A stretch of 39,476 nucleotides of DNA. Origin: Chlorobium sp. (lineage in GTDB: Bacteria; Bacteroidota; Chlorobiia; Chlorobiales; Chlorobiaceae). The stretch spans positions 1 through 39,476 of the forward strand of contig SZYA01000079.1 in the NCBI GenBank assembly GCA_005843815.1. Direction: 5' to 3'. Both the position numbers and the translations under genes were made by a program. How positions within the stretch are numbered: position 1 is the first letter of the stretch; every line of letters starts with the position of its first letter. The notes below the pieces were generated by a model. That model ran no database searches. It was given only the letters and a program-made list of their open reading frames with translations, and had not been told where the DNA came from. Of this stretch, positions 1-39,476 are shown piece by piece.

Positions 1-1
1 T

Positions 2-328
2 TTTGCGAGCATCGCCTATAACAATTACACCAACAACGATATTGAGCGTTACGAGGGCTTTTATGCCAGCGTACTCTATGCCTTTTTTGCCAGCTTCGGG
101 GTGGTCATCATTGCCGAGGATGTGAGCAACAAGGGAAGAGTTGACTTGACGCTGCAGGTCGACGGGAGAACCTTTCTCTTTGAATTCAAGGTGAGCGACG
201 GGGAGCCACTTGAGCAGATGAAGAGGATGAAGTACTACGAGAAATATGCAGGGGAACGCTATCTGATTGGTATTGTCTTCGACCCGAAGGAGAGAAACGT
301 CAGCAGGTTTGAGGTTGAGAGGGTGTGA
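2..328 (+). CDS. AAA-ATPase/PD-(D/E)XK nuclease-like protein, C-terminal part (5' truncated by window edge)
   Basis: The frame is open from base 2, so the gene starts outside the window. About 108 residues remain. They read as the C-terminal PD-(D/E)XK nuclease-like domain (PDDEXK_9 type) that follows an AAA-ATPase-like domain in a family very common in Chlorobi and Bacteroidetes. Visible marks are the start of the domain with Y-E-G-F-Y-A-S-V, the Asp of G-R-V-D-L-T, and the F-E-F-K-V segment carrying the E-x-K pair. The ending with Y-L-I-G-I-V-F-D is typical of the family, so the 3' end is probably intact. The cellular role is unknown; a defence or mobile-element link is only conjecture. The family call is fairly safe. 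Whether the full gene is intact cannot be seen. Confidence 0.75.
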   Translation, partial: FASIAYNNYTNNDIERYEGFYASVLYAFFASFGVVIIAEDVSNKGRVDLTLQVDGRTFLFEFKVSDGEPLEQMKRMKYYEKYAGERYLIGIVFDPKERNVSRFEVERV

Positions 329-481
329 CGCCCAGTGTACTTCGTAATAAGGCGACTACACCAGGCCGCTTCTGCATCGTCAATATGACCGCCTGAGTAA
401 AGGTCTGTAGTGAGTTTGCCTGTGTTGTTCGTCGTGTGGCCGAGGCTGCCCGACTGATGATAGAGAGAAAGCATTAAAAAT

Positions 482-1459
482 ATGGAGTTATCGATTTTGA
501 ACAAGATATACATAGCAGGACATCGAGGTATGGCTGGGTCAGCAATTTTGCGGAATCTTCAGGCCAAAGGGGTTGGAGCAAAGGATGTTGTTGTCAGAAC
601 ACACAAGGAGCTTGACCTGACCAACCAGTCAGCCGTTCGTTCATTCTTTCAGCAGGAGAAGCTTGATCAAGTCTATCTGGCAGCGGCCAAAGTGGGAGGT
701 ATTTATGCCAACAACACTTATCCGGCAGAGTTTATCTACCAGAACCTGATGGTAGAGGCGAACGTCATCCATGAGGCATGGCAGGCTGGTGTCAAAAAAC
801 TCTTGTTCCTGGGCTCAAGCTGCATCTATCCCAAGCTGGCTCCACAGCCCATGAGCGAAAGAGCCCTGTTGACCGGTACGCTTGAGTCAACCAATGAGCC
901 CTATGCAATTGCCAAAATTGCAGGCATCAAACTGTGTGAAAGCTACAACCGCCAATATGGCACTGACTACCGGAGTGTTATGCCCACCAATCTCTACGGC
1001 ATCGGAGACAATTATCATCCAGAAAACAGCCACGTTATTCCAGCTCTGATACGTCGTGTTTATGAAGCGAAAAGCAAGAGCGCTTCTGTCGTGACTATTT
1101 GGGGGACTGGGAGACCTCGTCGTGAGTTTCTGTATATCGATGATATGGCTGCGGCTTGTGTTCATGTCATGAATTTGGATCAGGAGAGCTATAACGGGTA
1201 TACCACACCAATGCAAAGCCACGTTAACGTCGGCTCAGGCGAGGATATTACCATTAAAGAGCTGGCGCTGACCATCGCAAAGGTTATCGGCTACCGGGGT
1301 AGCATAGAATTTGACCCCACGAAACCCGATGGTACTCCAAGAAAACTGATGGACAGCACCCGCCTCAACAACCTTGGGTGGCAAGCCAGTGTCTCACTTG
1401 AAGCGGGAGTGCAGCTTGCCTACAGCGATTTTTTGAAAAACCATACCAATGCACAATGA
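482..1459 (+). CDS. fcl: GDP-L-fucose synthase
   Basis: A 325-residue short-chain dehydrogenase of the extended type that performs the epimerase and NADPH-dependent reductase steps from GDP-4-keto-6-deoxymannose to GDP-L-fucose in the cytoplasm. The nucleotide-binding loop A-G-H-R-G-M-A-G lies at residues 12-19. The catalytic Ser is in G-S-S-C-I-Y-P (about 111-117) and the Y-x-x-x-K pair is Tyr141/Lys145. Length matches the family. The start at 482 is the only one that keeps the whole Rossmann strand, although its ribosome binding site is weak. The stop overlaps the gmd start as ATGA, so the two genes are translationally coupled. The product feeds cell-surface polysaccharide synthesis. The gene order is fcl then gmd. 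Confidence 0.95.
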
Positions 1460-2601
1460 AAGTTGCCCTTATTACCGGAATTACAGGTCAGGATGGATCC
1501 TATCTGGCCGAATTTCTGCTTGAAAAAGGTTACGAAGTACACGGCATAAAACGCCGGGCAAGTAGTCTGAATACCCAACGGATAGATCATCTCTACCGTG
1601 ATCGCCACGATATCGAAAAAGAGTCAGCACCCAGCACTCAGCACCAAGCACTCTATTTGCATTATGGCGACTTGACCGACAGCAGTAACTTGACCCGCAT
1701 TATTGCTGAAGTGCAGCCTGATGAAGTCTATAACCTCGGTGCGCAAAGCCATGTTGCGGTCAGCTTTGAGTCACCTGAATATACGGCTGATGTTGATGGC
1801 ATGGGTACGTTGCGCCTGCTTGAGGCTATCCGTTTTCTTGGGTTGGAAAAGAAAACAAGATTTTACCAGGCATCAACCTCAGAACTTTACGGTCTGGTAC
1901 AGGAGATTCCTCAGCGGGAGTCAACACCATTCTACCCCCGCAGCCCTTATGCTGTTGCCAAGCTTTACGCCTACTGGATCACGGTCAACTATCGTGAAGC
2001 CTATGGCATGTATGCCTGCAATGGCATTCTCTTCAACCACGAATCATCGCGTCGCGGTGAAACGTTTGTGACCCGTAAAATCACTCGCAGTCTTGCCAAC
2101 ATCTCGCAGGGGCTTGAAGAGTGCCTCTATATCGGCAACATGAACGCCCTTCGCGACTGGGGTCATGCCAAAGATTACGTCCGCATGCAGTGGATGATGC
2201 TCCAGCAGGAGGAGCCGAAAGACTACGTTATTGCCACCGGTGTTCAATACACGGTGCGCCAGTTTATTGAGAAAGCCGCACAACAGCTCGGCATAACCAT
2301 TCGTTGGGAAGGGGTGGCTCTGCAAGAGGTTGGCACTATTGCCGCTATCAACTCTCCCCATGCTTACCCATCGCTGAGCCTCGGGCAAAGTATTGTTCGG
2401 ATCGATCCGAGGTACTTCCGTCCCGCAGAGGTAGAGACCCTGCTTGGTGACCCTGCGAAAGCGAAAGCCGACCTCGGTTGGATCCCCGAAATAACCCTCG
2501 ACAAGATGGTTGCCGAAATGGTAGACCACGATCTTGACCTCGCAAAACGGCACGCCCTCCTCAAAGCCAATGGCTACAACGTTGATGTGAGTAAAGAGTA
2601 G
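1456..2601 (+). CDS. gmd: GDP-mannose 4,6-dehydratase
   Basis: A 381-residue enzyme that converts GDP-mannose to GDP-4-keto-6-deoxymannose, the substrate of the upstream Fcl enzyme. The NADP-binding motif T-G-I-T-G-Q-D-G is at residues 7-14. The catalytic Thr141 and Glu143 sit in S-T-S-E-L-Y-G, and the Tyr165/Lys169 pair is present. The ATG overlaps the fcl stop (ATGA). An oddity is a ten-residue insertion at about residues 57-66, between the R-I-D-H loop and L-H-Y-G-D-L-T-D-S. It is encoded by four copies of a heptanucleotide (listed separately), and most GMDs are shorter there. The loop lies near the cofactor-binding and tetramer region in known GMDs, so function is probably kept but is worth noting. 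Confidence 0.96.
1625..1652 (+). repeat. Heptanucleotide tandem repeat, four units, inside gmd
   Basis: Four consecutive 7-base units read CAGCACC, CAGCACT, CAGCACC and AAGCACT, consensus (C/A)AGCAC(C/T). The array is 28 bases, so copy-number change would shift the gmd frame. It encodes residues 57-66 of GMD, a loop that is normally shorter. The form resembles the short tandemly repeated heptamers known in cyanobacteria and other bacteria. A second four-unit heptamer with a different sequence lies at 27785-27812. Confidence 0.85.
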
Positions 2602-2661
2602 TCTTTCTCACCCAAGATATCCTCCACATTCCGAATAAAATCTGCCAGCAAATCCCCTGAT

Positions 2662-2717
2662 AGGGGCGTATTGCATACGCCCCTCACATTCCCGGGAACG
2701 CCGAGCTCCAGCTCGGC
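2662..2717. repeat. REP-like palindromic element (two hairpins)
   Basis: Two perfect GC-rich inverted repeats lie close together in the 268-base gap after gmd. The first has a 10-bp stem, AGGGGCGTAT at 2662-2671 and ATACGCCCCT at 2675-2684, with a TGC loop. The second has an 8-bp stem, GCCGAGCT at 2700-2707 and AGCTCGGC at 2710-2717, with a two-base loop. A CCCGGG palindrome sits between them. Neither is followed by a T-run, so they are not typical terminators, although they could slow transcription after gmd. The style matches dispersed REP elements. Further on, the string AGCCCGTAT occurs twice, near 2752 and 2788. The rest of the gap shows nothing recognisable. Confidence 0.6.
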
Positions 2718-2869
2718 AGAAAAAGAGAACCATATTTGGTGAGTAGTCCGCCAGCCCGTATACTCCGCTCACTGAGTAGGGCGTAAGCCCGTATCGAAGT
2801 GTTTCTGTCAAAAAGTATTATATTCTGTTATGGAGTAAAAAAAATGTGCGAGTTACAAAGAGGTTGACA

Positions 2870-3223
2870 ATGAAAAAGCTGCCAATAGGGATACAGACGT
2901 TCAGTAAAATAATCGAAGGTGATTACCTCTACATCGATAAAACGGAGATTGCCCGTAACCTGATCAACAACTTTAAATATGTCTTTCTGTCGCGACCCCC
3001 TCGATTCGGCAAAAGCGTGTTCCTCGACACGCTAAAAAATATTTTTGAGGGCTGAAGCTTGAACAATGGGCAAGGAAAAAATTCCGAATGGCTTCACAGA
3101 GAAAGTAAAGAGATGCTCAAGGTTTATGTCCCTAATTTCCCCTATAAAATTCTTTATTCGGTAGAAGAATGCCTGAAAATCCGAGAACAATCGGTTGAAC
3201 ACTATCTCAGGCTACGCTATTGA
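2870..3223 (+). pseudogene. AAA-ATPase-like protein, N-terminal remnant with in-frame stop
   Basis: Starting at the ATG at 2870, preceded by an AGAGG ribosome-binding match, the frame gives 61 residues. These are the N-terminus of the same AAA-ATPase-like family whose C-terminus lies at 2-328. It opens M-K-K-L-P-I-G-I-Q, has the Y-I-D-K-T motif, and a Walker A of form R-P-P-R-F-G-K-S. Full members are about 500 residues. A TGA at 3053-3055 ends it. The same frame stays open after this TGA to 3223, but the further 55 codons no longer resemble the family. A short F-P-Y-K-I-L-Y-S-V-E-E stretch is faintly ParE-like, which is not a safe call. The tail overlaps the last codons of the ABC transporter gene on the other strand. 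This is a decayed copy. Confidence 0.7.
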
Positions 3224-4963
3224 AAGTATCTCCTCCTCCAGCAACTGCTGTTTATACAGTTCAGCGTAGAGGTGTTTCTGCTGCAAGAGCTCCTCGTGGG
3301 TGCCACTCTCAACAATGGCCCCTTCTTTCAGCACCACAATGCGGTCACAGTTTTTGACCGTGGAGATTCGATGGCTGATCAGCAGAATGGTGGTATTGGG
3401 AAGTTTTTGCAGGAGTGCCTCAAAGATACGGGCTTCGGTGTCGGTGTCAACGGCAGAAAGGGCATCGTCAAGGATGAGAAGGCGGGGCTTCCAGGCAATG
3501 GCTCTGGCAATGCACGCTCTCTGTTTCTGTCCGCCGGAGAGGTTGATCCCTTTTTCGCCCAGCATTGTTTCGAAGCCGTCAGGGAAATCTTCAATGTCAT
3601 CATGAAGCATGGCGATTCTGCTTGCATCGATGACCGATTCAGCCTCTTCATCGCGGCTGCCCCAGTTGATGTTGTGGGCGATGGTGTCGGAAAAGAGAAA
3701 GTTTACCTGGGGGACAAAGCCGACGAGCTCTCTCAATGTGGTGATTGGAATGCTTTGGATGTTGAGGCCGTCAAGCAGTATGGAGCCCTCAACCGGTAGG
3801 TAGAGTCGTGGTATCAGGTTGACCAGAGTTGTTTTGCCTGAGCCAGTTGCCCCGACGATTGCCACTTTTGAGCCAGCGGCTATGTTGAGTGTGATGTTGT
3901 TCAGAACAGGATTTTTCTCATGGCCGGGATAGTGAAAGCGAACATTACGGAAAGAGAGGGCGGCTGGAAAGGAGTTAATATCAACATACTCCCTCTTCAG
4001 TTCGGAGATATCCGGTTTTATGCTGAATATTTCGTTCAGTCGTACCTGGGCTGAGGCGGCTCTCTGGATAATACTGGTGACCCACCCGATGGAGATGATT
4101 GGCCAGCTCAGCATTGAAACATAGACAATAAATTCTGCGATGCCTCCAACCGTCATGCTTCCTTCAATAACGTTGATACCTCCAACCCAGACAACAGGGA
4201 TAAGCGAAAAGGCGGTCATGGAGGTGAGAAAGGCAAAAAAGAGCGCTTGCAGTTTTCCGAGTGAAAGATTTTTGCGGTAGTATTCCTTATTGAGGGATGC
4301 AAACCGCTCAATTTCGAAGGATTCGCGAGTGTAGCTTTTGACGACTCTGATGCCGGAGAGATTTTCCTGTACCAGATTAGTTATGGCTGCGTAGCTCTCC
4401 TGAATGCTTTTCGACCGTTTTTGCATAGAGCTGCCGATTTTATAGACGGAATAGCTCAGAATGGGTGCGGGGAGCAGGGCGAAAAGGGTGAGTTTCGGAG
4501 AGATGGCAACCATGGCGACAAGTGCAAAAACAAGTCGGAAGAGGGTATTGAGGGAGTACATGATGCCGGGGCCGAGGAACTCTCTGATGGCATTCAGGTC
4601 GTTGGTGCCTCTGGAGATAAGTTCGCCAGTGCTTGTGGTATTGTAAAACCGCCTTGGCAAGCTTTGAAGGTGTTGGTAATAGTCGTTTTTCAGATCAAAT
4701 TCAATGTGCCGTGATGCTACAATAATGTTCTGCCGGACAAGAAAGAGAAAGTAGCCACTCAGCAGTGCGAAGAGAAAATAGAGGCCGGTATCGCGGAGCA
4801 CCTCCACAAGGACGAATGGACGACTCATGGTGTCGATGGCAAGTCCGATATATTTTGGAGCGATGACGGCAAAGAGGTTGGTCAGAATGATAAAGAAAAA
4901 GCCTGACAAGAGATTTTTTTTATACCTTGAGAGATAAGGTTTGAGGCTGAGAAGATTTTTCAT
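3212..4963 (-). CDS. ABC transporter, fused membrane and ATPase domains (MsbA/LmrA-like exporter)
   Basis: A 583-residue half-transporter. Residues 1-305 form a six-helix type I exporter domain, with clear hydrophobic segments near 19-40, 61-77, 140-175 and 250-290. The rest is the nucleotide-binding domain: Walker A G-A-T-G-S-G-K-T at 371-378, Q-loop near 418, signature L-S-G-G-Q at 475-479, Walker B L-L-I-L-D-D at 495-500, and switch His531. All catalytic residues are present. It would act as a homodimer, or as a heterodimer with a partner not in the window, exporting lipid, peptide or drug substrates. The substrate cannot be read from sequence. The gene stands alone. Its 3' end meets the decayed AAA remnant, and its 5' end faces the divergent merR-type gene across 79 bases. 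Confidence 0.93.
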   Translation of the reverse strand: MKNLLSLKPYLSRYKKNLLSGFFFIILTNLFAVIAPKYIGLAIDTMSRPFVLVEVLRDTGLYFLFALLSGYFLFLVRQNIIVASRHIEFDLKNDYYQHLQSLPRRFYNTTSTGELISRGTNDLNAIREFLGPGIMYSLNTLFRLVFALVAMVAISPKLTLFALLPAPILSYSVYKIGSSMQKRSKSIQESYAAITNLVQENLSGIRVVKSYTRESFEIERFASLNKEYYRKNLSLGKLQALFFAFLTSMTAFSLIPVVWVGGINVIEGSMTVGGIAEFIVYVSMLSWPIISIGWVTSIIQRAASAQVRLNEIFSIKPDISELKREYVDINSFPAALSFRNVRFHYPGHEKNPVLNNITLNIAAGSKVAIVGATGSGKTTLVNLIPRLYLPVEGSILLDGLNIQSIPITTLRELVGFVPQVNFLFSDTIAHNINWGSRDEEAESVIDASRIAMLHDDIEDFPDGFETMLGEKGINLSGGQKQRACIARAIAWKPRLLILDDALSAVDTDTEARIFEALLQKLPNTTILLISHRISTVKNCDRIVVLKEGAIVESGTHEELLQQKHLYAELYKQQLLEEEILSIA

Positions 4964-5042
4964 ACGTCATAAGTTTTTGAAGTGACTGTAGTAATCTATC
5001 ATAAGAACAGGGAAAACAAAATTTCATACGGGCAACACTGTT

Positions 5043-5444
5043 ATGGCATTTGATTCAACGAAGAGTTATTACTCGATCAGTGAGGTGACCAAAATCGCAG
5101 GGATACCTGCTTACCTGCTTCGGTACTGGGAGGGTTTTTTTAATGAGCTGACTCCGGCGCGGGATACGCGCGGTAACAGACGATACACAAACCGCGATAT
5201 TGCCATGGTACTCAATATCAAGGATCTGGTCTATGAGAAGGGGTACAAGCTTGGCAAGGCGAGTGAAATTGTGAAGGGCAAGCCAAAGGATAGTGATGAT
5301 GACCATAAAACCACAGAGATTCTCAAGTTGCGGAAACAGATTGGCAATGAGAAGAGTCGTCAAAGTGTCGTTGATGAACGTCGCACGCTGCTGTTGAAGG
5401 AGATCAAGGTGGAGATTGAGGATATTCTCCAGTTGCTTGGATAG
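5043..5444 (+). CDS. MerR-family transcriptional regulator
   Basis: A 133-residue protein with an N-terminal MerR winged-helix domain at about residues 10-75: Y-S-I-S-E-V-T-K-I-A-G-I recognition region, L-R-Y-W-E turn, and the R-G-N-R-R-Y-T wing. The C-terminal part, about 90-133, is Lys/Glu-rich and likely a dimerising coiled coil. There is no metal-binding Cys cluster and no drug-binding domain, so the effector is unknown. It resembles the short MerR proteins common next to housekeeping genes in Bacteroidetes/Chlorobi. It is divergent from the ABC exporter and convergent with fmoA, with which it shares a terminator. Regulation of either neighbour is conjecture. Confidence 0.9.
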   Translation: MAFDSTKSYYSISEVTKIAGIPAYLLRYWEGFFNELTPARDTRGNRRYTNRDIAMVLNIKDLVYEKGYKLGKASEIVKGKPKDSDDDHKTTEILKLRKQIGNEKSRQSVVDERRTLLLKEIKVEIEDILQLLG

Positions 5445-5472
5445 AAGGGTTATTAAGGGGACTGCAAGGACA

Positions 5473-5510
5473 ACAACAAAAAAACCGGTTTTCACCGGTT
5501 TTTTTGTTGT
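5473..5510. terminator. Bidirectional intrinsic terminator between the MerR gene and fmoA
   Basis: A perfect 17-bp inverted repeat, ACAACAAAAAAACCGGT at 5473-5489 and its complement at 5494-5510, with a TTTC loop. The A7 and T7 tracts supply a U-run on both strands, so it can end transcripts from either side. It lies 28 bases past the merR-type stop and 14 bases past the fmoA stop. Confidence 0.9.
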
Positions 5511-5524
5511 AATCAACCACTTCG

Positions 5525-6625
5525 TTACTGAGCGTACAGCACTTCAAACTGTCCGGTACCACCCTTGCAGACATGCTCAACCCAGCGGCCATAAGCGCCA
5601 CCGCTCCAGCGATACTCTTCAAGGTTTTGTGAACGGAACTGAGGCGCGGCATAGCGCACCTTGTAACCCTTTGGTACGACAATCTTCAACTGCGAATCGA
5701 CCGTAAAGTCATTCAGTTTTCCGACCATGCCGTGATGTACAAGAGGGATCAGCGGATGGTTCAGGATTCTGCGGAGTCCACCGCCGGCATCTACTGATAC
5801 ACCAGGGAACTCACCGTCAACCTTCACTTCGATGCCCTGTGAATCTGAGCGGAATGCAGCTTCAACCGATGCTGGTTTGGTCAGCTTGTCAGCAGGGAAG
5901 AGCTCTGCCCAGCGTGCAATAGAATCGACAATGCCGGATCCGCCGTGGGAGAAGCGCCATCTGGTCACTCCGACAGGCCCTTTTTCTCCGCTCTGGGTGC
6001 CGATGCTGTTGACCTCAATTTTCGAAATTCTCTGTCCGCCTTCGTTGAGTGCGGTAAAAGCAGGTCCGATAAACCACAATTCACGAATCCAGTCATTGAA
6101 TGAGCCGGTTGACTGCATTGCCCGAAGAGTGTTTTCCCATGTGTCAATAACGTCATTATTGTCAAGTGGAACCTTCATGATGATGTCGTGGAACTGACGA
6201 CCCTGCAGGTAGATTGGATTGGGGACATTTCTCTTGACCGCGTCTGAGCGATAGTAGAAGATGTTGACAACTGAACCTTCAAAGGAGAATGAGTGGGAGA
6301 AGTCGCCAACGGTAACCGACCCTTCACCGACACAGATTCTTCTCTCTTTGGTTTCATTGGCAATATCAGCCTCAACAACCAACTTGCTTTTTGTGCTGTC
6401 TACAATGGACTCAATAACAGCCGAGAATCTTACGAAACCCTTTGCCGGATCGAGAGGTTTCACATTGATCTTGATGTTGCAGTCCGCAGGTAACAAAGGC
6501 AATGCCGGAGGCACGTTAATCTTTGCCCTGCATTTTACTTTGCCCCACGAGCTTGAACCACCCTCAAGCACGATCTCATAGTCGGAGTGTGCGGTTGTGG
6601 TGTCTTTAGTGCCGAAAAGAGCCAT
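5525..6625 (-). CDS. fmoA: Bacteriochlorophyll a protein (Fenna-Matthews-Olson protein)
   Basis: A 366-residue water-soluble antenna protein that binds bacteriochlorophyll a and carries excitation from the chlorosome baseplate to the type I reaction centre. It forms trimers on the cytoplasmic face of the inner membrane. The sequence reads throughout as FMO: start M-A-L-F-G-T-K-D, the S-Y/D-Y-E-I-V-L-E-G-G-S-S-S-W-G-K region, the central W-F-I-G-P-A and W-R-F-S-H-G-G segments, and the C-terminal E-Y-R-W-S-G-G-A-Y end. Length equals the family's. No signal peptide is seen, as expected. It has a strong ribosome binding site 8 bases before ATG and its own terminator, so it is probably a single-gene transcript. 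It is restricted to Chlorobiota and a few Acidobacteriota phototrophs, and is the best taxonomic marker here. Confidence 0.98.
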   Translation of the reverse strand: MALFGTKDTTTAHSDYEIVLEGGSSSWGKVKCRAKINVPPALPLLPADCNIKINVKPLDPAKGFVRFSAVIESIVDSTKSKLVVEADIANETKERRICVGEGSVTVGDFSHSFSFEGSVVNIFYYRSDAVKRNVPNPIYLQGRQFHDIIMKVPLDNNDVIDTWENTLRAMQSTGSFNDWIRELWFIGPAFTALNEGGQRISKIEVNSIGTQSGEKGPVGVTRWRFSHGGSGIVDSIARWAELFPADKLTKPASVEAAFRSDSQGIEVKVDGEFPGVSVDAGGGLRRILNHPLIPLVHHGMVGKLNDFTVDSQLKIVVPKGYKVRYAAPQFRSQNLEEYRWSGGAYGRWVEHVCKGGTGQFEVLYAQ

Positions 6626-6631
6626 AATGAG

Positions 6632-6640
6632 TTCTCCTTT
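6632..6640 (-). promoter_or_regulatory. Strong ribosome binding site of fmoA
   Basis: On the minus strand AAAGGAGAA ends 6 bases before the fmoA ATG (GGAG core 8 bases away). This is a near-perfect match to the anti-Shine-Dalgarno sequence, fitting an abundant antenna protein. Confidence 0.85.
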
Positions 6641-6870
6641 TTCTAATGGCGTTGAAATTGGATATTTTCAGGAAAAAAATTCACAGAATATGATTCCTCT
6701 TATGTAACAGGTTTGAACAAATTTAAAGAATAAAAATCAATAAATAAAGTAAAATATGTCCAGAGTGGTTTTCTGCTTGATTGAAATATCGTTTACTTTC
6801 AGCGATTCCCCACTCTTCGGCGATTTTTTTTATTTCCCCACCCCCTCACCGATAATTTTTTGACTGTTTT
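6641..6870. promoter_or_regulatory. Divergent fmoA/lnt control region
   Basis: This is an AT-rich, gene-free interval between two divergently transcribed genes, so it must hold promoters for both. On the minus strand there are several TTG-starting hexamers and A/T-rich -10-like strings (for example around 6700-6740), but none gives a convincing -35/-10 pair at 17-bp spacing. No known operator or riboswitch fold is recognised. Confidence 0.4.
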
Positions 6871-8442
6871 ATGACCCTTTTATTCCGGACAATTAACCAA
6901 CTGAGCCATTCTCGATATCGTGCCTCTCTGCTCAGTGGAGTGCTTCTTGGTGTATCATTTCCTTCCTATCCAGGTATCCGTCTCGAACTGCTTGCATGGG
7001 TTGCGCTGGTACCACTGCTTATCTCCCTTCGCTCGGTAGAGAAGGCCAGTGAGCTGTTTCGACGTGCATTTATTACCATGCTGCTTTTTTGTGTGATCAG
7101 TCTCTGGTGGGTCACTCTTGCAACGCTGCCCGGTGGTATTCTCACTATTCTGGCACAAGCATGTTTCATGACTCTGCCTCTTTTTGCCTTTTATCTGATC
7201 AAAAAACTGGCAAGCTATCTGTTTGCGCTCTTTTCACTGCCTTTTATCTGGGTTGCCTGGGAGTGGGCCTACATGCAGCAGGAGTTCTCATTAGGCTGGC
7301 TTACTTTCGGGAATTCACAGGCTAATCTGAATTTCATGATTCAGTATGCTGATATTACCGGTGTATGGGGAATAAGTTTTTGGCTGATATGGTTCAATGT
7401 ACTGGCGGTATTGGTGTTGATCGGCAGTCGCAGGGAGGCGCTTCGTCCTCTTCTCTTCATGGCCGTCATGGTTCTTCTCCCTCTGCTGTACTCCATGTTG
7501 CTTTTCTCTCGTGATGGAGCGGTTTCCACGGCGCAAGGTCAACTCAGGGTGACGCTTGTTCAGCCAAATATCGATCCTCATGGGAAATGGGTACGCAATA
7601 ACAGTGTTGACATAATGGAGCGGTATTACCGTATGACCAGGATCGCTGTTCGTGATAATCGACCTGATCTGGTCATCTGGCCTGAAACAGCGATTCCATT
7701 CTCCATTTTTGATTCAGACTACCTTTTTGATTTGCAACTTCTGCAGGGGGCGCTGCGACAGTGGCAGGTGCCCCTTTTGACCGGGCTTGTCGACGTTGTG
7801 CATAGCGGGGAGGGGGCGCATGGCGAGGCTTATAATGCATCCGTGCTGCTGGAGCCGGGCAACGGTGTGCCCTGGATTTATCACAAGATGCATCTGGTGC
7901 CATTTGCAGAGCGGGTGCCCTATGTTGAATATTTCCCATGGCTTGGAAATGCAACATTTTCGTTGTCAGGTATCAGGGGATGGGGAAAAGGGGGCGATGC
8001 TTCTGTCATGAAGCTCTCTTCCTCGCACGGAAAGATAGTTATTGCCAATATTATCTGTTATGAATCTATTTTTCCTGCTTTTGTGACGGAGTTTGTTCGT
8101 AAGGGAGCTCGAATGCTTACCCTCGTGACCAATGATGGATGGTACGCAACCTCTTATGGTCCTTATCAGCATCTGGCTATTGGCAGATTGCGCTGTATTG
8201 AAAACCGTCGTGCAATGGCGCGCTGTGCCAATACCGGCCTCACGGTTGTGCTTGATAAATTTGGAAGAACCATTTCTGAGATTCCTTGGTGGCAGGAGCA
8301 GACATTGACAGCTGATGTGCCCCTTGAAAGTACGCTTACGTTTTATACCTGCAACCCGGATCTCTTGCCGAAAGCAACCGTGCTGATTTCAGCGTTGTTG
8401 TTGCTAGTTGCTTTTTTGAGAAGAGAAGCCAAAACCTTGTAA
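6871..8442 (+). CDS. lnt: Apolipoprotein N-acyltransferase
   Basis: A 523-residue inner-membrane enzyme that adds the third acyl chain to the N-terminal Cys of lipoproteins, the last step before sorting to the outer membrane. About six transmembrane helices fill residues 20-215. The periplasmic nitrilase-like domain follows at about 225-500, then a final helix near 500-517. The catalytic triad is visible as Glu272 in W-P-E-T-A-I, Lys339 in Y-H-K-M-H-L-V-P-F-A-E, and Cys396 in I-I-C-Y-E-S. The start at 6871 puts the first helix at the normal distance. The stop is one base from the stop of the convergent sigma-54 activator. Presence fits a Gram-negative envelope. Confidence 0.94.
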   Translation: MTLLFRTINQLSHSRYRASLLSGVLLGVSFPSYPGIRLELLAWVALVPLLISLRSVEKASELFRRAFITMLLFCVISLWWVTLATLPGGILTILAQACFMTLPLFAFYLIKKLASYLFALFSLPFIWVAWEWAYMQQEFSLGWLTFGNSQANLNFMIQYADITGVWGISFWLIWFNVLAVLVLIGSRREALRPLLFMAVMVLLPLLYSMLLFSRDGAVSTAQGQLRVTLVQPNIDPHGKWVRNNSVDIMERYYRMTRIAVRDNRPDLVIWPETAIPFSIFDSDYLFDLQLLQGALRQWQVPLLTGLVDVVHSGEGAHGEAYNASVLLEPGNGVPWIYHKMHLVPFAERVPYVEYFPWLGNATFSLSGIRGWGKGGDASVMKLSSSHGKIVIANIICYESIFPAFVTEFVRKGARMLTLVTNDGWYATSYGPYQHLAIGRLRCIENRRAMARCANTGLTVVLDKFGRTISEIPWWQEQTLTADVPLESTLTFYTCNPDLLPKATVLISALLLLVAFLRREAKTL

Positions 8443-8443
8443 A

Positions 8444-9631
8444 TTATGGTGTTGGTACGACCTGATGATGAACTTGCAAGCCGTATGCCTTGATTTTTCT
8501 GTGGAGGGTTCGTTCGGTGATGCCCAGCGCAAGAGCCGATTTGCGTTTATTCCCGTTACACCGTTCAAGTGCCTCTGTAATAGACTTTTTTTCTATGTCG
8601 TCCAGTGACAGTATTGGTGCCGGATTTTCTGGTGGTGGTTGAAGAGCTGGATAGCTTTGTGGTTGATATTCTGGAAAATCGGGCAGGAGCAGTGGAGCGA
8701 TCGCTCTTGCCTGCACAACATGCTGCAAAAGCAGACGGATTTCACTCACCTCCTGGCGAAGTTGAATAATATTGCTGAAGATCACCTGGAGTTCGTTTTT
8801 TTCTGATCTTGCGGGGTCATGGACCAGGCTTTTGTATCTGTTTTTTTGAACCAGATGTTTTTCAAGAAGTTCGGGAGTGATGTATTTTCCTTTTTCGAGC
8901 ACAAGCAGTGACTCTATAAGATTTCGGAGTTCCCGGATATTGCCCGGCCAGGGGTAACGCATCAGCATTTCCGCGCCATCCGGGCTGAATCCTTCAAAGA
9001 CTATTTTGTGTTTCAGTTCAAACTCATGCACAAACGTTTCAGAGAGCAGGAGTATGTCGCGACCCCGCTCCCGAAGCGGGGGGATCTGAAGCTCCACACT
9101 GCGCAGGCGGTAGAAGAGATCCTCCCTGAAGTTTTTTTCAGCTACGGCCTGGTACATATTTTTGTTTGTGGCGGCAATGATGCGTGCATCTGAGTAGATA
9201 GTCTCCGATGAGCCAACCCGCTGAAATTCTCCGGTCTCAATGACCCGGAGAAATTTTACCTGTGTCTCCAAGGGCATCTCTCCTATCTCATCAAGAAAAA
9301 TTGTGCCTCTGTCGGCGCTTTCAAAGTACCCTTTTCTGCTTTGTACTGCACCGGTAAAGGCACCTTTTTCATGGCCAAACAGCTCTGACTCCAGAATGCC
9401 TGCAGGAATAGCACCACAATTGACCGGAATAAAGTTTTTATCGGAACGGAGGCTGTTGGCATGGATAAAACGCGCCAGCACCTCTTTACCGGATCCTGTC
9501 TCTCCAATAATTAATACGGTAATATCAGTCTCTGCAACCTGGAGGGCAAGCTGTTTGAGCTGGGAGATCAGGGGTGATTGTCCGACGATGGCGGTCTCAT
9601 GTTTCATCAGGGAGTGGTTGTTTTGGTTCAA
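8444..9631 (-). CDS. Sigma-54-dependent transcriptional activator without sensor domain
   Basis: A 395-residue enhancer-binding protein. The AAA+ domain starts almost at the N-terminus: Walker A G-E-T-G-S-G-K-E at residues 43-50, the sigma-54 contact loop G-A-F-T-G-A at 90-95, Walker B I-F-L-D-E-I-G-E at about 111-118, and the R-finger region with F-R-E-D-L-F-Y-R-L. A Fis-type helix-turn-helix lies at about 350-388 (N-G-N-K-R-K-S-A-L-A-L-G-I-T). Between them is a Pro-rich linker near 315-345. There is no receiver, PAS or GAF domain, so activity must be set by another protein, as in PspF, or by expression level. It lies 13 bases downstream of the SPOR-domain gene, probably in one operon. Targets are unknown. 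Confidence 0.93.
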   Translation of the reverse strand: MNQNNHSLMKHETAIVGQSPLISQLKQLALQVAETDITVLIIGETGSGKEVLARFIHANSLRSDKNFIPVNCGAIPAGILESELFGHEKGAFTGAVQSRKGYFESADRGTIFLDEIGEMPLETQVKFLRVIETGEFQRVGSSETIYSDARIIAATNKNMYQAVAEKNFREDLFYRLRSVELQIPPLRERGRDILLLSETFVHEFELKHKIVFEGFSPDGAEMLMRYPWPGNIRELRNLIESLLVLEKGKYITPELLEKHLVQKNRYKSLVHDPARSEKNELQVIFSNIIQLRQEVSEIRLLLQHVVQARAIAPLLLPDFPEYQPQSYPALQPPPENPAPILSLDDIEKKSITEALERCNGNKRKSALALGITERTLHRKIKAYGLQVHHQVVPTP

Positions 9632-9644
9632 TATTTTGAAGGTT

Positions 9645-10358
9645 TTACAAGTCTTGAGCTACCACTGTGTCAAACGGCATTGTTTTTGCTGCTGCCGTAG
9701 CCTCCTCTTTTGAAACATAATGGGTTTGCAGTATAACCTTGAAAAATTCTCCCTGCCGGATAACAGTTACCGGCATGTGCCGAGAAATTCTTTTTGCAAG
9801 TATTTCTGCATTTTCTCTGCTTTTAAAGCTTCCGCACTGTAAGGTAAACGCTTTTATTGTTGGTGGGGTTTGCTTTGGGGTGGCAATGGCCATCTCCTTT
9901 TTCATTTGTTCTTTACGAAGTGCGACAGGCTGTTTTGCAGATTCCTGGATTGGTCGCAAAGCGTTCGGTTTTGGTGAAGGTTCAGAAATGGTCACCTTGG
10001 GAAGAGGCATAACACTCTTTTTTGCGAGGCTGTAGGCTGCTATGCGTGAGGTGCTGATTTGATCAAGCACAGGGTCAGGATATTGTGTTAACTGTCTCTG
10101 GTAGAGCGTGACAGCTTGAGGCCCATCTTCAGAAAGCAGGGCATCGATAACCAGTTTTTCAGCAGGAAGGGTAACTTTTTGCCTGATATTTTCTAACAAA
10201 TAAACCTTATCTTCGGCAACGTATCGCCTTATCTCCTCGACATAAGAGGGTTCCCCGGCGGAGTGCAGGACTGGCGGGAAGAAGAGGGCAACAGAGAGCG
10301 CAACGCACAGTGTCGCCGGGCTTTTGCGAAGAATTGATTTCGTTTTTTCAGCAAGCAT
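9645..10358 (-). CDS. SPOR-domain envelope protein
   Basis: A 237-residue protein with an N-terminal signal anchor or signal peptide at about residues 18-36 (A-T-L-C-V-A-L-S-V-A-L-F-F), so most of it should be in the periplasm. A helical, Pro/Lys-containing middle (about 40-165) leads to a C-terminal SPOR domain at about 168-237: F-T-L-Q-C-G-S-F-K-S-R-E-N-A, then V-T-V-I-R-Q-G-E-F-F-K-V. SPOR domains bind denuded glycan strands at division septa. The middle part shows no recognised domain. It is the first gene of a likely two-gene operon with the sigma-54 activator, and is divergent from ispE across 90 bases. Confidence 0.85.
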   Translation of the reverse strand: MLAEKTKSILRKSPATLCVALSVALFFPPVLHSAGEPSYVEEIRRYVAEDKVYLLENIRQKVTLPAEKLVIDALLSEDGPQAVTLYQRQLTQYPDPVLDQISTSRIAAYSLAKKSVMPLPKVTISEPSPKPNALRPIQESAKQPVALRKEQMKKEMAIATPKQTPPTIKAFTLQCGSFKSRENAEILAKRISRHMPVTVIRQGEFFKVILQTHYVSKEEATAAAKTMPFDTVVAQDL

Positions 10359-10448
10359 TGGTCTTCGGTTTATTCTTGTTCACTGTTTCCGGAAGAGTTC
10401 TCCCTGATGAATATGCCAAAATTTTTATATAAAATTTAATTGCATTCC

Positions 10449-11312
10449 ATGCGACCTATTACAGTCAAAGCTTTTGCCAAAATTAATCTTGGTTTGCTGA
10501 TAACCGGTAAACGTGCCGACGGTTATCACACCCTTGAGACCATCTTTGCTCCCATCAACTGGTATGACACTCTTGAATTCACTGATTCAGAGCTGATTTC
10601 AATGAGTTGTTCAAACGCAGATCTTCCGGTTGATGATAACAACCTCTGTATCAAGGCGGCAAAATCCCTTCAGCGGTTTGCCGGTTTGCAGAAAGGTGTT
10701 GCCATGAAACTGCATAAGGAGGTCCCTTTTGGCGCAGGTCTTGGTGGCGGAAGCAGTGATGCGGCTACGGTGCTCAGGGTGCTCAATGAGTTCTGGCAGA
10801 TTAACGCTTCTGCTGTTGAGTTGCACACACTGGCTGTGAAACTTGGCGCTGATGTCTCCTATTTCCTTGCGACGAAGGGGCTTGCTTATGCGAGAGGCAT
10901 TGGAGATGAACTTGAAGATCTTCGCCTGACCATTCCTTATTACATAGTCACCGTTTTTCCTGAAGAGCACATTGCAACGGCTTGGGCATACAAGAATTTT
11001 CATGCCCGCTTTGATCGTGAACTTCCTGATTTGAAACAGTCAACTTCTGAACTTTGTCTTTTCGGGAAAAGGGAGGGGCTTTCAGTGTTTGAAAATGATT
11101 TTGAATCTGCAGTTTTCGATCATTTTGCATCGGTTCGTCGTGTCAAATCTCTTCTGCAGGAAGCGGGAGCTATTTTTGCATCTCTCTCTGGAAGTGGTTC
11201 AGCCGTGTTCGGGCTTTTCGAGCATGAGCATGAGGCGGTTGCTGCCATGAAAAGTCTCCCTGAAACATACAGGATGAGCCTCACTCCTCCGGGGTTTTCA
11301 ATGGAACAGTGA
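10449..11312 (+). CDS. ispE: 4-diphosphocytidyl-2-C-methyl-D-erythritol kinase
   Basis: A 287-residue GHMP kinase that phosphorylates CDP-methylerythritol in the MEP isoprenoid pathway, feeding carotenoid, quinone and bacteriochlorophyll tail synthesis. It opens with the family's typical A-F-A-K-I-N-L-G-L and has the ATP-binding P-F-G-A-G-L-G-G-G-S-S-D-A-A loop near residues 93-106. The C-terminal G-S-G-S-A-V-F-G loop is near 255-262. I chose the ATG at 10449; a TTG three codons upstream extends the frame without homology support. It is convergent with petB and shares a terminator. ispH of the same pathway is at 28.7 kb. Confidence 0.95.
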   Translation: MRPITVKAFAKINLGLLITGKRADGYHTLETIFAPINWYDTLEFTDSELISMSCSNADLPVDDNNLCIKAAKSLQRFAGLQKGVAMKLHKEVPFGAGLGGGSSDAATVLRVLNEFWQINASAVELHTLAVKLGADVSYFLATKGLAYARGIGDELEDLRLTIPYYIVTVFPEEHIATAWAYKNFHARFDRELPDLKQSTSELCLFGKREGLSVFENDFESAVFDHFASVRRVKSLLQEAGAIFASLSGSGSAVFGLFEHEHEAVAAMKSLPETYRMSLTPPGFSMEQ

Positions 11313-11331
11313 CTTTTTGGTGATGATGATA

Positions 11332-11366
11332 ATGAAAAAAGCCCGGAGGAACCGGGCTTTTTTCAT
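11332..11366. terminator. Bidirectional intrinsic terminator between ispE and petB
   Basis: A perfect 15-bp stem, ATGAAAAAAGCCCGG at 11332-11346 and its complement at 11352-11366, with an AGGAA loop. A6 and T6 flanks provide a U-run in both directions. It lies 19 bases after ispE and 16 bases after petB. Confidence 0.9.
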
Positions 11367-11382
11367 GGAATTGCTGCTCTTT

Positions 11383-12645
11383 TTAAAAGCCATACATAAG
11401 AAATACTCTGAATGTATAGACCAAAAAGGCAATACAGAGAAAGAGACCAAACATGGTGAAGTATGGACTTTTCTCTTCTCTCGATGCTTTCTTGTCAATA
11501 AATGGCACGAGAGCCCAGACAACGGCTGCAGTGGTAAAGAGCAAAATCGCAAGAAGTTCTCCACCCGGGAAGCTGAAATCTTTAAGCAGCAGGAACTGGC
11601 CCCAGAAATACCATTCAGGCTTAATGCCAACCGGAGCCGGTGCAAGCGCATTGGCCTTGACACCTATTTCCCATGGAAATACAATGGAGAGATAGATCAG
11701 CAGAGCAAAACCGATCAACCAGCCGATCATATCTTTGGCAAGAAAGGTCGGAAAAAACTTTTCATACCCGGTGATTCTGCCCGACTCTTTATAGCCAATA
11801 GGGGCCGAAGTGCCCAGAACCTGAACAAGCATAAGGTGAGCTGCCAGAACAATCATCAGAATGCCTGGGAGCAGGACGACATGCATGGAGAACATTCTTG
11901 TCAGTGTTTCGCCTGAAATCTCTTCTCCACCGCGAAGAATGCTGACCAGAAATGCGCCACCAGGAGCAACTTTCGGAACTTCTGTCCCAACCTGGGTGGC
12001 AAAGAATGCCAGTTCATTCCATGGAAGGAGGTAACCGGTAAAACCAAAACCGAGGCTGAGAACAAACAGTACAAAACCGCTAATCCACATCAGCTCACGT
12101 GGCTTACGGTAAGCCTTCATGAAAAAGGTGCTGAACATGTGAATGAATGCCATAAGAATCATGCCATTGGCCGACCATGCGTGAACCTGGCGGATGAGCC
12201 ATCCAAACGGTACTTTCTGCTGAATAAAAACAAATGAGGCGAACGCTTCAGCTTCAGTTGGCTTATAATACTGCAAGAGCAGCAGCCCGGTAAGGATTTG
12301 GAGGATAAAAAAGAAAAGGGTGAGTCCACCAAAATAATACCATACAGAGTGGCGATGCTGGGGCACCTCCTTTTTTTTCAGGTAATCAACAATAGGAATA
12401 AGCATATAAAAACGCTCACGGAACCATCCGTTCAGAGCATTGATACGTGAATCCTTGTAAGGATTACTATCCGGACGATCTACTGGTGGTTTATAGACTC
12501 CACTTTGTGGCGCTGCTGGTTTTGCTGCGCCAGAGACGGCGGGTTTTGCTCCTCCCGGAGCTGCTGGCTTGGCAGCGCCCGGAACAGCAGGTTTCGGCTT
12601 GGCAGCAACTTTTCCTGCCTCAGCGGTCTGATTGTTTTCAGCCAT
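11383..12645 (-). CDS. petB: Cytochrome b, fused b6/subunit IV type, of the Rieske/cytochrome b complex
   Basis: A 420-residue membrane protein that oxidises menaquinol with the Rieske protein encoded just upstream. After a 50-residue extension it has eight or so helices. Heme-ligand His pairs are visible in Q-V-H-A-W-S/F-I-H-M-F and in F-S-M-H-V/A-A-H-L-M-L. The quinol-site P-E-W-Y motif is in G-I-K-P-E-W-Y-F-W. The presence of P-E-W-Y shows that the subunit IV-like C-terminal half is fused to the b6-like half. An oddity is residues 10-48, a low-complexity Ala/Pro/Lys/Gly stretch with repeated A-K-P-A units, presumably on the cytoplasmic side. A ribosome binding site AGGGGAG precedes the ATG. 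It is the second gene of petC-petB, 36 bases apart. Confidence 0.95.
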
Positions 12646-12681
12646 TTTTTCACACTCCCCTGGTTTTCTGATAATTAACGG

Positions 12682-13227
12682 TTAAGCTTTTGTAATGACG
12701 AGATCTTCCCCAACAACCTTTACCTTAAAAACCGGCAGAGGTAATGGCTGAGGACCGGCAATAATTTCTCCTGTCTGTTTGTATGTCGCTCCATGACAGG
12801 GGCATGCAAGAAGATTCAGTGAGCTGTCCCAGTGAACAAGGCAGCCCAGGTGGGTACAGACAGCGCTGCATGCTGTAAGTCGGCCGTTGTCGTTGACGAC
12901 GATTACCTTGTCTTTGTTGAACTGATAAATTTTCCCGCTTTTCTCTGGCACTTCGGCAGCTTTTCCGACAACAAGTTCATTAACACTTTGCGCTGTATTT
13001 GCAGGAGGTATAATGTAACTGATAACAGGATAGAGTGTTGAAACAGCGACTGCAGCGCCGATTCCGCCAACTATCTTGACGAGGAAACTGCGACGTTCAA
13101 AGTCAACCCCACCAATGCCCTCTTCACGGGGTTTGCCGCTGGGGAGAGAACCTGATGAAGAGAGTGAAGCACCGCCTCCAAGTGCGCCCATCCTTGCCGG
13201 GCTCTTGAAATTACCTTGTTGTGCCAT
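12682..13227 (-). CDS. petC: Rieske iron-sulfur protein
   Basis: A 181-residue [2Fe-2S] protein of the quinol-oxidising complex. A single membrane anchor at about residues 45-68 (S-F-L-V-K-I-V-G-G-I-G-A-A-V-A-V) is followed by a soluble domain. The cluster ligands are in C-T-H-L-G-C (about 119-124) and C-P-C-H-G (about 139-143). The start at 13227 is chosen because AAGGAGA lies 10 bases upstream and the protein then has the family's normal length. A longer open frame upstream has no support. It is followed by petB in one operon. The gene order crtC-petC-petB is, to my knowledge, conserved in Chlorobium genomes. Confidence 0.95.
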   Translation of the reverse strand: MAQQGNFKSPARMGALGGGASLSSSGSLPSGKPREEGIGGVDFERRSFLVKIVGGIGAAVAVSTLYPVISYIIPPANTAQSVNELVVGKAAEVPEKSGKIYQFNKDKVIVVNDNGRLTACSAVCTHLGCLVHWDSSLNLLACPCHGATYKQTGEIIAGPQPLPLPVFKVKVVGEDLVITKA

Positions 13228-13389
13228 TACAACATATCTCCTTATTAAATCTTTTGTTATTAAATCAGTAAAAAAAACCCAAGTTAATGCAACAATAATG
13301 ACGTTATCCCTGTACCTGTTTTTGTTTGTGGTTTCGCTTCTACATGCAACGACGAATGTCCCCAAACGGTGAGTGAATTTATCATTTTT

Positions 13390-14520
13390 TCATTGATTAT
13401 TCCAATCCAAAGAGTTCTTAATACGGTTATAGCTGTCATACATGATTGAATCTACTCCATCCCTCCAGATTCGGCTGCAGGTAAAAATGCGCATAATTCT
13501 TGATTGCAGTCGCGAAGGAGCGAGGAATTCTGACATTCCCCTGATCTGTTCAGGACGCTGACCCTCGACCTGTACAGTAATATCGGAAGAGAAGCGAAGA
13601 TAAAAAGGGCCGGCATCAAGCACCTTGTGGTGATGAATCTTCACCCCTGCCTCTTTATTATGCAGTTGGATATCTATGCTGTGAAGGGGAGAAAAAACAC
13701 CATGCCTGAAATTTTTTTCGTCGAAACGCAAGGTATCGTACACGGTGATAGTATCAACCCTGTTGTCTTGAAGCACAAGGAGAGTAAGCGGGCGGTATTT
13801 GTCATTCTTAAAAAAAACGACATAGTAAACAAGATCATATCGTCCTGAAAAGGCTCTTCCCCAATACCATCGGGCAATATATTCCTGCATGGGTACAGCT
13901 CCATAATTATGGTCGTGATACCCTTTTCCCTGAAACGGAATGCTCTGCATGCTGCCACCGGGTTGATCGATAACCTCAATCAACCCCTCTACCTCAGCTT
14001 TTGGAACTCTCAAAAGCCACTGGTGAAGTGGCACATTGCCCTCATTGTTTGTATCTTTTTTCTTATAGCTGATTCTGCTGCTCGATTTGAACAACAGGTG
14101 TGCTTTTACCTTTTTATGACGTGCCGGGAAAGAAAAATCAATATCAAGAGAGTACTCATCCCGCAATGCGTTATAGGTGAAAAGGTTCTTTTCGAATCGA
14201 ACCCCGATAGTGGAGTGGCTGCTTTCGAAGAGCTCCTTACCTCCTTCCCGAATGAAATTGACTATCTCATTCCCATGTTCGTACAATTGGAAATTGAAGC
14301 CAGAGTAATTGGAAGGCAGAGGCTGATCTGAAGAGCTATTATTCTTCCACTGTTCGTAGTGGCTTGTGTAGTAGGGGGAAAATGGAAAACCGGCAAACCA
14401 TATAAGAACGACAGAATAGCCGCTTGATTGCTCTTCTGCGTCGAAATACCACCACTCATAAGCGCCTGGCTTTCGCATATCATGCCAGATTTCCTGATCA
14501 GGATCGGTGGTAATATTCAT
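13390..14520 (-). CDS. crtC: Carotenoid 1,2-hydratase (CrtC family)
   Basis: A 376-residue protein with the CrtC/AttH-type two-lipocalin fold. The N-terminal E-W-W-Y-F-D-A motif at about residues 21-27, the central G-K-G-Y-H-D-H-N-Y-G-A block and the W-Y-W-G-R-A-F segment are typical. The enzyme adds water to the 1',2' double bond of the acyclic carotenoid end, giving hydroxychlorobactene-type pigments in green sulfur bacteria. No signal peptide is seen. It lies 162 bases upstream of petC on the same strand, so it may be in the same cluster but not necessarily the same transcript. There is no strong ribosome binding site before the ATG. Confidence 0.88.
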   Translation of the reverse strand: MNITTDPDQEIWHDMRKPGAYEWWYFDAEEQSSGYSVVLIWFAGFPFSPYYTSHYEQWKNNSSSDQPLPSNYSGFNFQLYEHGNEIVNFIREGGKELFESSHSTIGVRFEKNLFTYNALRDEYSLDIDFSFPARHKKVKAHLLFKSSSRISYKKKDTNNEGNVPLHQWLLRVPKAEVEGLIEVIDQPGGSMQSIPFQGKGYHDHNYGAVPMQEYIARWYWGRAFSGRYDLVYYVVFFKNDKYRPLTLLVLQDNRVDTITVYDTLRFDEKNFRHGVFSPLHSIDIQLHNKEAGVKIHHHKVLDAGPFYLRFSSDITVQVEGQRPEQIRGMSEFLAPSRLQSRIMRIFTCSRIWRDGVDSIMYDSYNRIKNSLDWNNQ

Positions 14521-14639
14521 GCCGGAGATTGGTGATGTTCAAACACGTCTGAATGACTGAATTACCCGGCCTGGACAAACAGAAGCCGTGAAGTGATGTA
14601 AGCAGGAGATGAAACGGCAGGGATAGATTTGAATTGGTG

Positions 14640-14712
14640 TGGACAGAGAGGGAATCGAACCCACGACACAAGGATTTTCAGTCCTTTGCTCTACCAACTG
14701 AGCTATCTGTCC
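14640..14712 (-). tRNA. tRNA-Phe (GAA)
   Basis: A full cloverleaf can be folded on the minus strand, 73 nucleotides. The acceptor is GGACAGA pairing with TCTGTCC, the D-arm GCTC-AGTTGGTA-GAGC, and the anticodon arm AAGGA-CTGAAAA-TCCTT with anticodon GAA. The T-arm is GTGGG-TTCGATT-CCCTC, with one G-T or mismatch pair tolerated, and the discriminator base is A. CCA is not encoded, so it is added after transcription. It lies between gltX and crtC, all on the minus strand. Confidence 0.95.
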
Positions 14713-14765
14713 CTTAAACATGAGCGGAATATAGGAATAAATCTCTTACTTCAAAAGAAAAAACT

Positions 14766-14803
14766 CACAATACGGAACCATTCTCTCCCTGCTCCGTATT
14801 GTG
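14766..14803 (-). terminator. Intrinsic terminator of gltX
   Basis: On the minus strand an 11-bp perfect stem, CACAATACGGA and TCCGTATTGTG, encloses a 16-base loop and is followed by GAGTTTTTTCTTTTG. It starts 11 bases after the gltX stop and lies before the tRNA gene, so gltX and the tRNA are probably separate transcripts. Confidence 0.75.
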
Positions 14804-14814
14804 CAATTGCTGGA

Positions 14815-16323
14815 TTATTCAGCATAATTGATTTGTTCAATTCCTGCGTGAATGCGCCGGATCACGGTCTCCTTGCCCAGCACTTCAAGCAGATGGTAAA
14901 GACTTGGTCCAAAACTCACTCCCGAGGTTACTATTCTCAGTGGATGAATGAGAGCTGCGGCCTTTAACCCTTTCGGTGCAACAAACTCTTTCAGTTGTCT
15001 TTCAATATTATCCGCGCTGAACTCATCAAGTGCATCAAGGAGTACAACAAATTCCCGAAGCAGATTGTTCGTATCAACGCACCACCGCTTCTTGATCGCC
15101 TCTTCATCCCAGGTTTCGGGCTCAAAATAAAAGTAGGAGGAGAAGGTAACAAACTCATGCTCAAACCCGACGCGCTCACGCATCAGCTCAATAACTTTCT
15201 CAAGATAGGCTTCACTGGTAATTATCTCCAGTGGCATCAGCGACTTTTTCTGTTCCAGCTCTGCTTTGAGAATTGGTTTGATGACAGCAACCAGCTTCTC
15301 TGCCGGGCGGTTCTTGATATACTGTTTTTCAAGCCAGTTGAGCTTCTCGATATTAAAGACTGCACCAGCTTTGCCGACTCGCTCCAGCGAAAACTTTTCG
15401 ATAAGTTGCTCCATGCTGTACACCTCCTGTTCACTTCCCTCTCCTTCGTTCCAACCAAGCATGGCAACAAAATTGACAATTGCGTCAGCGCTGTACCCTT
15501 TTCGGATATAATCTTCAACGGCGACATCCCCCTGCCTTTTGCTGAGTTTTGATCGATCCGGGTTGAGCAGGAGGGGAAGATGGGCCACTTTTGGTGGTTC
15601 CCATCCAAAAAATTCATAAAGAAGCAAATGCTTTGGCATGGAAGAGAGCCACTCTTCTCCTCTTATAATATGGGTAAATTCCATCAAGTGATCGTCGATG
15701 ACGCTGGCAAAATGGTAGGTTGGAAACCCGTCAGATTTCATCAGCACCTGGTCGTCAATGGTGGCAGAGTCGAATTCGACAGGGCCTCTGATAATGTCTT
15801 CAAACCATACTGAGATATAGTCAGGTACCTTCATGCGTATGACATAGGGCAGGCCCTCATCCAGTTTTTGCTTGATAATGCCGGCAGGCATATTTCCACC
15901 CATCTCTTCTGGAAGCCATTTCCTGTTATATTTCGGCTGGAGTCCCTGTTTTATCTGAAGTTGACGGTTCTCTTCAAGCTCTTCATGCGATGCAAAGCAA
16001 TAGTAAGCATGGTTGTCACTGAGGAGTTGCCTGCAATATTTATCATAGATATCGAGCCTTTCTGACTGGACATAAGGGCCATATTTCCCGCCATGTTCAG
16101 GGCTTTCATCAGCAACAATCCCTGCCCATTCAAGAGTCTTGATAAGATTTTTCTGCGCGTCCTCTACTTTTCTGCTTTGATCGGTGTCTTCAATTCTGAT
16201 AATGAAGTCCCCATCCATTTTTTTTGTAAACAGATAATTGTATAGAGCGGTTCTCAATCCGCCTACATGCAGGTATCCTGTGGGGGAAGGCGCAAACCTG
16301 GTTCTAACCCTTTGAGCAACCAT
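14815..16323 (-). CDS. gltX: Glutamyl-tRNA synthetase
   Basis: A 502-residue class I aminoacyl-tRNA synthetase. The HIGH-type motif is [11 protein letters not shown] with His19. The KMSKS-type loop is K-L-S-K-R-Q-G-D near residue 258. The glutamate-binding R-F-A-P-S and the C-terminal anticodon-binding helical region are intact. The product charges tRNA-Glu for protein synthesis and also supplies the C5 pathway (glutamyl-tRNA to aminolevulinate) used for bacteriochlorophyll and heme in this group. It is divergent from ftsH and has its own terminator. Confidence 0.97.
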
Positions 16324-16581
16324 AATGAGCGTTGTGTGGTTAATTGTTGACAGTAAAATGTATATGGAGCAACCACTGAATTTAAGAAAAACTCGTTGCT
16401 TTCAGTCATAAGATAAAAGATTAAGCCAAAACTCTTGAATTCTGGTGCAATGCCACAAACTTTTGGTCATAAACAAATAATTAACAAACTTTTCATTTAA
16501 TGATTGCAAGTTCTGACTTTTTTTTCGTTAATTACTTTTAATGTACCAAGTTAGATTTTATGCTATTTGTTGCCATTATTT
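16324..16581. promoter_or_regulatory. Divergent gltX/ftsH control region
   Basis: A 258-base AT-rich interval between divergent genes. It must contain both promoters, but no hexamer pair is good enough to call. Just before ftsH an ATG at 16560 opens a nine-codon frame (M-L-F-V-A-I-I-Y-V) whose stop at 16587-16589 overlaps the ftsH start. It is possibly a leader peptide, more likely chance. No riboswitch or known operator is seen. Confidence 0.35.
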
Positions 16582-18537
16582 ATGTCTGAAAATCCAGTAA
16601 AGAGGTCAGGAAAAGAGGCTTCACGCAGTAAATTCCAGCCTGTTCGGGATGATGATCGTAACCCTGGATGGTTTCAGGGAAAAGGGGATGGGCCCCAGGA
16701 AAAGTTTCCCCGCATCATCGTTATCATGATGTTTGGGCTCTTGCTGTTGTTCGTTGTGCAACGTTATTTTGTCGCTGGCGACTCTCCTGAAATAGCCTAT
16801 AACGAGTATAAATCTGTTCTTTCACGGTCGCTTGTCACTGAAATTACCGTAAAGAGCTTTGAGGATAAAACAACAATTCTGAGTGGAAAGCTTGGCGCTC
16901 CTCTACTGCTCCAGCTTGCTAATGGTACAACACTGCAGAGCAATCGTTTTTCTGTAAGGATCCCCTCATTTTCTCTTGAACAGGCAGATCTGCTTGCTGA
17001 CAAGGGGATCAAACTCAAGGTTGAGGAGGGTACAAGCCCCCTGAACACTTTTTTGGTTCTTTTTGCTCCGTGGCTCATTTTTGGCCTTATCTACTTCTTT
17101 CTTATGAGAAAGATGAATGGTCAAAATGGTGCTCAGGCGAAAAATATTTTCAGTTTCAGTAAAAGTCGCGCAAAGCTTGTCAGCGAATTTGATGTAAAGA
17201 TTACCTTTAAGGATGTTGCCGGAGTGGATGAGGCAGTTGAGGAGTTGCAGGAGACCGTCGAGTTTCTTACAAATCCTGAAAAGTTTCAGAAAATTGGTGG
17301 CAAAATACCAAAAGGGGTTTTGTTGCTTGGGCCTCCAGGAACCGGAAAGACCCTTTTGGCCAAAGCTATTGCCGGGGAGGCAAAAGTGCCATTTTTTTCA
17401 ATCTCCGGAGCCGATTTTGTTGAGATGTTTGTCGGGGTTGGAGCAGCAAGAGTGAGGGACCTCTTTGAACAGGCCAAGAAAAATTCGCCATGCATTGTTT
17501 TTATTGATGAAATTGATGCTGTCGGGCGCAGCAGGGGAGCAGGGCTTGGTGGTGGCCATGATGAGCGGGAGCAGACGCTGAACCAGCTTCTTGTTGAGAT
17601 GGATGGTTTTACGACGAACGAGAATGTGATCCTTATAGCCGCAACGAACAGGCCTGATGTGCTTGATACCGCTTTGCTGCGACCGGGAAGATTTGACCGC
17701 CAGATCAGCATCGACAAGCCTGATATTCGTGGTCGGGAGGCAATTTTGAATATACACACACAAAATACCCCGTTGGACGAAAGTGTCGATATTACTGTTA
17801 TTGCAAAAAGCTCACCAGGATTTTCAGGAGCCGATCTGGCAAATCTTGTCAACGAGGCAGCCCTGCTGGCTTCTCGCAATAATCAGGAGCGTCTCACAGC
17901 AGAGAATTTTGAGCAGGCTCGCGACAAGATATTGATGGGAACGGAAAGAAAGAGTATGTTTATCTCTGATGAACAGAAAAAGCTGACAGCCTATCATGAA
18001 GCTGGTCATGTGCTTGTTTCCATGTTTACGAAAGGCTCAGATCCTATTCACAAGGTGACGATTATACCAAGGGGAAGAAGTCTCGGACTTACAGCATATC
18101 TGCCGCTGGAGGATCGCTATACCCATAACAGGGAATACCTGCTTGCCATGATCACTTATGCACTTGGCGGAAGGGTTGCTGAGGAGCTGACATTCAATGA
18201 GGTGAGCACGGGAGCGGCCAACGATATTGAGAAAGCCACCGATATTGCACGCAGAATGGTGCGTCAGTGGGGAATGAGTGACAAGCTTGGCCCAATAAAC
18301 TATGGAGATAGTCACAAGGAGGTGTTTCTTGGAAAAGACTACTCTCATATCCGGGAGTACAGTGAGGAGACCGCCCTGCAGATTGATAATGAAGTTCGTG
18401 CCATTATTATGAAGAGTATGGAAAATGCCAGAGCGATTCTATCCGAAAAAAGCGAGGCATTGCACCAACTTGCTGGAGCCCTTATTGAGAAAGAGTCACT
18501 AAATGCGATGGAGATAAAAGAGATAATCATAACCTAA
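16582..18537 (+). CDS. ftsH: ATP-dependent zinc metalloprotease FtsH
   Basis: A 651-residue membrane-anchored AAA+ protease that degrades misfolded membrane proteins and short-lived regulators as a hexamer. Two transmembrane helices (about 43-62 and 154-175) flank a periplasmic domain. The AAA module has Walker A G-P-P-G-T-G-K-T at 250-257, Walker B with Asp309-Glu310, and the second region of homology with R-P-G-R-F-D-R near 368-374. The zinc site H-E-A-G-H is at 472-476. I chose the ATG at 16582; an upstream TTG (16567) is open but adds only five residues. No Shine-Dalgarno sequence precedes it. The hup-like gene follows 13 bases after the stop, suggesting one transcript. Confidence 0.97.
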
Positions 18538-18550
18538 GCCATATATCACC

Positions 18551-18859
18551 ATGGGAAACACAACCACAAAAGCCGATCTGGTCAATGTTATTGCTCACAA
18601 GACAGGCCTGACCAAAAACGAAACAGAGTCCGTGGTGGACGGCCTGTTTGAAAGTATTATCGATTCCCTCAAAGCTGGAAAAAGAATTGAAATACGGGGG
18701 TTTGGCTCATTCAATATCCGGCATAAAAATTTTCGTCAGGCAAGAAATCCAAGGACAGGCGAAAAAGTGACGGTAGAGCCAAAAAATGTGCCGACGTTCA
18801 AAATCTCAAAAGAGTTCAAATCTGCGGTGAGTGAAAGTCTGAAAACCTTGGGTGAGTAG
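18551..18859 (+). CDS. HU/IHF-family DNA-binding protein
   Basis: A 102-residue nucleoid protein. The helical dimerisation body (K-A-D-L-V-N-V-I-A-H-K-T-G-L) is followed by the signature G-F-G-S-F and the beta-arm R-N-P-R-T-G-E with the intercalating Pro. It bends DNA as a homodimer or heterodimer. The sequence alone does not separate HU from IHF subunits; the R-N-P-x-T-G arm is shared. It lies 13 bases after ftsH. A Lys/Glu-rich tail after the core is slightly longer than in E. coli HU. Confidence 0.93.
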   Translation: MGNTTTKADLVNVIAHKTGLTKNETESVVDGLFESIIDSLKAGKRIEIRGFGSFNIRHKNFRQARNPRTGEKVTVEPKNVPTFKISKEFKSAVSESLKTLGE

Positions 18860-18884
18860 CAGATGATGAGCGTGGTGTTCCAAA

Positions 18885-18916
18885 TATGAAACGGCTGTTG
18901 CTGCAGCCGTTTCATA
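18885..18916. terminator. Hairpin between the HU-like gene and apt, probable bidirectional terminator
   Basis: A perfect 13-bp inverted repeat, TATGAAACGGCTG at 18885-18897 and its complement at 18904-18916, has a TTGCTG loop. The outer flanks also hold GTTCC and GGAAC, which could extend the fold. U-runs are weak on both sides, so termination efficiency is uncertain. Its place between convergent genes supports the call. Confidence 0.6.
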
Positions 18917-18955
18917 GTATTCCAAAATGGAACAGATTTTATTTGTTTCGATTGG

Positions 18956-19489
18956 TCACTCACCCTCAAAATCAGTAATTGAGTACAGACGGTACCCTTT
19001 TTCAAGAATGCGTCTCTCACCACCGATATCGGGGAGGTTGACAATAAAGGCCATTTCAGAGACTATGCCGCCAACTTTTTCGACCAAAGCTGCTGCGGCA
19101 AGAGCGGTACCTCCAGTGGCAAGCAGATCATCGACGAGCAGAACCCTCTGGCCTGAAGAGAGAGCATCAACATGAATTTCAATTTTGTCAGTTCCATATT
19201 CAAGCTGGTACTCCTCTGATACAACGTCAGCAGGCAGCTTGCCAGGTTTTCTCACTGGTACAAACCCTTTGCCAAGCGCGTAGGCCAACGCGCCTCCGAT
19301 AATAAATCCTCTTGCCTCAATGCCAACGACGACATCAAAATTCATCTCCTCCTGCCTGTAGCGCTGGGTCAGGTTATCAATGACAAGTCTGAAGCCGACA
19401 GGATCCTTGATGAGTGTTGTAATATCACGAAAGAGAATCCCTTTTTTCGGATAGTCAGGAATCGAACGGATGAGAGATTTAATAGGCAT
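18956..19489 (-). CDS. apt: Adenine phosphoribosyltransferase
   Basis: A 177-residue cytoplasmic salvage enzyme that makes AMP from adenine and PRPP. The PRPP-binding loop is V-L-L-V-D-D-L-L-A-T-G-G-T-A near residues 118-131. The G-I-E-A-R-G-F segment and the P-V-R-K-P-G-K-L-P flexible loop typical of bacterial APT are present. Length is normal. It lies 49 bases downstream of mtaB on the same strand, so the two may share a transcript. It is convergent with the HU-like gene. Confidence 0.95.
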   Translation of the reverse strand: MPIKSLIRSIPDYPKKGILFRDITTLIKDPVGFRLVIDNLTQRYRQEEMNFDVVVGIEARGFIIGGALAYALGKGFVPVRKPGKLPADVVSEEYQLEYGTDKIEIHVDALSSGQRVLLVDDLLATGGTALAAAALVEKVGGIVSEMAFIVNLPDIGGERRILEKGYRLYSITDFEGE

Positions 19490-19538
19490 GGATAGTGCTG
19501 ATTGAGTTAAGAGTTCAACAGAAAGAGATCGCCAAAAG

Positions 19539-20888
19539 TCAAGATAGTACTCTCCCTTTTAAATTCAAATTCTCGTCAAGAGCGTCGATAAAAACAGGGA
19601 GTTCATTCCCTCTCAACGATTGAATCTGAGTGCGGTCATGACTCTCAACCAACACCTTGAGATAATTTCTTGTGTAGCCACTGCACTGCTGTAGACCCTG
19701 TGGTAGTGATTTCGAGTTTTCAAAAAGAACCATACGCTCTTTTCCGACGGAGCGAGCCTTGAATGCTGCCTCTTTCCTCTGGCCAAGCTCCACAAGCTCC
19801 CTGTACCGACGTGCGATCTCTTTTGGTGCGACAGGAGTTCGTTCGTGGTTATCAATTTGTCGCGCAAGAGGGGTTCCCGGTCGGATGGAACAACTGAACA
19901 CATGAAGATATGCAAGAGGAAGCTCCTCAATAAACCGGTATCCAAGAAGAAAATCATCCTCCGTTTCGCCAGGAAAACCAACCATGACATCAGCTCCAAT
20001 CGCACACTCTGCAATGCTTTCAACGGCCTGCTGAACTTTTTGGCTATAAAGCGCCGTGTCATAACGTCGGCGCATGGCCCTGAGGATGAGGTCTGAACCG
20101 CTTTGAAGAGGAATATGAAAATGGGGCACAATTTTTTTTGAACCAGCAACCAGTGAAATCAGCTCATGATCGACAATGTCGGGTTCAATAGAGCTGATAC
20201 GAATTCGACTGATATCAATTTTTTCAAGCTGCCGCAACAGGTCACAAAGCTTTATATGGCCAGAGTGATAATCGCCGGTATTGACTCCGGTCAGCACAAT
20301 TTCGCGATATCCCGATGAGGCCAGAAGTGTGGCACGTTCAATAATTTCACCAAAAGGTATAGATCTCGATTGACCTCTGACCAAGGGAATTGTGCAGTAG
20401 GAACAGCCATAATCACAACCATCCTGTATTTTCAGGAATGCGCGAGTTCTCTCTTTACTTGCCTGAGCAGGGAGTGAATATCCCGGATAAATTGATTCAA
20501 GAGTTTTAGCTGGAGTTACCCTGACAATCGTTTTTCTGGGCGTCTCTTCTGCTACATTATTATACAGCTCAATCTGGAATTTATCATTACTGCCAAGGAT
20601 AAGGTCTATTCCATCTATTGAAGAGAGTGAGTCTGGATGCAATTGGGAATAACAGCCAATCACAGCAATCCGGGCATCAGGGTTTTTTCTTATGAGAGCC
20701 CTTATTTTCTGTCTGCATTTTTGCTCTGCCTTTTTTGTTACGGCACAGGTATGAATAATGACAAGATCAGCGTTTTCCTCTTTTGTTGAAATTCTCCATC
20801 CCTTTTTACATAAATCATCAAGTATGGCAGAGCTCTCTGCAAAGTTCAGTTTACATCCAAGGGTAATTGCTGCAACGCTTTTATTCAT
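19539..20888 (-). CDS. mtaB: tRNA t6A37 methylthiotransferase
   Basis: A 449-residue radical-SAM enzyme that converts t6A37 to ms2t6A37 in tRNAs reading ANN codons. The N-terminal UPF0004 domain carries the auxiliary-cluster cysteines Cys12, Cys48 and Cys79. The radical-SAM triad is Cys158, Cys162 and Cys165 in G-C-D-Y-G-C-S-Y-C-T-I-P. A C-terminal TRAM-like domain is at about 380-445. The T-L-G-C-K-L-N opening and the G-C-D-Y-G-C spacing place it with MtaB rather than MiaB or RimO. It is upstream of apt on the same strand, and divergent from the next gene across a 179-base AT-rich gap in which I see no clear signal. Confidence 0.92.
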   Translation of the reverse strand: MNKSVAAITLGCKLNFAESSAILDDLCKKGWRISTKEENADLVIIHTCAVTKKAEQKCRQKIRALIRKNPDARIAVIGCYSQLHPDSLSSIDGIDLILGSNDKFQIELYNNVAEETPRKTIVRVTPAKTLESIYPGYSLPAQASKERTRAFLKIQDGCDYGCSYCTIPLVRGQSRSIPFGEIIERATLLASSGYREIVLTGVNTGDYHSGHIKLCDLLRQLEKIDISRIRISSIEPDIVDHELISLVAGSKKIVPHFHIPLQSGSDLILRAMRRRYDTALYSQKVQQAVESIAECAIGADVMVGFPGETEDDFLLGYRFIEELPLAYLHVFSCSIRPGTPLARQIDNHERTPVAPKEIARRYRELVELGQRKEAAFKARSVGKERMVLFENSKSLPQGLQQCSGYTRNYLKVLVESHDRTQIQSLRGNELPVFIDALDENLNLKGRVLS

Positions 20889-21067
20889 ATCTATATTATA
20901 TTTCGGGTATTACCACACACTGAAACTACCAGTAGAAATTGCGAAAGCTAAAAAACATATCAAAATAATGACAAATAATATCATGTTGCAGAGGCAAAAT
21001 AAATATTATATATTTAACGCAGTTAATTCTAATAATAAAGGCTATGCAACCATAAACAGAGAAAAGC

Positions 21068-21532
21068 ATGAACTTCATAAAAAAAGATAGTGGATCGCCG
21101 GATAAATATGACATTTTTATTCAGAGGATTGATTCCTTTCAATCACTGGTTGAAGAAAAAAAGAGGCTGCAAGTGGAGATCAGCCATATTCAGACAGAGT
21201 ATATGGAGAGAATCAGACCATTGGAAGCTGAGCTTGCTACAGTTATAAGAAAGCTTGACACAAATCTTGCAACGCTTGAAGGTGCTGTTTCTTTGCCAGC
21301 CACATCCAATTTTCAGAAATTCAGCCGCGGCCAGCTTGGAGGAGCAATCAAGGAGTTTCTCCGTTCAAATGCCGACAGAAGCTTCAAGCCTCGGGATATT
21401 GGGGAAGCCCTGAATACGAAAGGAACAACGGTCAGCCTCTGGTTTAACAAGTTTGGTGTTGACGATTCCGAGATTGAGCGTGTTCCTTCTGGCAAAGAGG
21501 GCAAGCGTTACGTGTACAGGATAAAATTATAA
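21068..21532 (+). CDS. Unrecognised protein: coiled coil plus winged-helix-like domain
   Basis: A 154-residue protein that I do not recognise. Residues about 15-75 form a long charged helix with heptad-like spacing (S-L-V-E-E-K-K-R-L-Q through R-K-L-D-T-N-L), likely a coiled coil. After a short linker, residues about 88-154 look like a winged helix: G-A-I-K-E-F-L-R, then F-K-P-R-D-I-G-E-A-L, then T-V-S-L-W-F-N-K-F as recognition helix, and K-R-Y-V-Y-R-I as wing strand. This suggests a dimeric DNA-binding protein. No membrane segment or metal site is seen. The ribosome binding site is weak. It is divergent from mtaB and convergent with rodA, so context gives no function. Confidence 0.7.
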   Translation: MNFIKKDSGSPDKYDIFIQRIDSFQSLVEEKKRLQVEISHIQTEYMERIRPLEAELATVIRKLDTNLATLEGAVSLPATSNFQKFSRGQLGGAIKEFLRSNADRSFKPRDIGEALNTKGTTVSLWFNKFGVDDSEIERVPSGKEGKRYVYRIKL

Positions 21533-21568
21533 TTTCTCGCCCTATATAGTCCAAGAGATAAAAGCTCA

Positions 21569-22828
21569 TTACGGAGCCCATTTATCTCTTGTGACTACAC
21601 TGCTGTGATAGCCAAGATTTCTTTTATTGCTGAAGAAATTGAGGGCAAGGCCAACCATAATCATGTTTCCAAGCAGTGAAGAACCCCCATAAGAGACAAA
21701 TGGGAGAGGAACTCCAATGACCGGAATAAGGCCAATGGTCATGCCGATATTTATGACGACATGCACAAACATGAGAGATACAAATCCACCCAGTGTCAGT
21801 TGAACAAATTTATTGGTGATTGAATTAATTATTCCAATCAATCGAAGAATTAATGTCAGATAGAGCGCTATCAAGAGAGATGCGCCAATAAAGCCAAGTT
21901 CTTCAGCGATAACACAAAAAATAAAATCTGTCCACTGAGCAGGTATAAAACGCAATTGTGTTTGTGTTCCCGCAAGAAACCCTTTTCCCAGGAGCCCGCC
22001 GGAACTTATCGCAATTTTAGCCTGAAGAGCATTATATCCAGCTCCTTGCGGATCAGACATAGGGTCGATGAAGGTTTGAATTCTTTTTATCTGGTGCGGC
22101 TTGAGTATTTCGTTTGAAAACCGATTGATTAACAAACCCGCAGCCAGACCGGATCCAATAAATAACAACTGATGGAGCTTGAACTGTTTTTTCGTGACGA
22201 GGAGTATTATCCCCAGGATAACGGCGAGAGCAATAACTATATAAATATTGAAAAATCCCGCTATCATGAGGACGAAAGGGGACATCAACAGCATAAGAAT
22301 ATAAATATCGAAACCGGCCATAATCAGCATGGTAGCAATGAATGGCAGAATGGTCAGCATGGTGCCCATATCCGGTTGCAGCATGATCAGCATCATGGGA
22401 ATAAAGGCTATTGCGAGGGCAATAAAGAGGTGGGGAATTGACTTGATATCCGTATTGTCATCAGAGAGATATCTGGCAAGAGCAAGAATAGTGGCCATTT
22501 TAACCACTTCAGATGGCTGAAAACTGAAAAAACCGATTTTCATCCAACTGGTCTGGCCAGCTATTTTTCTTCCAAAAATCAGGACTGCTATAAGCATAAG
22601 AAGTCCTATAGCGTAGAAAATATAGGAGTTATTCCTCACAATATTTCCATCATTATAGAAGACAAATGTCGCAACGGTAATGCCAAACAGGGCCCATGCC
22701 AATTGTCGATAAAAAAGAGATGTGTCACCAGTGCCATTGGTTGCGCTGTATATGGACATCAGGCCCATTATAATGAGTCCCGCTACAGAAGCCAGAAGCC
22801 ACTGGTCAAGTTTATTTTGTTTTTTCAT
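21569..22828 (-). CDS. rodA: Rod shape-determining peptidoglycan polymerase RodA
   Basis: A 419-residue SEDS-family glycosyltransferase with about ten transmembrane helices, making peptidoglycan strands for cell elongation with a class B PBP partner. The family blocks are visible: W-A-L-F-G near residue 46, the [10 protein letters not shown] segment near 101-110, and the large loop with [15 protein letters not shown]. The C-terminal [13 protein letters not shown] is near 376-388. RodA is favoured over FtsW by the loop and tail, with moderate certainty. The usual neighbour mrdA (PBP2) is not adjacent. It is divergent from era across about 95 bases. Confidence 0.9.
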
Positions 22829-22922
22829 TCCACTCTTGGAGTAACGCTTTTTTCCGTATCATGTGATAGCGCAATTTAATATTGTATTACATAAACAGGT
22901 TGAACCTTTTATAAATTTTTTC

Positions 22923-23840
22923 ATGACATCCTCTCTATTTTCATGCGGTTTCGCAATTATTATCGGTTCACCAAATGCAGGCAAGTCGACCCTGCTTAAC
23001 AAGCTGCTCGATTTCAAGCTCTCCATTGTTACCCCTAAACCGCAAACGACGAGAAAAAAAATTACAGGAATATACCACAACGACAACTGCCAGATTATCT
23101 TTCTTGATACACCGGGCATCATGAAGCCGCAACAGAAGCTCCATGAATCAATGCTTGGAGTTATTCGCGAGACACTGAAAGATGCCGATATCGTTATTGC
23201 CCTGCTTCCGTACTCAGGAAAAAAAGATTTGATTGATCGTGAGTTTGCTGAAGAGCTTTTCAGTGGCTGGCTGAAGCCTGCCGGAAAAAAAGTCATTGTG
23301 GTGCTCAATAAGTGCGATCTTGTTACCGAAGAGCGTCAACGGCTGGCCGAAGAGTTTGTCAGGAACACCTGGAATCCCGCTTGTGTTCTCTCGGTTTCAG
23401 CACTGAAGGGTAATAATCTTCCGCAGCTTGTTGAGGCAATTCGTCCTTTTCTTCCGCTCAACTATCCACTCTATCCCGAAGATACGCTGAGCACCGCTCC
23501 CGAACGATTTTTTGTCAGTGAAATTATCCGTGAAAAGATATTTTTGCTCTACGGGCGTGAGGTGCCCTATTCTACCGAAGTTGTCATTGACGAGTTCAGG
23601 GAGCAGTACGAAGACGATCCCTCCAGAAAGGATCTTATCCGCTGTTCGGTGATTGTTGAGCGTGAAACCCAGAAGCAGATTGTTATTGGTCACAAGGGAG
23701 CGGCCCTGAAAAAACTGGGCCAGACAGCAAGAAAAGAGATTGAGGAGATGCTTGGGAGGCCGGTTTTTCTGGAACTCTTTATCAAAGTCCGGCCTGATTG
23801 GCGAAAGAAAAATAACCTTTTGAAGAGTTACGGATATTGA
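22923..23840 (+). CDS. era: GTPase Era
   Basis: A 305-residue GTPase that binds the 3' end of 16S rRNA and helps 30S subunit assembly. G1 G-S-P-N-A-G-K-S is at residues 15-22, G3 D-T-P-G at 62-65, and G4 N-K-C-D at 129-132. The C-terminal KH domain, about 225-290, has the R-N-A-binding G-H-K-G loop. I chose the ATG at 22923, because the 20 residues added by a GTG at 22863 are not part of the family. It is convergent with rpsA, with a shared terminator. Confidence 0.96.
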
Positions 23841-23848
23841 CCCTCATA

Positions 23849-23884
23849 AAAAAAGCCTTCCCTGATAACAGGAAAGGCTTTTTT
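23849..23884. terminator. Bidirectional intrinsic terminator between era and rpsA
   Basis: The left arm AAAAAAGCCTT-C-CCTG (23849-23864) pairs with CAGG-A-AAGGCTTTTTT (23869-23884), with one C/A mismatch and an ATAA loop. A6 and T6 flanks give a U-run on both strands. It starts 8 bases after the era stop. Confidence 0.88.
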
Positions 23885-23919
23885 CGATACTGGTTATAAC
23901 AGAGGTGAGATCAGAGCAC

Positions 23920-25704
23920 TCAGGCTTTCTGTTCACCACTTTTCTTATCCGAAGACTTGACTGGTGGTTCAAGTTCTGCCGAAGCCGCCTCAATCTCCTT
24001 TTTTTCATTTGGATGAGCTGTAAGGTAAGCCTCAATCTCCTCTTTGTTCTTGTCCTTGAAATACTCAAGAGCTGAAAGGATGATGCGCTTGTTCTCCTTG
24101 TCAAATTCAATGACACGAAGCGGTAGTTCATCACCAATAGTGAAAGAGGAGTGGATATCCTTAACACCACCCTGAAGAAGGTGCGATACCGGCACAAAAC
24201 CATCCACGTCACCAGGAAGTATAACAATAACACCCTTCTCAATGATCTGAGAAATCTCTCCCGGAGTCTCTGCGCCTACCGCGTATTTCTGCTCAAACTC
24301 ATCCCAGGGATCCTGATTGATCTGTTTGTGACCGAGCGCAATACGGCGAGCATGCACATCAAACTTCAGCACCTTGACCTCAAGCTCCTGATTCTTCTTG
24401 ACCAGTTCACTTGGATGGCGGATCTTCTTGGTCCATGAGAGATCAGAAATGTGAACCAGGCCATCCACACCGGGCTCAAGCTCAACAAAGACACCAAAGT
24501 CGGTGATATTGCTGACACTGCCATTATGCAGTGAGCCTTCAATATATTTTTCTGAAAGAGCAATCCATGGATCCTCGTTCACCCGTTTCATGGAGAGAGA
24601 GAGCTTGGTATGATCCTTGTCGATATTGAGGATAACACATTCAACCTCCTGACCAAGGGTGACAAACTGACCCGGATGCTTGATGTGCTGTGTCCAGCTC
24701 ATTTCGGAGATGTGGACAAGCCCCTCAATACCCTTCTCGATTTCGACAAAAGCGCCGTAATCGGTAATGGAGACAACGCGACCCTGCGCCTTGGAGCTGA
24801 CGGGATACTTGATTTCAATATTTTCCCAAGGATGAGACTCAAGCTGCTTCATGCCAAGCGAGACTCTCTTGGTGTTCTCGTCAAAGCCGACAACAACCAC
24901 CTTGATTGGCTGGTCAAGATCAACAACCTCGGAAGGATGGTTGATTCTGCCCCAGGTGATGTCTGTGATGTGCACCAGACCGTCAAGACCGCCAAGATCG
25001 ACGAAGATACCGAAGTCGGTAATGTTCTTGACAGTGCCTTCAAGCACCATGCCCACCTTGATATTGGCAAGCATCTCTTCACGACGGGCAGCATAAGCCT
25101 CTTCGAGGATAACTTTATGACTGACAACAATATTCTGTGTGACGGGATTGATTTTGACAACCCTGAAGTCCATGGTCTGGCCAACAAGTGCGTCGAAATC
25201 ACGAACCGGTTTGACATCAATCTGCGAACCGGGAAGGAAGGCCTCAACGCCGGAAAGGGAGACCGTCATGCCACCCTTGACACGATTGATAATCTTGCCA
25301 TTGATGATGGTATCGTTTTCGATTGAATCATAGATCCGATCCCAGATTCTCAGGACATCAGCTTTCTTTTTTGAAAGAATGAGCTGCCCCATCTTGTCTT
25401 CAATGTTTTCCAGATAGACTTCAACATCATCGCCTACCTTTACCTCATCTTCTGCCCTGAACTCAAGCAGGGAGACAATACCCTCCGACTTGAATCCGAC
25501 ATCGATGGTGACATCCTTGTTGGATATCGAGACAATGCGGCCCTTGATAATCTCATCTTCTGTAATTTCGTTGAGGGTGCTCGAATAGAGCTTTTCCATC
25601 AACGACAGTTCAGCGGGATCGTACTGTGCAAAAAATTTGAGTTTTTTTCTTGCAGGTCTTTCCTTGACCTTTTTTTCGGTTGCCTGTGTAAATGCTTCTG
25701 CCAT
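23920..25704 (-). CDS. rpsA: 30S ribosomal protein S1
   Basis: A 594-residue protein with six S1 (OB-fold) repeats, which binds mRNA and brings it to the 30S subunit. Repeated S1 signatures can be read, such as G[22 protein letters not shown] and its copies further on, with H-I-S-D-L-S-W and H-I-S-E-M-S-W. The first two repeats are more divergent, as usual. The N-terminal part is Lys-rich, and the C-terminal tail after about residue 555 is charged and low in complexity. It lies downstream of cmk on the same strand with a 114-base gap, the common bacterial cmk-rpsA pairing. The ribosome binding site is GGAAGGA. Confidence 0.96.
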
Positions 25705-25818
25705 TAATTTTTTCCTTCCTCTCTTGTCGTTAGCCTGCCTGCCGCGAGAGATATCGGCCAGAGGTTCTATTGGTTAATAAAAAAAATATGAAAAGAACGT
25801 GCCGCAATCATTTCCCGG

Positions 25819-26529
25819 CTACTCTCTTGAAATCTCCAGGGCAAGATTATAGACAATCTCCACCTGGCGCTCTATGGTCAATCTTGATGTATCAATTTCC
25901 TTCGCCTCAGGATGTTTTTTTAAAGGCGCATATTTACGCTCTTCATCATCCCGATCCCGTTGCTTTATCTCCTCTTCCAGCAGGTCGAGATTCGGTAATG
26001 CGCTGCTGCCCGAAGAGTTTGCCAGCAGTTCTGCATACCGGCGTTTTGCCCTTTCCCGTGCATCAGCCACAAGAAATATTTTAAGTTCAGCTTCAGGAAA
26101 GACGACGGTACCGATATCCCTTCCATCCATCACAACGGAACCCTTTCGTCCAAGCTCCTGCTGCATCTCCTTGAGCTTGTCACGCACCGGCTTAAGGGAG
26201 CTGACAAAACTTACTTCGCGACTAATCTGGTTGTCTCTGATGTCAGTGGTAACATCGCAGCCGTCAAGAAAGACATGGTCGCCATCAAAATGAATCGTGA
26301 TCCCTTGAAGCATATCGGAAACGAGCTCCGGTGAGCGTCGCAGCTCTTCAAGAACCCCCGTCTGGAGGGCTTTGAGGGTTGCTGACCGGTACATTGCGCC
26401 GGTATCAATGTAGGTATATCCGAGGCGCTGTGCTACTCTCCGTGCCGTGGTGCTTTTTCCGGATGCAGCAGGCCCGTCAATTGCAATAATGATACGCTTG
26501 ATTCCGATTTTCTCTGTTTCCTGGAGCAT
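25819..26529 (-). CDS. cmk: Cytidylate kinase
   Basis: A 236-residue nucleoside monophosphate kinase that phosphorylates CMP and dCMP. The P-loop G-P-A-A-S-G-K-S is at residues 19-26. The Y-I-D-T-G-A-M-Y-R substrate region and the later [11 protein letters not shown] motif are standard. The N-terminus carries about nine residues before the first strand, so the ATG could be a little further in. It is upstream of rpsA and divergent from ychF. Confidence 0.96.
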
Positions 26530-26644
26530 TTAAAATTAACCTGCCATTTTATAAAAAAAATTTGCTTTTTCCAAGCATATTTGTTAGATGTTAAAACCTT
26601 TGTTTTTATAGTTAGTAGCCACTCATGGACCAAACACTTTATTT

Positions 26645-27736
26645 ATGTCACTTCGCTGCGGCATTGTCGGACTGCCAAACGTCGGAAAATCAACGCTTTT
26701 CAATGCCATAACGGCAAAACAGGCTGAAGCAGCCAACTATCCCTTTTGTACCATAGAGCCAAATGTTGGGACAGTTCTTGTACCCGATGAGCGGATGCAG
26801 CAGATTGCTGATGTCGTCAAGACCCCTACACTTGTACCGGCAACCCTTGAAATTGTTGATATCGCTGGCCTGGTCAAAGGGGCAAGCAAGGGCGAAGGGC
26901 TTGGAAACCAGTTTCTCTCCCACATCAGGGAGGTTGATGCCATTGTTCACGTCGTTCGATGTTTTGATGACGACAATATTATTCATGTTGAGGGGAGAAT
27001 TGACCCGGCGGACGATATTGTCACCATTGAGACCGAGTTGATGCTCGCCGATCTCGACAGCATGGAGCGTCGCATCGAGAGGCTCCGGAAAAATGCCAGA
27101 AAGGAGAAAGAGCTTTTGTTGCAACTTGATGTGGCAGAAAAAATAATCACCGGCCTCGGTGCAGGCATTCCTGTCCGTAAAATTATCACGACTGCCGAAG
27201 AGCAGCTTATTGCCAAACAGTTTTTTCTTCTCTCCTCCAAACCAATCCTCTTTGCAGCCAATGTTGCGGAGGGCGATCTTCCTGACGGAAACAGTTACAC
27301 CGCAAAAGTTTCGGAAATTGCTGCGGCATCAGGCGCAAAAATGATCATCATCAGCGCAAAAACAGAGGCGGAGATTGCTGAGCTGCCAGAAGAGGAGCGC
27401 CCTGAGTTTCTTGAGAGTCTGGGACTTCATACCTCCGGTCTCGATCGGTTGCTTAAAACGGCCTATGACCTGCTTGGCCTCCAGACCTACTTTACTGCGG
27501 GCGAAAAAGAGGTTCATGCCTGGACTATCCGCAAGGGAGCTGCGGCGCCGGAAGCGGCGGGGGCCATCCATTCTGATTTTGAGAAGGGGTTTATCCGCGC
27601 AGAGGTGATGTTTTATCGCGACCTTATTGAGCTTGGTTCAGAGCAGAAGGTCAAGGTTGCAGGGAAGCTTCGGTCAGAAGGGAAGGAGTATATTGTCAAG
27701 GATGGCGATGTGATTGTTTTTCGGTTTAATGTATAG
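26645..27736 (+). CDS. ychF: Ribosome-binding ATPase YchF (OBG family)
   Basis: A 363-residue P-loop protein of the Obg/TRAFAC class that prefers ATP. G1 G-L-P-N-V-G-K-S is at residues 8-15. The switch region with [10 protein letters not shown] is near 74-83. A helical coiled-coil insertion lies at about 128-155, and a C-terminal TGS domain at about 280-363 ([13 protein letters not shown], then D-G-D-V-I-V-F-R-F). Length is normal. The family is linked to translation and oxidative-stress responses. It is divergent from cmk, and followed after 48 bases by the heptamer repeat at the murI start. Confidence 0.96.
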
Positions 27737-27784
27737 TTTTCCAGTAATGGGACAATCGGCACAGGGATAAGAGAGAACGAATAC

Positions 27785-27812
27785 TTGTCAGTTGTCAGTT
27801 GTCAGTTGTCAG
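27785..27812 (+). repeat. Heptanucleotide tandem repeat TTGTCAG x4 at the murI start
   Basis: Four perfect copies of TTGTCAG run from 27785 to 27812, followed by TT. The unit is not a multiple of three. Each copy offers a TTG codon, but only the one at 27799 is in frame with murI. The Shine-Dalgarno-like GAGAG at about 27771-27775 is best spaced to the TTG at 27785, which is out of frame and stops after a dozen codons. A copy-number change would alter which TTG is usable. Confidence 0.92.
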
Positions 27813-28620
27813 TTATGATTTGAACAAGAGTCCAATTGGTATATTTGACTCCGGTATTGGCGGACTTACTGTTGTCAAAGCGATACAGGCGGCGCTGCCT
27901 TTTGAGCGGATTGTCTATTTTGGCGATACGGCGCGAGTGCCTTACGGACCCAAGTCACAGGTTGCCATCCGTAAATATGCGGCTGATGATACCGCTATTC
28001 TGATGCGCTATCAGCCAAAGATGATCATTGTTGCCTGTAACACCGTTTCAGCGCTTGCCCTTGATGTCGTTGAAAAATCATGTGGCCATATTCCAGTTAT
28101 CGGGGTGCTCAAGGCTGGCGCAAGCATGGCCGTGCAGGTGACAAAAAATCAACGTATCGGCGTTATCGGTACCCAGGCGACGATCTGTTCAAATGCCTAC
28201 GCCTGTGCCATTAATGAACTTGACGCTGACATCGAGGTGATTTCGCAGGCCTGCCCACTTTTTGTGCCCTTGGCAGAGGAGGGGTTTGTCAATCATCCTG
28301 CTACAAAACTTGTTGCCGAGCACTATCTTGCCGACCTGCGCAAAGAGAATATTGATACCCTTGTTTTGGGTTGTACGCACTATCCAATTCTTCGTCAGGT
28401 CATTGGTGAAACGGTTGGCAGCGGTATTCGGATTATTGATTCAGCAGAAGCTGTAGCTCTGAAAACCAGTGAGCTGTTGACGGAATCAGCTATGCTTAAT
28501 CGTTCGCAGAAAGCATCAGTTCCGCATCTTCTGGTGAGCGATCTGCCTCAAAAATTTAGTAATCTCTATCAGCTTTTTATGGGCTCTGAGCAGCCAGATG
28601 TTGATTTGGTGGAGGTGTAA
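27799..28620 (+). CDS. murI: Glutamate racemase
   Basis: A racemase that makes D-glutamate for peptidoglycan. The motif [15 protein letters not shown] marks the N-terminus. The two catalytic cysteines lie in V-A-C-N-T-V-S-A and in G-C-T-H-Y-P-I-L, and the intervening P-V-I-G-V block is typical. There is no in-frame ATG or GTG before the conserved region. Start choices are the TTG at 27799, inside the heptamer repeat (273 residues), or the TTG at 27820 (266 residues), just ahead of N-K-S-P-I-G. Both are weakly supported by ribosome binding sites. It is followed by ispH after 52 bases. Confidence 0.93.
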
Positions 28621-28672
28621 ATGTTGGAGAAATGCCAAACAATATTTATCCGATCGTTACTTGTTATATAAT

Positions 28673-29665
28673 ATGAAAGTACATCTTGATAGAACATCAT
28701 CAGGGTTTTGCATTGGAGTGCAGGGCACCATTAATGTTGCGGAAGAAAAGCTTCAGGAGCTGGGTGGATTATATTCGTTTGGTGATATTGTTCATAACGA
28801 AGTTGAGGTGCATCGACTTGAAGCCATGGGTCTTGTAACGGTGGATGACGAAGGGTTCAAGCAGTTACAGAATACGCATGTTCTGATTCGTGCGCATGGT
28901 GAGCCTCCCGAAACCTACCGTATTGCGCATGAGAACAATGTAACGGTTACCGACACCACCTGCCCCGTTGTCTCCAGATTGCAGCGCACCACCAGATTGC
29001 TGTTTGAGCTGGGTTACCAGATTATCATTTATGGAAAACGAGTGCATCCCGAAGTAATCGGTATTAATGGGCAATGCAAGAATAGCGCTATTATCATTAA
29101 ACATCCTGACCTGAGCGATGCTGCTGAGTTGGAGGGTTTTGATCCTGCAAAAAAAGCGGCGCTTATTTCCCAGACAACCATGGATGTACCGGGTTTTTAT
29201 GAGCTGAAAGCAAATCTGGAAGTTTATGTTGCGCAAGCACTTGGCATAGAAACTGCCCAATGGATGGCAATTCGCGATATTGACATCACCGCTGCCATGA
29301 CCAGCGTTCGCCCTATGCCGGGTTATGTTTTCAAAGACACAATTTGCCGACAGGTCTCCAACCGTAACCAGAAGCTGCACGACTTTGCCCTTGCTAACGA
29401 TGTCATCATTTTTGTGGCAGGAAAAAAGAGCTCGAACGGCCAGGTGCTCTACCATATTTGTAAAGCTGCAAATCCCCGCAGTTTCTTTATTGAAGATATC
29501 GACGATCTTGATGAAAATTGGCTGAACGGCAGCGACGGGAAATCCATCGAAAATGTTGGCGTTTGTGGTGCCACCTCCACGCCGATGTGGCATCTTGAAA
29601 AAGTCGCCCTTTATCTCGAACAGCATGTCGCTCATCCAGACTCCTCACAATCCAGCGAATCGTAA
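28673..29665 (+). CDS. ispH: 4-hydroxy-3-methylbut-2-enyl diphosphate reductase
   Basis: A 330-residue [4Fe-4S] enzyme for the last MEP pathway step, giving IPP and DMAPP. The cluster cysteines are Cys13 (G-F-C-I-G-V), Cys97 (T-T-C-P-V-V) and Cys225 (K-D-T-I-C, then N-R-N-Q). The H-P-E-V-I-G segment carries the catalytic Glu. I chose the ATG at 28673; a longer open frame begins inside murI but adds 25 residues with no homology. No clear Shine-Dalgarno sequence is seen. It is 12 bases upstream of the large flavoprotein gene, so they are probably co-transcribed. ispE of the same pathway is far away in the window. Confidence 0.96.
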
Positions 29666-29677
29666 CGTTTTTTAGTT

Positions 29678-31663
29678 ATGCCAATACATTCCATTTCACT
29701 GACCATTAACCAGCAGGCTGTAACGGCAACACCGGGAACTTCAATTCTTGAAGCCGCAACTGCTGCCGGTATTGTTATTCCGACGCTCTGTTTCAATAAA
29801 TCTCTTGAGGAGACAGGTTCGTGCTGGATGTGCATTGTCGAAATCAAGGGAAAAAATCGCTTTGTGCCCGCATGTGATACACCGGTATCGGAGGGAATGG
29901 TTATCGAAACCGGGAATGAGACGCTTAACGCCATGAGGCGTCAAACTCTTGAGCGAATCGTCGAGGAGCATAGCGGCGATTGCATGGGCCCTTGCGAAAT
30001 CACCTGTCCGGCCGGTTGCGATATTCCCGGTTTTGTTGCGGCAATTGCCAGCAATAACGATGATCGAGCCATAAAGATTATCAAGCAGACGATTCCTCTT
30101 CCCGGTATTCTCGGCAGGGTCTGCCCGGCTCCCTGCGAAGATGAATGCCGGCGACATGGTGTTGACCAACCAGTCTCTATCTGTGCCCTGAAGCGCTATG
30201 CGGCTGACAAGGATTATGGGCAAGCCCACAGATTCATTCCTGAAATTTCTCCAAAAACGGGAAAAAAGGTAGCCATCGTTGGGTCGGGGCCAGCCGGTCT
30301 TACTGCAGCGTGGTTTCTTCTTTGCAATGGGCACGAGGTGACCATAGTTGAAGCGAGTGCGCAGGCTGGCGGGATGATGCGCTACGGTATTCCCCGCTTC
30401 AGGCTACCCGAATCCGTTATCGAGAGCGACATTGCAACGCTGATTGATATGGGGCTTAAGTTTCAGTTCAATACCACGTTCGGTAAGGATGTTACCCTTG
30501 AAACACTTCAGCGCACTTGTGATGCTGTGTTTCTGGCGATTGGTGCGCAAAAGGCGGCCACCATGAATATTCCGGGAGAAGATGAATCCGGAGTGACCAG
30601 CGGCATTGAGTTTCTTCGCAAAGCAGCATCAGGTGATCAGCTTCATCCAGGCAATCAGGTTGTGGTAACCGGCGGCGGCAACACCGCTATTGATGCTGCA
30701 CGGACAGCGATTCGTCTTGGTGCGTCAACGGTTACCATTCTCTATCGCCGATCCAGAAAAGAGATGCCCGCCAACGCTTCCGAAATTCAGGAGGCTCTGG
30801 CAGAAGGCATCACCCTTGTTGAATGGGCGGCACCAACTGCAATCAGGAGCGTGAATGGCGTACTCGAAATAACCGCAATAACCATGCAGCCGGGAGCGGT
30901 CGATGCATCAGGACGGAGAAGGCCAGTGCCGGTCGAAGGGTCGGAGTTCACCATAGCGGCCAACACCATTATCTCGGCTATCGGCCAGCAGATTGACCAC
31001 TCGGTGGCTCATGCAGCGGGCACAGGCACCGGAAAGTACGGCGAACTGCTGGTCAATCCAGCCACCCTGCAATCAGAATCGGTATGGCTGTTTGCCGGGG
31101 GCGATTGTGTTACCGGCACCGATACCGCCATCCGCGCGGTTGAGCAGGGAAAACGTGCGGCGTACGCCATCAATCTTTTTTTATGTGGGGAGAAGGTTGT
31201 TGCTCCGAAAGTTCCCTTTAATTCATCCTACGGTGCCAGAGACGAGGCACCACTGGCCTTTTACCAGCGGAAACAACCTGCGGCCAGAGTTGCTGTGCCA
31301 GAGCTGCCGCCATCAGAGCGCAGTGCGAGCTTCAGTGAAGTGGTCACAGGCTATACAGAAGCTCTGGCCCGCGAAGAGGCGGCGCGATGCCTCCAATGCA
31401 AATGTAATGCCATCAACGACTGCCGTCTTCGGGAACTGGCATCCCGTTATCCGCCCGTTCAGTCCTCACAAAAGCACGAACATCCGGGGTTTTACAAGGC
31501 CGAAAATGCCAACATCTCCATGGAGCGGGAAAAGTGCGTTGACTGTGGTATTTGTGTGCGCATGATCGAAGAGAGCAACGGCAAGGTTGATCTTGTGGTC
31601 ATGACGGAGAGCTGCCCGACCGGGGCACTGTCGGCACCTGCCGGTATGGCGGAGGTGAGATGA
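29678..31663 (+). CDS. Multi-cluster iron-sulfur flavoprotein: 2Fe-2S plus GltD-like NAD(P) oxidoreductase plus 4Fe-4S domains
   Basis: A 661-residue modular redox protein. Residues 1-80 are a NuoG/HoxU-like [2Fe-2S] domain with Cys38, Cys49, Cys52 and Cys66. Residues about 95-175 combine an H-x-x-D-C-like cluster segment (Cys102, 106, 110, 114) with the GltD-type cysteines Cys149, 153 and 157. Next is a GltD-like domain binding FAD (G-S-G-P-A-G at 202-207) and NAD(P)H (G-G-G-N-T-A-I-D near 330-337). The C-terminus adds two cysteine-rich stretches, C-L-Q-C-K-C and C-V-D-C-G-I-C with a later C-P-T-G. It resembles SfrB/NfnB-like electron-transfer proteins, not true glutamate synthase. No partner subunit is adjacent. 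Acceptor and donor are unknown. It is cytoplasmic, with no signal peptide. Confidence 0.85.
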   Translation: MPIHSISLTINQQAVTATPGTSILEAATAAGIVIPTLCFNKSLEETGSCWMCIVEIKGKNRFVPACDTPVSEGMVIETGNETLNAMRRQTLERIVEEHSGDCMGPCEITCPAGCDIPGFVAAIASNNDDRAIKIIKQTIPLPGILGRVCPAPCEDECRRHGVDQPVSICALKRYAADKDYGQAHRFIPEISPKTGKKVAIVGSGPAGLTAAWFLLCNGHEVTIVEASAQAGGMMRYGIPRFRLPESVIESDIATLIDMGLKFQFNTTFGKDVTLETLQRTCDAVFLAIGAQKAATMNIPGEDESGVTSGIEFLRKAASGDQLHPGNQVVVTGGGNTAIDAARTAIRLGASTVTILYRRSRKEMPANASEIQEALAEGITLVEWAAPTAIRSVNGVLEITAITMQPGAVDASGRRRPVPVEGSEFTIAANTIISAIGQQIDHSVAHAAGTGTGKYGELLVNPATLQSESVWLFAGGDCVTGTDTAIRAVEQGKRAAYAINLFLCGEKVVAPKVPFNSSYGARDEAPLAFYQRKQPAARVAVPELPPSERSASFSEVVTGYTEALAREEAARCLQCKCNAINDCRLRELASRYPPVQSSQKHEHPGFYKAENANISMEREKCVDCGICVRMIEESNGKVDLVVMTESCPTGALSAPAGMAEVR

Positions 31664-31667
31664 GGTG

Positions 31668-31943
31668 ATGATGCCTTTTCTTTCCGATACCACCTGGTGG
31701 ATAACGCTGGCTGTGGCGATGGCGGTTGCCACTCTTCCATCTTTGCTGAAATCGCTCAGGATGTTTCTCCTGCTGTTGATAGCTCTGCTGTGGCTTGCGG
31801 CAGTTATTGCCATGGGGGTGAGTGCCGGCTTTGTTGCTGCCCTTGCAGGTGGTGGAGTGTCGCTGCTTTGGGGTTTGCTGCTCACGCTTGCGTCACTGAT
31901 CTCTTCAGGTGTACAGCAGATGGCCAACAGACGTTACAGCTAA
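31668..31943 (+). CDS. Small hydrophobic membrane protein, unrecognised
   Basis: A 91-residue protein with two to three closely packed hydrophobic segments (about 9-24, 28-50 and 52-76: W-I-T-L-A-V-A-M-A-V, L-L-L-L-I-A-L-L-W-L-A, L-W-G-L-L-L-T-L-A-S). It ends in a short basic tail. The start could be GTG at 31665, ATG at 31668 or ATG at 31671; GGAGGTGAG just upstream favours 31668. It begins 4 bases after the flavoprotein stop, so it is probably translationally coupled and may be its membrane anchor. That role is inference only. Confidence 0.6.
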   Translation: MMPFLSDTTWWITLAVAMAVATLPSLLKSLRMFLLLLIALLWLAAVIAMGVSAGFVAALAGGGVSLLWGLLLTLASLISSGVQQMANRRYS

Positions 31944-31956
31944 TTTTCACCTCCAC

Positions 31957-32817
31957 TTAACCCCGCCGTCCCTGCGCAATAATCTCATTCAGCTCTGCCC
32001 CGATCAATCGCAGATCCTCATCCAGAAAATGAGACGAATGCAGGCGGGCGCGTTTGACCTCCGTCACATCAAGCACTGCATCCATGACATGTGGCTTGAA
32101 CAGGGGAGCGGCGCAGATCACCTTTCCCTCCGGCCCGGTGAGCGACGAGTTGCCCCAGTAGGTGAAGCTGTCCTCATTTCCCACACGGTTGATGCAGGCC
32201 ACATAGCTGCTGAAGAGAAACGAGTAGGTCGAGGTGATTGTTTGCCACTGGGTAACAATAGCGGGGTTGCCGCTGCCGGGCGACATGCGCAGGGGGCTCG
32301 ACATCAGCACAAAGAGCAGCTTGGCACCCTGATGGGCGAGCAGGTATGGCACCGAGACGTGCCAGAAATCTTCGCAGATGGCGACACCGATTTTGCCGAG
32401 CCTTTTTGAGGTGACCGCCTTGATCTGCTGACCGGCTGAAAAGTAGCGCAGCTCCTCAAACATGCCGTAAGTCGGCAGATAAATTTTGCGGTGAATGCTG
32501 CGACCAACTCCCTCCTCAAACATGAATGCCGAGTTATAGACGCCGTAGTCGTCGCTCAGTTCAATGCCGCCGCAGATAATGCAGATCTTTCGGCTCAATT
32601 CACGCAGGGGATTGAGCCGCGCATCCTCAATGTGCATGGCAATATCCTGTGCCGCATCCTGCACATTATACCCTGTCAGCGAGAGCTCGGGGAAGGCAAT
32701 GGCATCGGCACCATCACGGATAGCCTCTTCCGCAAGGGTGCAATGCTTGGCAAGATTCGCATCAAAATTGGCCAGTGTGCAATCAATCTGGGCTATTCGC
32801 AGTTTTGCGTTAAGCAT
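31957..32817 (-). CDS. Carbon-nitrogen hydrolase (nitrilase superfamily)
   Basis: A 286-residue amidase-type protein with the full Glu-Lys-Cys triad: Glu44 in F-P-E-L-S-L-T-G-Y, Lys111 in H-R-K-I-Y-L-P, and Cys148 in A-I-C-E-D-F-W. It most resembles the glutaminase half of NAD+ synthetase and related stand-alone amidases. The synthetase domain is absent, so it either pairs with another protein or is an independent amidase. The substrate cannot be read. It is convergent with the small membrane protein, with 13 bases between the stops. Its start overlaps the tail of the decayed permease fragment on the same strand. Confidence 0.85.
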   Translation of the reverse strand: MLNAKLRIAQIDCTLANFDANLAKHCTLAEEAIRDGADAIAFPELSLTGYNVQDAAQDIAMHIEDARLNPLRELSRKICIICGGIELSDDYGVYNSAFMFEEGVGRSIHRKIYLPTYGMFEELRYFSAGQQIKAVTSKRLGKIGVAICEDFWHVSVPYLLAHQGAKLLFVLMSSPLRMSPGSGNPAIVTQWQTITSTYSFLFSSYVACINRVGNEDSFTYWGNSSLTGPEGKVICAAPLFKPHVMDAVLDVTEVKRARLHSSHFLDEDLRLIGAELNEIIAQGRRG

Positions 32818-33067
32818 TGTTCGTGCAGTTTAGTGGTAAGGGTAGAAGAGATAGAAGGTAAGCGAAAGCATGGGACATCACGAGTGTTCCAAAGATGGAT
32901 GTGAGGATTGTCGCAGTCATTGAAGCCCCTTTCGGAATTCCTGCGGTAGCAAGAATGGCCGGATTGATGATAATGATGTAGGCCAGGGTGAAGAAGGTTG
33001 TAATACCGACCAATGTCTCCTGCCGGTAACTGGTGTGGTGCCTGTCGAATTCAAAGTAGATGCGCAT
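32810..33067 (-). pseudogene. NCS2-type purine/uracil permease, N-terminal remnant
   Basis: From the Met at 33067 about 85 codons remain. The first 60 or so match the N-terminus of the AzgA/PbuG-like permeases: F-E-F-D-R-H-H-T-S-Y-R-Q-E-T-L-V-G-I-T-T-F, then A-Y-I-I-I-I-N-P-A-I-L-A, then M-T-A-T-I-L-T-S-I-F-G-T-L-V-M. Homology stops there and the frame runs into unrelated sequence before ending inside the nitrilase start. Intact members have over 400 residues, so this is a truncated, non-functional copy. The downstream part has been lost by deletion. Confidence 0.75.
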
Positions 33068-33122
33068 GGCTGTGCTCAAGTTATGAAAAGTGAATTTCAA
33101 GGAGGAAAGATAACCATAATGG

Positions 33123-33419
33123 TTGGATATGGTGAAGCGCAAATTAGTAAAAGGGTTGATGGTGGATGAAATTCATAAATATCCTGACTGGGCGGTTGAC
33201 ATCAAGGCTATCTACGACTCTTTTCCGAAGTTGAACGTTCTCTTTTCAGGATCCAGCCTTTTGCAGATTTCAAAGCAAAAGGCGGATTTAAGCCGACGTG
33301 CAATCATCTTCAACCTGCATGGGCTCTCTTTTCGGCTTTCTCTACTGATAATTCATTTGCATTTCTTGTCTCTTCTGTTGTTTATTGTTGTTCAGTTGAC
33401 TCTTTCCAAATCGGCGTAG
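33123..33419 (+). pseudogene. AAA ATPase (AAA_14/DUF4143 type), internal remnant
   Basis: The frame gives 98 residues. About 13-72 match the middle of a family of prokaryotic ATPases: Walker B-like V-D-E-I-H-K-Y-P-D-W, then I-Y-D-S-F-P-K-L-N-V-L-F-S-G-S-S, then A-D-L-S-R-R-A-I-I-F-N-L-H-G-L-S-F-R. The Walker A region before it and the DUF4143 domain after it are missing. The tail past L-S-F-R is Leu-rich and looks degraded, possibly frameshifted. An AAGGAGG lies upstream at about 33099-33105 but serves no intact gene. This marks a decayed patch with the permease remnant. Confidence 0.7.
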
Positions 33420-33441
33420 TAACTCTAACTGATTATTTTAT

Positions 33442-33969
33442 ATGGGAAAAGTGATGCCTTACAAGGGGATGTGGCCGCAGGTGCATGAGACGGTTTTTAT
33501 GACCGATGGCGCTTTTGTGATTGGCGATGTCCATATCGGCGCGTATTCGAGTGTCTGGTTCAATACGGTGATACGGGGCGATGTCTGTCCGATTCGCATC
33601 GGCGAAAAAACCAGTGTGCAGGATAATGCAACGCTCCATGTTACCCACGACACCGGCCCGCTGAACATCGGCAACTGCGTGACCATCGGCCATGGCGCAG
33701 TGCTCCACGCCTGTACCGTGAAAGACAATGTGCTGATTGGTATGGGGGCGGTGCTGCTGGACGATTGCGTGATTGAACCCTGGTCAATTGTTGCTGCCGG
33801 CTCTTTGGTACGGCAGGGTTTTACGGTGCCGTCAGGGATGCTTGTGGCCGGTGTGCCCGCTAAAGTGATGCGCCCGATAACCGATGCCGAGCGGCAGAAT
33901 ATTGAGGAGTCGCCTGAAAATTATGTTCGCTATGCACAAAACTATCGGGATGATGAAAAACAGCCCTGA
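33442..33969 (+). CDS. Gamma-carbonic anhydrase family protein
   Basis: A 175-residue left-handed beta-helix protein with hexapeptide repeats, forming trimers. Zinc-ligand His residues fit at about His66 (T-L-H-V-T), His84 and His89 (I-G-H-G-A-V-L-H-A). The R-G-D-V and Q-D-N-A-T motifs are standard. Family members include active carbonic anhydrases and close relatives of uncertain activity (YrdA/PaaY-like), so the reaction is not proven. In a CO2-fixing green sulfur bacterium, bicarbonate supply is plausible. No Shine-Dalgarno sequence is seen. It stands 133 bases before the FAD enzyme gene on the same strand. Confidence 0.88.
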   Translation: MGKVMPYKGMWPQVHETVFMTDGAFVIGDVHIGAYSSVWFNTVIRGDVCPIRIGEKTSVQDNATLHVTHDTGPLNIGNCVTIGHGAVLHACTVKDNVLIGMGAVLLDDCVIEPWSIVAAGSLVRQGFTVPSGMLVAGVPAKVMRPITDAERQNIEESPENYVRYAQNYRDDEKQP

Positions 33970-34101
33970 TACAAGCGGTCTTCTTCCCTGATTTCATTAA
34001 ATTGCACCGCAAGTTTTTCGATTTGTTCCTGGCTGGTTTGCTTTTTGATCTTTTTTTCCAGTCCTGTTTTTTCACCGATATTATGTAACTCCTTGTCTGT
34101 T

Positions 34102-35295
34102 ATGATGCAAAACGATGTTGTTGTGGTTGGTGGTGGTATCAGTGGCCTCTCTCTCGCCTTTTATTGTGTCCAGGCTGGCATGAAAACCACCCTGCTTGAA
34201 AAGAGTGATACGCTTGGAGGCTCTTTTGCCTCTCCCCAGTACAGCGCAAACGGAAATAAATTCTGGCTTGAACTTGGGGCACACACCTGTTACAGCTCCT
34301 ATCAGAATCTGCTCGACATTGTTGACGCGTGCGGCATAACAGACACCATCATTCCGCGTGCAAAGGTACCCTTCACCCTGCTGGTGAATGACCACATCAA
34401 ATCGATTGTCTCCCAGCTCAATATTCTTGAACTGCTTCTCTCCGGCCCGAATATCTTTAAGCTCAAGAAAGAGGGAGAGAGCGTCAAATCCTACTATTCC
34501 AAAATTGTAGGTGAGAAGAACTACAATGATGTGATAAGCCACTTTTTCAATGCAGTCCCTTCACAGAAAACCGATGACTTTCCGGCTGACATGATGTTCA
34601 AAAGCCGGGAAAAGAGAAAGGATATGCTGAAAAACTATACCTTTAAGGGGGGCTTGCAGAGCGTTGCCCGGGTAATTGCGGCCAAAAGTGGTCTTAACGT
34701 GTTTTCCAGCCAGGATGTGAACTCGGTGAAGTTTGAGAATGGTTTGTATGAGATCAGGAGCGCCAATGGCGGAGAGTATGCTGCCAAAAAGCTTGTTCTT
34801 GCAACGCCGTCGGCGGTTGCCTCAAGGCTTCTGTGGGATATCAATCCCGATATAGCCAACCATCTCGGTCAGCTCAAGGCGGCTGAGGTAGACTCCATCG
34901 GCGTTATTGTCCGTAAGGAGCATGTTAAACTCAAACCGGTCGCGGCCATTATCTCACCGAATGATCTCTTTTACTCGATAGTCTCCCGCGACACCGTGCC
35001 CGACGATAACTATCGCGGCTTCTCCTTCCACTTCAAACCGGGTCTGGATGACAAGGCAAAAAGAGCCCGGATTACCGAAGTGCTTGGGGTGAGCTTTGCC
35101 AAGATCGAGCATACCGTTTCAAAAATCAATACCGTCCCTTCGTTGCGGATGGGTCACCATCAGTGGCTTGACAAGAGCAATGCAATGCTGAAAGGGAAAA
35201 AGAATCTGCTCATCACCGGTAACTATTTTGGAGGTATGGCAATAGAGGATTGTGTGAGTCGTTCGAAGAGTGAATTCGAGAGGCTGAAAGGGTAG
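34102..35295 (+). CDS. FAD-dependent oxidoreductase, protoporphyrinogen oxidase-like
   Basis: A 397-residue flavoprotein of the amine oxidase/protoporphyrinogen oxidase class. The FAD-binding G-G-G-I-S-G-L is at residues 10-16, followed by L-L-E-K-S-D-T-L-G-G. The F-K-G-G-L-Q-S motif lies in mid-protein, and a C-terminal G-N-Y-F-G-G-M-A-I-E-D-C block is typical of HemY-like enzymes. The likely role is oxidation of protoporphyrinogen IX in heme and bacteriochlorophyll synthesis, but carotenoid desaturase-type relatives cannot be excluded. Start at ATG 34102 or 34105; a TTG upstream is not supported. The MscS gene follows after 27 bases. Confidence 0.75.
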   Translation: MMQNDVVVVGGGISGLSLAFYCVQAGMKTTLLEKSDTLGGSFASPQYSANGNKFWLELGAHTCYSSYQNLLDIVDACGITDTIIPRAKVPFTLLVNDHIKSIVSQLNILELLLSGPNIFKLKKEGESVKSYYSKIVGEKNYNDVISHFFNAVPSQKTDDFPADMMFKSREKRKDMLKNYTFKGGLQSVARVIAAKSGLNVFSSQDVNSVKFENGLYEIRSANGGEYAAKKLVLATPSAVASRLLWDINPDIANHLGQLKAAEVDSIGVIVRKEHVKLKPVAAIISPNDLFYSIVSRDTVPDDNYRGFSFHFKPGLDDKAKRARITEVLGVSFAKIEHTVSKINTVPSLRMGHHQWLDKSNAMLKGKKNLLITGNYFGGMAIEDCVSRSKSEFERLKG

Positions 35296-35322
35296 CTTGA
35301 TCAAGCAACCGGAGAGAGGATG

Positions 35323-36384
35323 ATGTTATGGAATGCGCTTCAGGGGGTTTATCTGATCCCCTCACTCATTGTACTCTTTGCCCTGCTCTTTTATTTCGGG
35401 GCAAATTCTCTCTCCGTTAAAATTATTGCGCTTCTTCGTTCAGCGATCAGGGGGTTCACTATTCCGCTGGAGATTATGGCTTTGCCATTCCGGCTGCTTG
35501 TCTCCCTGATTGGGCTGGCTATTCTTTTTCATTACCTCCCCTTCTCCCCAAATACTCTGGAGCTGCTTAACCACGCTCTCCTGGTGATTGCCATTATCGG
35601 AACGGCATGGTTTATCATCCGATCGCTCGTTGTGCTGGAACATTTTATTCTTCAGTACTATGCGGCCAAAGTTCGTGAAAACGAAGCGGCACGAAAAATT
35701 GCCACGCATGTCAGCCTTGCCCGCAAGATTCTGGATGCGCTGTGTGTGCTCCTAACCATTGCCGGTGTGCTGATGACCTTCGATACGGTTCGTCAGGTCG
35801 GGCTGAGCATTCTAGCTTCAGCAGGTATTGTGAGTGTCATGTTTGGTTTTGCTGCCCAGAAAAGCCTGACGACGCTCATCTCCGGCATTCAGATTGCAAT
35901 AACCCAGCCGATCAGCATTGGTGATGAGGTTGTTGTCGAGAACGAAAAGGGAAAAATTGAGGAGATTACCCTCACCTACGTGGTGGTGCAACTTTGGGAT
36001 CAGCGTCGTATGATTGTGCCCATTACCTGGTTTATTGATCGTCCCTTCCAGAACTGGAGCAGAACCTCAACGGAGCTTCTTGGTACGGTTTTTCTCTACA
36101 TCGATTATGCCATTCCCCCTGAAACGCTGCGCCATGAGCTGGAGAGGATAGTTGACTCTACTCCGCTTTGGGACAAGAGAGTTGCCCGGCTGCAGGTGAC
36201 CAACTCCTCCGACAAATCTGTCGAAGTGCGGGCGCTGCTCAGTGCGGTGAATGCTGCTGCGCTCTGGGATCTTCGCTGTCTGGTGCGTGAAGAGTTGATT
36301 GCCTTTTTGCGGCTCAACTATCCGTTACTGCTGCCGAAAGTGATGCTGGAGATGGAGCCCTCAGGCAGCACCGTGGAGAAATAA
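35323..36384 (+). CDS. Mechanosensitive channel, MscS family
   Basis: A 353-residue inner-membrane channel. Transmembrane segments lie near residues 8-26, 42-65, 76-98 and 130-165. The last is the pore-lining helix, ending in F-G-F-A-A-Q-K-S-L. The cytoplasmic beta domain follows (I-S-I-G-D-E-V-V-V-E, then E-I-T-L-T-Y-V-V-V-Q-L-W-D-Q-R-R-M-I-V-P), then a C-terminal alpha/beta part. It opens under membrane tension to release solutes on osmotic downshift. A GGAGAGAGG ribosome binding site favours the ATG at 35323 over the one at 35320. Confidence 0.9.
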   Translation: MLWNALQGVYLIPSLIVLFALLFYFGANSLSVKIIALLRSAIRGFTIPLEIMALPFRLLVSLIGLAILFHYLPFSPNTLELLNHALLVIAIIGTAWFIIRSLVVLEHFILQYYAAKVRENEAARKIATHVSLARKILDALCVLLTIAGVLMTFDTVRQVGLSILASAGIVSVMFGFAAQKSLTTLISGIQIAITQPISIGDEVVVENEKGKIEEITLTYVVVQLWDQRRMIVPITWFIDRPFQNWSRTSTELLGTVFLYIDYAIPPETLRHELERIVDSTPLWDKRVARLQVTNSSDKSVEVRALLSAVNAAALWDLRCLVREELIAFLRLNYPLLLPKVMLEMEPSGSTVEK

Positions 36385-36425
36385 AATGTGAGTTGTAACA
36401 TCGGTAATTTGTTTTGATAAAAAAA

Positions 36426-36434
36426 AAGGAGGAG
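36426..36434 (+). promoter_or_regulatory. Strong ribosome binding site of the FKBP gene
   Basis: AAGGAGGAG lies 4 bases before the ATG at 36439. It is a near-complete match to the anti-Shine-Dalgarno sequence and settles the start. Confidence 0.8.
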
Positions 36435-36438
36435 TTGT

Positions 36439-36867
36439 ATGGCGCAGGCAAAAAAAGGGGACAAGGTATTGGTTCATTATACCGGCACCCTTGATGATGG
36501 CACAGTGTTCGACACATCGGCAGAGCGTGAACCGTTGAAGTTTACTGCGGGTGGTGGAGAGGTTATTGCCGGGTTTGATAGTGCTGTTCTTGATATGGCA
36601 CCTGGTGACAAGAGGGTCACCGTTATTCCTGCTGTGGAGGCTTATGGAGAGCACAGCAAGGAGCTTGTGACTGAGGTTGACCGCACAAGGTTCCCTGCTG
36701 ATATGGAGCTTGAGCTTGGCCAGCAGCTTCAGGTAGGAATGGAGGATGGCAATCAGGCTGTAGTTATGATTGTTGATTTGGGCGACACATCGGTGACGCT
36801 TGATGCCAACCATCCTTTGGCTGGCCAGCAGCTCACCTTTGAGATTGAGCTTGTGGAGATTCTGTGA
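36439..36867 (+). CDS. FKBP-type peptidyl-prolyl isomerase, SlyD-like
   Basis: A 142-residue cytoplasmic folding helper. The FKBP half opens with [22 protein letters not shown] and closes with [10 protein letters not shown]. The chaperone insert-in-flap domain is at about residues 70-125. There is no His/Cys-rich metal-binding tail, which in E. coli SlyD supplies nickel for hydrogenase. It is notable that it stands next to, and convergent with, a NiFe hydrogenase gene, but without that tail a nickel role is doubtful. Confidence 0.9.
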
Positions 36868-36872
36868 GTTTG

Positions 36873-36909
36873 CAAGGCAGGGGAGGAGGGTGGTACCCTC
36901 CCTGCCTTG
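36873..36909. terminator. Hairpin between the FKBP gene and the hydrogenase large subunit
   Basis: CAAGGCAGGG at 36873-36882 pairs with CCCTGCCTTG at 36900-36909. Inner bases AGGGT and ACCCT extend the stem around a four-base bulge. It sits between convergent genes. There is no T-run on either side, so it may be a weak or factor-dependent terminator. Confidence 0.5.
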
Positions 36910-36982
36910 AGCTTCTGCCTGGTGACTGTAGATACTCCAGAGTTTGTATCTCACAGAAAAGAAGGAACTTCGTGAATTGCTT

Positions 36983-38257
36983 TCAATGCACCGAGCAGGA
37001 GATACAGGGGTCGTATGAGCGCACCACCATTTCACACAGTTTCGTTATCTCGCCATCACTTTTTCCTTCCTTGAGAGCCTGTTGTACCAGTGCTTGCAGA
37101 TCAAGGTGGATATTGGCGTTATTCTGCGTCGTTGGAATGATGCAGTCTGCCTTGGCCACTTTTCCCTGCTCGTCGATTTCAATATGGTGATAGAGGATGC
37201 CGCGTGGTGCTTCGACCGCACCGGTTGCCGCACCGGCTTTTGGTGTGTAAGGGGTTATTATCTCCGCAAGATCACTCTCAAGAAGTGAGTTAACAAGCTC
37301 TTCAGCATCTTCAAGAATATGAACGCACTCAACAAGCTGGGCGATGTTGTTCATAAAGGGGTTGTGACACACCGGCTGGAGCCCGAAGCTTTCGGCGCAC
37401 TCTCTTGCTTTCGGGTGCAGCAGATGGCTGTTGTTGTTAAAGCGAGCCAGGGCTCCTGCCGCCGACGATTCTCGGCTGAGTCTGGTAAACTTCGATGTGG
37501 AAAAATCGCGGGTGTACTCGTTGGTCATCAGGAGATAGTCATTCTCCTCCCGGTCAACGCCGTCTGTTGAGACAAGATGCCCGCCAATTGCGGGATAGGT
37601 TGAGCCGTTTGAGAGTGAGATAAATTCTGTTTCACGGATGAAATCAGGGATGGTGAGGGAGCGGAAAAAAGTGCAGGCGCTCTCAAGCGCCGGTTTTCTC
37701 TCCTGAATCATCGTGCGAAGGTGCAAGAGCTTCTCTTTGTCAGGAGCTTTGCTCAGCCCGCCGACCACGAGGCTGACCGGGTGGGTGCAGCGTCCGGTTG
37801 TCACCGTGCTGATCTCGTTGCCAAGCTCCTTGAGCTGAAGCCCCGCCCTGACCAGATCGGGGTGAGACTGAATCAGCGGCAGAACGCTGGAGGTGCCCGC
37901 AAAATCGGGCGCGATGAGAAAAAAGAGATGCAGTGCATGGCTCTGGAGGGTCTCGCCGTGCATTGCCAGTAACCTTGTCTTCTCTGCCATAACCGGCGGC
38001 TCAATTTCCATGGCCCGTTCAACCGCCCTGATGCTTGCAAGTGAGTGGCTGATGGAGCAGATACCGCAAATTCTTGATGTCAGAAAAGGAACTCGCTCGG
38101 CACTCATTCCCTTGAGCATCACCTCAAAAAAGCGTGGAGTCTCCACAATAGCCCAGCGAGCATCAACAAGCTCGCCATCCCTGATCGTGATCTGGATGTT
38201 GGCGTGCCCTTCCACTCTGGTCAGGTGATGGATATCAAGTGAGTAGTCACGTTTCAT
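36983..38257 (-). CDS. NiFe hydrogenase large subunit (group 3-like, HydA/HyhL type)
   Basis: A 424-residue catalytic subunit carrying the NiFe site. The L1 motif [10 protein letters not shown] supplies Cys64 and Cys67; the L2 motif D-P-C-I-S-C-S-V-H supplies Cys418 and Cys421. The last residue, His424, is directly followed by TGA, so the cleavable C-terminal peptide found in most NiFe hydrogenases is absent. I chose the start at 38257: the frame above it is the end of the small-subunit gene, and M-K-R-D-Y-S is the natural N-terminus. The start overlaps the small-subunit stop by 11 bases, implying translational coupling. Sequence type fits the cytoplasmic sulfhydrogenase-like enzymes described in green sulfur bacteria. 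Confidence 0.93.
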
Positions 38258-38987
38258 CGGTAGCGGCCGGTTCAAAAGCGTTATAAAAGGAAAGTTTTTC
38301 ATGCAGGTCGCTGTCGCTCAGTTTTCTCTCCCTTACCAGTTCAAGAAAGGCGGGCATGTTGAGCTCCTCAGCCGGGCCACGGCACCCCAGACAAGCCGTT
38401 TTGCCGGTAGGGCAGACCGCATTGCATCCAGCGCGGGTAATCGGGCCGAGGCAAATTTCGCCAAGCTCAAAGAGGCAGGTGTTGAGCTGCTGCTTGCACT
38501 CCACACAGACGGGATAGTTCGGAAGCGCAGGCATCGAATCTGTGGCGAGGCTCACGATAATCCGTTCAACCTCCTCCTTGGCAACCGGGCATCCGGGAAT
38601 GGCCAGGTCGACCTTTACGATATCGCTGATTTTCCGCACCGGCAGTGTGTCAACCGCCATATCACCATAGACCTCCCTGACTGTTTCATCCAACTGGAAC
38701 CTGTTCTTCAGGCTGTTGACCCCACCGAAACAGGCGCAGGTGCCGAAAGCCACCAGCACTTTCGCCTGCTGCCGTATCTTCAGCAGCCGTTCCACCTCTT
38801 CCTGGCGGCTGATACTCCCTTCGATAAACGCGATGTCGTAATCGTCATGCTTTTCTGACAAGATCTCCCTGAAGTTTCTGATGTCAAGCAGCTCAAGAAA
38901 GTCGGCGAGTGTTGACTCCCTGTTGGCAAGCTGCAACTGGCACCCTTCGCAGCAGGTAAAGTCAAACGAGGCAATTTTCAGCTTCAT
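38247..38987 (-). CDS. NiFe hydrogenase small subunit (group 3-like, HydD/HyhS type)
   Basis: A 246-residue electron-transfer subunit. The proximal [4Fe-4S] ligands fit the N-terminal C-C-E-G-C (12-16), F-G-T-C-A-C-F-G-G and I-P-G-C-P-V. A second cysteine-rich part from about residue 160 ([11 protein letters not shown], then C-N-A-V-C-P, then C-L-G-C-R-G) suggests further clusters, as in HydD/MvhG-like proteins. No Tat signal, so it is cytoplasmic. The diaphorase partner genes (HydB, HydG type) expected upstream are not in the window: a toxin-antitoxin pair lies there instead, 38 bases away. Confidence 0.92.
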
Positions 38988-39025
38988 AAAAAATTATCCA
39001 AAACACTGTAAAAAATGGCGGTGAG

Positions 39026-39352
39026 TTATGATTTTCCGATGATTTGTTTTGGCATCAGTTTGATTTCCAGTTCGCAGCCGACTGCATCGGCGTATTTCCT
39101 CAACGTGGCAACAGAGGGGGTATGCTTGTCGCCGGATTCAAGTCTGGAGATGGCGCTTTTTGACGTGCCAATTTTCAGAGCTACAGCTTCTTGCGTCATA
39201 CCTGATTGCTGGCGGGCGGCAAGGAGTTCCCGTACCAGGGCATACTTCGGCCCAAGAGCCTCATACCCCGCTTCAAATTCTTTATTGACCATCGCCTTGC
39301 GGAGAAATTCTTCGTGATTGTGCTCCACAGGCTGGTATTTCAAATCATCCAT
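39026..39352 (-). CDS. XRE-family antitoxin (HigA-like)
   Basis: A 108-residue protein with a Cro/C1-type helix-turn-helix at about residues 43-97 (R-E-L-L-A-A-R-Q-Q-S-G-M-T-Q-E-A-V-A, then T-S-K-S-A-I-S-R-L-E-S-G). The N-terminal 40 residues would contact the toxin. Its start overlaps the end of the upstream toxin gene by 8 bases, and its AAGGAGG ribosome binding site lies inside that gene. The toxin-first order is typical of higBA. It would neutralise the toxin and repress the operon. Confidence 0.88.
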   Translation of the reverse strand: MDDLKYQPVEHNHEEFLRKAMVNKEFEAGYEALGPKYALVRELLAARQQSGMTQEAVALKIGTSKSAISRLESGDKHTPSVATLRKYADAVGCELEIKLMPKQIIGKS

Positions 39353-39476
39353 TGATTACCTCCTTCATTCTTTTAAGCGCAAGCAATAACTCTTTTTGCG
39401 GGGTCGCTTGTGATTTCTTGATAAATGCGTGCAGGATAATTATTCGCCGTCCTGCCTGAAAACAGTAGAGTGCTCT
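39345..39476 (-). CDS. RelE/HigB-type toxin, C-terminal part (cut by window edge)
   Basis: The last 43 codons of a toxin gene that continues beyond the window. They read R-A-L-Y-C-F, then G-R-R-I-I-I-L-H-A-F-I-K-K-S, then T-P-Q-K-E-L-L-L-A-L-K-R. This is the usual C-terminal beta-strand pair and helix of HigB/Gp49-like mRNA interferases. Its TGA lies at 39345-39347, inside the antitoxin start codons. Whether the whole gene is intact cannot be seen. Confidence 0.8.
   Translation of the reverse strand, partial: RALYCFQAGRRIIILHAFIKKSQATPQKELLLALKRMKEVING

Follow-up and report, generated by a model that had tools for sequence, protein, structure and literature searches.

The locus raises the question of what an iron-sulfur flavoprotein with several clusters works with when its gene lies directly behind ispH. 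The window, i.e., the whole analyzed stretch of 39,476 nucleotides from Chlorobium sp., carries this gene in the neighborhood of murI and ispH. The flavoprotein ORF (29678-31663, plus strand, ATG start) is a real one, while ispH, judged from relatives, likely starts at the ATG at 28673 and not at 28598; the longer frame from 28598 matched NF002187 with 359.3 bits (cut-off 276) and TIGR00216 with 194.9 bits (cut-off 187.85). The preliminary description had put the flavoprotein 12 bases after ispH and 4 bases before a small hydrophobic protein. The first distance was confirmed from the ORF coordinates (ispH stop at 29665, flavoprotein ATG at 29678), and the second holds for ATG 31668 as the start of the small ORF, GTG 31665 being the alternative. 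The features of the locus are as follows:

28673..29665, plus strand: ispH (4-hydroxy-3-methylbut-2-enyl diphosphate reductase), 330 aa from the ATG at 28673
28712..28714, plus strand: IspH Ile14, right after cluster cysteine Cys13; the residue is Ile where the flavoprotein gene is present and Phe where it is missing
29240..29335, plus strand: longer IspH segment (around residues 190-221) in front of the third cluster cysteine; almost none of it aligns with Aquifex IspH 3dnf
29273..29290, plus strand: RDIDIT, IspH residues 201-206, within the longer segment; candidate recognition element
29678..31663, plus strand: flavoprotein, 661 aa, NuoG-like [2Fe-2S] + GltD-like FAD/NADP + C-terminal Fe-S sites
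29789..29875, plus strand: [2Fe-2S] site Cys38, 49, 52 and 66, with Trp50 within the loop; each invariant in 52/52
29969..30019, plus strand: HxxxCxxxCxxxCP motif (His98 to Pro111) and Cys114; His98, Cys102, 106, 110 and 114 invariant in 52/52
30122..30193, plus strand: Cys149, 153, 157 and Lys172, invariant in 52 aligned orthologues
30263..31150, plus strand: FAD and NADP(H) binding Rossmann folds (Pyr_redox_2, 196-491)
31388..31423, plus strand: CxxCxCx5C motif, C571-x2-C574-x-C576-x5-C582, invariant in 52/52
31535..31615, plus strand: C-terminal [4Fe-4S] motif C620-x2-C623-x2-C626-x19-C646, invariant in 52/52
31668..31943, plus strand: small hydrophobic protein, a neighbor only, not counted as part of the system

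The chain of 661 residues had been described as a fusion of NuoG-like, GltD-like and C-terminal Fe-S parts, and both the domain matches and the invariant cysteines bear this out. The Pfam matches were Fer2_4 (residues 5-80), Fer4_20 (102-179) and Pyr_redox_2 (196-491), and the chain stops 15 residues past the last cluster cysteine, Cys646. Invariance was scored in an alignment of the window protein with 51 of the 59 full-length flavoproteins (52 rows); Arg357 and Arg358, which we take to be residues with NADP preference, were also invariant among the aligned orthologues. The HxxxCxxxCxxxCP motif is described for StnC in the consulted part of PMC7483475. Moreover, Lys172 aligns (positions counted by hand) with StnC Lys170, given as the fourth ligand of cluster C7 in section 9 of PMC10482914.

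By its anatomy, the flavoprotein appears to be of the StnC/NfnA type, the NADPH arm of bifurcating transhydrogenases, minus the molybdopterin-like tail. It has all modules of such an arm in one chain, in the same order as StnC of the Sporomusa ovata StnABC and NfnA of NfnABC: NuoG-like [2Fe-2S], GltD-like FAD/NADP, CxxCxC and C-terminal [4Fe-4S]; the equivalents of StnC Lys170 and Arg239 are invariant. Five residues precede the last Cys of the CxxCxC motif both in the flavoprotein and in the aligned StnC row, compared with four in the motif as printed for StnC in the excerpt of PMC7483475. The best structure matches of the flavoprotein model were PDB 8oh5, 9bov, 9n5u and 9n5v, with Z between 46.0 and 49.9 across residues 3-583 of the model, a list that probes mainly residues 100-541 and whose coverage ends at 583. 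StnABC and NfnABC have an FdhF-like C-terminal domain, needed for StnABC assembly, whereas the flavoprotein has none, and a Pfam scan gave no match to a molybdopterin family in it. The full FdhF-like domain is not common to all relatives, because a partial version is predicted for NsoC and the T. sibiricus NfnA (PMC10482914, in the sections consulted).

The known complexes further include a NuoF-like FMN subunit as the partner of this arm, whereas none was found in the Chlorobiaceae, where ispH adjoins the flavoprotein gene instead. A NuoF-type partner (PF01512) was absent in 70 of the 81 Chlorobiaceae genomes scanned, and the single PF01512 match in each of the remaining 11 was a 441-aa frame tentatively assigned to RnfC. 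Orthology to a known complex encoded with other subunits, which the preliminary description had considered, was thus not encountered: the NuoF domain search revealed no other subunit within the family. The statement that the flavoprotein lacks an adjacent catalytic partner needs rewording, IspH being the probable partner.

The flavoprotein also matched NF009454 (PRK12814, “putative NADPH-dependent glutamate synthase small subunit”) at nearly full length (residues 4-654, profile 2-654 of 657; 1124.9 bits vs. a cut-off of 916), a name that carries no tested function; the model was above its cut-off in 56 of 296 genomes of the phylum, among the matches listed all in the Chlorobiaceae. GltD is encoded with GltB, in contrast to the flavoprotein gene, which has murI and ispH beside it and no GltB neighbor; a separate GltD is present elsewhere in the genome after a 1537-aa GltB-like ORF (GltB read by eye). 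Likewise, NfnB of NfnAB is encoded with the FNR-like subunit NfnA, whereas the flavoprotein gene has no such neighbor; a separate NfnB-like ORF of 478 aa on contig C59 follows an ORF with DHODB_Fe-S_bind. The same genome encodes a DsrL-like protein (G000:C51), another GltD-like Fe-S flavoprotein, with 36% identity over residues 103-583, in which no Fer2 domain was found and which is encoded in an apparent dsr cluster (read by eye).

The linkage with ispH turned out to be conserved within the Chlorobiaceae. In all 61 genomes measured out of the 78 with the gene, the distance between ispH and the flavoprotein gene ranged from -4 to 63 bases (median 17), with a 4-base overlap in 17 genomes and a gap above 100 bases in none. 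In comparison, the murI-ispH gap reached up to 758 bases among 64 genomes and up to 1861 bases in a wider set of 103 loci, where some assemblies are probably counted twice (the 61-genome figures come from the genome set only); the murI and ispH ends of the gaps were taken at an early conserved residue, not at a proven start codon. Of the proposed conserved order of ispH, flavoprotein and membrane protein, the first pair held in 61 of 61 genomes and the loss of linkage that would speak against it did not occur, whereas the membrane protein was present in 10 of 66 regions.

Coupling of the flavoprotein to IspH in particular is well supported by covariation across 86 Chlorobiaceae genomes, 78 of which have the flavoprotein gene. 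Position 14 of IspH could be read in 82 of them (three had no ispH match, and in one the gene was cut by a contig end): GFC-Ile-GVQ was found in 77 genomes, all with the flavoprotein gene, and GFC-Phe-GVQ in exactly 5, all without it, so that the rule has no exception. The five genomes represent two or three losses of the gene. RD[IV]D[IVLM]T was present in 59/59 aligned IspH sequences accompanied by the gene and in 0/5 of those without it, while related genomes outside the family had Phe in 10/10 and the motif in 0/10. The IspH segment between two anchors was 37 residues long in the window, 34-41 with the gene (n = 59), 30-36 without it (n = 5) and 26-27 in the outgroups (n = 10). When the Ile pattern was searched with a looser end in 296 genomes of the phylum, 3 of the 231 outside the Chlorobiaceae matched (G230, G175 and G293), the G230 match having no ispH in the surrounding 3,021 bases. 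An Ile-pattern match in G028 lies on contig C3, away from its ispH.

Columns that never vary among genomes with the gene but differ in each of the three loss lineages numbered 3 of 132 in IspH, compared with 0/461 in S1, 0/83 in Cmk, 0/206 in YchF and 0/115 in MurI; the S1 and Cmk counts cover four of the five gene-less genomes. Within a 29-genome subset, the same test gave 3/142 for IspH and 0/283 for IspG. Among randomly chosen lineages, 0 of 2727 triples gave any such column and 19 of 2867 pairs gave one, none more, against the observed 3; this control is lenient because the loss branches are long ones and the lineages were not matched for branch length. These results leave a very slim chance that linkage and covariation merely reflect hitchhiking in a conserved gene block combined with unrelated selection on IspH. 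The order S1-cmk-ychF-murI-ispH is indeed stable across the Chlorobiaceae, but a block effect would have to accommodate the contrast between the murI-ispH gap (758, or 1861 in the wider set) and the at most 63 bases behind ispH, the lack of a covarying column in the neighboring genes and the failure of random lineages to reproduce the pattern.

The same counts bear on whether the flavoprotein is a general soluble NADPH:ferredoxin oxidoreductase with which IspH shares an electron pool, and an operon only by chance. A protein of the StnC type relays NADPH electrons through Fe-S clusters (PMC10482914, in part), a cytoplasmic sodium-independent ferredoxin:NAD+ oxidoreductase is reported in green sulfur bacteria (portion of the review PMC11269200), and an RnfC-like gene is present in two of the three loss lineages. 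However, a shared pool would not make a residue and a motif of IspH track the gene exactly, IspG, which also requires electrons, has no covarying column, and no RnfC-like match occurred in G083, one of the loss lineages. We therefore consider this reading rather unlikely. RnfC-like matches occurred in 11 of 81 genomes, including four of the five without the flavoprotein gene. Possession of Rnf was considered as the reason for the gene loss and set aside: G083 has no RnfC-like match, seven genomes with such a match retain the flavoprotein, and the events are too few to judge.

Even less probable is that the flavoprotein protects, repairs or regulates the IspH cluster and is not an electron donor. 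Covariation shows a coupling and not its kind, and the changed residue adjoins a cluster cysteine; yet the cluster ligands and the checked nucleotide-site residues are invariant in 52/52 rows, as expected for an electron carrier, and each IspH catalytic cycle needs electrons from a redox protein (PMC11218510, as far as consulted). Supply of a complex I that lacks its NADH module, via the NuoG-like N-terminal domain of the flavoprotein, would agree with the NuoD family PF00346 occurring in 76/81 genomes where no NuoF-type gene was found. It predicts no covariation of IspH, however, and PF00346 still has a match in each of the five genomes that lost the gene, which makes this reading highly improbable.

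Overall, IspH differs at the same small set of positions in every lineage that lost the flavoprotein gene, and we therefore regard the flavoprotein as its probable dedicated redox partner. The suggestion of an electron donor for IspH made in the preliminary description thus gained strong indirect support from the tight conserved coupling and the covariation, from which we infer the electron transfer itself. NADPH, as the presumed source instead of NADH, would reduce the FAD, and electrons would pass singly along the Fe-S clusters, presumably in an order following the same sites as in StnC. The exit would be at the end turned toward the NuoF-like subunit in StnABC, a subunit whose place IspH may take in green sulfur bacteria through direct docking, and the [4Fe-4S] cluster of IspH would accept the electrons to turn HMBPP into IPP and DMAPP. 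The longer segment with RDIDIT, a proposed docking or recognition element, and the Phe-to-Ile change beside the cluster cysteine would be the adaptation of IspH; after gene loss, IspH has Phe again and no motif, presumably with ferredoxin as the donor. One AlphaFold model of the read-through IspH-flavoprotein pair had a pTM of 0.54 and gave no docking of good confidence. A second alignment comprised a selection of six read-through rows, 45 IspH rows and 46 flavoprotein rows. The five genomes that lack the gene all retain IspH, and therefore the donor is replaceable. Light-reduced ferredoxin should be plentiful, which, as a point of general background, counts against a need for NADPH in a donor to IspH. 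Still, we somewhat favor the history in which an orphaned NADPH arm of a transhydrogenase became a private IspH reductase, IspH being rewired to it and reverting at each loss, so that a switch between shared ferredoxin and a private NADPH-fed donor could be read from a single residue.

IspH evolved fast in two of the three loss lineages. Its share of the tree length was 0.088 in G090 vs. 0.018-0.033 in four neighbors and 0.054 in G083 vs. 0.021-0.035 in neighbors, with no excess in the third lineage (0.050 vs. 0.030-0.063). Among 33 terminal branches, IspH ranked 1 in G090, 3 in G083, 10 in G028 and 13 in G102, and the window's IspH ranked 9; in a three-gene version, the highest of 31 ratios belonged to a branch that keeps the flavoprotein gene (G060, G075). 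The rate analyses comprised 60 genomes: G241 and G304 were left out of the block tree, having too little of the block, and G295, G067, G189 and G248 were also left out here. Horizontal import of a Phe-type ispH into G083 is unlikely, as the IspH tree masked for the segment and column 15 puts it with G181, G205, G169 and G225 (support 64), near its species-tree neighbors G205, G169 and G225 (support 57), both supports being modest. Import into G090 is possible: its IspH groups with G028, G102 and G189 (77), while four other genes place it with G060 and G075 (100). The unmasked IspH tree grouped G090 with G083 (0.933), a grouping that was gone after masking; the AU test compares whole topologies and says nothing on these two tips.

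The proposed role resembles that of flavodoxin (E. coli) and ferredoxin (plants, apicoplast), which are presumably unrelated to the flavoprotein in sequence; unlike them, the flavoprotein combines an Fe-S wire and a nucleotide site in a single chain that seems to serve IspH alone. The flavodoxin and ferredoxin systems deliver electrons to the [4Fe-4S] cluster of IspG or IspH (PMC11218510 and PMC12605070, in the parts consulted). The consulted part of the 2024 Zymomonas IspG/IspH study calls the physiological redox partners a knowledge gap and suggests that they are species-specific (PMC11218510). Among the matches listed from the open-licence literature, no title or abstract start mentioned an IspH-linked flavoprotein in Chlorobi, and five guessed C. 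tepidum locus tags gave no literature match. The locus reduces the question of the IspH redox partner to a gene, an enzyme and two sites in the sequence, which makes it testable, with the gene-loss species as natural controls. Part of a large bifurcating complex may here have found a second use as a one-protein donor and, if functional outside the host, could be a self-contained IspH partner for isoprenoid engineering.

The small ORF behind the flavoprotein gene is hydrophobic along most of its length and had no match in Pfam or NCBIfam at E 0.001. As a partner of the flavoprotein it was rejected: of 66 regions, which include five without the flavoprotein and some truncated at contig ends, it turned up in 10. 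The membrane-linked oxidoreductase also suggested in the preliminary description is therefore unsupported, because the small membrane protein is a local neighbor. Compared with three small ORFs beside an lpxB-like gene, it gave blastp E values of 0.010 and 0.22 for two of them.

The flavoprotein encoded directly 3' of ispH is a member of the NCBIfam family NF009454 and, by its anatomy, of the same type as StnC and NfnA, the NADPH arms of the bifurcating transhydrogenases StnABC and NfnABC. The family match spans residues 4-654 (1124.9 bits against a cut-off of 916), and the family name, glutamate synthase small subunit, has no tested function behind it. The frame and its sites, each site being invariant in 52/52 orthologues, are as follows:

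29678-31663, + strand: flavoprotein, by ORF reading
Cys 38, 49, 52 and 66: [2Fe-2S] site
HxxxCxxxCxxxCP: cysteine motif
Cys 149, 153 and 157 with Lys172 (equivalent to StnC Lys170)
Arg242 (equivalent to StnC Arg239)
CxxCxCx5C: cysteine motif
Cys 620, 623, 626 and 646: C-terminal cysteines

The Pfam domains run in the order Fer2_4, Fer4_20 and Pyr_redox_2. Among solved structures, the best sequence matches were 9bov (533 bits, residues 7-636), 9n5u (505) and 8oh5 chain C (471), and these also headed the structural matches to the AlphaFold model (mean pLDDT 78.5, pTM 0.74); they represent NfnABC from Caldicellulosiruptor saccharolyticus and Thermococcus sibiricus and StnABC from Sporomusa, and matched with Z of 46.0-49.9 and rmsd of 9.1-10.6 over 554-564 residues. 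The matched chains are the NADPH arms of these electron-bifurcating enzymes; the next matches were single-module NfnB and GltD chains (Z ≤40.4, rmsd about 2, about 400 residues).

According to PMC10482914, electrons in StnABC pass from NADPH through FAD and StnC clusters C7, C6, C5, C4 and C3 to StnAB, Lys170 being the fourth ligand of C7. The FdhF-like tail of StnC, with clusters C1 and C2, lies off this path, and the active complex could not be purified with StnC lacking the tail. Compared with StnC, the flavoprotein retains the sites, the cluster roles of single cysteines being putative (the Lys172/Lys170 and Arg242/Arg239 pairings were counted by hand), but has no FdhF-like tail. Trp50 in the [2Fe-2S] loop is invariant among the orthologues, the same position being Gly in StnC and 9bov and Arg in 9n5u. 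With this tail missing and no NuoF-type partner found, identity with a bifurcating transhydrogenase is unsupported. The NuoF/RnfC domain PF01512 had no match in 70/81 family genomes. In the remaining 11 (G015, G028, G056, G060, G075, G090, G102, G149, G189, G264 and G295), among them four of the five genomes that lost the flavoprotein, the sole match was one 441-aa frame; it adjoins an RnfB-like frame at the single locus read by eye (L090) and is taken on that locus as RnfC. Relatives elsewhere differ: in Acetoanaerobium noterae, a long relative follows 175-aa and 576-aa ORFs that look NuoE- and NuoF-like by eye, and in Ess09-15 (locus L079), as in a Margulisiibacteriota bacterium (L082), one chain joins Complex1_51K to the GltD-like module. 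At L079 an [FeFe] hydrogenase follows this chain, a different fusion within bifurcating-type enzymes; a similar-looking chain at L083 (WOR-1) has a molybdopterin oxidoreductase after it.

NF009454 was matched above cut-off in 56/296 genomes of the phylum, all Chlorobiaceae among the matches listed, in 0/14 control genomes and, at 1e-200, in none of ten outgroup genomes from three other families of the order. A protein query (E 1e-100) found the gene in 78/86 family genomes. The preliminary description had suggested testing whether the order of ispH, flavoprotein and membrane protein is conserved. The first junction held: the gap was -4 to 63 bases in 61/61 genomes measured of the 78 with the gene (median 17; a 4-base overlap in 17), and did not exceed 63 in 103/103 loci of a wider, partly redundant set. 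The third gene did not, the small hydrophobic ORF 3' of the flavoprotein (31668-31943) occurring in 10/66 regions; several other genomes have, next to an lpxB-like gene, a different small hydrophobic ORF in the opposite orientation. Measured up to an early conserved residue, the gaps were 5 to 220 bases for ychF-murI (n=63) and -26 to 758 for murI-ispH (n=64), the latter reaching 1861 in the wider set. At L046 and L077, about 1.1 and 1.9 kb separate murI and ispH, and ispH and the flavoprotein gene are still joined. At the ten outgroup ispH loci, cmk was nearby in 7/10, and neither murI nor the flavoprotein was seen in the short flanks read.

Eight family genomes were negative. Three (G280, G288, G307; 81-88% complete) also gave no ispH match, so that the region is probably absent from the assemblies. 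The other five (G028, G083, G090, G102, G189) are 96-100% complete. Four of them have an intact locus that lacks the gene, and what follows ispH there, by eye, is a small ORF plus an lpxB-like ORF on the other strand; the G189 contig stops shortly 3' of ispH. The trees are most parsimoniously read as a gene already present in the ancestor of both genera, with two or three later losses. One is in G083 and one in G028/G102/G189; G090 either lost it independently or shares the second of these losses. The retention of ispH after these losses counts against a dedicated donor.

The covariation of IspH with the gene is the decisive result. Alignment column 15 follows the first cluster cysteine (Ile14 after Cys13 in the window; Cys13 matches E. 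coli Cys12 in PMC11218510). In the alignment it is Ile wherever the gene is present (59/59 genomes), and Phe in 5/5 genomes without it and in 10/10 outgroups. Two DNA pattern searches agreed with this: GFC-Phe-GVQ is confined to 5/86 family genomes, namely the five gene-loss genomes, and GFC-Ile-GVQ occurs in 77/86, all with the gene. The four unreadable genomes were G304 (gene present, contig end inside ispH) and the three without ispH; hence the rule holds in 82/82 readable genomes. Moreover, the segment before the third cluster cysteine carries RD[IV]D[IVLM]T (RDIDIT, residues 201-206, in the window) in 59/59 genomes with the gene, 57 of which fit a stricter form, the other two reading LRDIDLT and IRDIDMT. 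Without the gene the site reads ESAQLK (G083) or KDADIK (G090) or is shortened (G028, G102, G189), and the motif was not found in outgroup IspH. The segment spans 34-41 residues in genomes with the gene, 30-36 in those lacking it, and 26-27 in outgroups.

Columns that never vary where the gene is present but differ in every one of the three loss lineages numbered 3/132 in IspH (15, 202, 207), and 0/461 in S1, 0/83 in Cmk, 0/206 in YchF and 0/115 in MurI. In a 29-genome subset, IspH had 3/142 and the pathway's other Fe-S reductase, IspG, had 0/283. The flavoprotein may instead be a general ferredoxin reductase, which would account for its anatomy; we consider this unlikely, as it leaves unexplained why IspH, and not IspG, tracks the gene. 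Random lineage triples among genomes with the gene gave such an IspH column in 0/2727 cases, and random tip and clade pairs gave one in 19/2867 and never more, against three for the real losses conservatively taken as two lineages; this control is lenient, since the losses lie on long branches and the random lineages were not chosen to match them in length. Once the segment and column 15 were taken out, IspH of G083 grouped near its species neighbours (G181, G205, G169, G225; support 64), which suggests that Phe reverted there and did not arrive with an imported ispH. Against a dedicated donor, IspH is fast-evolving in only two loss lineages and not in the third, the loss events number only two or three, and in a smaller gene set the highest ratio falls on a branch keeping the gene. 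The IspH-flavoprotein read-through model yielded no confident docking, its pTM of 0.54 being about that expected of two unplaced domains.

IspG and IspH require electrons from a redox protein in every cycle; IspG is served by ferredoxin in plants and flavodoxin in E. coli, the Zymomonas donors being unknown (PMC11218510). In the working model of the flavoprotein as an NADPH-driven partner of IspH, electrons would pass from NADPH through FAD and the Fe-S chain to the IspH cluster, the RDIDIT segment might serve as recognition element, and Ile14 might tune or open the path to the cluster. It is possible that the flavoprotein protects or repairs IspH, a role for which the invariant electron wire is hard to account. 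If it is a true donor to IspH, it would be a new variant, single-chain, private and NADPH-linked; no report of such a donor was found in search listings of the open-licence literature.

The window is contig 64 of the Chlorobiaceae genome G000, which also encodes NfnB-like, GltD and DsrL-like paralogues. In G189, a small genome lacking the flavoprotein, there is an additional GltD-like protein (G189:C34:8407-9672, a 467-aa frame, 42% to residues 104-509). On contig C59 of the window genome (locus L164:4471-7010), an ORF with DHODB_Fe-S_bind precedes a 478-aa GltD-like ORF. The pair looks like a complete NfnAB, so that a canonical bifurcating transhydrogenase seems to have been kept in this organism alongside the orphan arm.

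Follow-up and report, generated by a model that had tools for sequence, protein, structure and literature searches.

A tail-less group 3b [NiFe]-hydrogenase large subunit of Chlorobium and its probable maturation without a protease

Introduction

Can a [NiFe]-hydrogenase large subunit be matured when its reading frame stops at the last residue of its nickel motif? Trimming of a C-terminal tail is the usual maturation step of hydrogenase large subunits, and HypD is required for the NiFe cofactor. In the current model, nickel is inserted first, the tail is cut afterwards, and the site then closes (PMC2865534; PMC7294309). Hartmann et al. (2020) called the importance of the tail ambiguous, and reported groups 2b, 2d, 4c, 4e and 4g as naturally tail-less groups that seem to use the normal maturation machinery (PMC7294309). 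The question is raised here by the hydA gene in a window of Chlorobium DNA (the whole stretch that was analysed, 39,476 nucleotides), whose product ends in DPCISCSVH.

Results

We identified the hydA product as the large subunit of a group 3b [NiFe]-hydrogenase (Table 1). Its best NCBIfam models, ShyA (3.1e-80) and HydA (4.3e-66), matched along nearly the full length, with both scores below the curated (equivalog) cut-offs, and its closest solved relatives are the alpha subunits of Pyrococcus furiosus sulfhydrogenase 1 and of the cytosolic NiFe-hydrogenase 5yxy. The minus-strand frame is open from 38302 and would give 439 aa (36983-38302); because relatives begin at MKRDY, the true start is probably M16. 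The TGA stop occupies 36983-36985 and the nine motif codons 36986-37012, and the protein lacks the extension after DPCxxCxxH that is found in HycI-dependent hydrogenases. A sequence-only reading of this DNA had already noted that the stop follows the motif directly, placing it at 36983-37010, within 2 bases of the motif end; the ORF translation and the C-termini of all 72 Chlorobiaceae copies described below agree with it.

Table 1. Features around hydA in the window
Feature	Position	Strand	Basis
Inverted repeat CAAGGCAGGG...CCCTGCCTTG after the hydA stop, between the convergent hydA and FKBP genes	36873..36909		fold z -2.6
hydA, group 3b [NiFe]-hydrogenase large (alpha) subunit	36983..38257	-	ORF; NCBIfam ShyA/HydA; 424 aa from M16
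C-terminal nickel motif DPCISCSVH, TGA stop directly after	36983..37012	-	ORF translation, orthologue reading
N-terminal nickel motif RICGIC	38057..38074	-	translation, residues 77-82 of the 439-aa ORF
hydD, small (delta) subunit, overlapping hydA	38247..38987	-	NCBIfam HydD 3e-53, ShyD 3.9e-51
HTH antitoxin-like gene directly upstream of hydD	39026..39352	-	
Gp49/HigB-type toxin gene, C-terminal part, cut by the contig end	39345..39476	-	PF05973 3.3e-12

The gene order hydB-hydG-hydD-hydA, a four-gene operon with Fe-S and flavin subunits, is kept in relatives. All four genes are present in this genome, with hydBG on contig C121 and hydDA in the window. On C121, a short ORF begins after hydG, at the contig end, and the right end of the window contains the end of the toxin gene. 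The N-terminal part of the toxin gene probably follows hydG at the end of C121 (L339), so that a toxin-antitoxin pair probably splits hydBGDA between hydG and hydD, across the contig break. The pair is absent from three other Chlorobiaceae loci (L034, L046 and L113), and the hydD beside it lacks about 9 residues at its start. A scan for T-run terminators 3' of hydA found nothing, despite the inverted repeat. Elsewhere in the window (29678-31663) lies a gene for an NADPH-dependent glutamate-synthase-like small subunit with an N-terminal 2Fe-2S domain (PRK12814).

We searched 86 whole genomes of the Chlorobiaceae, of which 80 gave a match, mostly to a full-length HydA. C-termini were read in 72 copies from 70 Chlorobiaceae loci, one locus per genome: 71 end in DPCISCSVH and one in DPCVSCSVH, with the stop directly after in every case. 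L074 and L075, which belong to another family of the Chlorobiales (57-59% identity), have the same tail-less end. The stop directly after the C-terminal residue (His/Arg) of the nickel motif is thus conserved among orthologues, as in the naturally tail-less groups. The sequence-only reading had suggested a mutation at the stop as one explanation, and the window does come from a fragmented draft assembly, so that a recent nonsense mutation or an assembly error might have taken an ordinary C-terminal peptide from this strain alone. It had proposed comparing the 3' ends of orthologues, where a tail still recognisable downstream would point to such a mutation. However, the 72 Chlorobiaceae copies and the two other Chlorobiales all stop at the identical His, no Chlorobiales orthologue that was read has a tail, and the downstream frames hold no remnant resembling the FLKL or LLKVxF tails of tailed relatives. 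The orthologues thus rule out a recent nonsense mutation, and both it and an assembly error can practically be dismissed. The tail-less end of the Chlorobiales HydA is old and fixed.

We also considered whether the stop is recoded or read through, so that some molecules would carry a tail. The window has TGA, as do 53 of 73 distinct Chlorobiales sequences, but 12 have TAG and 8 have TAA; the DNA 3' of the stop is unalike even among close relatives, the next in-frame stop falls at no fixed distance (median 28 codons), and in the window the stop is followed by an inverted repeat. This stop-codon usage and the unconserved downstream frame led us to reject readthrough or a recoded TGA, which has almost nothing to recommend it. 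Separately, an internal TGA flagged in some sequences ('stops_inside 1 TGA') was tried as a selenocysteine codon and rejected, with no motif Cys codon replaced in any Chlorobiales copy that was fetched; judged by ORF length, such stops most likely belong to the non-coding leader included in the query. Second hydA copies, broken or partial, also occur in several Chlorobiaceae genomes (G084:C11:85556-86808, G068:C23:144028, G058 (L061), and G079:C11, C70 and C108).

Tailed forms are common elsewhere in group 3b. In the Bacteroidota outside the Chlorobiales, every group 3b large subunit fetched from the genome survey has a short tail (for example FLKLHVDRT; about 32-38% identity), and the pattern scan for tail-less ends gave one tail-less member, L122 (titled Marinifilum). 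Tailed and tail-less group 3b forms are both present in the Desulfobacterota and Chloroflexota. We then took every fetched locus that extends at least 900 bp beyond hydA: a HycI-type ORF follows the gene within 2.5 kb at 48 of 70 tailed and at 0 of 168 tail-less loci (Fisher 1e-33, uncorrected for kinship). When related rows were paired, about 4 of 6 contrasts between tail and HycI were concordant and none discordant (median p 0.125, with too few pairs for significance).

An endopeptidase gene matching HydA had been proposed as something to look for in the genome. The sole HycI-family gene that we found there is located about 0.7 kb beyond the large-subunit gene of a group 1 uptake hydrogenase (Hup), a subunit with a 15-residue tail, LFDMNGKEITSVTIV. 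Among other Chlorobiaceae, G025, G007, G008, G018 and G045 carry Hup and HycI without HydA; G041 (95% complete) has HydA and gave no match to either Hup or HycI; and none of the three was matched in G022, G026, G029, G030 and G038. In three drafts (G056, G078 and G083), HycI is present and HydA gave the only large-subunit match; the incomplete genomes G061 and G023 gave no HycI match. HycI of the Chlorobiaceae goes with the tailed Hup, not with HydA, and with no HycI-type ORF within 2.5 kb after any of the 168 tail-less genes, HydA is without a dedicated maturation endopeptidase. The suggestion of the sequence-only reading that this enzyme needs no protease, or is fixed in the mature form, gains support from the absence of a matching protease and from the conserved end.

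Beyond the Chlorobiales, we examined 50 genomes with a tail-less enzyme, in which HycI is missing from all 24 CPR genomes and from 5 of the 26 others. These 24 CPR genomes generally show a single hydrogenase by PF00374, the tail-less 3b enzyme. In G441 (L323), a tail-less 3b enzyme occurs with a second hydrogenase that has the motif DPCYGCATH and a long tail, and no HycI-family match was found. A missing HycI match is therefore an imperfect sign.

An enzyme without a tail could also be an enzyme without a metal site. HydA might no longer be catalytic, its cofactor assembly lost, and persist as a structural, sensory or decaying protein. Genetic trimming of the Ralstonia eutropha SH left it without nickel, and that of Escherichia coli Hyd-2 without cofactor (PMC7294309); therefore, in other groups, tail-lessness can mean an empty site. 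The R. eutropha RH and the genetically trimmed MBH were loaded with the NiFe cofactor without a tail (PMC7294309). Of the 24 CPR genomes that carry a tail-less group 3b enzyme (among them those of L118, L129, L131, L137 and L141; G394-G417), which may be incomplete, 16 gave no HypD match. In the Chlorobiales, however, every full-length HydA copy has its two nickel motifs intact, and the hydBGDA order is conserved in relatives. In addition, G041, in which HydA is the only hydrogenase found, keeps hypD, whereas its sister genomes G022 and G026, with no hydrogenase match, lack it. The Hyp machinery therefore appears to be retained in G041 for HydA alone, which suggests a complete NiFe(CN)2CO site in the unprocessed protein. 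In G000, hypA, B, F, C, D and E lie on one contig (HypD by profile, the others read from ORFs). We consider a non-catalytic HydA unlikely.

Next, we asked how the tail-less form is distributed. A scan for the pattern YDPC[IVM]..C..H followed by a stop across 84,980 species genomes gave at least 119 stretches, and the phyla among the matches listed include CPR, Nitrospirota, Desulfobacterota, Myxococcota, Acidobacteriota, Planctomycetota, Spirochaetota and others. Two trees were computed, a 171-row FastTree and a 67-row IQ-TREE under a mixture model. In both, the Chlorobiales enzymes fall in one tail-less clade (48 and 22 rows, respectively) with a support of 100, given as SH-aLRT for the 22 rows of the 67-row tree. 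This clade spans the Nitrospirota, Desulfobacterota, Myxococcota, Acidobacteriota, Planctomycetota and others, and it nests within tailed group 3b, where most enzymes carry 7-9 residues after the motif. The CPR enzymes form a second large tail-less set, separate from it, and smaller tail-less branches (L153 with L218, L199 with L295, L186, L232 and L122) stand amid tailed enzymes. A single clade of all tail-less rows was rejected (AU p 1.2e-48). By parsimony, the tail state needs 8-9 changes on these trees; the sample was enriched for tail-less sequences, and therefore no frequencies are to be read from it. A Val before the final His (SVH) was tried as a marker of tail-lessness and rejected: it is common, and not significant once kinship is allowed for.

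The 8-9 changes alone leave the direction unfixed, and tail-lessness might be ancestral in group 3b, with tails and proteases gained in some lineages. This notion competes solely with the evolutionary part of our explanation, not with protease-free maturation. However, all group 3 outgroup rows in the sample are tailed (24-27 aa), several tail-less rows stand among tailed enzymes with similar xLKVxF/FLKL tails, and losing the tail several times is a simpler history than gaining a similar tail and a protease several times. An ancestral tail-less state thus seems quite improbable, and we infer that loss was the direction of change.

Discussion

We propose, with a confidence of roughly 85%, that HydA is a stable group 3b enzyme that needs no protease and is matured by HypA-F alone, its tail having been lost once in its clade and independently in others. 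HydA would be the catalytic subunit of a cytoplasmic NAD(P)-linked [NiFe]-hydrogenase (hydBGDA) and would be synthesised at its mature length; the usual trimming step would therefore not be needed. HypA-F would insert nickel and the Fe(CN)2CO unit in the normal way. The DPCISCSVH segment at the C-terminus would then cover the metal site uncut, so that no maturation endopeptidase would act on HydA and the enzyme would be active without processing. The ancestor of the large clade that includes the Chlorobiales enzymes probably had a short tail (about 7-9 residues) and a HycI-type protease, with the tail lost once in that ancestor and independently elsewhere in group 3b.

Tail-less large subunits are already known, and group 3b is absent from the published list of tail-less groups (PMC7294309). 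What appears to be new is that tail-lessness is stable, widespread and repeatedly derived in the catalytic group 3b, with no adjacent protease, for which we found no prior description; our search for reports of tail-less group 3b enzymes covered mostly the open literature, and an earlier remark may exist. The tail-less form has been inherited across many bacterial phyla. A tentative possibility is that the tail checkpoint and its protease were discarded together several times in one catalytic group, and that another, tail-independent checkpoint evolved or was always enough. On that same tentative idea, such a checkpoint might reside in the N-terminus, in proofreading by the small subunit or in Hyp docking. 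Since group 3b provides natural near-neighbours with and without a tail, it would allow a clean test of tail function by swap or removal. A protease-free NADP-linked hydrogenase, if our proposal is true, would also mean one gene fewer for expression elsewhere.

The sequence-only reading had likened HydA to regulatory and CO-linked hydrogenases, a comparison that holds for the mechanism, all being tail-less (PMC7294309), but not for the identity of the enzyme, which is group 3b. The R. eutropha RH (group 2b) has a large subunit naturally without an extension, matured by Hyp proteins (PMC7294309), but it is an H2 sensor of another group, whereas the Chlorobium enzyme is of the hydBGDA type and predicted to be catalytic. 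The CO-dehydrogenase-linked and Ech hydrogenases (groups 4c and 4e, and also 4g) are likewise naturally tail-less (PMC7294309), but they are group 4 complexes.

Closer in kind are the tailed enzymes of group 3b itself. Those of the Desulfobacterota, Chloroflexota and Bacteroidota (for example L239, L235, L294 and L078) belong to the same family as the Chlorobium HydA, and on the tree the near neighbours of the tail-less clade are among the Desulfobacterota and Chloroflexota forms. Most of these relatives have a tail of 7-9 residues (range 7-21), and a HycI-type gene is usually found no more than 2.5 kb from hydA, whereas the Chlorobium HydA has no tail. Tailed forms thus include many 3b relatives from these three phyla and also the characterised one, P. 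furiosus soluble hydrogenase I (PF0894 alpha), which aligns with HydA over the full length, shares the identical DPCISCSVH and is the same kind of four-subunit enzyme. In contrast to HydA, it carries a VVRL tail whose removal by FrxA is required for activity, and no activity was found when both proteases were missing (PMC2865534).
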